From: Boswellia sacra
Lineage: Eukaryota; Streptophyta; Magnoliopsida; Sapindales; Burseraceae
DNA: 64,000 nt
Assembly: GCA_013180625.2 (NCBI GenBank)
Contig: SNVD02014502.1
Location: forward strand, 744,001-808,000
Direction of reading: 5' to 3'
Positions 1 through 64,000 of the stretch are shown here, one piece after another. The translations under genes were made by a program, and so were the position numbers. Position 1 is the stretch's first letter; each line of letters begins with the position of its first letter. The notes beneath the pieces are model-generated. The model saw nothing but the letters and a program-made list of their open reading frames with translations, was not told where the DNA came from and ran no database searches.

Positions 1-906
1 TTACTTATTAAGGATAGTGATTTGCCACCAAAGTTTTACATGCCACACTTGGCCGAGTTTAGTAGAGAGGGCAATTCAAAGATGCACTTTGATGAAGGAG
101 CATATCTTAATGTATTTCATACTATCCTTGGAAGATGATGTGGTAGTATGATACCATGATTTGCCCAAGAGGGTCCGACAAGATTGGAAAGAATTATTCG
201 ATGGTTTATGGAGCAATATCATCATAATAACCAACTGGTGGTAACTTTAAGAGATTTAGAGATAACCCAACAAAAGCCTAATGAGACCTTTTCTAAATAC
301 TTGGTTCGTTGGAGGGCCAAAGCTATTAAAATGACCATAAAGCCTGCAGAAAAGGACCAGGTTCGTATAGTGATCAACAAGGCCTATTCTTTCATTAGAG
401 ATAGGCTTGCAGGCTTTCCAATCAAAACTTCTGAAGACTTGTATGATTCGTGTATCCAAATAAAAGATTTGAAGGCCAGGCAGAAGAGAAGCAATAATAA
501 CTTCCCTAGAAGAAGTCAATGATAGTATTATCAGGCTAGTGGGTCTAGCATGAAGAAAATTGAGGTGAAAGCAGTCACTCAATAAAGGAAGTTCAGTCGT
601 TTGGAAAGACCATTCTCGAAGATCTTTGTTAGGTTGAAAGCTAAAAGGGTTTTACAGTCAGTGCTACCAAGAAAGCTTCCAAATCCACTACCAAAGAATT
701 GGAGGCATCACGAAAAGTGTGAGTTCCATCAAGTGTCCCATTACAAGATCAATGATTGTACCTACCTTCGCCATGAGATCCAAGACTTGATTGACAAGGT
801 CAAATTCCCGATCTGGAGTTGGAAGAGCCCAACACAAGAAGTAATCGATTGCCTAACTACAGTCGGGTACTTTCTCTATCGACCAACATTACTGGGTCAG
901 ACTTGA
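1..906 (+). pseudogene. gag fragment of Tat/Ogre-type gypsy element
   Basis: An open stretch at 184-522 gives 112 residues with the retrotransposon gag core (YHHNNQLVVTLRDLE, then NETFSKYLVRW, then DRLAGFPI). Before it, 1-183 reads as gag in the same style but with stops. A second open stretch at 601-906 contains a zinc-knuckle-like KCEFHQVSHYKINDC region followed by LRHEIQDLIDKVKF, which is typical of the C-terminal part of Tat gag. The two parts are separated by stops, so no intact gag is made. Confidence 0.75.
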
Positions 907-1704
907 TCGAGGAGTAAGTCATAAACTTTTTTGAAGAAAATGGAGGATCAAGTAGGCCGAAAAAGCTAAAAGAAGTAGGAAGGTAAAAGAAGAGTCCACT
1001 AGAAAGGTGGCCACCAACAAAAAGCTTAAAGAAGAAGAGCCCAAAAAGATCATTGAGAAGGTAGAAGAAAAGCTTGTCCTTTTGACGGCCTAGATTTTCA
1101 CCAAAAAGTATGGATGGTCCAATATTATCGTAAAAGAGGTCAAATAAAGCTTGGAGCCTGAGTTATGTGCCTCAGTGATAATGAGAATAAGAAAGAAAAG
1201 GAAGAAAATGAGATGGTAGATGAAAGAGCATCTGTTAAAAAGGAATCTCTAATGAGTACCTTTGCCAAGAAGTAGATGGCTAGAAAAAAGGGTTAAAAGA
1301 AGTTGTCCATTGAATAAAATCGAGGTAAAAAAGGGGAAGTAAGCTGAGAGCATTGTAATAAGAGAAAGTTTACTTAAAATATGTAAAGAAATGAAAGTTA
1401 TAGAAATATGCAATGATATTCCTAAAGTCAAAACCTATCCAAATTTTTGGTCTGACTTTAGTAGTGATAAGAAAGACGAAGTGAGAGTTGAAAGAGAAAT
1501 ACATGAGGAAGAAACACTCAAAAAGGGGAGAGAGAATGTACAAGAAGTGACAAGGAGTGCTAGATTCTACTATAAGAGGGAGAAGAGAAAACTACTAGAG
1601 AAAGAGAAGACTATTGAGAAGGGCAAAAAAGTTGTTAAAGAAGGAGAAGAATACCAAGTGATTAAATAGTCAAAGAAAACTCAGGCAAATTCTAGCATTG
1701 AGAC
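907..1704 (+). other. Lys/Glu-rich spacer between gag and protease of the gypsy relic
   Basis: This purine-rich stretch is dominated by AAG, GAG and AAA codons in several frames. One open piece at 1391-1669 gives a charged, low-complexity peptide with no recognised domain. It probably represents the acidic/basic linker that Tat/Ogre elements have between gag and protease, now broken by stops. I see no independent gene here. Confidence 0.4.
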
Positions 1705-2013
1705 TTGTTGATCTCATCTCAAAATAATAGAAAAGCCATGGCGAAGGCTTTGACAGATGTGGAGATATCAATGGTTACCACTCCTAATGAGATGTTGACT
1801 GTCATGATTGAAAAAGAATCCAATAAGGTAAGTGAGAAGGGTGTGATTACCTTTATCGATGAGGATTTGTCTTTCAAATGGGAAAATCACAATAAGTCGT
1901 TGTTTATCACGATTTCTCCTTGCATAATAGTGGATGATGGGTCTGCTATTAACATTTTTCCTATGAAGATATTGCACAAGTTTAGAGTCGAAGAAGATGA
2001 CCTTGTCAAATGA
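1705..2013 (+). pseudogene. Retroviral-type aspartic protease fragment
   Basis: This 102-residue open stretch contains VITFIDEDL and, near its end, IIVDDGSAINIFPMKIL, which matches the plant Tat-type protease active-site region. The usual D-G-G-S is here D-D-G-S, so the glycine before S is kept but the residue between D and G has changed. It lies downstream of gag and upstream of RT, as expected. Stops on both sides break it from its neighbours. Confidence 0.7.
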
Positions 2014-2223
2014 TGATTAGGATTTATAATGTTTGGAAGAGAGGTGCTATAAGGATCTTTAAGGGTTAGTAAAAACTGGGTTGATTAAACTAGTGATCGA
2101 GCTCACGGTATTTGACTTTTCTGTCATCTTTGCTACTTGTTGGGCTAAGCATGGTTTCATCCGCTTGGTAGAGTTCCTTTTACTTTGCATCAAAAAATTT
2201 GATTCAATATGGACTAGGAGATT

Positions 2224-2916
2224 GTGACTATCCTTGTTACCTCAACCATTATACTTGTTGCTTTGAGTGTAAAGGTTAGAGAGATATCTTACATGGGTGG
2301 CTTTCATGTAACCATGATTAATGAAGTTAGTTTGATAATTGTTGAAATAATTAAGAAGCAATGGTACTTGCAAACAACTGGGCTTGTAAAGAATAGAAGT
2401 GGTTTGCGATCCCTTCCAATTTTCAAGAGACAAAACATTAGAATAGGTTTAAACTATATTCCCCATAAAAACGAAGATATTGAGCCCAAGAAGGGGAAAT
2501 TCATCAAGCTTGTGAAAGCCCAAAATAAAAAGTAAGTGGGAGCTACTGAGCCATTGGTTTACAATGGAATGTTGAAGCCTAGATTTGAGATTTTCGAAGA
2601 CATACTCCAGGTTAAAGGTGTCAAGGGTTATGACTTGACTAAGGAGATGGAAAGTATGAAGATCAAAGAAAAGAAGCCTCCGGAGCCACCAATGAACATG
2701 TCTATCAACCTTACTGCCTCTGTTGAAGAGGTGATCAAGGATGCCTGCTATGAGGATGTATTTATTCCTAACTTCTTTGAAGAAAAGGATATTGTATATG
2801 TTTCCAAATTTCATACAGTGAAAAATAACTTTGCTTATTTGTGTGATGCCTTTCATGATAGAACTTTACATGATAATTTACATTTCACTAGCATATTTGA
2901 CATATATGCCATTTAA
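2224..2916 (+). pseudogene. Protease-RT linker region of the gypsy relic
   Basis: Two consecutive open stretches (2224-2535 and 2536-2916) are separated by a single TAA in the same frame. The first contains a GGFHVTMINEVSLI-like piece and the second PLVYNGMLKPRFEIFEDIL. They occupy the variable region between protease and RT in Tat/Ogre polyproteins. No enzymatic motif is visible. They are part of the broken polyprotein, not a separate gene. Confidence 0.45.
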
Positions 2917-3565
2917 ACTCATGACATTAATTTTGGTATAATTGAAAAATCAAAGAACATATGCATTGTACTTGATACAACTCCTAAAGAGTCTGAGAGA
3001 TTTGAAAAATTACTAAAAAAACATGAAGAAGATTTCGCCTGGTCTTATGATGACATGGTTGAAATTGATAGAAGTATCGCAGAGCCTATGATTCTAACCT
3101 ATCCGCATATAAAACTAGTCAAGTAGAAGTTAAGAAGGTTGAGACCAAAATGGGCTCAAAAGATCAAAGAAGAAGTGTCCAAGTAAATTGATGCCAAGTT
3201 TTTAGATGTGGTAAACTACCCAGAATGGTTAGTGAACATCATGCTTATGCCAAAAAAGGATGGACGGGTCTGAATGCGTCTTGATTACCAAGACTTGATC
3301 AAAGCTTCATCAAAAGACGATTTTACTTTGCCTTACATAAATATGTTGGTAGATAGTGTTGTCGTCAATGTGATGTTCTCATTTGTAAATAGATTTTCTG
3401 GTTATAACCAGATTATGATGTCCAACGAAAATAGGATGAAAACAGCCTTTATTATAGAATAGGAAACTTATTGTTATAATATGATGCCCTTCGAGTTGAA
3501 GAATGCAGCAACAACCTATGAACGAATGACGATGACGTTATTCCATGACATGATACTTAAGACCA
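2917..3565 (+). pseudogene. Reverse transcriptase N-terminal half, gypsy type
   Basis: The plus-strand translation shows an EEDFAWSYDDMVEID entry region, then WLVNIMLMPKKDGRV, MRLDYQDLIKASSKDDF, FVNRFSGYNQIMM and MMPFELKNAATTYERMT. This is the order of fingers and palm motifs in Ty3/gypsy RT (normally RMCVDYRDLNKA, DGFSGYNQI, MPFGLKNAGATYQR). In-frame stops occur at several points, and the sequence stops before the catalytic Y-x-D-D, so the enzyme is dead. Confidence 0.8.
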
Positions 3566-5535
3566 ATAGCAAAACAAAGTCCAAGAACAAAGTTAATTAT
3601 GCAGACCCCATATGGCACGAAGCTGAGGAGTGATCGCATACTTGGCCTCTAAGGCTAGAAGCCGGGAATGAACCAAGTCAAAAATCTCATCAGTCACCTA
3701 ACGACAGGTCCGACGTCGCTGTTGATACATAGGATCATTCCTTTCATACCAAAGAGAATAAACCGTTGCAGAGAAGACCAAACGTGCAAGGATATGTCCA
3801 AAATTCTTCCTGCCCTAGAGATGCAGAGAAGCCCATTATAGTAAGGACGTCCAACAAAAGGATGGCCAAACAACGAGAGTCTTAGCTGAAATCTCCCCCC
3901 AAACAGAAGATGAGAAAGGACAGCTAAAGAAAAGTTGGTCATGGATCTCATTGGCTGAAACACAGAGAACACAGCTTGAAGATTGTAAGATACCATGACG
4001 TTGTCAGCTTGAACACAGCTAAAGAAAAGATACCACGACAGCTTCATCACTACACAACAAGGCACATGTCAGCATGTTGAGTAGGCGCATACCTACTCTC
4101 AGGATTCTACACTGGAAAAATACAACCATTTTACTACTATAGTTCACCTATATAAACATTTATGGTATTTAGTATCAAACACTGAAGACATACGAGGAAT
4201 TGGTGGAGTAAACTAAAAACTAATTCTTAAACACTTTGTCTAAGTTGAGGTTTCCTCTAAAAAAACCTTGATAAATAAGTTTTTTTAAGGATTAAGCTTT
4301 GGAAGTAAAGTAATTACCCTTGAAAAGGGTGTAGAATTGAAGGCTTAATTCCTTAATTCCTTTCTAAGTTTTCTTAATTGTTTTATTAGTAGCATGTTTA
4401 GGTTTGTTGCCATGTTTAGAAGCATGTTTAAGAGTAATGTTTAGTTTAGTATTTAATTGCTTTTGTTGCCATGTTTAGTTAGTAATTAGTTAATCAATTG
4501 TTTAGTCATTTAGTTAGTTAATTAGTTCATTAGTTAGCTTGTTAGTTAATTATGATTAGGTTAATATTAGTTAGGCGATGCATTTTTTGTTTAGTAATGA
4601 ATAATTAACACTGGTCATGATTATGTCTCGATAATGGTTAATGTTTAATTGTTATGATGTTTGAGTGTCTAGAGTTAAGATGATAATGAATGAATGATTA
4701 TGATATCTAGTTTAACTTCTTGTTAGAATTAAATGTTAAGAGAGTTTCTCTTTATGTTGTAAGACTACAAATAAATATTGCTTACTAAGTTAGCAATTAA
4801 AAATATAGCTTTTGGCTATGAACAAGCATGCACTTTTTCTCGATTTAGCAGAGGCGCACGCCTCTTTCAAGAAGAGACACACACCCATTTGTGGCCAAGC
4901 TATAAATTTTCTCTTTTTTCATTTGTTTCCCTTATGTATTTCTAGTTCAAAAATGAAATATTTGTCCCTCTATTTGCTTTGAAATGCACAATTAAAGTAT
5001 TTATATGAGTCTTTCCATGCCATGCATGACGTGATGACTTTTGATTGGTTCAAACAAATTATCTTTATCTTGGTGATCAAATTTTTTTTCTTTGCATGAA
5101 TTATAGTGTTAGTTACATCCCTTTATAACTATAATTGTACATTCTTATCATCTGCTTTTATGCAATTGTTATGACCTCATCCCCAAAAATCCCAATATTT
5201 GAAAGGTAATGCAACTCTATTCTCCTCTTTCTTTCTATGAATGTTTATAAAACCTGATTATATGCAAAATGAATTTAGAATCAAGATGGATAAAATTGAT
5301 GACTTAGAAAATCTCAACCCAGTAAACCCTAGTGGAGGCTAGACGAACTAAAGTTCTGTACCTAACTTTCCAAACCCAGCTCTGAAGGGGTGATGGGTAG
5401 TTAGGTTCAAAAGCAAGGGATCGGCTATCATCACTTATATTTTTCCTGCAGTTAATTACCTAGGTGGTGACTCTATTTCATTTCTCCAGACCTTACCTCT
5501 ATAGCTTGGTCCGATGACCCTCTGAGTCTTCTCAC
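3566..5535 (+). repeat. LTR-like non-coding DNA of the gypsy relic
   Basis: No credible gene. A CTATATAAAC TATA-like box lies near 4148, followed by GAAGACATACGAGG and a pyrimidine/purine-alternating leader. The right end (about 5455-5500) reads TAGGTGGTGACTCTATTTCA, which resembles the conserved 3' end of Tat/Ogre LTRs. Runs of AGTTAGTTAATTAG occur at 4490-4550. I take this as a rearranged 3' LTR of the upstream element. Exact LTR borders and a target duplication are not visible. Confidence 0.4.
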
Positions 5536-5540
5536 AAAAC

Positions 5541-6100
5541 TCAGAAAAGCAGTGCCAAGGTTGTTGTGACTCTGATGGGATGGAAGCCCTGTCCAGAAAT
5601 ATCCATTTGAAATAAATTCCAACTTTTGTTAACTATAAAGGAAATTAGCACTGGAAATGTAATCATCTTTGCAACAGATACAAAAGTCTCTTTGTAATTC
5701 TCGTTATATGTCTGAGTATAACCTTTAGCAGCCAATCTCGCCTTGTGTCTCTTTATGCTTCCATCACCTTGTACTTAATTTTATATATCCTAGGGTAACC
5801 AACAATTTTTTTCTAGGTGGCAATTTGACAAGCTCCCATGTATTATTATCATCAAGTGCGCGAAGTTCTTTGTACATAGCTTTTCTCCAGGTTAAATTAG
5901 GGTTAGCTCCTTTAAACATTTTTGTCTCTTGATTGCTAGACAATGAAGTAAGAAAAGCTGCATAAGAAGCATTAACATTTGCATAAGTCAGAAAATTCTG
6001 CCATGGATATGAAACTACATGATAATAAAGAAATCTTCTTTCAAGTGGCTGAGTCTATTTGCTTGTTCTTCATAAAGGCTATTGATATATAGGCAACCTA
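5541..6100 (-). pseudogene. Copia reverse transcriptase N-terminal fragment
   Basis: On the minus strand this reads FKGANPNLTWRKAMYKEL, then NNTWELVKLP, and after broken frames AAKGYTQTYNENYKETFVSV and WNLFQMDISG. These match the start of copia RT (normally W..AM..E, TWELV.LP, LVAKGYTQ..G.DY.ETF.PV, W.L.Q.DVKNAFL). The alignment is lost just after the D-V-K-N-A-F-L position, before the catalytic Y-V-D-D. It is truncated and non-functional. Confidence 0.75.
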
Positions 6101-6439
6101 CCACTTGTTATTTATGAAGATGTAATATCTGAGTTTTCAGCTTTATCAACTTGTTGAGCATCTTTCTTTGAATAAGATGTGTTGTCATTTGTAATAGTAG
6201 GTAAAGATACAACATCAAATAAAAACTCCCTTTGAGATTGATCTCTAATATGATCTTCTCATTGACAGACAGTTTTGTGCCTTAACAAATTGAACATCTC
6301 ATGAAATAACTACCTTTTTAGTTGCAACATTATAACAAATCTAACCCTTTTTTATTGATGAGTACCTAAAAAAACACACATGGAGTTGCCTTAGGATTCA
6401 ACTTATCATGGTCTATAGTTTGGTTATAAACTTAACAAG

Positions 6440-7190
6440 TATAACCAAACACATGAAGATTTAAAATATCAGGTTTCTGATTTTTAGAATTTCCAAAGGA
6501 GATTGAAAATCAAGAACTCGACTAGGAAGTCGATTAATCAAATATGTCACAGTCAGAACCCCATGCGACCAATACTTCTTTGGAACATTCATTTGAAACA
6601 TAAGAGCATTTATTGTTTCAAGAATAGGTCTATTTTTCCTCTCGGCCACACCAATCCATTGATGTATTCAGTTCATTGTCAGACCTAAATATTTTAATCC
6701 TAAAATCAAACTAATTAATCACCATGTCATGAAATTCATTAAAAATAAAACTCACTTCACTTTTTGATTTCAACAAGTATCCATGTAACACTAGATTTAT
6801 CATCAATAAATAAAATAAAATAAAATATCTATATCCATCATATCAATTAATAGATGCAAGACCTCACAAATCAGAATGAATTAATTCAAATGGCTTAGAA
6901 GACACTTATAAAGATTTATTAAAAGGTAAATGAGACTATTTTGAAAATTGACAAATGTTACAATCACTGAAATCAATAGACATAGAAGGAAAAAGGCAAG
7001 AAAAAATTTGATGTGATGGGTACCCAAGTCGTTTATGCAAAGTACGACTCTCTTTAAAAAATTTTAAATAACAAGCTTCATAAGTTGGATTTAGCCAATA
7101 CAAACCATGTGAATAAATTCCTTCACCAATCGTTTCCTTCATTTTTTTGCTCCTAAAAGGTAACAGATGATAGAAAAAAAATAACATCAT
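6440..7190 (-). pseudogene. Copia GAG-pre-integrase and integrase fragments
   Basis: The 6936-7190 stretch has LHKRLGYPSHQIF and a downstream CNICQFSK, the H-x-R-L-G-H/P and C-x2-C part of the zinc-binding GAG-pre-integrase domain. The 6461-6649 stretch has AERKNRPILETINALMFQ and KKYWSHGVLTVTYLINRLPS, the C-terminal part of copia integrase (normally ER-KNRH-LLE...PK.YW..A...A.YLINR.PS). The central DDE portion between them is largely deleted or scrambled. Confidence 0.75.
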
Positions 7191-7289
7191 AATTCAATGA
7201 TCTAGTAATTTTTCCAACTGATAAAGCTGAGTAAAGAAAGAGAGAACCATAAGTACATTTGATGAGGATTTTGTTGAAAAAAATTTACT

Positions 7290-7687
7290 TATCCTTTTCT
7301 AGACACAGGGACTGTGGTTCCATTAGCAATTGAAACTTCACACATATTTTTTTTTAGGAATAAATTCATGCACAAGATCAGAATTATTTGCCATGTGCTA
7401 TGTGGCTCTGAAATCAATAATCCATGAATTTGAATTACAAGCAAAAGAGAAAAAAGCTTGTAAGTTACTTGAAGCATGAGTAAAGTTTGATTGAGAAGAC
7501 TCATACAACATAGACTTACTAATTTGTTGAAGAATTTGAGTCAAATTGATTCATTGAGATTGAGGATTCTGCAGTGACAACATATTATTTTTCATTTTTG
7601 TCGAAGCTTGGCTTCAGATATAGATGCGACACTTCCAACACCTATCTTTGGTATGTATATTTTTTCCATAATGGTCATAATGGTAAG
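7290..7687 (-). pseudogene. Copia zinc knuckle and protease region
   Basis: Next to the insertion point, 7610-7687 reads HYDHYGKNIHTKDRCWK on the minus strand, a degraded CCHC zinc knuckle (normally C-x2-C-x4-H-T-K-D-x-C-W-K). Downstream, 7289-7504 contains broken frames around the protease region (SIANGTTVPV and a WIIDF-like piece). No intact active site is visible. Confidence 0.6.
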
Positions 7688-8880
7688 TGATAAACGCATG
7701 AAAATACACTCTTAAACATAAATAATTAATGCTAATTGGCCAATCCTATATAAAGTTGAAGAACAATCATAAGCCCAAATCCAACATTTGGTGGGCCAAA
7801 ATTGAGACACAACGTAACTAAACTACAACTGCTACTCAGCCCAACTCATCTTCAGTATCTTGATTATATCTCATAGAAGACGTCTCCAAGTTGCATAAAT
7901 CTGGTGGCTATGGAAAAATAAGACAAAAAGCTACAATTCTTATGTTTTCAGGAAGCCTAGCTCAATGGTTTCAATAGCCAAAAATGTGTTGCAAGTTGGT
8001 GGAAGGGTTGGTGGCCAAAAATGTGGAAGATTTGGTTCACACTAGAATCGTTCTATTTAATTGCCTATATAAGGACACCTTGAGGAACAAAATAGAGGAT
8101 GAAGAAAATCCATTGGATTCTATTGTATCATTGTATCTTACAATTCTCTTTTGTATTTTCTCTCTAGAAAGGTGAGAATGGTTTGTAAGTTACGCTAGAG
8201 TTCTTAGTAAAGGTAGAGATGAACTTGTAAGTATAGTTTATCTATTGCTCTACTTTGATTCTTCCTCAAGGGCTATAAAGTTTATAAGTTTGTTTATATG
8301 CTAAACTCTTTCTCATCTTGTATTTCTCTTTAATCTAGAAATTATAATTCTCAATTTCATTTAAATTCAGTCATGCTTTCTTTACATGATTCGTGTTGAA
8401 TTATAATTGTTACTGGTAATTTTGTTTTATGAGTTGTTCTTTTATTACAATTTTGTCAATTGATATATTATCTATCTTGAATAACTTGTAAGGATGAATA
8501 TTGTTGGTGAATATTGCTTGTAAAGAGTTTATGCATATCAAATACATGCGTTTATCAATTATATTTTACGATACATATTTTTCAATTGATTGTTTGGGAT
8601 GTGAAATTTTTAATTGAGTTATAATTGTTGAATCAAAGTAGGGATTAGATTTACAAAATATATAAGTGATTCTCGACGCCTCACCTCTTAATTATCATCG
8701 ATTTCTTTCAATTGCTATGCATTGTAGTCTCTCTATAACAAATAACTTCAAGATTAAATTTTATGTCTTTATTATCTTTTTAGTATTTTTGTTCTACTAA
8801 CCTCTTTTGTCAAAAGCTTCCTCGTAGGATCGACACCTCAACCTATATTGCAATAGCCGCAATATATTTTTAGCATCTCT
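7688..8880. mobile_element. Insertion in the copia element, probably a solo LTR or LARD-type LTR
   Basis: This segment interrupts the copia gag between its Lys-rich tail (right side, about 8895) and the zinc knuckle (left side, 7687). It begins TGATAAACGCATG (7688-7700). The reverse complement of that 13-mer occurs at 8545-8557 (CATGCGTTTATCA), so 7688-8557 has long TG...CA inverted ends. A TATATAAGGACACC box lies near 8066. From about 8830 the text GGATCGACACCTCAACCTATATTGCAATAG resembles gypsy LTR ends. No target duplication was found. Confidence 0.5.
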
Positions 8881-9006
8881 TTTTTTTTTTTTGGCCCCAA
8901 AAAATTATTCTTCCAATTCTTCTTTTTTTTACCAAAATTTTCAGCCACAAGTACATGTGATTTAGATCATTTAGGATTGTTTTTTTGGATCAATATTCAT
9001 GGTCTT

Positions 9007-9711
9007 TCAACATGTTTCTTCTCTTTGGATTGCGGTGCAAACACTTGTAAGACTTGGAAGTGTAGAATTCATGAGAATATTACTTATCAAGTTCTCATAT
9101 TTTGGTTTCAAACTACTAAGCAAAGAAAAAATTTTATCTTCTTTAGCTCTTTGAAGCAAGATCTTAAGATCAGAGGTATGGGGACGATACATGTTTAGTT
9201 CTTCCCATAATTTTTTAGGATATCCCAAGTGCTCACTGAAATTTTTTTCTCCTTGTTTAGTAATAGCAATCTCACATTTTAATTTAAAGATACGCGCAAT
9301 ATTATTACTATCACCATCTAACTCAAACACATAATCCCATCACTCCTTTTCAAAGTTAGAAAAAAGTAAATATTTCTGCAATATAAGGCTCCATAGAATT
9401 AAAAAGCCAAGATCTAACTGTCTGATCATCAGTATCCCAATCCTCATAGTTTGAATCTTCAGCATCTAGACACTCAGTTATTCCATAAATAAAACCTAAT
9501 TTTTTCTTTCCACCGAAAGATAAAGTAATAGCCTTTGACCAAAGAACAAAATTTTATTTCCATTCAAAAGCATAGATGAAAGTTTCCAATTAGGATTCAA
9601 ATCCATTTCAGCCATAAAACATGCAGTCAAAAAGAAAAAAACACACGAGTGTTGCCTTAAAAAACAATCTGTTGACTTCAAGAATAAGCAGACTTGGAGA
9701 AACTCCAACAC
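9007..9711 (-). pseudogene. Copia gag (UBN2-like) fragment
   Basis: The minus-strand translation gives a degenerate N-terminal part (9496-9711) and a clearer 107-residue part (9007-9330) with FKLKCEIAITKQGEKNFSEH, ELNMYRPHTSD and KIFSLLSSLKPKYENLISNI. The F-L-x-x-L-x-P-x-Y-E-x-x-R/L-x-x-I pattern is the plant copia gag (UBN2/DUF4219-type) signature. Frameshifts lie between the two parts. Confidence 0.7.
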
Positions 9712-9727
9712 TCTTGCTCTGATGCTG

Positions 9728-10158
9728 TGAAGAAACTAAAGTAAACAAATTAATTTAAACAAACCATCATCAGATCAAAACACATAAAATTATGTGCTTT
9801 AGCTACTAAAATTATAGCCTACTTGCACGAGAAAAGAGGAGATATTTTTTTCTCTTATTAATTCTGTCTAATATAGTGCAAAAGAATAGAATAAAAGGTG
9901 ATTACTTGCACGAGAGAAGAGGCGATATTTTTTTCTTTTATTAATTCTGTCTAACAGAGTACAAGAGAATAGAATAAAAGGTAATTACATGTTTAAATTA
10001 TGGAAGGGAATCACAATCAAGTTCTGGTTATATGAGGAAATTACAATATTGTAGAATAGGAAATATACCAAATCAGCCAAATCAATAACCAGCAGTGTAA
10101 ATATTCCTTCTTAGCATAAATATTCTTCTTCTTTACCAACAAACCTATTTCCTTATCA
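9728..10158 (-). repeat. 5' LTR of the copia element
   Basis: The interval reads TGATAAGG...TTTCTTCA on the minus strand (TG...CA ends) and is followed directly by the PBS-like CAGCATCAGAGC. It contains a diverged tandem duplication of about 82 bp (about 9821-9902 and 9903-9987) that includes a TTAATAAGAG/TTAATAAAAG polyadenylation-like segment. The LTR length, about 430 bp, is typical for copia. Confidence 0.65.
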
Positions 10159-10496
10159 TTTGGTATCTGAGCTTGGTCGGTCCCTTCTTGTACTAATTAT
10201 CCCTTATTTTTTGTTCAACCCATACCCTAAATTTCCTACCACCATCACTTAACTTTAACCTATTTATATACTCATCTCCCATCATTCATTAAAAAAAAAA
10301 ATCAGCCATTATTACTGTTCACCGTATAGTTACTGTTCACAACCAAAATCACTATTCATCGAAGTCACGGTTCATGTCAAAGTTAGTATTCGTCACCACC
10401 ACCATCAAAATCTCCTCATCATGATCTACAATTTGTCCTTCAACAACAACTTCAAATTCTCACTAGAAATGTGTCAAAATATCATCCAAAGTTTCA

Positions 10497-10919
10497 TTGC
10501 ATAGTTCTCCTAAGTCCCCAAATATGGCCAATAACCTTCACCATAATTTAGCCTCAATCCAACAACCTGAAACATTTCAACAAATACTCTCAATGATGCA
10601 AACCTTAGAAATTAGGATGAACCTTAGGATAGACCTTAGGATGCATGTTTTGGAAATTAGAATGGATGCCATGGAAAATAGGATCGCAGAATTACTAGAA
10701 ACCATGAAAACCATACAAGCTTCCTTTCTCACAAAACAAGACCCTCAAATTGAGTCATCTACCAAACATGGAGATCAAGATGATAAAGGGATTTTGGGTA
10801 CAACTCATAAGAACCATGAGGATGAATGTGATGATCTAGTGAAGATGACGAAGCAAGTGAGATTAATCTTGAAGATGGGCATGAATCTAAAGATGATATT
10901 GAAATCGTGGGCAAGATGA
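10497..10919 (+). pseudogene. gag-like N-terminal open reading frame
   Basis: The 140-residue frame has a Met/Leu heptad-like stretch (LEIRMNLRIDLRMHVLEIRM) that would form a coiled coil, then an acidic tail. Position just downstream of a PBS and the coiled-coil composition resemble the N-terminal part of plant gypsy/copia gag proteins, but I see no conserved gag domain. A second frame at 10907-11233 overlaps its end and may be the continuation after a frameshift. Confidence 0.4.
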
Positions 10920-12176
10920 ATTCTAATGATAATGTGGAGCCTACATATGAAGTTGAATCCCTATGTGAAAAAGAATCTCATGAGATCATTGAAAAAATTG
11001 ATTTCATAGGTTGTGGTTCACATTTGGGTTCATTTTATTTTATAATTAGGTCTACGTCCTTGGTGAATACTTCTATAGTGATTATTGTTTCTCTAACATT
11101 GAAGGCCATTGAAGTATCATCAATTTTTCTATCATGTGTACCTACAGTATTGGATCATCATGAAGTGAAGATTTGGGTTGATGATTTTCTTATACTCATG
11201 CGAGACAAGACATGGAATTTCCTTGTGTTTTGACAACTTCCTCATTGACAACTCGCCAGGAGTCGAGTTCTTTCAAGCAAGTGAGAATTGATATAGGCCA
11301 TATTAAAAAAAATTTTCTATTTGATTTTAGGGATTTTAATAACTTAGAGATTTTGACTTCCTAAATTGGAAGTAATTCTAATTTGAGTTATTTTTCTAGT
11401 AATTAGTTTACTATTTTATGTAGGAGTTATTTTTGGTATTTTCTAGTTTAATTGGGATTAGATTCTATTTTCTAGTTAAGTTATGATTGTTGGTACTATA
11501 AATAAGTGTCATTAAGTATTTTATTTCTTAGGTTGTTGAATGTGATTTTTTGATCTTTTAGCAGAAAGATAATTTTCTCCCTGAATTTCACTCTATTTCT
11601 CTCCAAATTTATTCTATTGTTTCTCCCCTTTACTTTGTCTACATCTCGCTCCCTTTCTTTTAATTTGAGGAACCTCGTTCTTTATCAGAAGATTTTTCTT
11701 TTACATCATTTGATTGAAGAATTTGAAGAATCAAGCATCAATTTAAGGAAAAAAACTATGATTTTTTCTTTATATTGAATTTGAAGACTCAATATCTTAC
11801 AATTGAAGATCTATTGATTCTCTGGAAGAATTCAAAAGAAATATTCAAATCATTGAAGAGATATAATTCTTCCCATGTTCAAGACTACTGAAGAAATTTG
11901 AAATTTCAAGATTTCAAGATAATTGAAGCAACTCAAGAAAAAAAGTTCAAGGCTACGAATCAATTTATGAAGATGACTAAATATATTGAAGATTACATTA
12001 GAGTTGTAGTTTATGGGTCAAGAAATGATCGAGAAGAGTATGATGGTAAGAAATTGTCTATTTCTACATTCAAAATTTAACTCTGCATGAAACATATCAA
12101 GAGCATCACTACAAAAATTCAAGATTGATTTATTTTCTTCTGATTACAAGGAAGAATAACAAGCTATCTTTGAAGA

Positions 12177-12179
12177 ATC
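12177..12179. repeat. Left target-site duplication (ATC) of the CACTA element
   Basis: ATC immediately precedes CACTACAAGAAA and is repeated after the right terminus at 34263-34265. Three bases is the CACTA-typical length. The chance of a random 3-bp match is not negligible, so the support comes from the combination with the inverted termini. Confidence 0.6.
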
Positions 12180-12329
12180 CACTACAAGAAATTTTCAATT
12201 ACTTGACCCATCAATTTTTATTACTTGACTTGTTTTTCTTAAAACAGTCACATATCATGTACCTAAAAAAAGTCAACTCGTATTTTTAACATATTTGACA
12301 CAAAAAGCATTTAACTTATTTATATCTTG

Positions 12330-12600
12330 GCCACTCCATATAAATATATTGGCTAACCCACTTCTATCACTCATTTCCCCTCTCCCGCTTCTATATTGGC
12401 TTCCTTCTTCTAATTTTACCCTAGAAACTCTTTCCCTCTCTTTCACTCTCACTTCATTGATTGATTCACTCAGCCCTTCCTTCACTTCATTGATCAAGCC
12501 TCTCAATTTTTTGCCTTGCTTCCTTCCTGAGTCAATTGCTTCGTTGCTCCATTGTTGCTCCCACCATCAACAAGGGTACTCGTCATAAACAAGGTGCCTA
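12330..12600 (+). promoter_or_regulatory. Promoter/5' leader-like segment inside the CACTA element
   Basis: A CCATATAAATATATTGG TATA-like box at about 12336 is followed by a CT-rich leader (CCCTCTCCCGC, CTTTCCCTCTCTTTCACTCTC) and ends in CAAG|GTGCC, a usable splice donor near 12593. This looks like a host-gene promoter with a leader intron, and may be the start of the captured GrpE gene. No ATG-led exon can be tied to it with confidence. An ATG at 12884 opens MFTGRICGR and then stops. Confidence 0.3.
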
Positions 12601-14799
12601 CTCTCTTTCTTTTCACCACTCTTCATCTAATTTCTTTTATAATTGTTTTTGCTTGTGCGTGTTTGGATTTAATTGTCTTGTAATGTAGTGGAAAGGAAAT
12701 TACCGTATCAATCAAAAATTTGCTTCCCTTTCTGTGTATTTCACAAGCTTTTTCAACTTTTCGTTTTTATTTTTTAATTTTTTTCTTTTATTACAAAAAC
12801 CCCTTGATTGATAGTGGTGTAACACCTTCCTTCCCTTTATTCTACAACAACTAGAACTTAAAAGGCAAACCAAAATTAGCTTTATGTTTACGGGGAGGAT
12901 TTGTGGTAGGTGAGGGATTGGTGAGCTAGCATTAGAGGTGGGGCCACAGCTGAGGAGGTTGAGTAGGTCCACCACTAAGGTTAGGTTTTTGTATAGTTTT
13001 CAACGTGATGATTAGGATTTAGGAGGAAGTCTTTGATGTTATCATATGTATGTGCATGCACGACTACCATGAGCATGTGCATATTTTTCGTTTGTTTTAT
13101 CTTTTGTTTCTACGTTTTCTATATATTTTCAAACTCATCAAATCAACTTTCAAATTGATTTGATTTGATTTGATTTTGTTGAATTATTTGACGATCAAGA
13201 GGTGAAAATAGTTGAACAAAATCTTATAAGGTATTTGATTTTCTAATATATCTATTTATCAAGCAGTTGACGAGATCTACTTGATGCTACACTATTTTTC
13301 TGCTACCTGATTAATTTTTATTTCTTCATAAATTCAATAATAAATTTTTACTTTGATTCAAGAAGGTTTGACAGGAGAATTATATAGGAGAAAGCAAGAT
13401 CCGTTCAATTAATTTAAGGGATTGTCACCGAGCATTTGTAAGTAAGCATATCTTTTATGTTAGAAGACTTGTCTTTTAGATTTATGTTAGAAGACTACCT
13501 CGGTTGTGACCTCTGGATTGTTTTATGACTTGACTATTTCTACAGAATATTTAAGAGATACCTTTTTTTCTTGTGACAATATTTGTAATTATCATATAAG
13601 AACTCTGCATATTGTTGGATGATTACTGGGATTGCATTAAGCTTAGGGTGCCTATATATTTTTCAGCAGGTTTGCTCTATCCACCGGTGACATTTGCGTA
13701 TTCATTTTTAAATTGTATGATTCTTGCTCAATCAGTATATCATGACTCATGAAATTCTTTCTTGGATATGTATAGTGAAGATAAAAGTATAGATTTTTCT
13801 GAGTCTACTAAAAGATTTTGTTACTTTCACTGGTTAGCATTTGGTTACAAATAAAAATTTTTCACTTAGAAGCTCTGTTATTGTCTTTCTTATAAAAGCC
13901 ATCCCTCTTAAAATTTTTAATTGAAATCATGATGTCAGGTTTCTGGAATAAAGTCTTGCTCTTTGGAATAAATGGATAGGGACATTCATGAGGCTCTAAA
14001 AGCCTTCTTTGACTAAAGTAAATAGGGAGGCAACCTTGCCAGCTAAGTGAATAACTGATTACTAGTCTGAAAGATGCAAACATCAACTCTCTATGATAGG
14101 AACTACACTAGCCATAATATTAAAAAGACATCAGCCTATGATCGAAAAATATTATTTGCCACTTGCATAGGGCAAGATATTTTGGGTACAGATTGTTAAA
14201 AATTATTGTTATGGAAAAGCATTTTAAACAACACTTTAGGAAGTTGGATGTACACATATCACCAACTGGCTCCAGTCCACTGCTTGAGTCATATTCTTGA
14301 GAGATCACAAGAATCACAGAGTTTTTGAACCGGCCACTCTTAAGTACAATGATAATATTTTGCCCTGGCTAGGCCTAGCAATTAGGTTGTTAATGATCAT
14401 GGAGAGGGGTTTACAACATCACCATCTACATCACCTTCATAACATAATTCTAACCACTACTTAATTGTCCTAGCTACTAAATGACCAGTTATGCCTACAT
14501 AATTAGGTTGACATTTCGTTTCTTTGTCTGTAATTGGCAGATTATTATATGGCTATCAAGGGGTTAGATTATAGTCGGTGATATGTGTTTTGTTGTTTGA
14601 ACATGAGCTGTGAATTAAGATTGTTGTTTGAACTATCTCACTTTATTAAGAAACTTAAACAGATTTTCAAACTGTGTAGTTCTGGTCTATGATGGGTAAG
14701 ACTTTCCACTTTTTTTTCCTTATTTTATGAGTATCCTCGTTTTAATTGCTTTGTTGAGGCTTTATTTTCCTATACATAGTTTTATTTATATATCTTTAG
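12600..14799. other. Non-coding CACTA interior
   Basis: AT-rich DNA with no convincing exon. Short open stretches in both orientations are unrelated to any family I recognise. It could be intron of the captured GrpE locus, because the next recognisable exon begins near 14800 behind a TATCTTTAG acceptor. Confidence 0.4.
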
Positions 14800-16041
14800 G
14801 CTTGGGATGTGAATCCGCATGTTTTCACCCTTCTTCTATGCCAACCAGGTGTCTCTGTTTCATCATTCGACACTTGATTCATCTCCATTTCAACGTTTTG
14901 GGTTCTCATTTGCATCCCCTGAAGCTAAAGAAAAGGAACATGGGAATGCTGCAAAAGATAATAGTGCCGATTCCACAAAGCTGAATGAAGATTCTACAGC
15001 TTCTGATGAAGCAAAGGCTGCAGGTTATGGAGGAGCGAAAGTCACTGATCAAACAACAACAACTGAATCAGGTTTTGATTTGGAATCCGAATCCCAAACT
15101 ATCAAAAGAATGAGAAGAGGTACTAAATGAACTGCATTTTCTGATTCAGATTCGGAAAGTGAGAGCGAACTGTCAAGGGAGGATTTGATCAAACTTTTAG
15201 CAGAGAAAGAAGAGCTCGTGAAAGCAAAGCAAAAGGAGATGGAAATTATGCAAGATAAAGTTCTTCGTTCTTTTGCAAAAATGGAGAACATCAAGGACAG
15301 GACGAGGCGTGAAGCTGAGAATTCAAAAAAATTTGCCATACAGGTTTGTTTGTGTTATATTTGCCTACGTTAATATCATAATATAATATATATATATGGT
15401 GTTGTATTTTGTATATGTCGTATTGATTTTTATTTCAAAATATCCTGCAGAACTTTGCAAAGGGCCTGCTGGATGTTGCAGACAATTTGGGGAGAGCTTT
15501 TTTAGTTGTCAAAGAAAGTTTCTCAAAGATTGATGCTTCTAATGATGCTATCGAAGCTGTGCCACTTCTAAAGTCACTTCTGGAAGGTGTTGAAAGGACT
15601 GAGAAATAGCTAAGAAAGGTAAATTTTTGTTGTTGCTTCACCAAGTCACCACTATGAGGCTTCTTGAGTACTTGTATGAAGCTAAGTCTTATGGATAGAT
15701 GATGGTACTTTGATTTCAAATGCCTATACTGCAGAAAGATTAAACTCAACACCACCCACCCCACCCAAAAAAAAAAAGTTCAGCTTGCTTTTTTTTTTCT
15801 TAAGCTTTATCTAAATTCCTATCCGTTAGAAATTTAGGGACATCTTGCATCTAGGTTTTTCAGATAATAGCCCTTTTTTTACTGATAAGCTTTCAAACAT
15901 TTTTCCTTTTAGGTATTTAGAAAGTTTGGACTAGAGAAATTTGATCCCACAAATGAGCCATTTGATCCGTATAGGCATAATGCAGTGTTCCAAGTACCAG
16001 ATAATTCTAAGCCTCCAGGCACGATTGCTCACGTTCTTAAG
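14800..16041 (+). pseudogene. Mitochondrial GrpE (Mge1) nucleotide-exchange factor, internal exons, pseudogene
   Basis: Three exons with GT/AG borders are visible: 14800-15343, 15451-15618 and 15913-16041. They encode the N-terminal acidic region (FSDSDSESESELS), the long coiled coil (AEKEELVKAKQKEMEIMQDK, then RTRREAENSKKFAIQ, NFAKGLLDVADNLGRA) and the start of the beta domain (FRKFGLEKFDPTNEPFDP, HNAVFQVPD). GrpE releases ADP from mitochondrial Hsp70. The reading frame holds across 14819-16041 except for TGA at 15128 and TAG at 15607, each at a position where an Arg or Gln codon differs by one C-to-T change. The first exon and the final exon (GYTL...RPAEVGV region) are absent. Introns are retained, so this is a DNA-level copy carried within the CACTA element. 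Confidence 0.85.
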
Positions 16042-17451
16042 GTAATGAACTGTACGGAGACAAAATTCTTTTATTACATACTTATTCGAAGAAAGTTGAT
16101 AAAAGGAAAGTGAATATCATCTTTTAAATTTTTTGAAAGGGCATTTCTATTTGATCTCAATTGAATGCATTTGCATTAGAAAAATTCCGACACATTCATT
16201 TGGATTGTTAATTTTGGAACGAATCTACTGTATGGTCATTTGTTTCGATTATGAGTATTATCCGTTTCTTAATGTTGAAGGGTCGATATTGCTTTCAGTT
16301 GCTTTTTACCATTTTGTTTGAATTGGTGTCAAGGTTTAGAAGGTCAAGAATTTGAAAAATTAATTATAATTTACCCTTTTTCCATATTCCATATCGAGTT
16401 TCCAAATGGTACAATAATTTACATGTCAACGGAATTATACCATTTTGTACGATTCTATCTGCTTTTTTTAATCATAAATTGTCATCATTTGTCAACTTAT
16501 GCCTACTACATGTCTGTGCGATCACTTATATATAATTTTTGTGTTGTTATTTTTAATAAAATTTAAATTGTCTTATTTAAAAAGTTTGCTTCCTAGAAAA
16601 TGGTATTTGAATGTCAGAAGACATTGTATAATTTGAATGTTATATTTATTTCTGCTTAATTTTTCTTGCATGTGGCTTTCATTGTCTAAGACATTTTAAT
16701 TTTGTTATTATAATCCAGAATGTTGGTAGTAATTTTTTAATTAAAAAACAGTGGCTAATATCAATTTTTTGCAAATCTTTTCTGCTCCTAGCATTTTGAA
16801 ATTGTTGCTGGTAACTTGTGTTTGTGCATGCCAATATTGTATCAAACTAGGTTTATATTGAGAATGAGTCATTTTTCAACTATTCATTACCTCACTCTTC
16901 TTACACTACAACGATGTCAATCTTCTTCAATATCAGTCTTGTTTCTCTGCCAAATATATAATATTTTGATCTTTGTTCAAAACAACAAAGAGAGCTTTTT
17001 GTGTTTTCAATTTTATAAATCTGCACATATATGAGGTGCTTCTCTCTTTCTCTCTATTTCGATCGGAGATTTGATGATTTTCTATTTGGGGATGAGAGGT
17101 GGTTAAGTTAAAGATTAGATCTGACTGAAATGAAGCTGTCAATCACTTGACCAACATCACAGATTTGTCCCTTGCAGACATCGCCCTTGTATTACCATCC
17201 CCCTTGGCCGCTCTCTGATGTTTCCGATTCTCCTTTCTAATATCAAGGTGAGACTTTGCTTTCTTAATGTTCCTGATTTTCATTTTCTTTTGAAGAAAAC
17301 CATGAAGGAAGGAAGAGAAGGATCACCCAAGATTATCGTCTGAGCTGGATCTAAATGAGTATAAATATTAGAGGTTTTGTTAAGCAAATTAATAAGTGAA
17401 CTAACACTTCTGTGCATATATGTTTCTTATTAATTTGTTCTCTGCTAGGAA
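16042..17451. other. Non-coding stretch downstream of the GrpE exons
   Basis: AT-rich DNA starting with the GTAATG donor of the last GrpE exon. I searched it for the missing terminal GrpE exon (a GYTLxxRxIRPAEVGV-like peptide) and did not find it. No other domain is recognised. Confidence 0.5.
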
Positions 17452-17689
17452 CTCCATGTTAGCCCTAAGGCTACATGATAATTTTGATGATAACAATACA
17501 CATTGATTCATTGTGATTTACTAACATGTTTATTTATGTGCAAGAGTAATATCATTGAAATAATTGTAAAATCAAGAAAAGGCTTATTAAAATGAAGTGT
17601 TGAAGCTAAGGAGAAGACTACATGTTAAAGGCACCAAAGTTTAAGAACAAGGTTTGACTCAAGGAATGTGACACATGAGCAATGTTCAA

Positions 17690-18400
17690 TCAATTGGTCA
17701 TATATATCTCTATAGATGTCCAAATGACATGATTCTTGAGCCTTTGGAAAGCTTACTCAATTTATAACATTTCATATGTTTTAAAGAAATTCAAATTTCA
17801 AGTGCAAGGTTGTCCAAATCATCATGCAATTTGAAAGATAAATGGAAGCAGCTGACATGAGTATCGAATACTCTTTTGGACATATCTTGAGCTAGAAATA
17901 CCAAAATGACTTAATTATTATAGCATTGGAAAGAGGACTTAATGAGTCACATTTCATATGTTCTGAATAAATTCAAATTTCAAATGGAAGGCCGACATAA
18001 TTGACATGCAATTTGGTGGACTGACACAGAGAAGAAAAATTAACTCATATGAGCACTGAATGATTTTTTATTCATATCTTGAGCTAGAGATATCCAAATT
18101 ACTTGATTCTTATGGAATTGGAAAGATGATTCAATGGAGCACATTTTATATTCTTTGAAAAAATTCAAATTTCAAATGGAACGCAGACATAATACATATG
18201 CAAGTCGGTGGACTGACATAAGGAAGAAAAATCAAGTCACATGAGCACTGAATAGTGTTTTGGACATATCTTAAGCTAAAAATATCAAAATGACTTGGTT
18301 CTTGATGCGTTGAAAAGCTTATTCAATTTTTCATATCTTTTATGTTTTGTAGATTTTCAAATTTCAAACGAAACATTGACAAAAATGGTAGACTATATTA
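17690..18400 (+). repeat. Four diverged tandem repeats of about 190 bp within the Sirevirus LTR
   Basis: The block CATATCTTGAGCTAGAAAT ... ATTCAAATTTCAAATGGAA recurs with the ATTCAAATTTCAA core at about 17788, 17971, 18163 and 18355. The units have drifted by many substitutions. They lie upstream of the TATA box, in the U3-like part, where tandem repeats can act as enhancers in other LTRs. Confidence 0.7.
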
Positions 18401-18676
18401 CAGTTTTTATGGTGGGCAGAAAATTTGGAGTTATTGTCTTCACTTGATTAAGTTCTTCCCATTTGCCTATAAAAGGAGCCCTTCTCCCATGCATTCAATA
18501 AGCATTTATCAAGCAAAAAAAAAAATAGAAATATCAAATCTAGAGAGCTTTTATATTCTTTATCTACTCTTTGAAGAGAGTTGTATTTTTGTTGTAAAAA
18601 TTTTCTTTGTTCTTGTATTGTGGTGAGAGTGAGATCTTCTTGTAAAGGATAAAAGTTATCCTTGAGAGAACTCTTT

Positions 18677-18900
18677 CCTTGGTGAGTTTGTTCATCAAGA
18701 AGAACTCTTGGTGTGGTGTTATCAAGAGTTGAAGGAAGTTGCCTTGGTGAGGTTGTTCATCAAGAAGAACTCTTGGTGTGGTGTTATCAAAAGTTGAAGG
18801 AAGTTGCCTTGGTGAGGTTGTTCATCAAGAAGAACTCTTGGTGTGGTGTTATCAAGGGTTGAAGAAAAAGTCTTGGTGAGGTTGTTCATCAAGCAAGTTG
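18677..18900 (+). repeat. 65-bp tandem repeat in the LTR leader, about 3.4 copies
   Basis: The unit begins CCTTGGTGAGGTTGTTCATC and recurs at 18677, 18742, 18807 and about 18871 (last copy partial and diverged). Spacing is 65 bp. It lies downstream of the TATA box, thus in the transcribed R/U5 part of the LTR. Confidence 0.85.
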
Positions 18901-19219
18901 TAAAGATTTCTACAACTTAGTGGAAAGCTTAGCTCGTGGAGCTAGGAGCCCGTGGACGTAGGCAAGGTTTGCCGAACCACGTACATCGAGTTTGCACTCT
19001 CTCTATCCCTATCTTCTTTACATTTACTTGCACTTGTGATTGTTCTTTATTGCATTCTCTTGATTGCATTCTATTTTCATCTTCTTTACCTTTGTTCTCA
19101 AAGAAAGATTTAAATAATTTTGATCTTTCAAGAAAAGTTTTCTAAATCCATTTTTATAAATAAAAACCCAATTCACCCCCCCTCTTGGGTTGCCATACTT
19201 GGGTCAATACTCCACTCCA

Positions 19220-20589
19220 CCCATTTCTGTGATCATCTTTATCCAATTCTAATTTCTTCTCTTATCTTCAGATAGATCCCACTTCTGGTCATTTCTCATT
19301 TGAATAATATTGCATCCTCCTTTTTTTCTACATATTTTCCACTTCAGTTTTCCTGCTCAAGGTTACCTATGAAATTCTGATTAGATGTATCAATGAAGGG
19401 TTTTTTTTCACAAGCTAATTAATTTTTCTCACAAGAAAGCCACATGGACTTACTTAATTTATTGGTTGTTTGACTAGCAATATAATATGCTTACTTAGAT
19501 GAATTTTTTCTTTGATGTGATTTTGTTTTGAAAATGTTGGGGTATGTAGGCTCCACATATTTTTCTTGATATAAATGTTCTTTTATTTTATTTTGTTTTC
19601 TTGTTTAATTACTGACAAACAATCTGTCAATTTGCTCCACGAGTCATTTTCATCTAATTTGTAAGTTTTTTCTTTCCATCAATTTACTTTATGAGTCATT
19701 TTCAACTAATCTAGAAGTTTTTCTTTCTTTTTATTGTGTCCTTAATAATTATATAATTGAAAATATTAAAGTACGTATATTTAAGCTTTTGTTTTATTTC
19801 TTTATTACCGTTTCTATTTCTTATCTTTTTTTGTTTTTGTTTAAATCAATGTGAACTTGGATTGGGCCGTACAAGGAACTAATTTTTTGTTTAGCAAACC
19901 CCAGAGATGCTTTCCTTGTTCCTTCACCTTATCATCCAGTGTAAAAAGCCATATCTCTTTTTAATTACATTTTTATTTCTATTTTTTTATTGAATGTTTT
20001 ACGAATTTTAGCGGCCTAGGAGAATATTTTGTTGTGGAGGCCTCTTGAAGTCAAGGTCATACCCTCATGGATTTGAATTATTAAACAGCGATGTGTTCTT
20101 ATTACAAATGGTCAACTGTGTTTTCTTCGAGATTGAGGTCAATATGCAGTATTTAGAATATAAATAGGATCCTAATAGTATCGTTTAGTAATGACATTTA
20201 AAGAAACTCTTGGCTTTGATTCAATTAATTAGATCAACTTCATGTGCTTATTGTGAGTTTATAATAGAATAATAGTTTCAAGAATCTAGATTAGTCGACA
20301 CAATAAGAAGCCAATATTAATTCATAATTAATTGAAATAGTACTTAATTAATTTCTTAACCATTAATTGGCATTGACCTAAGAATTAACTATGAGGACTA
20401 ATGTGAAGTAGACCTTTCCTTTAATTTGTAGAAACTACTTGCGCTGATTGTTCAATGATAAGATGTTGTTGAGTTGTTAACTAGTTTGCTTATCTTATCT
20501 TGTTGGCCCTATAAGTCACACATGTAATTTATCTTATTGAATTCATTTCAAAACAAAAACTAGTTGAAATGACATTTAGAAAAATGGTA
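19220..20589. other. Unassigned AT-rich CACTA interior
   Basis: No gene, tandem array or element terminus recognised. The sequence resumes at 31672 beyond the Athila-like insertion. Confidence 0.5.
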
Positions 20590-20594
20590 GAGAC
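20590..20594. repeat. Target-site duplication GAGAC (left) of the Athila-like element
   Basis: GAGAC precedes the left LTR and recurs directly after the right LTR at 31667-31671. Five bases is the gypsy-typical duplication length and fixes the element borders to the base. Confidence 0.9.
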
Positions 20595-21898
20595 TGACAC
20601 ATCCGAAAAAGGATTATCTTCCAAGTATAGGAGTGTCGAAGTAATAAACCCGGTAAGACCGGGGTCGATCCACGAGGAAGGGAATTTAAGCGTCACAAAT
20701 TATAAGCTAAGCAAATGTGATATGGATGGTTCGAAGAGATGACAAGATAATATTAACAAATAGATGAAAATAATTAAAATACACAAGTAAAAGAAATTAA
20801 TACAATAATAATGAGAGTTAAGGTTAGGGGATCCGTCCTTGATATTTCGAATGAGGATAAACAACCCATTTTAGTTATATGAATTATATTTGCTTTGTTA
20901 CCAATATTTATACCACTACTTGTAAAAGGGTTCAAGCATCTAATGTGTCAATCACCATATGTCTACAACAAATCAAGGTTCCTAACTAGATTCATGTCGG
21001 TAAGGAAGAACCATACGATATCTAAAAAGGATCCAAGCATTTGATGTACCAAGGATTGTCGACAATGGATCAAGACCTATACTTTACGAGTGGTGTCAAG
21101 ATTGATTAAGAAAATAAATATAAATCATATAAAATAAACAACACAAGATTACGATTATTAAGCATATACCAAGAGAATCTTTATTCTCATATCAAAGGTT
21201 TCACCCTTTCACCTTAGCAAAAGAGAAATTAGCAAGACATTATAAGAGAAAGAATACAAAATGCAAAAAAAAAAAGAAAAAAGAAATTCATTAATAACAT
21301 TAAAACACAAGAGAGAAACACAATACAAGATCCCAGCAAAGGCCAAGATGCCCTCATGAATCATAAGACACCTCTATTTATACATACATTCAGGGGCAAA
21401 CTTGTCAAATTACAAAGGAATAGTTGTCAAATGTTAGGTGAACTAACTTTGACCTTTAGGATCATTAGGTGCACCATTTTGACCACCAATTTTGACATTG
21501 AAATATTGAGTATTTTAATCACATATCTTCATGAAAGTTGTAGATATTTCTCTCAGATTTCTAGAACATATTGATTTGCACAATTTGGATACGTATTTTG
21601 AGAGATACGGTCTAAATACTGAGGCCTGGTCAAGCTGGGCCGAGACTATAGATGGGTTCACTTCCAGCCCAATTTTGGTCCACTAAGAGCCCAAATTTGA
21701 TGATATTTGTGAATGTAATCTTGTAAATAGAAAGTTATGCCTGTTTTATCGAACCTACATCAAAACCGAAATTAAGAGAAAGTTAATTCAAAGGATGTAA
21801 AGACTACAAATATGCTTAAGTTGAGGAATTTAATGATACTATTAATGCAATATGATGAATTAAACTCTTATTAAGCATACATATTTAAGTGTTCATCA
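20595..21898 (-). repeat. 3' LTR of the Athila-like element
   Basis: It is 1304 bp. On the minus strand it begins TGATGAACAC and ends GGATGTGTCA. It aligns along its length to 30314-31666. It lacks about 47 bp near 21724 (around GTGAATGTAATCTTGTAAATAG) that the 5' LTR retains, which explains the length difference. Confidence 0.92.
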
Positions 21899-21910
21899 CA
21901 CCCTTCAACC
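21899..21910 (-). promoter_or_regulatory. Polypurine tract of the Athila-like element
   Basis: On the minus strand the bases directly before the 3' LTR read GGTTGAAGGGTG, a purine-rich run in the position where plus-strand DNA synthesis is primed. A further GTTAGGGACTAGCAATAAGC stretch upstream resembles the region next to the PPT in related plant elements. Confidence 0.65.
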
Positions 21911-22019
21911 AGCTTATTGCTAGTCCCTAACAATTAAAGCGTTATTATTTAGAAGTGATTTATAGAATTTTACATCAAAGGTGGTCATTATTGCACTCTC
22001 CTTGATTTTATTCAAATAA

Positions 22020-23270
22020 ACAAACTCTCAACCGATTTTTTTATTTTTTTATTTTTTTTTTTTTGATGACTCATGTTCCCTTCAGTCAAGATATCAATAA
22101 ACCTTCTTTTTGTGCTCAGTTGACACATGACTATGGGGCTTATTAGAAATAAGCTATATCGGTTCTAATATTTGTTAAGGCCAACAATTGTAGGTAGGGG
22201 GCATTCATTTATTATATATATATATATATGAAAGAATGCATCTTTAACCCATGTAGCGAGCCTTAGGCTAATGACTCCCAGACCAGTTGGCCTTAGGGCA
22301 TTAGGTGTTAAGACACCCCTTCGAGCTTAACGACTCGGGTTGCCGATACTTTATTTTTGCTTAGAAACTTGTGGATAGTGCAATGTTCAATCCCATTAAG
22401 CTTTCTCCTTAATCCATGTAGCGAGCTTTGGGCCAATAGCTCCCAAACCAGTTGGTCTTAGGGTATTAGGTGTTGAGGCACCCCTCGGGCTTAATTACTC
22501 GAATTAAGGAGGCTACAAGACCAAACTTATCCACAATTGCTCCCTTTTTTTTTTTTTTACTTACTTTCCCCTTCCTTTTGTTATTGTCCTAAACAAAATT
22601 AAAGAACTCAAATGTTGCAACATTTCATTTTGTCACCCACAATCATGCATGAAGGTATGTGTGTGTGTGAAGGAAGGTTCATGAATACTTGCTTAACGAG
22701 TGCATAAGCACACAGTTTATTAAATGATAATGTTGTGAGAGTTCATGGATTTGAATAATTCAAAGTGAAATGAATAAGACCTCCTTGTTATAAAATTCAA
22801 AAATCAAGACTAAATAATATGAAGTTAGCTAAAATGAGTTCACAAAATCAAAATAAGATGACAAATTGGTTAGAATGGGTTTCAAGAGTTCAAACTGGTC
22901 CTCCTTACTCTGCCATTCCTGACCCAGAATGCGTCTCAAGAGGATTTGAACTCCTTACGCCGCACTCTGAATCTAATTACTAACTCGCTTTTTTTTTTCA
23001 AGAAAAAGAAAATTCAAAACATACTTATGACTACTATCCTTCCCCCCTAACCAAATGAAACATTGTCCTCAATGTTTAAATGTAGAGAGATAAAGAATAT
23101 GAGACATTACCTGAAGCTTCTGTTATTCAAGAGAGATGACCTGAAAGACTCATAAAATAAAGCACAAGAAAACATTACAAACGGAGATTCAGATCCAATT
23201 TGCACTTTTTGTTTTGCCCTCCTGCCCAATTAATTTGAGTACTAGCTGGGTTAGGTTCGTACTCTACTGC
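22020..23270 (-). other. 3' non-coding region of the Athila-like element with a 165-bp tandem duplication
   Basis: No gene is visible between the LOG ORF and the polypurine tract. The segment beginning ATGTAGCGAGC occurs at 22251 and again at 22416, giving a diverged tandem repeat of about 165 bp. A TA microsatellite lies at about 22214-22230 and poly-T tracts at 22050 and 22542. Near 23050 the minus strand reads ACATTGAGGACAATGTTTC, a phrase common in 3' regions of plant gypsy elements. Confidence 0.6.
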
Positions 23271-23825
23271 TTATAATTTGTCAAGTAACTCACCAGCAGA
23301 AGTGACAGAAATAAGGATCTATCTCGCCTAATGTGGGATAAAATTTTGTTCTACAGCTGCATCAACAAAACTTATTAAAGAATCAAAGAAATTGTTAACA
23401 TTCGACAAACCTATGGGTTTTTTATGGAGGTTCAGTTGGGCCCAAGAGTCAATTTGAAAAATTTCTTCAAAAGTACCAAAGCCACCTGGTAAAGCAATAA
23501 AGGCATCTGAATTAATGAGCATATGTGTCATGCGTTCATGCATAAAGGAGACTTGTAATTCATGCCCAACCGTTTTTCCAACAATGCTTTCTATAGCCAA
23601 AGCTTTAGGAATAACTCCTAAAACTTGACTACCTCCTACACGTGCAGCTCTTGACACACAACCCATCAACCTGAGGCTACCTCCCCCATAAACCACATGA
23701 ATCTTTCTTTCAGCCAGTAATCTACCAAGATAATTTGCTGCCTCGACAAACTCTTCACTTTTACCCGGTCGAGATCCACAGAATACACATATCTTTTGGA
23801 TTCGATGTTTTGAAGTTCCCTCCAT
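23271..23825 (-). CDS. LOG-family cytokinin riboside 5'-monophosphate phosphoribohydrolase, retrotransposon-borne
   Basis: The open frame 23825-23328 gives 165 residues: KICVFCGSRPGK at about 12-23, the YGGGSLRLMG loop at about 46-55, VIPKAL at 71, MHERMTHM at 94 and the catalytic LPGGFGTFEEIF at about 111-122. LOG enzymes hydrolyse cytokinin nucleotides to free cytokinin bases, and P-G-G-x-G-T-x-x-E is their signature motif. The copy has no intron, whereas plant LOG genes have several. After residue 165 a TAG, then a second TAG two codons on, interrupts a frame that continues with ILISVTSAGELLDKL to a TAA at 23271, matching the usual LOG C-terminus. The protein is thus about 20 residues short unless read through. 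The loop residue after YGGGS is Leu-Arg instead of the usual Val-Gly. It lies in sense between pol and the 3' LTR. Confidence 0.88.
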
Positions 23826-23930
23826 GTTTAAGCAACTCTCTAACTATGTGTGAAGAAGAGAACAAGAGATGTGTTATTTATGGAGTGTAAAAAGGTATGC
23901 TAATGATGACATCCAAATAGGTAGCTCGGC
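23826..23930 (-). promoter_or_regulatory. Leader/promoter-like segment in front of the LOG ORF
   Basis: On the minus strand CCATAAATAACAC (about 23870-23882) is followed by CT-rich CATCTCTTGTTCTCTTCTTC and then the ATG at 23825. This resembles a plant TATA box with a short pyrimidine-rich 5' leader. If the LOG copy came from a spliced transcript, only the leader would have come with it, so the TATA-like match may be chance. Confidence 0.3.
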
Positions 23931-24115
23931 TGCTTGTTGAAAAATTCGACAATTATGCATAGAAATTCAAAAAAAGATGATGAAATAAGACACCATAAGT
24001 CAAACAAAAGATACAAATTCAAAAATGACAGCTATAAGACATCAACATTCAGAAATGATGGTATGCATGCATATGTACAGGTAGTTGTGACTGTGGCTCA
24101 CATCTTCCTCTGGTT

Positions 24116-24691
24116 TTACGTCCAGAAACGGCTTAAACACCTTCTATGAGTTGGGATATGCTTCCCATCCAGTTTTCTTATAAACTGGCAAACAGGGTCG
24201 TTTTGAGTCAGATTCCCAAGACTATAGCGTTCCTGCTCATCTCGGAATTGTGTCCATAAGTTAAAAATTTTACGCTGTACAAGTCCACAAGAATGCGTCT
24301 CAAGAGTCACTCGGATATCATCCAAAGACTCCTTACTCAGTCCATTCTTGATGAACTGTAGTTTATCATCTTGATTATTAGACAAATATCCCAAGGAGCG
24401 GCAACGCTAGTTACAAGTCCATCTTGCACATTTGGGACAAACTTGTAACCTTTTCGCTCTTCGCTTTTTGGCGTAAGAGCTTTTTCCCATACCTGGCATG
24501 TGAGAAACAAGATTATCTGAAAATTCATAAGAAAATCGAACCTTAGCTTCAATTAACCATCTTACTTCGACAGGCATACCCTTACATATCAACATCCTTA
24601 GTCTTTCTGCACGAGCTTTGTAAATTTTGAGCAAATCATTTGGAGGAAGAGAGGGAAAATGTTTATGCAGATTTGAGAGAATGGTGTCCAT
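24116..24691 (-). CDS. Cys-rich ORF of unknown function between pol and LOG
   Basis: A frame starting at ATG 24691 runs 94 codons to a TAG at 24407-24409 and continues in the same frame to 24116, for about 191 codons in all. The first part begins MDTILSNLHKHFPSLPP and has a basic stretch (AKKRRAKRLQ) next to CPKCARWTCN; the second begins RCRSLGYLS. Together they place four cysteines as C-x2-C-x4-C-x3-C across the stop, resembling a small zinc-binding site. The later part is rich in charged residues (IRKLDGKHIPTHRRC). I do not recognise the family. Position and strand match an accessory gene of the element, downstream of pol (which ends at 24808). It could be a diverged env-position ORF or a second captured gene. 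Confidence 0.5.
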
Positions 24692-24807
24692 GCGAGAAAA
24701 GAAAGAAAAATGAATGCAAGGTGAGCAACAGTTTTTAGGGAACTGAAAAACTGACTTTAAAAGTCATGGAGTACCGTATCCGCCACTTCACCGGGAAAAA
24801 TCAATCC

Positions 24808-25282
24808 TTAAAAAGGATCAATTAAAGCAATGGACTCTTCTTTTTGGTCAAAATTTTCAAAGATTGGTTTTAACTGTTGTCCATTAACTTTAAACACATT
24901 ACCATTCTTTGGGTTCTCAATTTCAACTGCTCCATGAAGGAAAACATTTTTAACAATGAAAGGCCCAGTCCAACGAGACCGAAGTTTACCAAGAAACAAA
25001 TGCAATCTTGAATCATACAAAAGAACTTTTTGTGAAGGTTCAAAAGATTTTCTAACCATAAATTTGTCATGAAAAAACCTTCATTTTTTCTTTGTAGATT
25101 TTAGAATTTTCATAAGCCTCATTCCTGATTTCTTCAAGTTCACTCAGTTGGAGTTTTCGTAACTTGCAAGCATCATTCAAGTTTGTGTTAAATGTTTTAA
25201 TGGCCAAATAAGCTTTATGTTCAATTTCCACTGGCAAGTGACAAGGTTTTCCATAAACTAATCTATAAGGAGACATTCCCAA
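24808..25282 (-). pseudogene. Integrase C-terminal region of the Athila-like pol
   Basis: Two overlapping frames (25067-25282 and 24808-25059) carry [20 protein letters not shown] and, after a frameshift, KLRSRWTGPFIVKNVF. These are the conserved Y-R-x-V-Y-G-K...H-L-P and S-R-W-x-G-P-F motifs of plant gypsy integrase tails. The natural end of pol is the stop at 24808. Confidence 0.85.
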
Positions 25283-25319
25283 TGATGTTTTGAAAGCAGT
25301 TTGGTAAGCCCAAAGTGCA

Positions 25320-26309
25320 TCATTGAGTTTTAAAGACCAATCTTTTACGATTTGGGTTAACCGTTTTTTCTAAGATCTGTTTTATCTCCCTATTAGCTAA
25401 TTCAACTTGTCCACTTGTTTGTGGGTGATAAGGTGTAGAAATTTTATGGGTTATTCCATATTTCTTCATTAAAGTTTCAAATGTTTTGTTACAAAAATGT
25501 GTACCCCCATCACTAATAATGGCTCGAGGAATTCCAAATCTACTCAAGATATTCTCTTTCAAGAATTTGACAACTGTTTTGTGGTCATTGTTTCGACATG
25601 GAATTACCTCGACCCATTTTGAAACATAGTCTACTGCAACAAGGATGTACACAAAACCAAATGACGGTGGAAAGAGTCCCATAAAATCAATACCCCAACA
25701 GTCAAAGATTTCAACAACAAGAATGGGATTCAAAGGCATTATGTTTCTTTTTGAAATGGATCCCAACTTTTGACAATTTTCACACGTTTTGCAAAATACA
25801 TGTGCATCTTTAAATAAGGTGGGCCAATAAAATCCACATTGTAAGATCTTAGTAGCTGTTTTTCTAGATGAAAAATGACCTCCACATGCTTCAGAATGAC
25901 AAAAGTTAATGACACTACTTACCTCATTGTCGGGTATGCATCTTCTTATTGTTTGGTCTGGACAATATTTGAACAGATATGGGTCATCCCAAAAAAAATT
26001 TTTTACTTCGGTTAAAAATTTTCTTTTGTCTTGAGCATTCCAATGAGGTGGTATTTTTCCTGTTGCAAGAAAATTTACAATGTTAGCAAACCAAGGTCTA
26101 GTAGCAATGGAAAATAAAAATTCATCAGGAAAAGAATCATTGATAGGTGAAGTTTCAATTAATATCTCTGTCGTTAGTCTTGAAAGATGATCTACAACGA
26201 CATTTTTGGCTCCTTTATTATCCTTTATTGTGATGTTAAATTCTTGGAGCAATAAGATCCACTGTATCAATCTAGGTTTTACATCCTGTTTAGACATTAA
26301 ATATCTCAC
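25320..26309 (-). pseudogene. RNase H end and integrase core of the Athila-like pol
   Basis: A 329-codon frame covers the end of RNase H ([16 protein letters not shown]), the HHCC zinc finger ([20 protein letters not shown] ... CKTCENCQ) and the DDE core: D in WGIDFMG, D in IISDGGTHF and E in QVELANRE. All three catalytic acids are visible. The frame ends by a shift just after [17 protein letters not shown], so the C-terminal part is in another frame. This is the best preserved coding part of the element. Confidence 0.92.
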
Positions 26310-26329
26310 AGCTGCATGGTCAGTGTAAA

Positions 26330-27634
26330 CAATTGTTGGAGAGCCAATTAAATAAGATCAAAATTTGTCCAATGCAAATACTACTGCAAGTAGTTCTTTC
26401 TCAGTTGTTGTATAATTCATTTGTGCATCATTTAAAGTCCTACTTGCATAGTATATTACATAAGGCTTGCCTTCTTTTCTTTGTCCTAAGACAGCACCAA
26501 CGGCATAGTCACTTGCTTCACACATCAATTCAAAAGGTAAGGACCAATCAGGAGATTGCATAATTGGAGCAGTTGTTAAAAGTCTAATTAGTGTATCAAA
26601 GGCATTTTGACATTCTTGAGTCCATTCAAAGGAAGTATCTTTTATTAAGAGGTTACAAAGAGGTTTAGATATAGCACTGAAATTTATTATGAACCTCCTA
26701 TAAAATCCAGCATGCCCTAAGAATGAACGAACCTCTTTAACTGTTTTTGGTGGAGGCAAATGAGAAATTAATTCCACTTTTGCTTTATCCACTTCAATTC
26801 CTTTAGAAGACACCACATGACCTAAAACAATTCCTGAAGTGACCATATAATGACATTTTTCCCAATTCAAAATAAGACATTTTTTTACACACCTTTTTAA
26901 GACTTTTTCTAAGTTTCAAGACAATTCTCAAAAGAATTTCCAAAGACAGTTAAATCATCCATAAAAACTTCTAAACAATGCTCAACCATATCACTGAAAA
27001 TGCTTAACATGCATCTTTGGAAAGTGACTGGAGCATTACAAAGTCCAAAAGGCATTCTCCTAAATGCAAAAGTGCCGAAGGGGCACGTGAATGTGGTCTT
27101 TTCTTGATCTTCGAGTGCAATGGGAATTTGATAATAGCCTGAGTATCCATCAAGAAAGCAGTAGTAGGAGTGTCCTGCTACTCTTTCAAGAATTTGGTCA
27201 AGGAAAGGTAAGAAAAAATGGTCTTTTCTAGTGACAGCATTTAATTTTCTATAATCAATGCACATCCTCCAACTAGATGAGACACGAGTTGGCAATGATT
27301 CACCCTTTTCATTTTTAACTACTGTAATGCCAGATTTCTTAGGTACTACTTATGTAGGGCTTACCCACTTGCTATCAGAAATAGGGTAGATAATTCCCAC
27401 ATCAAGTAGTTTAAGAACTTCAGCCCTAATAACCTCTTTCATATGTGGATTTAATCTTCTTTGAGGTTGTTGGGATGTTTTGGCATTTTCCTCTAAATGT
27501 ATTCTATGTGTGCAAATTAAATGGTTAATGCCTTTTATATCTTTTAAAGTCCACCCGATTGTATTTTTATGCCTTTTAAGCACTTCTATCAACTTACCTT
27601 GTTGCTCGCATGTGAGGGATGAAGAAATTACCAC
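26330..27634 (-). pseudogene. Reverse transcriptase and RNase H of the Athila-like pol
   Basis: Three frames (27350-27634, 26909-27295, 26358-26870) contain in order KLLDVGIIYPISDSKWVSP, RMCIDYRKLNAVTRKDHF, DGYSGYYQI, MPFGLCNAPVTFQRC, the catalytic FMDDLTVFG, FLGHAGFYRRFI and the RNase H pieces CEASDYAVGAVLGQR and TTTEKELLAVVFAL. A TAA near 27350 and a TGA at about 26356 each lie where one C-to-T change would explain the stop, and there is a frameshift at about 26880. The polymerase active site itself is intact. Confidence 0.92.
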
Positions 27635-27643
27635 TGGATATGT

Positions 27644-28462
27644 CTAATTCTCCCCAAGATATGCATATTTTAGTCCTTCAGGTAAGGGCTTCAATTCTAA
27701 CTTGGGAGCTTCATCTTCCTTGCTTTCATTCATTTGCCCCAATTCTTCAAATCTTGATTTTGAGCCTTTTTCCATCACCTGTGCACAATCCAATAAAGAA
27801 CATATATCAGAAAGATCAGACTCTAGTTCCATACTTGATTCTAATGAATTTACTAGACAAGTTTCCAAAGGGTCAGAAGAACTCCCTTTTTGGATGTGAT
27901 CTTCCACAATAGATTCAATTACATTGGCCTCATCAATTTCATCTTCTTCTTCATTTGGTTGTTTGCACATATTAAAAACATTAAGTTCCAATGTCATGTT
28001 CCCAAATGATAGCTTCATGACTCCATTCCTGCAATTAATCAAAGCATTAAAGGTAGCTAGAAATGGACGCCCTAAAATAACAGGAATTGAATTGCTTACT
28101 TCTACTGGTTGTGTGTCCAAGACGATAAAATCCACTGGGTAAATGAATTTATCGACTTGAACTAATACATCTTTTACTACTCCTCTTGGTACTTTAATTG
28201 ATCTATCAGCAAGCAAAAGAGTCACAGAAGTCGGTTTTAACTCATCTAGATTGAGTTTCTGAAAAACCGAATATGGAAGCAAATTCACACTAGCACCAAG
28301 ATCAAGTAAAGCTTGTTCAATTTTATGGTCTCCAATAACACATGAAATTGTAGGACAACCTGGATCCTTATATTTCACTGTATTATTATTTTGAAGAATA
28401 GCACTTACCTGCTCAGCTAGAAGGCCTTCTTTTTCACATTCAATTTTCTTTTCACAGTGCAC
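27644..28462 (-). pseudogene. Protease-containing frame of the Athila-like element
   Basis: A 272-codon frame contains LLDLGASVNLLPYSVFQKL, the Athila-type aspartic protease motif (D-L-G-A-S), then IPVILGRPFLATFNALI, the second conserved flap/helix motif. The C-terminal third is acidic (EEEDEIDEANVIES) and links to RT. A frameshift near 28440 separates it from the upstream frame. Confidence 0.88.
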
Positions 28463-30114
28463 AAGTCTTTCAAAAATTTTGCATAAGAAGGTACCTGTTT
28501 GATCACATCAAGCAAGGGAATGTTGACCTTTACCTGTTTGAAAATTTTAAAGATTTCAGAATTGTGAGTTTGCTTCTTTTGTGTGGCTAATGCTTGAGGA
28601 AATGGAGGCACAGATGAGGATATGGTTTTCTCTTCGCTAGGTGTTGGTTTGGCAACCTCTTCCTGCCCTTTAAAGATCGATTCTTCTTCTTTCTCACAAG
28701 GGTCAGGAATGTATTTTTCAACAATCTTACCATTGCGAAGGGTCATGACTTACTTGGCTTGATCAAAGTAATGGTTACTTGAACTTCCTGCATTTGAGTT
28801 AGATTGATCTTTGGGGTTTTGCAATGTTTGAGAAGGAAATTTTTCCTTTCTCTTGGATGCTAAATGTAGATGCAAATTTTACAAGAGTTTCTGACAAATT
28901 TGCTAATGTTTGAGCAGTTTGACTATTGAAAGTCTCTTGCTTTGTAATGAATGAATGCAATGTCTCTTCAAAGTCATTCCTAGGAGGAGGAGCATATGCA
29001 TGATCATGAGAATCTTGAAAATTTTGTCGTGTTTGAAAAGGGACTTGTGAAGATTGTGTATGATTATCATTTTTTCAACTAAGATTTGAATGATTTCTCC
29101 AATCAGGATTGTAGGTTTGTGAGTATGGATTGTGATTTGGCCTTTTAAAAGTGTTCAAGGCATTGGCTTGCTCATGGAGACATTCCCTAAAGGCAGGCAA
29201 AGTTGGGCAATCATCAGTAGAATGGTCATTGTCATCACAAATGTTACAGACATTTTCTTGAATAGAATTCAATTGACTACTCTTTTTCATTTCTAAAGCC
29301 TCAACTTTTCTAGCTAGGGATGCATATTTGGCTTGAAAGTCATGGTTTTCCCTAAGGTTGTAAATACCTCTATTGAAAGTCGAGGTTTGGGCCTTGCTTG
29401 GTACCTCATAGGTGTCAGCAGTGTCCCAATTTTGTGCCTTTTCTGCTAAGGAATCTAGGAAGTCAAGTGCTTCCTAAGGGTCTTTTTCTTTAAATTCTCC
29501 ATTACACATTAATTCTACTAGTTGCCTATCTTGAGGTGTTAACCCTTCATAGAAGTGTGCAACTACTCTCCAAGTCTCAAAACCATGGTAAGGACAGGTA
29601 TTAAGTAATTCCTTATACCTATCCCAACATTGGTAAAGGGTTTCTCCTTGTTTTTGAGAGAAATCGGAAATTTGTCTTTTAAGAGAATTTGTTCTATGGG
29701 TGGGAAAAATTTTTTTCAAAAATTGTTGTTTCATCTCATCCCATAAACTAATGGAATTCGACCTCAAATTTTGTAGTCATGTTATGGCTTTATCTTTTAA
29801 AGAAAAAGGAAAAAGCTTTAATCTAATGGTGTTTATGCTACAATTTGAGTCAGTGTAGGAGTTACATACTCTTCAAAGTGTTTTAAGTGCGAATATGGGT
29901 TCTCCACATCAAGGCCATGAAAGGTGGGTAGAAGTCGAACAAAACTTGGTTTGAAATTGAAATTGATTGAATCTGGAGGAGAAACTACACAAGATGGTGC
30001 ACGAGTCCTTACCGGATTCATGTAGTCTCTGAGAGTTCTTCGTTGGTTTTGATCATTTTGTTGGGAGCGGTTGTCCCCTTCATCCGTGAATCTTTCCACT
30101 GGATTGTCGGCCAT
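28417..30114 (-). pseudogene. gag of the Athila-like element
   Basis: The gag starts at ATG 30114 (MADNPVERFTDEGDN) and reads through FVRLLPTFHGLDVENPYSHL, SLWDEMKQQFLKKIFP, DRYKELLNTCPYHGFETW, FYEGLTPQDRQLVELM, a zinc knuckle (CNICDDNDHSTDDCPTL) and, nearer the protease, VNIPLLDVIKQVPSYAKFLK. These are Athila gag landmarks in order. The frame is broken at about 29833-29770, by a TAA at 29474, by stops near 29070 and by several between 28750 and 28860. Confidence 0.88.
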
Positions 30115-30286
30115 GTTTTATAAGGAAGATGATGTTTTTCTAACAAGTCTACCACTAGATGTTCGTGACCAAATTTTTATGCAAGAAAGAGAGAAGAAAA
30201 GAGAAGAAAAGATGAACACACAAAAAAAATAAAAAATTTAGATCTAAGAGAAGAGAACACTTACAATTTTGTACGCCAATTTTTTA

Positions 30287-30312
30287 CCTTCCCCGGCAAC
30301 GGTGCCAAAAAC
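30287..30312 (-). promoter_or_regulatory. Primer-binding site of the Athila-like element
   Basis: On the minus strand, one to two bases after the 5' LTR, the sequence reads TTTTTGGCACCGTTGCCGGG. This matches, with one change, the TGGCGCCGTTGCCGGGGA primer site complementary to tRNA-Asp that Athila and related elements use. It fixes the orientation and the LTR border. Confidence 0.85.
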
Positions 30313-30313
30313 T

Positions 30314-31666
30314 TGACACATCCGAAAAAGGATTGTCTCCCAAGTATAGGAGTGTCGAAGTAATAAACCCGGTAAGACCGGGGTCGATCAACGAGGAAGG
30401 GAATTTAAGCATCACAAATTATAAGTTAAGCAAATGTGATATGGATGGTTCGAAGAGATGACAAGATAATATTAACAAATAGATGAGAATAATTAAAATA
30501 CGCAAGTAAAAGAAATTAACACAATAATAATGAGATCTAAGGTTAGGGAATCGATCCTTGATATTTCGAATGAGGATAAACAACCCATTTTAGTTATATG
30601 AATTATATTTGCTTTGTTACCAATATTTATACCACTACTTGTAAAAGGGTTCAAGCATCCAATGTGTCAATCACCATATGTCTATAACAAATCAAGGTTC
30701 TTAACTAGATTCATGTCAGTAAGGAAGAACCATATGATATCTAGAAAGGATCCAAGCATTTGATGTGCCAAGAATTGTCGACAATGGATCAAGACCTCCA
30801 CTTTACGAGTGGTGTCAAGATTGATTAAGAAAATAAATATAAATCATATAAAATAAACAACACAAGATTACGATTATTAAGCACATACCAAGAGAATCTT
30901 TATTCTCATATCAAGGGTTTCACCCTTTTCACCTTAGCAAAAGAGAAATTAGCAAGACATTATAAGAGAAAGAACATAAAATGCAAAAAAAAAAAAGAAA
31001 TTCATTAATAATATTAAAACACAAGAGAGAAACACAATACAAGATCCCAGTAAAGGCCAAGATGCCCTCATGGGTCATAAGGCACCTCTATTTATAGATA
31101 CATTCAGGGGCAAACTTGTCAGATTATAAAGGAATAGTTGTCAAATGTTAGGTGAACTAACTTTGACCATTGGGATCATTAGGTGCATCACTTTTACCAC
31201 CGATTTTGACATAGAAATATTGAGAATTTTAATTATATGTCTTCATGAAAGTTGTATATATTTCTCTCAGCTTTCTAGAACATATTGATTTGCACAATTT
31301 GGATACGTATTTTGAGAGATACGGTCCAAATACTGAAGCCTAGTCAAGCTGGCCTGAGACTGTAGATGGGTTCACTTCCAGCCCAATTTTGATCCACTAA
31401 GAGCCTGAATTTGATGATATTTGTCAAATGCAATCTTGTAGATAATTGAATCATCTTTCCAAAACATTAAGATTTGCACCATTCTGATCTATAAATAGAA
31501 AGTTATGCCTATTTTACCGAACCTACATCAAAACTGAAATTAAGAGAAAGTTAATTCAAATGATGTAAAGACTACAAATATACTTAAGTTGAGGAATTTA
31601 ATGACACTATTAATGCAATATGATGAATTAAACTCTTATTAAGCATACATATTTAAGTGTTCATCA
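30314..31666 (-). repeat. 5' LTR of the Athila-like element
   Basis: It is 1353 bp, TGATGAACAC...GGATGTGTCA on the minus strand, and contains the element's promoter. It keeps a segment near 31440-31490 (AATTGAATCATCTTTCC) deleted from the other LTR. GAGAC follows at 31667-31671. Confidence 0.92.
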
Positions 31667-31671
31667 GAGAC

Positions 31672-33700
31672 TTCCATAAACCTACTATAGGTTCTGTCCT
31701 TGCATTTAAAGTCAGCTTTATAGAGTAAGATAACTTTCCACATGAAATCCTTTATAGTCACATTACTTCACCTAACATTGTACATGAAATATCCTATTTT
31801 AGTCACATGGAATTATTTTTTGTTTTACAAAAAATTATTGTTGGACTTGTATCAAATTAGCTTCGTTAATTGTTGAAGTGATCAATTGCATCATCAAGTG
31901 CTAGAGAATCAACATTAGTAAATTAGCATCACCAAGTATTTTTCTTTTTAAAGTCATTACTTAGAACGCTCAATTATATTTGAAATTTGGTTGTGATTCT
32001 GTAGATCTTTGTTTGAGCATTAAGATTATTTGTATGAATTCATGTTATGTTTTATGCATAAAGTAATCTTCTTAAGCACTCTAAATGAAGTAATTATGCA
32101 AATGAAGTTAAGGCAAATCCAATTTTCTTCTTTTTATTTTTTGTTCTATTTTCATCATTTTGCCCACGTGCTATATTGTTGTTGATTTTTTTGTTTTGTC
32201 ACGTGTTGATGTCACACTTTGAGGGTTTGACCTTGCATTTGTATGATTTTTTGGTACTCATTTGATTGTGAGATGTTCATATTGTGAAAAAGTGAAAGCC
32301 TGCTATTTCTTTCTTTGTTAACTGGAAAGGTTGTGCAATATAACTTAAAGGCAATAAAGGTTTTATTTGTAGAATATTATGCATTGGTAAAACATTGATA
32401 GAAATGTTATCAACTTCACTATAGATTTGAGTTTTCTTGTATTATAATCATTAGTCTAAGAAATATGCCCTTTATATTTGTAATTATTTGTCTATGAAAA
32501 TAGAAGCAAACTTTGAAGGTTGATACTTTCGTACCATTAACAACATTTACTTGATTCTGATCAGTTTCTAGTTGCACTTTGAAAGTTCATTTAGTTAACT
32601 AATTGATTTGCTTTTGTGATAGCTGAATGGCAGGAGTTCATTGAGTTGTTATCATAGTCATCCGTATGAGACATTGGAAGGAGGAAAAGCCACACAACAG
32701 TTTGGTTTTATCAACCCTAGGATCCTTTGTGATAAGGTTGGATGCAAGAAATAATTAACGTATACATAAGGTTTTAATATTAGTTAATTCTTTCCAATAG
32801 GTGTATTTCTAATGTTGCAGCCTTGCCAATTGAAGTTGTGTTGATATATACGGTGTATAGTTGCTAACTTATATTTTGGGATCATATATCGATAGGTTAT
32901 TTAAAAGATGATTTCAGTAATGGTGATGGAGGTGGAATGCATTTTGCGGGTAACATCTTTGGGGTGTATAGATTTAGATTATAGATACAATTGTTAAAAT
33001 TTGGCAAAATGTATGCAAGTGTAAAATGCCCATTTCTCATTTGAAAACTGTGTGGATCACTTAATAGTGGAAGGATTTTTGAACTAATTAATTAGAGAAA
33101 TCTATCTTGAAGTCTTATATTTATTGACTTTAATGATTTTTGTTTTGATAATCATCTTCAACATGTCATAAGTTATGTTTTCACATGTTTTTGCTATGTT
33201 AGAATGCAGCTACTCTCGAATGTTGTTTATGTTGGTAATAAGCTATATTTTGGCATGTTTATGTTATGTGAATGCAACTTTGTTGGAATATTGTTTATGT
33301 TTTTGCATGTCCATGAGTTTAAGGAACAATGAATAGAGAATGACTGCTTGTGTTAGGAAAGAAAGGGACAAGTATTGTTAGGATATGATTAGGATTTTGT
33401 ACACAAAAAAATGGTAGTTTTCAACTATTATTCAATTAAGTAGCATCTAATTTTCTTATTGGTTTGTGGATTTAGCCTGTAGAGAAAATATTTCTAACCA
33501 CTGGCATGCTTTTGTTTATTATTATTTTCAAGTACTAGATTCCATATAAAGTCCCATTTTTTCTTACAATTCCACTTTCATTTGCTTAAGCTTTTGTTTT
33601 GTGTGCAGGCATGGTTGTGATCCTAAATATAAATTTTTATTAATACTTTAAAAAAGTAATAAAATTCTCCTAGTTTCAAATATAAAAATATATCATCATA
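31672..33700. other. Unassigned CACTA interior, right part
   Basis: AT-rich DNA continuing from 20589. A possible exon with an acceptor-like TTTTGTGATAG lies near 32620-32752, reading CYHSHPYETLEGGKATQQFG ... VGCKK followed by TAA. I do not recognise the peptide. It might be another captured exon. Nothing else is supported. Confidence 0.35.
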
Positions 33701-33718
33701 AACTTATTTTAAAAGAAA

Positions 33719-33770
33719 TATATATATGATACTTGAGGGGCTACATAGTCCGTCAAGTATCATATATATA
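33719..33770. repeat. 18-bp perfect inverted repeat near the CACTA right end
   Basis: TATATATATGATACTTGA at 33719-33736 and its exact reverse complement at 33753-33770 are separated by 16 bases. The arms contain the TACTTGA motif shared with the subterminal repeats. It could form a hairpin or a cruciform. Confidence 0.85.
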
Positions 33771-34262
33771 CATTTTTTTCACTAACACCGTCATACTTGA
33801 CGGTTTATAACAGGCAATATGATTTCTAAACAAAATAATATTTGTCGGTCACAAAACAATCAAATATTAATATCTATAATCACATACTTGATGGCTAAGA
33901 ACAGACAAATATTTACATAAATTTGAAAAAATTCAACTGTTATGTTCTTCATATTTGACGGTTATTATCAAATATTAATAATATTAATTTGAAAATTTTG
34001 ACCGTTATATTCACCATATTTGACGGTTAGTGTCAAATATTTCTTCAAAAAACTATCAAATAATCCTAAAAAATCAATTTTGGGGACTAAAAAACTTGAC
34101 TTATATTCAGGAGTCAAATATGTTATAGTAGATATTTAACTGTTTGACCAACTGTCAAATATTATCATATTTGACGGTGACATATATGACATGCACTAAC
34201 CGTCAAATAATTATATACTTGACGGCTAAAAGTAGTCAAATATTTGTAATTTTCTTGTAGTG
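33740..34262. repeat. Subterminal repeat array of the CACTA right end
   Basis: The motif ATACTTGACGG/ATATTTGACGG recurs in both orientations, for example near 33751, 33790, 33948, 34016, 34168, 34199 and 34214. Dense short subterminal repeats within a few hundred bases of the terminus are the binding sites of the TnpA-type protein in En/Spm elements. The left end shows only a few TTACTTGAC copies (12192-12235). Confidence 0.7.
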
Positions 34263-34265
34263 ATC

Positions 34266-35260
34266 ATTTAAAAAGTGAATGTTTATATCACTAATAATAA
34301 GAAAAATACTTGAAGACATTTATCAACAGTTTTGAAGACATTGTTGACAACTTGAAGATTGCTCTAGAAGTAATTACAAATTTACAAGTGATTACAATAA
34401 TAACAACAACAAGATCCAAGAATGGAATATTCATGAAGTCAAGAAAGGGCAACAAAAAGGATTTACAAAAGTTCTTCAATACTTATGAAGACTAAAGTAC
34501 CAATTATGAGGAAGCATTTATCACTTTTGTATATATTTATTTTACTATTTCTATTATCTATTAATTCTCTTTCATATTAATTTCATACTAATGCCCCAAC
34601 TGAAAATTCGTTGATTCTATTGGTCAGTATATAAAAGACATAGATATTACTTGTCTGACCACCTAGTAAAATGGCAGATTTTTTCCTTGTAAAGGGAATT
34701 CGGGTTCCATAGCCTCTCATAGTTTATAGCCCTCAAGCTAAATCTATTGTTTCGCAGTTGAGATCACTCCTGATGGAGACTTGTTTCCAGTTGAGATTAC
34801 TCCTAGTGGAGATCTATTTCCCAATTGAGACTACTCTTGGTGGAGACCTGTTTCCCAATCAAGACTACTATTGTTGCAAACTTGTTTTCTAGTTGAGACT
34901 ACTCTTAGCGAAAATAAAGAAGTAAAAGCTTTTGAGGAGGTTAATATCCTTGAATATGACATGGAAACGAGAGATAATCCATTATCAAAAACATAATTAA
35001 CTTGATTGGAAAAGACACAATTTTGTTTGAGTTGGCTTACTTGATAAAATAAGAAAAGAAGGTTGCTTGTTTAAAGCTTGACTTGTGAGCCAAAGTTTCC
35101 TATAAAGACCTAAACTTGATGTCGGTCTTCACGAACTTGACATGTATTTTATTTGAGTTTGTAACTAAACACTAATGCAGTATATCAGATACTAATCTTT
35201 ACAAGAAAAATCATTAGTAGCACAATCTAATCCTGCCACTATCAGGGGGAGCATATTCTG
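34266..35260 (+). mobile_element. Right part of the plus-strand LTR retroelement split by the CACTA element
   Basis: The DNA after the ATC duplication is in the same GAAGAC-rich style as that left of 12179. It ends with a polypurine tract, ATCAGGGGGAGCATA, at about 35242-35256, followed by TTTTTTCCTTCGATCAGG and GGTTTTGTCCCATTAGG, a phrase seen at the 3' ends of plant copia elements. No intact pol is present. That the two halves were one element is inferred. Confidence 0.45.
34755..34918 (+). repeat. 33-34-bp tandem repeat, nearly five copies
   Basis: The unit CAGTTGAGATCACTCCTGAT ... TTGTTT recurs from 34755 with starts at about 34755, 34788 and 34822 and further diverged copies to about 34918. 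It lies shortly before the polypurine tract of the retroelement. Confidence 0.75.
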
Positions 35261-35751
35261 GACACATTTGCACTGTACTCTTTTTTCCTTCGATCAGGTT
35301 TTGTCCCATTAGGTTTTTTAAGGCAAGGTTTTTAATGAGATAGTTGCAGTCCAACACCACTTTTGAGTTCATTATATAATTGTCTTTCTTTATTAAGATT
35401 TTTATCTCCCTAGGTTTTTCTTTAGTAAAGTCAAATACAATTATTTGAAAACGGCTACAGGTGGAATTCCACCATCCTCACACCTCATCTCATGACTCTC
35501 CTCTTGAAATTTTACTTACACATGGCCCCTTTGTGGCTTAATTTGATTATTTCAATGCGGCGGGTTATGAATATACAAAGAAGCTATTAGCTTCAAAGGA
35601 AATTGCACCGAAGCTGTTGAATTAAGAGCAACGCGAAAGCTCTTTCTATTGAAGCAATAAAACGAATCTTCCTCCTCCATGCTTTGGTTTCTTTCACTTG
35701 AATCCTCATGTTTTGTTATTTTGTTTATTTTGAGTTCTGATTTCCACAACA

Positions 35752-35753
35752 TC

Positions 35754-35790
<37 letters not shown>

Positions 35791-35813
35791 TAAGAATAAT
35801 AATAAGCGGCGGA
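35752..35813 (+). repeat. AAT/TAA trinucleotide microsatellite
   Basis: About 20 trinucleotide units, CATAATAATAATAAT..., interrupted by AAC and AAG. It is a polymorphic-marker type simple repeat. Confidence 0.9.
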
Positions 35814-38800
35814 ACCAAAGGTTGGTTGCCTCGCCTCAGTTGTTGAGCAGATTATGATTGAGATAGAATGTGTCACTGTCAAGCGGCGAAATATATACAT
35901 GTGAGAAAGTCAGATTAACCATTTGGTCGATGAATACTTCAACATTAATGCATGAATATTTCCTCTTCTTGTCTCATTTAAAACTCGTGGGACCAAAGAC
36001 TAGCTACGTTCATTCACCTATTTCATACTAATTTATCTTTCTCGTCTTCGTCAACAATATACTTCTATATTTATGTCTTAAGGGGTATATATATTCCTCG
36101 ATTTTGCATATAATAATATTTCCATTGGAAGAAGATTGGGAAAGGCATAAAAGAGATTAAGAGAATATATATTTCGATTTATAGTTAAAAAAACCTAGCT
36201 ACCATATGTACAATATACAACGGCAAACACGAAACCAGTATCTCAATCTGCACATGATACGCTTCTATATTAATCAACAACCACAAACGCAACAAAGAAT
36301 TTCCTAATAAAGTGCTCCGAGCAATATATATAGTGATATTCGATCCCAAGAGAGAGTTTATATTCATGCATCATACCTCATCAAAAAGGTTGACAGTTAG
36401 CTCCATCGGTTGTGGGACGCTTTACTAAATGCATGCTTAAGTATTCCTTATAAATTAAACATATATGGAGGATATCAAATATATATACGCTTTGTTTCAG
36501 ACAGAATTGACTGCAATATTGGGCTCTTGTGATGGAGTTAAGGCCAAGAGAAATAGAACAATCATGATCAAGACAGGAAGCAAGAGAAGCATGAAAGGTG
36601 GTGGCGGCAATGGTGGCAAAACCAGTGGCAGCAAAAGAACTGACACGGTTAAAACAACCATGACCATGAGCGATCTAACACTAAAATACCTGACCATCAA
36701 TCCTCTGCAGTGCTTTCGGTTGGTCTAGATCACGCACGATCATCAACATCGTACATTTCTCTACCATTGAAACGCCTCAATTTCTAGGGCTTCTGAGGGG
36801 TTGGCCAAATAGTTTGGCTAAACTTTTATAGATGGAAAAGACGAAGAAAATAATATATCAACTGGACCCTTAATTTTACTATTAGATCTCCCTGTGATTT
36901 GCCGCATCATTAACTGGACCCTGTTTTATCTGTTTATTGCAATCTACCTCGTTACCTTTAATTTTCATCATTGAACAGTATTTACTTGAGACATCTTTAT
37001 CCTTTATTTGTTCAGAAGTGATTTTTAGAAAATGTTAAAATTAATCCTGTATATCATGGATATTAAATCTACTACATACGTAGCTTACATAATTTACTTA
37101 AATTAATGATATATTTAAATTATATATATCCAGACTAAATTTTGTTTTACATTTCTTCTTCTTTTTCTATTTGATAATAATTTTCTCTTAAATTGTAAGG
37201 CCATTATGTCCTGCAAACTTGGTGTCCCTTTAATTTCTTCTTATTTACCAATTTCCTCGTTTGATCGAGGTTGCAAGACTTAAAAAAATAAAAATAAAAA
37301 TCAGTGTCAAAATGAGAAAATATATCGATTCAGCTTGAAACAAGAAAATATTGTGGGATTTTATTTTTTATATTTTAATTTTAAACATATTAAAGTATTG
37401 AAATTTGTTTAAATTTATTTCACCTATTGATTTCTTTAGTCTAAATTTTACCTTATTTGGTTAAATCTAACTGTGAAAACTAACCGTAGGGGAAACGGAT
37501 GATGTTAAGCTATAGAAGGTAGGGGTCAATAAATGTCAAGTTAAGGGATGTAATTGAAATTTACCCTAAAATAATATTAAACAGCAGGAATGGAGACAAT
37601 TAAACGGCAAATGGTATGTAATAGTGACAACACAAGGTGGCGTTACTGGTTCTAGACGTTATCAGTCAGCATCGAAGGGCCCACTCCCCTTAATGTGTCC
37701 CAATTCATGTAACCTAAATTAAAAAATACATAAACAAAGTTTTTGTGTATACTATTAAATATGTGATCGCAAATTGTTTAACGTCTTCCAATTTGCCAAT
37801 AAAAGTTAACAAGACAAACGTTTCATTAGTGTCCATCCAGACTTTTCAAAGGTAAATGGTGGGTTAATTTACCTACAATTTGACCACTTTTCGAAGGTGA
37901 AATTGTACAGGTGATCATCTATTATCACTTCCCTGATTCTTAGCTTATCATACAAAAGTGACCCAAATACCCTTTTTTCTGAAACTCGCTTTAAATATGT
38001 TTAATTCATAAGCCCCTTTCAATTTGGGATTGTTATTGTTTAAGAAATAATCAGTTTCAGATTGTAACTAAAAAAAAAAAAAAATTCAGTGGTTTGGAAA
38101 AAATTTGGTAAACCTTGACCGTATGTCATGTTTAATTAAGAGGAAAAAATAATCGTCACCCTTTAAATTATAAATTTTATATTAAAAATAACTACAATTA
38201 CAAAAAAAATGAGGATTATATAAAAATAAAAAAATAAAATCGTATAAAAATGAGATAAAATATTTTTGAAGTTGTGCTTGACGATACTTCAATAAAAATT
38301 TTCTTTTTGAATTGAGTGATGAAAGGAATAAAAAAATCTTTTACATTAGAGATTAGATGAAACTAGAATTTTTATAATTAGAAAAAATCATGAGATGTCT
38401 ATGTAGTAAAATCTAATTCATAAATAACTTTATAGTTGAAAAACTTATGGCAATTGTAAAATGTTTCAATCGTAATATTTCGCTTTGGATGCATCAGAAT
38501 TCAGAAGGCCTTCAAGATGGATTAGATGAAGCCCTAGGCAACAATTTGATCTATCGGACTTCTTTCGAGTTTTTGAACGATGTGGATCTTTCTGAGTATG
38601 ACTGGTAATGCTTTGATTGTGACAAGGCAGACAAGCAGGCGTCAGTGAGCTACTAGTCCTGTAGAACATTTCTGCTTATTCAAAAAACAGCGAGATCCAG
38701 AGATAGAGCAATACCAGTGTTCGATCATTCTCTACATTTTTTTGTAATGTTGATTAAAGCTTGCTTCGTAAATTTCCCCCAAATAAAATAATAATAAAAA

Positions 38801-39566
38801 TTGCGTTGGATAAAAATTTTAAACCTTTGTCGTTTTCCCGACATGATCGCTTACCCAAAGTAAACTTCTAGAAGAGCTTAGCTTTATCTAATATGTAGCC
38901 TGCCATGTAATAACCCTAATTGGGCTTAGGCTTGTATGACACATGGGTTTGGCCCATTTAATTGGCAATTAATTGCACTAAGTGTGTTGCTATTTACACC
39001 CGTTAAAACTCTTTCTAAACCCATTTTAAAATTTTTTAAGATTTAAAATATATTTAAATTTTAAATTATCAAATGAATAATGTTATATCTACAACTTATC
39101 TATAATCAATATTTTATACAATTTGAATGACAAGATATCATTGGATAGATAATTGCAATGTCATTTAATTTAATCTCATTTATTTATTTTTATTTTTTAC
39201 TCATCCATTGATATCTTGTTAACTTAAATTGTATAAAAAATAAATATAAATGAGTTATAGATGTAGTATTATTCATTACTATATACTCCTACAGATAGAT
39301 CTCTGTGCTTTGCAAACTTCATAAACCGGATCACTACTCTTATCCGTTCCCAATCACTTCTTTTCCAAAGAATTCTTAATTTTTCCGAGCTCCATTATTA
39401 ATCACTCTAACCTCTTAATTGATTGACCATTAAAAACTAGGAACCTTTTGATTTCGGTTTCCTCAAGAAACTGAGAAAAGTTTAATAGAATGTTTATAAA
39501 CCTTGTCTACCAAAATTTAGCAAATACGGACATCAAATAATATGCCAGGTGCGAATTAAATGTTAT

Positions 39567-39761
39567 TTAATTATGTTTCTTTGTCTCAGCAGCCAATCGG
39601 ATCACCTTGGCCTGATAAACAAATAAAAGAATGTAGGCCACAACCAAGAACAAGGAAACTCCGCCCAAGATTGCATAGTCCAACCAATCTAGCACGCAAT
39701 TGAAATTGAGTACTCGACTCTTTCTGCAACAGATTCTTTCTTCTATTTTCCAGGAAAACAA
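39567..39761 (-). CDS. Small open frame with one predicted membrane segment, unknown
   Basis: 64 codons with a hydrophobic run YAILGGVSLFLVVAYILLFV followed by YQAKVIRLAAETKKHN and a stop. The hydrophobic length fits one transmembrane helix and the C-terminal tail is basic. I recognise no family, and there is no homologous neighbour. It may be a gene fragment or chance. Confidence 0.2.
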   Translation of the reverse strand: MFSWKIEERICCRKSRVLNFNCVLDWLDYAILGGVSLFLVVAYILLFVYQAKVIRLAAETKKHN

Positions 39762-40655
39762 ATAATTTTATAAAATGGCTTTGCAATGCCAAATCACTAT
39801 ATTATTTCCTATTAAAATTTCTTCTACTATTTGAAATTTGTTGTGATAGCTAAACTTAAGTGAGTCGATTATTATCAAGTAATTTTCTGGTTGTATTTGA
39901 GATTGATAAAAAAAATAATAATTTACTTGATTTATAGTCTTTCCTATTAGATTTTTCAGCAAGTTGTCGTTCACGAGTTTCAGTGAAATCATCTAAGCTT
40001 GGAACTACTTTTTAAAAGAGGAAGTAGGGTATTTTTTGGAATAAACAAACTTGTATTTATAAGATTAAAATTTTAAAAAGTCATATTTGAGTAGGGGTTT
40101 AAAAAGAAATTTGTGAGTTTACATAACAATACTCTTAAACTGAAAACCCAATAATTAGTCAAAAGAGTTATTCTATTCAACTCCTAAATTTTCATTCATT
40201 AGACCCGATTTCTAAATCCACTACATCAAATATTTTAAATGAATATTATTTTCTCATTGTATCACGTTTAATTTCAAAATTATCTTTTCTTATATATTAT
40301 AGTTTTTTTTACTCTAAGTTTAATGTAATTATTTATTGATGATTGGCTTAGAAATTTATTATTTGAATATTACGTATGAGCCAAATCTTTTGAGATATTA
40401 TTTCATCCTACCTCAATTTAAAAAAAAATATATATGACACAAGAGAAGAGAGTTTACGTGGAGAAAGAAAGAATGGCAAATGAGATAGAAGAATATCATT
40501 TGGCCCATTCAAGGCTCTCAATTTACAACGTAAATTTACAAAGAGCAAACGGGTGCATATTTGACTCTTGTCACCCACTATAATAGATCAGAGAAAGGCG
40601 TATGGTTGTATAAAGAGCACAAAATCGATCATACATTTACAACAACAATAATAAT

Positions 40656-41519
40656 TGTAAGTTCTGGAAGTATGCAGTTATAAGAAATATAACAATAAAC
40701 TGTAAAGTAATCGGCACAAGATGATTTTTACGTGATTCGGTTATAAAACCTACATCCACGGATAGCTATAGAGCTGCAATTCACTAAGTTCTTATTTATA
40801 AAATCTTTAAGATCATTTACAGTGTTTGACTCACTCTCACACACTGACCTAATCTTTGTAAAACAAAATCTCATCAAGATCTTAAACTCTAGTGACACTG
40901 CACACTCTCTGTCACAGATAACTTAACAACACATTGTTAAGTTATATATAACAACGATGTCTAACACTGAATTACATAACTACTTAACTCACAAGTTCTC
41001 TCAAGTGTTTACTAACTCACACAGACCTGATCAACAATTCATGTACGATTACAACCTCTCATACATGAATAAAACACTTATAAAATCAAATCAAAGAAAC
41101 ATTCCTATTTGCGTTGAAGCTCTTCTCTTTAATTCTTGGAATGCCGGAACCTAAACTCACACAACACACACCATTTTTCGTTATGAAAATATAACGGTAT
41201 ATATAGTGGTATACCTGGACAAAATCTCCTTAGAATCCTATAAAAGTTCTAATCAAAATCACATTAAGATAAGGAGAAATATAATAGAAAGAGATATAAT
41301 TAAACTCCTAAAGGAATTAGGACACAAATAAATATTCTCCTATTTTAATTGGGATATTAGAAACAATATCCTAATCTAATGAGATATTTATTATAAATCA
41401 AATACTTTCTAAAATATACTTCTAGAAACAGTAAAATAGGAATCAAAATAATTTTCTAGTTTTATCACAAGTTATACAAAATAAAACATGTGCATGGCAC
41501 ATGCATGTTGATACCAACA
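40656..41519. mobile_element. Solo LTR, 864 bp
   Basis: TGTAAGTTCTGG at 40656 and GATACCAACA ending at 41519 give TG...CA ends, flanked by ATAAT on both sides (40651-40655 and 41520-41524). The duplication falls in AAT-rich DNA, which weakens it. The interior has TTTTTACGTGATTCGGTTAT, common in plant copia/TRIM LTRs. No coding domain is present. Confidence 0.6.
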
Positions 41520-41961
41520 ATAATAATAATAATAACTTAATTAGATAAGAAGATTGTTTTTTTGATATAAATATCGAAATGATTTCTTTTCAAAAAAATT
41601 ATTTATAATTTTTTTATAAACTTAACTTTCAATTTTATATAAATATAGGTATAATAACTTTTCACAAAGTAAAATAAGTATTTGAACAAAAAATTTATAA
41701 TTAAAAATAAAAAAAATTGGAGAAAATGAAACAGGAAAAATAATCACTACCAGTAAATGTGATGTAGTGAAGATTGCCAATTCCATTTTCTATTTTCTGT
41801 GTCTTTCACTCTTATTTGTTTGTTTTGTTAGTTTCCTTCACCTACATTCCTTCATTTTTCTTTGGCTTCGACGCCAAATTGGTGTTAGAGGCGTCGAAGC
41901 CACGACTGTGATGACTAAGGAAGATAGTAGAAGCTAATGCACTTGCGAGAAAGATCGAAGT

Positions 41962-42298
41962 GTGCAAGCCCTCTGGGCAATCCATTCAGCACTTGAGAAG
42001 AAAGTTGATGCTCTATCTTTAGACTTGCATCAATTCATGCTCAAGATTCAGAATCGGGTTCCAAATCTTGAAAATCAGAGTATCCAACTAACAACAACCA
42101 CATCAGTAGCTATGGCAACCACACCAACCAACGGTTGGAAGAACGTCGATAGATGCTCATCTACAGTGACGTCCTTAACGTCAGGATCATATGGCTTCAC
42201 CAGAGTTTTCTAAGTTTGATAATGGGGAGACTTATCCTCCATGGTTAAAATATCAAGGTTTTGATTCATAAGAAATGTGTTATATGTCAAACAGTAAG
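41962..42298 (+). pseudogene. gag fragment of the gypsy relic
   Basis: An open stretch encodes a coiled-coil-like N-terminus (LWAIHSALEKKVDALSLDLH), and the DNA after a frame change reads PEFSKFDNGETYPPWL, which matches the P-x-F-x-G-x-D-P-x-x-W-L-type start of plant gypsy gag. It is interrupted at 42298 by a MITE. Confidence 0.55.
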
Positions 42299-42917
42299 TA
42301 GAGGTGGAACCAATCCCCATGGGGATGGAGCCCCGCAATTCCCCAACCCGTTTGGGCCGGGGATGGGGAGCTAAAAATGGGGAATGGGGTGGGGATGGGG
42401 ATAAAAATTTTACCCGAAATTAAATGGGGATGGGGATGAGGATTATGCTCCAAGCCCAGCCCAGCCCGCCCGCTCCCCAAAATTAAAATAAAATAATATA
42501 TATATATATTTTAGTAATCTAATACTTAAACCATTGTTATCTTTCCTATTATAAAACTTAATGTCCCACTTACTTTAATAAAACTCAAGCCCAACCTAGC
42601 CCACCTTTGTTTGCCTAAAGATTTATTTTAAGGATGTTGATTGTCTAAAGATTTATTAATATTTATTTGTAGGTATGTTGCTTAAGGTTTATAATTGTAA
42701 TTTAAAATATGTTCTATTTCAAAGTAAAAGTTTTTAACAAGTAAATGGGGTTGGGGATGGGGATGGGGATGGGGATGCATTTTGGCTTTGGGGATTCCCC
42801 ATCTCCATCCCCGCTTTAAAAAATTGGGGATTAATAGGAGATGGGGATTAATATTTTAATTGGGGATGGGGATGGGGATGACATCCCCACCCCCAACCCG
42901 GCCTGATTCCACCTCTA
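42299..42917. mobile_element. hAT-type MITE with G-rich GGGGAT interior
   Basis: TAGAGGTGGAA at 42299 and TTCCACCTCTA ending at 42917 form an 11-bp perfect terminal inverted repeat. ACAGTAAG flanks both sides (42291-42298 and 42918-42925), the 8-bp duplication of hAT transposons. The interior is made of GGGGATGGGGAT arrays near both ends (about 42360-42440 on the left, 42747-42780 and 42843-42900 on the right) around an AT-rich middle. No coding capacity. Confidence 0.85.
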
Positions 42918-42981
42918 ACAGTAAGTAAAAGGGGGAGTCCAAAATATGGGATTGTATACACCTTTACCAGTTCCTGAGACT

Positions 42982-43567
42982 TAGGGGTAGGAATTCGGGT
43001 TCGTGGGTCATTTTTGTGTCATGTCAAACTGTGACACGATAAAAAAAGGCCTAACTCGAACACAACCCATTTATTATTTGTGTTAGAAAAACCTAACCCA
43101 AACATGACACAATTATTAAACGGGTTACACGATTCGATACGCTAACACGAATAATAAACATATCATTTCCATGTTAGACACAAATATGACCCATTTAACA
43201 CGATAACGACACGTTTAAATAATTAACATGATTATGACACGTTTAAGTAATTAACATGAATATGACATTTTTAAATGGTTTGGCATCGACCACATATTTA
43301 TAGACACGATTATGACATATTTAAATAATTAACACAATTATACATACAAATTTATACAGTATCATGTTTTATTCGTGTTAAATGTGTCACTCAACGGGTT
43401 CGTGTCACCCGTGGGTTCAGACCCTCAACCCGAACGTGACACGATTATTAAACGGGTTAAATTTCAACCTGAGCATGACCCGAACATGATTAAGGCAAAC
43501 CCAAACCCATTAATTTTTGTGTCATGTCATGTCGGGTTCGCATCTCGTGTTGAAAATTTCCACCCTA
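42982..43567. mobile_element. hAT-type MITE of a GACACGA-rich family
   Basis: The ends are TAGGGGTAGGAATT and AATTTCCACCCTA, an imperfect inverted repeat. The flanks CTGAGACT (42974-42981) and CCAAGACT (43568-43575) agree at 6 of 8 bases. The interior is full of GACACGATTA/TAATCGTGTC-like words in both orientations (ACACGAATAATAAAC, CACGATTATGACA). A related copy lies at 59026-59634. Confidence 0.7.
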
Positions 43568-43639
43568 CCAAGACTATTCGGGAGGATCTCGATCTTGATT
43601 TTGTACTTGCCTTGCCTTGCCTAATACTAAAAATGGATT

Positions 43640-44104
43640 TGATTTAGTCATGGCAGTGATGGATCATTTGTCCAAAATGGCATATTTTGTGAATGAGATT
43701 GGGTTATTATTCAGAGAAGTTTTGAGATTATATAGCCTCCAAGAAGTTTGGTTTCTGATAAAGATGTGAAATTTGTTAGTTTCTTTGGGAGAGAACTATG
43801 AAAACATTTGGCTACTGATCTTAAAATCAGTTCAGCTTACCATCCACAAACGAGTGGGCAAGCTGACGTAGTTGTTGGCAATATGATATGCAGCATAGCA
43901 GGTGAAGTGCCAAAGCAATGGGATGAAAAACTAGCTCAAGCAGAGTTTGCTTATAACTCTACGGTCAACCTTGCCATTAGAAAAAGCCCTGTTGCCATTA
44001 TGTATACCAGGTTGCCTAACCATATTGTTGACCTTGCAAATATTGCCAAGCCACATAGTAAACCAGCTGAACAAATGGCTAGAGATTTTGTTAAGATGCT
44101 GTAG
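43640..44104 (+). pseudogene. Integrase fragment of the gypsy relic
   Basis: The translation shows VMDHLSKMAYFV and, at 43808-44104, [31 protein letters not shown] and KSPVAIMYTRLP. These are the end of the DDE core (A-Y-H-P-Q-T-x-G-Q-x-E, with the usual catalytic Glu here replaced by Asp-Val) and the A-E-F-A-Y-N and S-P-F-x-x-x-Y-G motifs. The first catalytic Asp and the zinc finger are missing. Confidence 0.8.
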
Positions 44105-44122
44105 TGTCGGAGGTTTTGATTC

Positions 44123-44632
44123 AAAAGTATATAAAGTAAGTGTTGATGTTCATCACAGGAAGAAAATTTTTAATGTTGGTGATTTAGTAATGATCCATCT
44201 CAGGCATGAGAGGGTTCTTGTTGGCATTTATAATAAGTTACAACCTCGAAAGTTTGATCCCTTTCCAATTTTGAATTGCATCAAGGACAATGCTTACGTT
44301 TTGGACCTTCCTTGTTACTTGGGAATCTCTCCCATTTTTAATGTTGCAATTGCAAATATATATGTTTTCCATCCACCAAAAGTATATAAAGTAAGTGTTG
44401 ATGTTCATCACAGGAAGAAAATTTTTAATGTTGGTGATCTAGTAATGATCCATCTCAGGCATGAGAGTGTTCTTGTTGGCATTTATAATAAGTTACAACC
44501 TAGAAAGTTTGATCCCTTTCCAATTTTGAACTGCATCAAGGACAATGCTTACGTTTTGGACCTTCCTTGTTACTTAGGAATCTCTCCCATTTTTAATGTT
44601 GCAATTGCAAATATATATGCTTTCCATCCACC
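44123..44632 (+). repeat. In-frame 255-bp tandem duplication in the integrase tail
   Basis: Units 44123-44377 and 44378-44632 are 255 bp each and differ at 6 positions by my count. Each encodes 85 residues starting KVYKVSVDVHHRKKIFNVGD and including VMIHLR, PRKFDPFPIL and AYVLDLP, which is the chromodomain-proximal D-x-V-M-V-x-L-R...K-x-x-P-F tail of gypsy integrase. The frame continues through both units from 43947 to 44648. The duplication is recent compared with the decay of the rest of the element. Confidence 0.9.
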
Positions 44633-45050
44633 GGACGAGAGTTATTGAACTCGAGTCAAGTTCTTTAGAGCGGAGGGAACTGATGCAGTGAAGATTGTCT
44701 CAGCCAATTTTATTTTCTATATCCATCTCTTTTAACTCCTATTTGTTTGTTTTGTTAATTTACTTTTTTACTCATTGCTGCACACCGTTTCGTATAAAGT
44801 TCGGCGGCATATAAATAGCTACACTCCTATATTTGGAACAATTTTTTTTTCTGCCGGTTTACCAAATCATGAATAGAACATGTTTCCTCTGCTAAAGTTT
44901 GAAACGGATCTGGTTTTCTTCACTTGGGTTCCTTGATTTTTCTCTAACTTCTACGCCACGACGGGATTCTCATCCACTCCAATTCCTAGAGTTCGGTATA
45001 GTGCGGGAAATCTCTCTCACCACCTGCTCCACCTCATTAAAATCTGACAT

Positions 45051-45540
45051 ATGAGTGTAGATACTAGTCAATCTCCAGTCTTCAACTGTACCAAAACTCA
45101 GAAAAGCTTAGATTAAATTGAAAAAAAAAAAAAGTTTATTACTACAGGGGTTAAATCAAAAGGAGATATAGTCTCATAACTATTACGTAGATATAGTCTC
45201 ATAACTATTACGTAGTAGGTTGTCTTGTACCGTATGCAGGAGGGATTTTGCCCTTCTCCACGGAGACCCTTTTAAGGATGAAACCGTATGAATTATAACC
45301 CAAAGCAGACAATATAATTTCATACATCAACAGTTAGCACCTTATATGAAAACATTCATTTTTAAATAAAAATTAAAATTATTCTCACAAAAAAAAATTA
45401 CTAACTTCTTTAATCTATATGCAGAACAGAAACAGAGTGACTTTAATAAAAAAAAAAAATGGAAACTATGGATATGAAGCGATCCATATGAAATAATCAA
45501 TTAGACAAATACGATGCCGTGACCAGCAATAGCAAGACAT
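45051..45540. other. Intergenic DNA with a 25-bp direct repeat
   Basis: AGATATAGTCTCATAACTAT... is repeated head to tail at 45164 and 45189 (25-bp unit, two perfect copies). No gene is visible. This separates the gypsy relic from the 3' end of the Fd-GOGAT gene. Confidence 0.7.
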
Positions 45541-45854
45541 GAAGGGGCATAATTATTAGCTACCAAATCCTTTTACAAGATTGGAAAAACCTAATTTGCA
45601 TTTACAGTTTCTGCCACAATTCACTGTACAACTGCAACAGAGCCAACATGAAAGTTTATTGACTATAGGGCAGCTAAGATGCTTCTTTAGAAACAGAAGT
45701 CTCGCTCCCTGTATGTGAAAACACTTCCAATTCCCCCTCAATGCAGATTTCCAGCTTAAAAATCCATCTTTCCGTTTGTTCTGTACAAGCTTGGGTATGA
45801 CTTTTGGCCTTGCAAGCAACAGCAGGCCAGAAAGCATATGTCGTGTTAAGTGTT
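45540..45854 (-). other. Probable 3' UTR of Fd-GOGAT
   Basis: It follows the TAG at 45855-45857 on the minus strand. No further exon is seen. A short open stretch in this region has no domain. UTR assignment is by position only; the polyadenylation site is not determined. Confidence 0.4.
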
Positions 45855-47873
45855 CTAAGCAGACTGCAACGTCACCTCCCCCGTAGCTGTTCTCTCATAC
45901 TCTGCACAAGCCTCCGGGGTGTCTTCTTCGCTAGGTGGAACCAGCTGCCAGAAGAGTGGTAGATAGTTGTCCCATTCCTTCAGAATAGCAGAGCCTTTAC
46001 CGCTGCCAGTTTTTTCCTTCACCACAAAGATTTTATAAAATAATGATGTTTTTTTCAAAATTTAATATTGGAAGTAAAATCGCAGATACTGCATTCATGA
46101 ATCTATGATTTGTAAGTGCCAGAAATAAGAAAAGAACGTGAGGTTAGGCCGGTTGGAGAACATTTCAAGAGTCAGCAGACATGATGTTAAAGACCTATGT
46201 ATGAACTGCATATAAATGCAAAACTTAAATTGATGCTGGAGTTTTACAAAGTTAAGTAACATTATAACAAGCTGTTAGTGCATTATATTCTTGCATGCAG
46301 ACTCCTTCGGTTCAGTAGGCGCACTTACAACATGGGCTTCAATAAGGCTCTTCAGTTGTATCTGCCCAACAGGGGCAGTCACTCTTTGCATCTTCACGAT
46401 CTCTTTATTGACCTGCTTGATGTTTCAAAAGTTAAGCTTCTGATTTTCTGAAGATAGCAAAATAGGTGAATTTAAAGAGAAGAAAAATACATGAGAGAAA
46501 ATCGATAAAGAACTGGAACAGCTCAAAGAACTTTAAAAAATTACGAACAGAAAGATAAGAACTCCAAACAGATGCACCTCACAAAGTTACCAGAGAGAAA
46601 CAGTTCTTCCCGATTATCTTTACTGTCAAAGTTTTAGAAACCAAGAGTTCAGGACTTGCATCCCCCCATTCTCCCAAAAATAAAAACAAGGTTTGTCATA
46701 GCATTAATAATTCAATGAACAATGAACCCAGTCAAAAACAGAAATTAAATATAATAGTTCCCTATGCAGCTCATGGTATTATAAGCTTACATTAACGACA
46801 GAATACTCTCAACTTTTGCGCTCCAATATTTTCTGATTGACTACGAGAACTTCAAACTTACGAAGTTATTGACCAAAATGAAAAAGAAGGAAAATCGAAA
46901 TTTTGAATTGCAAGTTCAGATTCTGATTTGTTCATTTTACAGAAAAAACAACTAAAGACATGACAATTAACTGCTTGGTAATAATACTAATTAGTGAGTG
47001 TTAAATTGTTTAGTACTGGAAAATATATCTCGAGAATAAGACATGATTGTATTGTGTGGAGGTTAAGACTACATGATTTTGTGGTAGAAATTTTTGACAT
47101 CTATTAAAAGCCATTTGACTTAAAAACTTAAGTTTATAAGTATGGGCTTAATTTTTAATATTTACGCTTCTAATAAGTCCCCTATAAATGCAAGGGTCTC
47201 ACATGTACGTGCATGTGGACCTAATCTCACATGCTTGAACGAGATCTTACAAACGGGCAAACATAACAATTCTCTTTTTTCTTTTTCTCTCTCTCTTTTT
47301 TTTTTTTTTTAATTCAATTGATACGAGGGGATACAAGCACTCAAACACTAGATCATTTTGGCTCTGATACTATGTTAAAAGAACCAATCCACTTTAAAGC
47401 TTAAACTTATAGGTGCAGGTGTAATTTTTATTTAATAGAAAAGCTTAAGGTGAGAAATATCAGAACATACCTTGGGGATGAGAGTATCGTCCTCATCAAG
47501 AATGTATGCCAAACCTCCAGTCATTCCAGCAGCAACATTTCTACCAACTCTGTCAAAGAAGAACACTGCAGTTGTTCCAAAATCCATTTCCATGATTAAA
47601 ATATAGTGAATTTAGGTAAAGAAACAACACTCACTTGCCAAGCACAACCACACAACCACCAGTCATGTATTCACAACAATGATCTCCGGTGCCTTCAACA
47701 ACTGCTTGAGCAAGCGAGTTTCTTACTGCAAACCGCTCTCCAGCTTTCCCTCTAACAAATATCTGCCCACCTGTTGCTCCATACAAACAAGTATTCCCTA
47801 CTATTGTTGCATCCTCTGGGGAAAACCCAGTTCTCTCAACTGGAGTTACTACCAACTCACCGCCAGCCATGCC
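45855..47873 (-). CDS. GLU1: Fd-GOGAT C-terminal GXGXG domain exons and stop
   Basis: Four exons: 47635-47873, 47471-47549, 46329-46412 and 45855-46016. The first includes [20 protein letters not shown] and [13 protein letters not shown], the beta-helix GXGXG repeats. The later ones give [29 protein letters not shown] and [20 protein letters not shown] ending in LQSA and TAG. The stop position is the family's normal end. Confidence 0.94.
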
Positions 47874-50800
47874 CTAAAAACATTTATATTGCCCTAGTCA
47901 GCTTTTACAAAACAAAAGCGAACATAAAACATCAATAACAATTCAACAAAGAATCAACATGAGTTGGTCCTCATGTGGCTTGTATTTGAATTCAACATTA
48001 TAAAATGAGTCAAATAGACATTCAACTGGTTAATATTTTAAAATCTCAAGAGAGAGTCAGAAATGATGTTGAATCTATTTGTTAGCAGTTTCTTAATTTG
48101 ACAAGCCTAATCAGCCTACTTTTTTTTTTTCTTTTAATAAGAAACAGGGAAAATATATATATATATATATATATTATTCATAAGAGGAAGCACATCAACG
48201 ATCAAGTGCACCAGAGGTCCACTACAAGAGAAAACAGACATAATAAAAAATAATATCCAATCCAGGAAAATCAAAATACAATGGCTTCTCAATCCCTCTT
48301 AATAAAGAAAAAAGAAATCCATTCAGATTATTTTGTTGAAACAAAGCAGCCTGCTTAATGCAAAACTTCATGAACTACCTGAAGAGCACGTGAATCTAGT
48401 TCAATTTTTTTTTTAAAGAAAATATATACATGGATATTTTAATATAATACCTTGCCCACATAATCATTAGCCTCTCCAATAAGCCGAATGTTCATTCCAG
48501 GTGTCAAAAAGCATGCAAATGACTGCCCGGCACTCCCAGTAAATCTGTAGACAGGAAGAAGACTTACTTAGCTAGAATAGAGTAAAATAATAATAATAAC
48601 ATGCATCTTTATTACAGTTTCTTATTAACGATTATTTAGCAAATCTTACGTTATGTTTAGCTGCCCAGCAAAACCCGTATCACCATATTTCTTTGCAACC
48701 ACACCAGCTACACGCCCGCAAACAGCACGGTCCACATTGTATATCTTGACGGTTTTCTGGGCCGCTTTCTCATTCTCTATTGCATCAGATATCTGGAATG
48801 ATAATAAATTTCTTTCAAGAATGCCCAAATTAATACAACCATGGCATAATTTAATTTCATAAATTAATACAACAGAGTCACAAACAAAGTATATCAAGAG
48901 ATATTTTGTACATATACGCAGCAAGTTTTATCTATGAGCACATGCCTCCGGATAACTTAGTGACACCATGCTATCATCACAGAATACCAACAATTACTAT
49001 CAAACCCATATAACATAGAGATTTGAAAGCTATATTGAAGCCCATTGAGCGATATAAGCTCCACTCAAGGAATTGATGACAATTTAATCAACTAAATTCC
49101 AAGGTCACAAGCAAAGCCACCACCAGATATCAATTATTTGTTACCTCAGGATCTGCAAGTAAAATGTCATCCAGAACAGGGCCATTTGTATGAACATCCT
49201 GATTCCTGATTTCTGTACTGCTCCATTTTGGTAAACCAACGCTCTGCAAAGAGAAGTAGAAATTATGTTACACAAGCAAATTAAATAGCAGTGTCCATAA
49301 AGGAAAGCAGAGATCATAGGAAAAGTAGTAATGATTAATACATACTGAGAGTATATAACTGAGATCAAGATGCTGAGTTTTCACTAGCGAAATATCCCGT
49401 GGTCTCAGTAAATCTGTTCGTCCAATTACATCATCTAATTTCTCATAACCCAGTTGTGCCAATGTGCCTCTAACCTAGCCGACATTAGAGAAATGTATTG
49501 GACAATATAGCAAACATGAACCATATTTTTACATCGAATAAGGCAACAGAAGAGAAACAAAGATCCAGAATTTTGAGTACAAGGAAAAACTGGCAAGAAA
49601 TTGGACAAAATAAAAACTCATAAAACTTAGGCAGATGAATTACCTCCTCAGCTACATATAGAAAAAAGTTGACAAGATCACCAGGTACACCGGGAAATCG
49701 TGCTCGTAATTCTTCTCTCTAAAGAATAGTCAATTGGGGAAGAAACAAATAACAATTAACCAAAGAGGGCATGGTAATTGAAAATATTATATAAAAACTG
49801 AGTTCCATACATACTTGACTGGCAACACCAACAGGGCAATTGTTTGTGTGGCAAATGCGAGCCATAACACATCCAGTTGCAATCATTGCCACGGAACCAA
49901 AACCATATTCATCAGCACCCATTACTGCAGCCATTAAGACATCAACCCCACTTTTGAAGCCACCATCAACTCTGAGAATCACCCTTTCTCTAAGTCCATT
50001 GCTGATAAGAGTCTGCAAAAGATTTTAATCAAACAAACAGCACTCAAGAGTGTCCTAAGAAAGTCAGAACAAGAAATAATTGGATTTAAGATGTAATCAC
50101 CTGGTGTGTCTCTGTAAGCCCAAGCTCCCAAGGACCACCAGCATGTTTTATTGAACTTATGGGGCTGGCTCCAGTTCCACCATCATGTCCTGATATCTGC
50201 AAAATATATTAGACACATTAAACAATAACTTCTGAATGGTATCTCTGAGTGTAGTTAATCATGAGAGTCGAACTGTTAGTTTTATTGTCATAAGACCTCA
50301 ATTGCCCCATGATGTTTATTATATTTGTTCTTGTTCTTGTTCTTGGTCTACATGCAAGTGCACGTGAGGACACACGTTAAGAGTATAAATAATATCGTTA
50401 GGTCTTACCTATCAATGTGAGCTTTTAGGTCCAGTGGTAACTTAACAATTAACATTTGGGTGATTTCACAAGAAAAATGTAAATTTTTAGCTGCATATCA
50501 AAGACGGAAACAGGTCAGCTATATAAGGATACAATAAATCTCTATGCTTCTTTTTGAGCCTTAGTTTGTAATTCAAGACCATTCTTCTTTCTTTCTTCAC
50601 CTTAACTAGGAAGGGCTTTTGAGATGACTTGTAAATTTAGAGGCCGTCTTTGATGCAGGGTTACCAGGCAGTTTTTGTAAACAATACTCCGATGGTTTAT
50701 TGAGTTTAGTTTCTTTCAAAAGGCTATAGTTATCCCATTGCAGAGCTTTTTGCTTCTTCCAATGTTTTCCTTTTTTTAAGAAAATAAAGATACTAATAAT

Positions 50801-53800
50801 AGAATTAATAACCACAACTGGGATTTTTATTACAAGCAGGATTAACAGACTAGGTGAATTCTCAACTTTTTTTTAATAACTGAAGAAACCATATTAAATC
50901 AGAAAAGATTCGCACAAAGTGGACTAGCTGAAAACTACAACAGAAAAAAATATATATATATATAGGGAAGGATATTCACCAAAAACAATAGAAAAGAAAG
51001 TCATGAAACCAAGTATAAACAGCTCTTCCCTGGACAACCACTGACTATGTTAAGTATTGATGATTAAGACATTGTTAAACAAATGAATTTTATCAAAGGC
51101 TCTTAAGTCTGGACAAGCAAGAGACGAAGCTTATAATGATAAATTGTTGATCAAGAATAGACAAAGCCTAAAAGGACAGTTTATTTTTTGTGCAATTTCC
51201 AGATAATTCCGAAGAATTTTTACTGAATTCATTTGCAAATATAAGATTGACGATTAAGAAAGTGTAAACATGATAGATATCTCAATGCTTGATGCATGAG
51301 AACAATGATTCATGGAAGGTTACCTGTATGATATCAGCATTACCCTTTGCAACCCCAGAAGCAACTGTTCCAATACCTGCTTCTGCCACAAGCTTTACAG
51401 ATACCTTAGCTTTAGGGTTGACCTGTTTGTTGGGAAAATTTGAGAGATCACTCTTATCAGTACTCTGGGAATAACATAGTTTATTTAAGGAGATAAAGAA
51501 AGAGCAGATGACTACCTGATGAAGGTCAAAGATCAACTGGGCAAGATCTTCTATGGAATATATGTCATGATGAGGGGGTGGAGATATAAGTGGAACACCA
51601 GGCTTAGAATTTCTCAACCTTGCGATGTATGCACTAACTTTTTTCCCAGGCAATTGACCACCTTCACCAGGCTTTGCGCCTTGGGCAATTTTGATTTCTA
51701 ACTGATCAGCATTGACCAAGAATGTTGGAGTTACACCAAACCGACCTGAAGCAACCTGAAAGTACGCAATTTTTTTTCCACTTAGGCATGGTGCACAATA
51801 AATGCACGAGTAAAAACCTATCTTTATACCGATCTTTCCTTCTAAAAGAAAATCTACAGACTTCTGCCAATAATGACCATGACTTTTAGTCTTGAACTTC
51901 CATAAATCAAGAATAGCATTGCATCTTGTATTTTCAACAATAAATAAACAGACTTCGGGCCTTAGAGCTACAATTTAGACAGTAAAAATAAGGTTAAAAA
52001 AACAAGGTAACTATATACACTCATTCAGAAGCAAAACTGAGTGCCATTACCTGCTTAATAGCACTTGTAGCAGTATCCCCATTTTGAAGACCTTTGAGAT
52101 GTGGTAGTGTTGGAGAGTACCCATCTTCAACATCTGTAAGTGGGCTCCAGCGAATGGGGTCCTGGATTAAAACAGCAGTATTAACACAAAAATTTATATT
52201 GAAAATGTTTCAGAGTCGACACTTGAACAAAGTGACATGCTTCAAGATTACTGTGCACCACAGAGCACATAAATATTGAACGAACTACCTCACCACCTTC
52301 TCCCGAATTTGATTTTCCTCCTATTCTATTCATTGCAATAGCAATTGCTTCATGAGTTTCTCTAGAAATTGCACCAAGTGACATTCCACCAGTGCAAAAC
52401 CTTTGAACAATAGCTGCAGCAGGTTCAACCTTCCCCAAAGGAATTGGAGCACGATCACTTTTGAACTCAAGAAGGTCACGAAGAACCTGATGTGATAATT
52501 TTCAAAACAAATAATATAAATCACAAATAACTTCAGAAAGTTGATTATTAGATTCAAGAAAATTTTCTGTACTCACGTTCACAGGCCGATTGGCTAAATG
52601 CTGCTGATAAATTGAAAAAGCACTTTCACTTTTTTGGCGAACTGCTTTATGAAGTAACTTTGACATCTCTGGGTTGTTTCCATGATACTCACCTTTAGAT
52701 AAAGACATTCAAAAAATATTATGAGATAAGGAAAAGGCCTATATAAGCTTAACAACAATAAAAACTTAAATTTTCAATTGGGCAATGCATGTTTTGGTTA
52801 TGCTATAAATAATTTGTATCAATTATAACTACAGCCAAATACTTATTCACTTAATGCTAGATAAATTTACCGAAAGTTTGACTTTTTCGTAGATATTGGT
52901 TTCCCATGAATTTAAAAAATTAATTTTTAAAGCACTTACAACTACAATAACCAGCAAATATGAACATGTTTGGCAACAGATGATACCTCCAGGTCTAAAT
53001 TGTATAAACCCATAATTTTCTAGTCTTTTAGCTGTATCCTCGGAAAAAGCCTTCACCCAGAAAGACAAAGTCTCTCTTGCAAGCTGAGAGAAAGTAAGAT
53101 TTCAGAACCAAAAAAAAAAAAAAGTCAATTGTACAGTGGGACCTTCACAATTAAGAAAAAAGATTAAAGAAAGTTCAAGATCACTTAAATTTTTCTAAGC
53201 CATACGAGATTATCATTCTGTTTATCCTAATTTTTCTGAAAAGCAGTTTCAAAAGTTTGTATTTCTCTTCCAAACTAATAGTCAATATACCAGGCCTACC
53301 ACCATCTTAAAATTTAGGAGAAATGAGCAAGGAATCATTAATTGATAGAAACATGGACCATCAAGATAACAAAATAATTGTGGTAGTTCAATGGTCTGCC
53401 TTGTTTGCAAATAAAATACACTACAACCTTTCCTCCAGTAATTTTTTACTGAAACAAGGTAAATCATTGCCTAATATTTTTGAAGTGAAGACTGCACACA
53501 AACATATTATATGTAAACAGTCTTAAACTGGTCAAATATTATGATTGTAGATATAACTGCATAAGAAATTTCTCATATCACGCAAAATAAGAAAATATAA
53601 ATATTTCAATTTGAAGACCAACAGCTCGACTTTTGGAGCATTCTGACCTCATCAAAACTTAATCCGCCAATATTTGATACACTCCCAGAAAATGCGAGAT
53701 CAACAATCTCTTTCCCTAATCCATAAACCTCAAATATCTGTGCACCACAATAACTAAATACAAAAGGCCAGTAAGTCAATCTGTCTATATAATTGACATA

Positions 53801-56800
53801 TGGATTAATAAATTTAGAATTCACTTTTAGTTTGACATCAAACCTTGAAAGCAGTGAAATACCCATCTTCGAAAGAATTTTGAGGAGTCCAGATTTAACA
53901 GCCTGGAATGTAAAATTAAAATCTTGTTTGTAATCATGTTAACATATTATATAAACAGTAAACATATTCCATCATAACAAATAATAGGAGTACTAGACTT
54001 AAAGTTGGAATGTAAGAAAGCATTGTCTAAAAAGAAATAAGTTTCAATGTCTTAATGTCAAGCATGCACATGTATGAATGTATTATAGAAGAGAAAAAGG
54101 TCGAGCAAGAGGAGAAGAAGAATATAGATACTACCAAAATTTATTTCACAGTTTGAAATCAAACATTAATATCTCCTATTATTCTTCTATTTTATTGATG
54201 TAGGAAAAATTAGGATATTTTAAAACGATTTTAACCTCCATTAGAATGAATTCTAATTGGCATTGTTTTCTAATATTATGGTCTTCCTAATTCCATTAGA
54301 ATTTATTTTGGTTATTATAATCTAATAGAATTAGGAGTTAGATTCTTATTTCCTTTTAGGAATCTATTTCTTATTCTAAGTAGATTTTGGCACTATCAAT
54401 GCCTTAATTATTATGTTTTTCAGGCTTCATCACGTATTAATGATGATTAATTTTTCCTCCCAATGGTCTTCTCTTTCTCTCCCCTTTCTTCTTACTATCT
54501 CCTCTTTTTGTTCTTCCACGACTTCTCCCATGTTCCGCTCTTTCTCTCTATTTCTCCTTATTCTATCTTAATTATTATTTCCCATATTTCTATCCAATTT
54601 TCCTCCCTTTTTCTTCTGAAACTTCTTTCCATTCCTTTTCTATATTTTTCTTCCTTCTCAATGGTTCTTACTGGTTCTTGTTCCTGATCGATTGGTATAA
54701 AAGTCGATCCCCGTCCCCATCATTAACATTTTCAATAGAACTACCTCTGTCAATTGATCTCGTTACATCAATTGACAACTTTTTTAGACTGTTTTGTACA
54801 TTGTAACAGCTTTCAATTACATTTCATTTTTGACATTGCGGCTTTAGAAAATTTTAAATCTGACACAGTGAGCTAATCCTCTTGAGTGTTCGTTTTGCAA
54901 TTGCAAGGCTTAGGAAGATAAGAAAATAAGTAGTGAAGAAAAGACGTTTACAAGATCAGAAAATAAAGAAACTAAAATTGTTAGATTACGTACCCTACAA
55001 AAATAAACAAAATAGATCAAGAATCAAAGTATTCCTTAATCTGCATTTAACAAATCAAAGAAACATAGAAAAGTAAACATTGATTACAAAACAAATCTTT
55101 CTATCACTGTTGTACTAACCTTGCAAAAGTTCTTCTGAGCTTGTTCAATTGTCACAGTAGGCATTTTTCCATTTCGCATCAAATTCACAGTTTTATTACT
55201 CAAACGCCATTGACGGCAAGTCTCCAATGCCAAGTATGGACATACAGCACTGCAAAGATGATTTCAGGAACATAAATGAATGCATGTTTGGGATAAAAGG
55301 GAAAAAGAGAATCTTAAATTTATTAGAATTAGTGGTCTAACCAGAGCAATCAACAGGGACCCAATGGAAACAACGACAAAGCAAATCAAATTTAGCAGGA
55401 CATTGCACACCATCTTAAGGACACAAGCGTTCAGGTTCTTGACATGCATCAAGCTCCATGCTTGACATGTAGAATTGTAGTATTGCTTTCAACAACACAG
55501 AGGTACAATAATTAGAAAAGGATTTTGTCCCTAGCTTCTATCTAATTAGCGTCGAGCTAAATCATCCTTTTTATTTACTTTAGAAGTGATGGGTATTTCT
55601 ATATGCAAGGAAAATACTGTAGTTTTGTAATTCTTGCATGTCTCATTAAGTTGACTCATTTAGTACCTGTTTGGTTGAGTTTATCTACTGTCTGAAAAGA
55701 TGTTTCTTAATGTTAAAAGCTCCTATGTTACAATTTTAGGTTGTTCAGTTGCGATAAACAAAGAGCCTACAGGAAATTGAGGAGAAAAAAAAAAGTTGTA
55801 TATCTATTAATAAAAGCTCCATATTTGAGTTTCACCAACTCTTTTTAGTTATTTTACGGTTTAGAATATCAAAGATGGTGTCAATTATTTTAGAAATTCT
55901 ACTTTATCCATATTGTATAATCAGACCTTTTTTTTTTGGGTAATTTAACACCACGAAACATGAATATATTAATAAAACCAAATAACCAGCAAATGTTTTG
56001 ATATAAGCCTATTTTCATTAGCTCAACTTGAAGAAGCCTTATCAAACAAATCCTTAATCTTGACATGGTTTTTTGTATATCTAGATCACATTGTCTTAAG
56101 ATTTTTAATTCTCTCAATTCAATGAATTATAGTTAGCATTCTCTTATATTTAGATGGATGGGAATTAAATAATTTGATTTATGATCACCTCTCTCTAGTC
56201 TCACCTACTTTTCCTTCTACTAGTTTAACTTTTGTTGTTCTTTTCTAATACAATTTTCTTTGCTATGATTATCCATACTACCCAAAACCAAACAAGATTT
56301 CTTCTCCCACATCCACTAAATCTCTAAACTTTTAAACTTAATAATTTCTTCTTCAAAAGCCAAAGGTACAACTCAGGAAACTTTTGCAAACATTATTCAT
56401 AACTAATTCTTTGATTTTCTTTAAACTTTCATTGTTAAAAAATTTGTTTTCCAACCCTAAATCCTTAGAACTAGGTACCTCAAATTCTAAAATTGTTAAA
56501 GTTCAATCTTTCCTACTTTTCACTTTATTTACTTATGTATATATTTGGACATAACACAAGACTAGGGACAATTATCAAAGGTTAACATGTATTTGTCTTA
56601 CCAATAGGTTCTACCTTTCTATGAGAATCTTGACATTCAATCATTAAATTTCTTCTTTTATTATTTCTTTTTTCAGGATATTTGTGTTCATTCAAAATTA
56701 AACAATGACTTTCCTAAGTTATCCTAAGCCTTATTGAATGTTAGTTAAAACAAACCACCTAATTCGAGGCTATCCAAACAAAAGATCTTCCTATTCTTCT

Positions 56801-59800
56801 TTTTCTATTTCCTTTTTTTTTTTTTTTTTTGGGTGGGTCTAGGAAATGAAGAAAAGTATACATGATCTATCAAAAGATCATCAAAAAAGCAAAGATGACC
56901 GACGAAAAAAAAGAAGAGAGAGGAGCTAACCCACAAACACTTAATAAGAATAACAAAAAACTATACTAACATAAAAGTTAACTTTCATACCATGAACAAG
57001 AAAATAACCCAACCCGGAAACAAAACCCTATCCTGATAATGCGCTTGAAACCTCCCAATTTTAAGCCAATTTGGATGAACAGTGATAAAGGAGACTTCCT
57101 TAAAACTCCAAAGAAATAGAGAAGCAAAAATAGGACCAACTTCACCTTATAACCACATGGTGGAAGCTTCATCTCCACAGATGTCATCAAAACTTCTCTT
57201 GTTTCTTCCCAAGCACATAACCCAAAATAATACCATAATAGCATAGCTCCACAAACACCCGCCTTCCTACTCTCTCCATTCTGTTCCAAAAGAACCATAT
57301 GACAGGCAGGAGGAAGAGCTCAAAAATTTTATGCTCTTTAACCAGATTAGAGGAGGAGTTGGCCAACATCTTCAAACTCCTCTCTCATAAAAGAGACTAG
57401 CTTGGAGAAAGAAATATATAGGTCCTCTTCTCTAAATCATGTCTTATATTTTTTTAAATAAAAAACTAGAAAAATCATATTGACAAAAATAATGATTCAC
57501 ATGTGATCAGGTGTCCACTTAAAAAAAAAAAAGAAAAAAAAAAAAAAAAGCCTCCCAGAAAAGCTATAGAAAAACCATGTAGAATTTTGTAACTGTCTAT
57601 TCTCTTTTGCCGAGATACAAAACCCTGCAGCTACCCATAACAGTCCAAAAACTTACTAGAAAGTTTACAAAAGCTTTCCCCAATGAGGTGAACAAAGAAT
57701 GAAGTATCTCAAAATTACTTTGAAACAAAGGTCCCAAATAAAGCAAAGAACTTGACCTTGTCTGACAAACAAGTATGATATTCCTTTGAATCATGCCACT
57801 TGTGCTAATTTTTCTAAGAGCTATAGCCCAAGCTAACATCTTCACCTTGCTAGGACTTCAGTTTTCCACAACTCTAGAGGGATCAAAAGGTGGGCCATCA
57901 AAGGGTTTCAATAAAACTATTGAAGAAAAAGTTTGTAGAAGATTTTCTGGAACTCTCAAGAAGCTACATCCAGGAATCTTCTGTCATTTTACTAAGACAA
58001 ACACTTTCAAACAAGTGCAGCATATCAGAAAATGATTAGATTCTTTATCACTTAAATCTGTAAAGAGCTTAAGGCCCAACCCCACTGAGAAGAGAAGATA
58101 TCCACCATAATAGCAATAGAGAGGTTATTCCCTCTAGACACTCAATAGAGCTGAGGGAAAAGCTAGTGCAATGCTGCCTCACTGATCCATTTATCTTCCC
58201 AGAATCTGATTTCCTAGCAACAAGAATTTATCTACCCAAACTCTTCCTACATTTCTTTTCTTTTCTTTTCTTTTAAAGAAAATTAGGAATCATTAGACCA
58301 GTAAAGAGATAAAAAAAAGTGGACTACAAGTCCAAAGGGATATCAAAAACTATCCCCAAGAAGATAAACAAAATCTATACAGAAGGAAATGCAATCTACA
58401 TTCTTTACACTTCAAAAAATACACACTGCTTTATTTGTTTTTTATAGCTTTATATGGATCACATGGAGCATTTAAGAAATTTATCTACTTCACGCTACAA
58501 GTTGCCCCACTACATATTTCAATTAGCGTTCAACTTCAATACTCACATTTCTGCTTCTCTTTTTTCTTTTTTCTTTTCTCTTTTTTTTTTTTTAATAAAA
58601 TTCCTATATCTTATGACAAAACAAGTATAACCACCTGATATATGAAATATTTGGCATTGGCATTCATTTGATCGAACATTTAGAATTGTGAATCTAAAAA
58701 ATAAATCATTGAGTATAAAATGATGCAACCCGGATATTATAGATATTAGGTAAATCTTATTTTCGAAACATAGATGATACAAAATATTGAGAATAATATC
58801 AGATTTCACGACAGATTCTTAAAATAAATCAATTTAAAAGTTCATCCTAAGTTATCAAGCATACATGGTACAAAAGAAACTAGGTTAAGTGTGAAAATAA
58901 TCAAATTTGGGGTTGCGAAAACAGCTAAAACATAATTTTTTTAGTTTCTTAACCAACAGGTCGACGGTTAGGCCAATAAGGACCTACAGGACAAGCAAGC
59001 CAAGAGGCTATAAAGGCCTTACGGATGGGGGTGGCAAGTTTTGACACAATACGCTAAAATGATACAAAAACGACATGAATTGACGGATTAGTGTCAACAC
59101 AATTATTAATCAGACTTTGTTAGTGTTAGGATACTCGACACGATTAATAAATATATCGAATTTGTGTTAAGAGTGTTTAACACACCTACTCGTTTAATGA
59201 CACGAATAGTTAAGTATATCATGTTAGTTCTTAACCTACAAACCCATTTAATGGCATGACTTTTTATCTACTTGTAACATAAATATTATAAATATAAAAT
59301 TTTTATATTAAGAAGCAAATTAACTATATAATAGCGTATCCAAATCAATATTTTAATTATTTTCTTCTATACTAGTAACCGTTCATATCAGTAGGATAAC
59401 TTTAATTATTGTAAATACATAGAATGTAGTTAATTATGCATATATGTTTTAAATAATTAAATAGGTTATGAGTTACTATGACACAGTTACAACATGTTTA
59501 TTAAACAGGTCATATATATGTTTCAAGTCTCAACACGAATGATTAAATAGGTCATATCTGTGCTAGCTGAAATTTCATTAGTTTGTATCCTAACACAACT
59601 TGAATACGACACACAAGCATGAATTGCCACCCTACTTACAAGCTAATTAGGTTGATAATTTTGGCTAGGAATTAAAGAGAATAAAACATTACACCTGCTA
59701 TTTTTCAAAATACCCCCTCAGGTTTCATTATTTCTCCTAATTTCTGAACAAACAAAAACTTAATGAAGTTTCTGATAAAGGAGGAGAAATAACCTTGCCC

Positions 59801-61004
59801 CATAACCAATCAGACAAGCAAACTGATGTGTACTGAAGCACTGAGCAGTGTCTGCTACAATGGAAGCTGACATCCGCAAGCCATTTTGTATAAGATGCTG
59901 GTGGACTGCTCCTACAGCAAGAAGAATTGGAATTGCAGGCCGAGTTGGTTCCTGGCAGGAAAATGAAATAAGAAATAGCAGAAAAACAAATAATCTGCAG
60001 GCATGCATGTTCACATGTGTGTGAAAACAGAGAGAGAGTAATGATGAACCACTATAAAAGCAGAAATTAGAATTGTGCACAACTTTAACTTCAAGTAGTA
60101 AGACTTCTGAATTTACGAAAGCAACTTAATTTTTTTCTTTTTAAAATGGAACAAGAAAACTTACATTAATAAAGAGAAGTGAATACACATGCAAATTCAA
60201 TGATTCAAAATATAATATTTCCCCCAACAAATAAACAACCAGCCTAAACACTTTCCGAAAAGCATAAACACTAAAAATTAACAAATTTAGGCAGTTTACT
60301 TTCCGTGAGAATCATGAAAAAGATATTCATCAAAAACAATATCTTAAAATTTGCCAACTCAAAATAATAAAGAGAAGTTCTTGATTAAAAAGATAAATAA
60401 ATAAGAAAAAGATAACTAAGTTATATTTAAAAGATTTACTAGCAAATATTAAATAATCAACTACATGACAAACTTAATTCTCACGGTTTAACGAGTTCTA
60501 AATAAGTGTGAAATGGAAAGTTATTGCCAAGATTCCATAACTAAAAGTTTCTGCACAAAGACATTGAAAAACTTAAAAAGGAAAATTACCAACTCATCAG
60601 AACGGTCAGACAGAACAAGTAGTTGGGAACCATTTCGAACAGCTTCATCAGCAACTTCACAAATTTTGTTTAGGGTCTTGACCAAGGAACCTTCAACTCC
60701 TTTACGTATATCAAAAAATGTAGGTATAACTTTTGGTTTCAACAGGGAATCCTTGAACAATGACTCAAGCTCTCCTTCATTCAGTACAGGACTAGGCAAT
60801 ATAACCTATTACATGACAAAAGAAACAAGACCATAAAAAATAGTTTAAACACCGAAGATATAAATATAAGGCAATAAGAAGATGCCAACAGACCTGGGAG
60901 GCATTTTCGGGTCCAACCTCCAATATGTTTCCTCGTTTCCCAATATTAACTTCAAGAGACATAACTAATCCTTCTCTTAGAGGGTCAATAGCTGGATTTG
61001 TAAC
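45855..61004 (-). CDS. GLU1: Ferredoxin-dependent glutamate synthase (Fd-GOGAT), C-terminal two-thirds, 23 exons
   Basis: This plastid enzyme makes two glutamates from 2-oxoglutarate and glutamine with electrons from ferredoxin. Exons, 5' to 3': 60894-61004, 60590-60805, 59794-59951, 55120-55249, 53844-53902, 53648-53753, 52987-53083, 52577-52692, 52289-52486, 52051-52161, 51516-51755, 51324-51422, 50101-50196, 49815-50012, 49644-49718, 49346-49474, 49145-49243, 48650-48792, 48451-48544, 47635-47873, 47471-47549, 46329-46412, 45855-46016. All introns are GT/AG, the frame stays open, and about 1012 residues of roughly 1600 are present. The N-terminal glutaminase domain lies beyond the right edge. 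The protein ends in LQSA without a fused NADPH-binding beta subunit, which separates it from NADH-GOGAT. GLU1 is the usual photorespiratory gene; assignment to GLU1 rather than a paralogue is inferred. Confidence 0.95.
48121..48260 (-). mobile_element. LINE/SINE-like 3' end in a Fd-GOGAT intron
   Basis: A poly-T start (48121-48130), a TA microsatellite (about 48155-48172) and then CAGAGGTCCACTACAAGAG. Similar poly-T-headed segments at 50867, 58290 and 63327 share a GTGGACTA word. A poly-A tail on the minus strand means insertion in the same direction as the gene. Confidence 0.4.
49815..50196 (-). CDS. GLU1: Fd-GOGAT exons with FMN loop and [3Fe-4S] cysteines
   Basis: Exon 50101-50196 carries [20 protein letters not shown], and exon 49815-50012 carries [20 protein letters not shown] and [20 protein letters not shown]. 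The cysteines in the last motif match those that ligate the 3Fe-4S cluster in glutamate synthases, which passes electrons from ferredoxin to FMN. The site is intact. Confidence 0.94.
50867..51020 (-). mobile_element. LINE-like 3' end in a Fd-GOGAT intron
   Basis: TTTTTTTTAATAACTGAAGAAACC is followed by CACAAAGTGGACTAGCTGAA, nearly the same order as at 63327-63400. It is a short 5'-truncated retroposon tail on the minus strand. Confidence 0.45.
51516..52486 (-). CDS. GLU1: Fd-GOGAT exons forming the FMN/synthase core
   Basis: Three exons (52289-52486, 52051-52161, 51516-51755). They include [34 protein letters not shown], then [19 protein letters not shown] and [19 protein letters not shown]. 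These are the most conserved stretches of the glutamate synthase (beta/alpha)8 barrel and contact FMN and 2-oxoglutarate. No changes at conserved glycines are evident. Confidence 0.93.
53754..53843 (-). other. 90-nt in-frame, stop-free intron of Fd-GOGAT with weak donor
   Basis: It lies between KMGISLLS and SYCGAQIFE. The donor is AAG|GTTTGATG and the acceptor TTTTGTATTTAG. The length is divisible by three and has no stop, so retention would add 30 residues (starting [12 protein letters not shown]) without shifting the frame. The junction residues fit the conserved protein only when it is spliced out. Confidence 0.75.
54190..54790 (+). repeat. Possible solo LTR/TRIM in a Fd-GOGAT intron
   Basis: From about 54199 (TGTAGGAAAAATTAGG) the DNA looks LTR-like, with a pyrimidine-rich leader (54465-54660), and ends near GATTGGTATAAAAGTCGATC at 54691, which resembles a degraded ATTGGTATCAGAGC primer site. 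Borders and target duplication are not resolved. Confidence 0.3.
56810..57400 (-). mobile_element. LINE 3' terminal fragment
   Basis: A poly-T run at 56814-56830 marks a poly-A tail on the minus strand. Upstream on that strand, 57400-56980 reads in broken frames [15 protein letters not shown] and [20 protein letters not shown], resembling the C-terminal end of plant LINE ORF2 (W-x-E-R-N...F and a final W-x-W/L motif). It is 5'-truncated and decayed. Confidence 0.5.
59026..59634. mobile_element. hAT-type MITE related to the 42982-43567 copy
   Basis: The ends are TGGGGGTGGCAAG and AATTGCCACCCTA, an imperfect inverted repeat. The flanks CTTACGGA and CTTACAAG agree at 5 of 8 bases, all differences being transitions. 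The interior shares GACACGATTAATAAATATATC and TTAATGACACGAATA-like words with the copy at 43 kb. It lies in a Fd-GOGAT intron. Confidence 0.6.
59794..61004 (-). CDS. GLU1: Fd-GOGAT exons for the central domain
   Basis: Three exons (60894-61004, 60590-60805, 59794-59951). They encode [19 protein letters not shown], then the central linker region with [16 protein letters not shown], then [20 protein letters not shown] and [15 protein letters not shown]. The central domain connects the glutaminase and FMN domains and helps form the ammonia tunnel. The exon that should precede [12 protein letters not shown] is not in the window. Confidence 0.93.
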
Positions 61005-61719
61005 CTTACATGCATAAAGACAGGCATTAGGAAAACAGATATATATATGGAATATTTATTCAGAATATGCAAGTTAATCAAGTGATAATATCAAAATAAT
61101 TATCAAATAAACATGGAAATTTTTTCAAAAATGCACTATATCCAAAATTCAAATTTATAATTTCAAAGATTGTTAATCAAAAAATTCAAAGTTCCTTAGG
61201 GGCTGTTTGGTATAGGGCTTTGTGGACTTGGGAATTGGAATCCGATTCCTAACCCTTGTCTGGTTGGCATATTACACATTTTTAACCCTGTCATGTTGTT
61301 TTACTTTGGGTTTGAGATTGCTGTCCGAAAAGGTAATCCCAACCCTTTTTAACACTTGAGTTTAGGATGCCCAAGAAACCTAAGCCACCGGCACCACCCT
61401 GTCTTCATCTTCACCACTCCTAAATTCCCTCAGCAACCAAACAAAACACAATATCACTGATTCATCATCACAACCATCTCCAACACGTAACCACAATCCC
61501 CATCCAAATCACAATCATATCATTGATTTGTCTCCTTTAGTTAAATTCTTAACAGAATTACTGTAAACAAATCACAATCAAATCATCCATAGCACCTTGA
61601 TTTGACCATATACTGATCGCAACACCAAGCCAGCATATATCATCATCATCTTGAACTCCGAAGCACACAATTCATCATGAGAAACAGAAATTTTTAAATT
61701 TCGAGAACAAAATTAACAA

Positions 61720-62008
61720 TTAAAAGTAAGAAGGCGAAACAGCAGACTGATCATTCTCAGAGAACTCTTTCTCCAGAACTCGATTGAACATTTTTGGTAT
61801 ACTGCCTTCTCCTACATCTGTCGCAGACGAATTCACAAGGCTCCTGTAAAATCTCTCTCTGATCTCCTGATCGGATCTCACGGACACGTCCTCGCGTAAA
61901 CAAGGATCAGAACCAGACAAAAAGGGCATCCAAATGCATGGCCACAAGAGAGAGGAAAGAGAGGGTGCTGCATGGCAACAGCAGCAACAATGCCTCTGCC
62001 TCTCTTTC

Positions 62009-62041
<33 letters not shown>

Positions 62042-62067
62042 CTCACATGGCAACGCTTCACCTCCAC
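61720..62067 (-). pseudogene. Captured exon-like fragment, unknown protein
   Basis: The minus-strand frame contains REDVSVRSDQEIRERFYRSL and SSATDVGEGSIPKMFNRVLE, then EKEFSENDQSAVSPS. It has the look of a conserved plant protein N-terminus, with normal codon use and a plausible ATG at 61928 (MPFLSGSDP) after a GAGA-rich leader. I do not recognise the protein. It ends in a stop at 61720 inside the TIR element, so it is most likely a fragment of a host gene. Confidence 0.45.
62010..62040 (+). repeat. CT microsatellite
   Basis: About a dozen CT units with one interruption, in the leader of the gene-like fragment (GA repeats on the minus strand, as in many plant 5' UTRs). Confidence 0.9.
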
Positions 62068-62757
62068 CTCCGCCTCTCTCTCCTTTCTTCCCCAATCTTT
62101 TTTCTGATCGCTAAATTGAGATGGTTGATGGCTGAATTGCCAATGATTTTTGGGTGGTTTGGATTGGTGATTTTAGGTTAAATTGCCGCTGGGTGTTTGT
62201 GAATTTCTAGGTTTGTGAATTTGCGTTCTTTTTTTTTTTCATTTTGTTCTCACCTTGTGTTTTGAATGTCTAGGATTTTTTTTCCATTCCGGGTTGACTT
62301 AGATTTTTTTTCATTTATTAGTTATTTGTATATTTTTTATAATAAAAGTGTGACTTTTTTTTCATTTTTTTATACTATAGAATTTATAACAATACTTTTA
62401 ATAATTTTTATTATGCGTATATATAATAAATTTAAAAATATTCAAAATTAGCATACTAAAAAATCTTCAAAATTTCATGTTAAATTTTTTTATTTCATAT
62501 TAGCATATGAAAAATAAAATAAGTATTTTTGACATGTTGAAAAAAATTTTATTATGAAGTTTACTTATATTAAATAAAATTAATAAATTCCTCTATATAT
62601 CAAATACAATAATTTGATTTCCACAGTAAACAAGGACAATTTCTAAGGGCAACCAAACACAATAATATTGGTTTCCTAGATATCAAATTCCCTTAATCAT
62701 TTTCCCAGTAATTTAAATCTCATTCCAATGAAAGTAAACCGCTATACCAAACACCCC

Positions 62758-63326
62758 GAAATGAAATATAATATTTATATCTAATTGCCTATTATCATTC
62801 GCTATAACATTAACTTCCTCCCTCCTGGAAATTACCATATATACAACCAAACACACTTTCTAAATGCATCTCCTGAAAGAAATAGCTATGAGAACCACAC
62901 TGTTGGCCGATGCTAATCCAGTAGAGCAATCAACTAATATCTAATCTTCAAAGTTTCACTTTCTTTAAATCATCTTATGTTGAACTCCATAGGCAGTTGT
63001 AAATCAAAATGAGTGGAATGTATTGTTTTATCGCTGCCTAATGACATGTACCTTGGTGGCCATCAATGTGAAGCTACGGGCTTTAGGACAAGTCATAGAT
63101 AAATTCTAGAATAGAGTGGCACATGGCTAGCACAACTGGGTAATGACCAACTTTTGAGCAATCACCTTTGGCAAATGAAGGCAAGGTACACGTCTCATTC
63201 CAACAATTCATTCTCTCACAAAAAAAGGGGGAAAATATATTTAAGCGTTCTATCTTCTCAGAACTACATACAGGAAACCCCATTATTAAATACATAAAAG
63301 AGGGCTTGATGGCAAGTCATACTTTT
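62758..63326. other. Intron-like DNA without recognised features
   Basis: No Fd-GOGAT exon was found in this stretch on the minus strand, nor any other domain. Confidence 0.5.
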
Positions 63327-63640
63327 TTTTTTAAATATGAGAAACTATAAACACTATATTAATGAAAAATAGATAGTAACAAAGTGGACTAGCTAACCAC
63401 TAAGAAAGCCAATAGCAAGACACGTCTTGAACCTCGATTATAAGCAAACCTTCCGTAAACCACTATTACCTATACAAAATTCATGCCAAAACACTTTCCT
63501 AATTAAGATGAATAAAAAAAAGAGATGACTCTTGAAATTCTTTTTTAGTTAAAGCTCACAAGGAAGCAAAAAAATGAACACTCTCCCACAAGCACCCAAT
63601 GTCTTCTTTTTTCTCCACAGATGGTAGCAAGTCATACATA
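63327..63640 (-). mobile_element. LINE-like 3' end with poly-A tail
   Basis: The poly-T run at 63323-63332 is followed by AATATGAGAAACTATAAACAC and AACAAAGTGGACTAGCTAACC, matching the order of the 50867 copy. Minus orientation, 5'-truncated. Confidence 0.45.
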
Positions 63641-63689
63641 ACTTCTAGAATATAGGGGAAATCCTAGAGTAGAGTCTCTTTAGGCTGTT

Positions 63690-64000
63690 GTTGTCGAAAA
63701 GGTGGAAAAAAGACTAGAAGGCTGGAAAAGGGCTTTCCTGTCACAAGGGGGAAGACTTACTGTAATCCAAGAAGTGTTATCCAACCTTCCAACCTATTTC
63801 TTATCTCTTTTCAATATTCCTATTAAGACTACTAATAGACAAGAGAAATCTATATGGGAGGGTGTTGGAGAAGAGAAGAAAAACCATTTAATCAGCCGAT
63901 AAAAGATTGTTTCTTAGCCTTTATGCAAAAAAAGGGCTAAGGGTGGGCAACCTTATCAAGAGAAATTTGGCTTTGGTAGGCAAATGCTTGTGGAGATTTC
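63690..64000 (+). mobile_element. LINE ORF2 fragment, downstream of RT
   Basis: The plus-strand translation gives KRLEGWKRAFLSQGGRLTVI, VLSNLPTYFLSLFNIP and, after a stop and frame change, RVGNLIKRNLALVGKCLWRF. This is the highly conserved segment between the RT and zf-RVT domains of plant LINEs (L1 clade). It carries a TAA near 63900 and runs off the window edge. Confidence 0.85.

Follow-up and report, generated by a model that had tools for sequence, protein, structure and literature searches.

Plant LTR retrotransposons are commonly viewed as gag-pol machines held down by small RNAs. LOG domains in plant LTR elements are already in print: gypsy elements with a YgdH/LOG domain are known in Citrus and Populus (PMC9289625), where they receive a brief mention in a domain screen, with Steinbauerova et al. 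2011 as the cited source; for these elements, the relevant passages of that paper mention neither a partner gene or a tail nor an altered pocket, a test of selection or derivatives lacking pol. The same paper also deals with orchid Gypsy elements bearing an AlkB m6A demethylase, likewise a non-canonical enzyme kept by a Gypsy lineage and with a proposed role in host control; the enzyme is a different one, and a viral-type partner goes unmentioned there (PMC9289625). Outside transposons, the cysteine-rich protein of carlaviruses (p12 of chrysanthemum virus B, CVB, and its kin; PF01623, PF05515) has a four-cysteine finger preceded by a basic stretch, and CVB p12 is both a silencing suppressor and a nuclear activator (PMC7588395). 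A word-match search of open-licence literature returned no carlavirus-type gene in an LTR element, no altered pocket and no EAR tail on a LOG.

In this study, we show that the window, which here means the whole 64,000-nt stretch of Boswellia sacra DNA that was analysed, holds a decayed member of an Athila-like LTR lineage whose cassette between integrase and 3′ LTR consists of a carlavirus-type zinc-finger gene and a LOG-derived gene (Table 1). Both genes lack introns, show dN/dS well under 1 between families, and occur in pol-less derivatives too. As in the Citrus and Populus elements, a LOG-family domain lies inside a plant Ty3/gypsy LTR element, and the observation of such an element in the initial annotation is confirmed: it occupies 20595-31666 on the minus strand, with two LTRs, a GAGAC duplication, a PBS and a broken gag-pol. 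It had been called complete, which is true of its structure (LTRs, target-site duplication, PBS, PPT-like tract) but not of gag-pol, where Pfam finds the domains in separate, stop-broken frames on the minus strand. Their order in the element sense (gag, aspartic protease, reverse transcriptase, RNase H, integrase), together with the LTRs, duplication and PBS, is that of Ty3/gypsy. The LTRs have TG..CA ends and differ by 52 transitions and 16 transversions over 1302 aligned sites (K2P 0.055); with this divergence and three in-frame stops late in LOG, the window copy is old and decayed. The PBS, TGGCACCGTTGCCGGGG, which we take to be of the tRNA-Asp type, is presumably like that of Athila, and PBS and layout make the assignment as Athila-like plausible. 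The extra ORFs in forward orientation 3′ of pol share position, orientation and layout with the eORF-3′F of Athila-type elements as set out in passages of two sources (PMC6317226; PMC7264820). Unlike those of Athila, the two extra frames of the window hold no ORF-1 or env-like domain by Pfam and match a viral cysteine-rich protein (CRP) and LOG. An extra aRH domain is given as a mark of Tat in a passage of one of these sources (PMC6317226); the RNase H matches here are to RT_RNaseH models alone, and the broken frames could conceal a second, aRH domain. At the Rfam gathering score, the whole window gave no match.

Table 1. Features of the element and its cassette (window positions)
Feature	Position	Strand	Remark
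Target-site duplication GAGAC, left copy	20590..20594	.	
3′ LTR (element sense)	20595..21898	-	TG..CA ends
Short purine-rich tract (PPT-like) abutting 3′ LTR	21899..21910	-	by eye
Block holding LOG, missing from relative L026	23116..24070	-	blastn
LOG-derived gene, intronless, 216 codons + stop, ends KLDLNLRL	23175..23825	-	
LOG frame part still open, 171 aa stop to stop, plus stop codon	23328..23843	-	
TATA-like stretch, begins 57 nt upstream of LOG ATG	23875..23882	-	13 sequences aligned
Conserved non-coding block after viral-type gene	24071..24151	-	
Viral-type nucleic-acid-binding gene	24152..24691	-	Carla_C4 E 9.5e-7 (first part)
Conserved non-coding leader before viral-type gene	24720..24798	-	
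Integrase region, broken: H2C2 zinc finger, rve core, C-terminal part	24811..26357	-	RNase H end falls in its upper end
RNase H region, broken	26361..26915	-	
Reverse transcriptase region, broken	26912..27349	-	
Aspartic protease region	27647..28507	-	
Gag region, broken	29477..30117	-	Pfam match within 29477-29776
Primer binding site TGGCACCGTTGCCGGGG, PBS-like, 6 nt inside 5′ LTR	30291..30307	-	by eye
5′ LTR (element sense)	30314..31666	-	
Target-site duplication GAGAC, right copy	31667..31671	.	

The initial annotation was silent on the accessory frame at 24152-24691, as it was on the EAR-like tail described below. On the evidence of its sequence, the protein encoded by this frame is related to the carlavirus nucleic-acid-binding protein (NABP). 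All 43 sampled relatives match PF01623 (viral homology in 43/43 and 42/43 members); they carry a basic motif and a C-x2-C-x4-C-x3-C finger, so that the profile match, basic motif and zinc finger of a carlavirus-type CRP/NABP are all present. The homology is a matter of sequence alone because the predicted structure is poor (pLDDT 60, pTM 0.29). Unlike the carlavirus protein, this one is encoded by an LTR retrotransposon and is 182 aa long with its own conserved C-terminal half, the Pfam matches shown covering only about 30-85 residues. In the window copy, one in-frame stop (24407-24409) lies inside the zinc finger. Scans of viral contigs with the viral-type protein found no relative. A 26-nt core of the leader, which represents family A and several copies of family B (the window's own family) and differs by one base in the window, occurs 874 times in the genome (control, 0). 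Conserved RNA structure around the gene is unsupported because compensatory pairs are few: the conserved hairpin downstream has one, with 85/500 shuffles scoring as high, and the conserved hairpin upstream has none.

The LOG-derived frame runs without introns from the ATG at 23825 to the stop at 23175-23177 and is placed, in sense orientation, downstream of pol and ahead of the 3′ LTR, in agreement with the initial annotation. The full family length ascribed to it there stands as homology along the whole of the 216 codons (67-68% to three relatives), but its final quarter holds three in-frame stops that had been overlooked. The part still open matches Lysine_decarbox (E 1.4e-32) and LDcluster4 (2e-10) in Pfam; PGGxGTxxE, correctly reported as retained, is kept together with the catalytic Arg/Glu, the pocket residues are Met and Gln, and the tail LDLNLRL sits downstream of the premature stops. 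The TATA-like stretch reads CATAAATA in the window and TATAAATA in the aligned family-A copies.

A first search of the same genome scored the best 150 of 14392 candidates, near full length, of which 108 were stop-free; a second, at places that differed from the first list as judged by eye, scored the best 150 of 13083, all intronless and 142 of them stop-free. Together, at least 300 near-full-length single-frame copies were scored, 250 stop-free, in lists biased toward intact copies. Most sampled copies are broken, because in a sample picked by the leader and not by LOG (n=10) LOG was intact in 2/10 and the viral-type frame in 3/10. The carlavirus-type gene lies upstream of LOG in 30/30 loci cut from the best LOG matches, and window-type LTR stretches stand beside LOG in all 11 other family-B copies fetched, although in one (L067) the stretch is just 518 nt at 78%. 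Five of these 11 are pol-less derivatives that retain both accessory genes; in the two that were compared, breakpoints agree to within 6 nt. LTR stretches are 98-99% alike, and just 2/5 have gag as a single long open frame.

It had been foreseen that, if no other LTR copy carried LOG and the LOG segment had insertion borders of its own (poly-A tail and target duplication), the window gene would be a processed pseudogene, derived from a host LOG, that landed once and by chance inside this element. The window LOG is indeed intronless and broken; however, the same site and the same upstream neighbour recur in many other copies, and it is closest to element-type LOGs rather than to LOG1/3. In one flank alignment, inspection by eye showed neither a poly-A tail nor a private duplication around LOG. 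With near-full-length copies, a shared neighbour in 30/30 and LTR linkage in 11/11, a chance retropseudogene origin is ruled out, and the proposed retention of LOG through element families is borne out. LOG forms, by blastn, a separate block within the cassette: positions 1665-2420 of the relative L026 correspond to 24798-24071 of the window and 2534-2613 to 23115-23038, leaving about 113 nt without detected similarity where the window has the LOG block, so that L026 has the viral-type gene and no LOG there. No LOG match came from the record set to which L026 belongs, an uninformative answer as it had no positive control. One LOG scan of viral contigs found none, and another gave 25 LOG-like loci that are only distantly related (23-45% identity).

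The sequence comparisons give signs that both accessory genes are kept by selection. Between families A and B, one pair gave dN/dS 0.31 for LOG (bootstrap 0.20-0.48; dS 0.6) and one pair 0.19 for the viral-type gene (0.11-0.30), which also gave 0.16 for one pair of A and L026 (0.09-0.25). These single-pair ratios are independent of the doubling that affects the pooled A-versus-B values of 0.33 for LOG and 0.25 for the viral-type gene, where, as within A, 7/9 family-A stretches (L070-L076) are counted twice, being loci already in the first LOG list. The viral-type gene looks relaxed within family B, where 6 copies gave 0.69. Within-family ratios lean low because copies were picked by LOG protein score; for the same reason the intact LOG frames in the dN/dS set and in family B are partly an artefact of that choice. 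Gene fragments captured by plant elements are in many cases passive, and LOG is not intact in the window copy and in 8/10 leader-picked copies, as expected if it were a functionless hitch-hiker copied along with the element. This reading is disfavoured and seems very improbable in view of the ratio of 0.31 between families at dS 0.6, the presence of LOG in pol-less derivatives, the conserved tail, and the occurrence of element-type proteins in five plant genera (Xanthoceras, Reevesia, Diplodiscus, Populus, Parasponia).

The element LOG is like the LOG1/3-type phosphoribohydrolase (2a33) in fold, phosphoribose motif and catalytic Arg/Glu, and unlike it in its altered pocket, its basic + LxLxL tail and its lack of introns. 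The LOG domain is found in the window copy by Pfam, and the fold in a predicted model of a relative (P0124), which matches Arabidopsis LOG3 2a33 and AMP-bound LOGs. That fold, the catalytic Arg and Glu kept together in 114/120 element-type proteins (PGGxGTxxE plus Arg in 99/120) and dN/dS below 1 would suit a working cytokinin-activating LOG that raises active cytokinin and cell division where the element is expressed. We consider this unlikely, and the label cytokinin-activating, which the initial annotation had applied, doubtful. With residue equivalence assigned by motif position rather than by a new structure alignment, the pocket Lys and Glu are present in 120/120 LOG1/3-type proteins and in 3/120 element-type ones; both are replaced in 116/120, Lys mostly by Met/Ile/Leu and Glu mostly by Gln/His. 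In CgLOG, AtLOG3 and CpLOG these residues form part of the lining of the proposed prenyl pocket (PMC4979012), and the type-II LOG CgLOGII lost its activity when the Lys after its catalytic Arg was changed to Ala (PMC5379747). The basic + LxLxL tail occurs in 79/89 full-length element-type proteins versus 0/113 LOG1/3-type. It fits the LxLxL consensus that defines the EAR motif, a short one, of which LDLELRL in AtZP1 is an example (PMC9956375), and is best described as EAR-like, its function being predicted.

In the LOG tree, which represents other plant LOG classes by one LOG8 stretch only, the window LOG groups with element-type LOGs. Three proteins with a canonical pocket and no LxLxL tail (P0223, P0123, P0235) fall on the same side of the tree, outside the 29 other element-type rows (99/98). 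This placement, and the annotation of some element-type proteins as single genes such as Populus LOGL10, would agree with a host LOG paralogue as the source of both the altered pocket and the EAR-like tail, taken up by elements in one or more captures and spread by them as no more than a vehicle. We regard such an origin as somewhat unlikely. Spliced host LOG genes are absent from the second list because intronless copies fill the best 150 of 13083.

We think it fairly probable, judging from these comparisons, that the cassette of viral-type gene and altered LOG acts on the host cell in the element's favour. An element has to evade silencing by small RNAs and to enter the germ line of a plant that has none set aside. 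By analogy with carlavirus p12, the viral-type protein would most likely blunt RNA silencing and/or act in the nucleus. The LOG-derived protein, with its nucleotide-hydrolase fold and catalytic Arg/Glu kept and its base pocket remodelled, has most likely ceased to be a normal cytokinin-activating enzyme; its conserved basic + LxLxL tail would carry it into the nucleus, to the TOPLESS corepressor, and its role would be to process a different nucleotide substrate, to recruit the corepressor, or to do both. More tentatively, the two may form a host-reprogramming kit of a virus-type silencing suppressor or nuclear regulator and a nuclear, TOPLESS-recruiting LOG with a new pocket, their genes transcribed or spliced apart from gag-pol and kept by selection even in pol-less copies moved in trans.

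That one lineage keeps two extra proteins under marks of selection, a homologue of a viral suppressor and a hormone enzyme altered in pocket and tail, makes two questions testable: whether transposons, like viruses, bear genes for counter-defence and host reprogramming, and in what way a LOG enzyme can be co-opted for another function. In annotations, some of the element-type proteins stand as single plant LOG genes, LOGL10 of Populus among them, and could mislead studies of cytokinin gene families.

We show that the gypsy element in the window carries a two-gene cassette with dN/dS below 1, an altered LOG pocket and an added LOG tail. The initial annotation had described a complete element with a captured intronless LOG between pol and the 3' LTR, and the element is indeed real: it lies on the minus strand, with two LTRs, a GAGAC duplication and Pfam gag-pol domains, recognised as gag, protease, RT, RNase H and integrase in broken frames. 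The window, positions 744001-808000 of its contig, is part of a 638.6-Mb assembly. The two LTRs diverge by K2P 0.055 (1302 sites), corresponding to about 2-4 million years at typical plant rates.

Features of the retrotransposon and its accessory genes (positions in the window)
Feature	Positions	Strand	Remarks
LTRs	20595-21898 and 30314-31666	-	TG..CA ends
GAGAC duplication	20590-20594 and 31667-31671		flanks both LTRs
Viral-type frame	24691-24152	-	between integrase and LOG; one in-frame stop in window copy
Non-coding blocks flanking viral-type gene	24720-24798 and 24071-24151		strong conservation
LOG frame	23825 down to 23175	-	intronless; 216 codons

The full family length claimed for LOG stood as far as homology goes, which spans 216/216 codons, but three in-frame stops lie within the last quarter; beyond them, the C-terminus reads KLDLNLRL. 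A TATA-like stretch at 23875-23882, resembling TATAAATA, begins 57 nt ahead of the LOG start codon. Its conservation between element families A and B suggests a separate LOG promoter.

That LOG is cargo of the element, and no accident, is borne out by many near-full-length copies, a constant upstream neighbour and shared LTR stretches. When the own genome was searched with P0121, an element-type LOG protein, the best 150 of 14392 candidates were all near full length, and 108/150 scored rows were without a stop (counted by hand in a listing that favours intact copies). With P0241, an Arabidopsis-type LOG3, the best 150 of 13083 were mostly 227-aa open frames (142/150 scored rows without a stop, counted by hand), at places that by eye did not overlap those of the P0121 search; the sole copy fetched from them, L087, shares both the pocket alteration and the LxLxL tail. 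A match to the viral-type gene, of carlavirus nucleic-acid-binding type, lies directly upstream of LOG in 30/30 loci cut from the P0121 search, split into two pieces in L035 and L049. Eleven family-B copies (rows at 71-72%) and nine family-A copies were also fetched, seven of the latter being places already cut from the P0121 search, now with longer flanks. Other copies with the same LTRs were also found as anticipated, window-LTR stretches lying beside LOG in 11/11 family-B copies (weakest match, L067: 518 nt at 78%). These shared stretches, and the likeness of its LOG to family-B LOGs, place the window element in family B as an old member. By eye, neither a poly-A tail nor a private duplication was seen at the borders of its LOG segment.

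The viral-type frame of the window matches Carla_C4 in Pfam (E 9.5e-7) and, at a score below the curated cut-off, Viral_NABP (3e-4). With its first part as query, 142/146 candidate proteins were matched at E<=0.01, many of them ~182 aa long, from plant genomes (named plants include Xanthoceras, Rhamnella, Striga and Orobanche) and other contigs. Among 43 aligned sequences (42 protein matches plus the window piece), PF01623 was recognised in 43/43 and PF05515 in 42/43, and the finger has the form C-x2-C-x4-C-x3-C, preceded by a basic stretch. The viral-type protein P0003 and the LOG protein P0127 each come from a contig of 8723 bases and probably sit on the same one.

A relative, L026 (DAIEQH010000041.1), is a plant-type retrotransposon contig within a Candidatus Nomurabacteria MAG, likely a contamination of that public bacterial genome. 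It holds integrase and an intact viral-type gene, 75-76% alike to the window in DNA sequence; no LOG match was found in the contig, which stops before any LTR is seen, and a LOG may lie elsewhere in that element. L026 1665-2420 corresponds to window 24798-24071 and 2534-2613 to 23115-23038, with ~113 nt between the two matches vs a 955-nt stretch with LOG here; LOG is therefore a separate block that was gained or lost. In five family-B copies out of 11 (L057, L059, L062, L064, L065), most or all of the protease-to-integrase region is missing. These copies are 93-95% alike to L057 across ~7.5 kb, their LTR stretches (793-889 nt) are 98-99% alike, and the borders of the missing part, compared in two of them, nearly coincide (window 28591 to 24804 or 24798). 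LOG is open in 5/5 of these copies, which had been chosen for their LOG score. The viral-type frame spans ~200 codons in four of them and is shorter in L059. L057 and L064 have a single long gag frame; in the other three it is split. We read them as young non-autonomous derivatives, presumably mobilised in trans.

dN/dS was estimated by the Nei-Gojobori method from a single pair per comparison with bootstrap, besides pooled pairs, leaving out sequences that lacked a clean start or end. For LOG, the single A vs B pair gave 0.31 (0.20-0.48; dS 0.62, dN 0.20), and pooled ratios were 0.33 between families (418 pairs), 0.36 within A (703 pairs; 38/39 sequences, 31 distinct), 0.15 within B (55 pairs; 11/11) and 0.28 for the window vs B. 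For the viral-type gene, single pairs gave 0.19 (0.11-0.30) for A vs B, 0.16 (0.09-0.25) for A vs L026 and 0.20 (0.11-0.32) for B vs L026; pooled ratios were 0.25 between families (204 pairs), 0.32 within A (34/39 sequences) and 0.69 within B (15 pairs; 6/11). Between the window and L026 the ratio was 0.22 for the viral-type gene and 0.10-0.17 for integrase, the latter with dS >1. Against selection counts a sample chosen by the leader alone, the conserved non-coding block before the viral-type gene, whose 26-nt core occurs exactly 874 times in the own genome (reversed control, 0): among ten copies drawn from 100 listed cores, LOG remnants were present in nine, and only two LOG and three viral-type frames were intact. 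We read this as selection acting on the jumping lineage while resident copies decay.

Each block flanking the viral-type gene was matched by a loose pattern in 51/52 sources (window, L026 and L027-L076, seven being second fetches of one place), and both are conserved in L026, where dS is ~0.9-1. They can be folded as small hairpins with a single compensatory change, covariation too weak for an RNA-structure claim, and are possibly packaging, splicing or translation signals.

In a 53-row LOG tree, with bootstrap not yet settled, one branch (99/94) parts 32 element-type from 19 ordinary LOG1/3-type rows, a grouping partly built in because element-type rows were picked by similarity; the window LOG groups with the LOG-like proteins P0122 and P0125 (97/90). 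Catalytic R102 and E125 (P0241 numbering) are retained together in 114/120 element-type proteins. K103 and E128, present in 120/120 LOG1/3-type proteins, occur together in only 3/120 element-type ones, and these three branch outside the remaining 29 element-type rows (99/98); the commonest element-type pairs are M+Q (46), I+Q (30) and L+H (30). In C. glutamicum LOG, Lys and Glu at the same places in the motifs contribute to the lining of the proposed prenyl pocket (excerpt of PMC4979012), and the corresponding Lys-to-Ala change abolished CgLOGII activity (excerpt of PMC5379747). The element-type C-terminus consists of a basic cluster (78/89 full-length proteins vs 1/113 LOG1/3-type) and then LxLxL (79/89 vs 0/113), an EAR consensus, of which LDLELRL in AtZP1 is an example (PMC9956375, in part). 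The predicted structure of the LOG-like P0124 matches LOG3 2a33 (TM 0.87 by target), its tail being of low confidence.

The LOG-derived protein would either bind nucleotides and recruit corepressors in the nucleus or act as an enzyme with changed specificity. By analogy with CVB p12, for which such roles are described (PMC7588395, in part), the viral-type protein would dampen silencing or act in the nucleus, and both accessory proteins would favour transmission of the element. Plant LTR elements with extra ORFs are known, and Gypsy consensuses of Citrus and Populus contain LOG/YgdH domains (PMC9289625, in part); in the literature searched, neither the viral-type gene nor the EAR-like tail was found reported in such elements. 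Annotations of Reevesia, Diplodiscus and Populus (LOGL10) list element-type LOGs among plant genes, which may inflate LOG gene families.

Elsewhere in the window, a Tf2-1-like SH3 domain at 43935-44648, where a 255-nt stretch is duplicated in tandem (98% likeness between copies), is perhaps another Ty3/gypsy remnant. A minus-strand glutamate synthase domain at 51282-51974 (PF01645, E 5.2e-52) probably marks a host gene close to the element. Tandem repeats lie at 17670-18427 (~192 nt, four copies) and 18674-18868 (65 nt, three copies).
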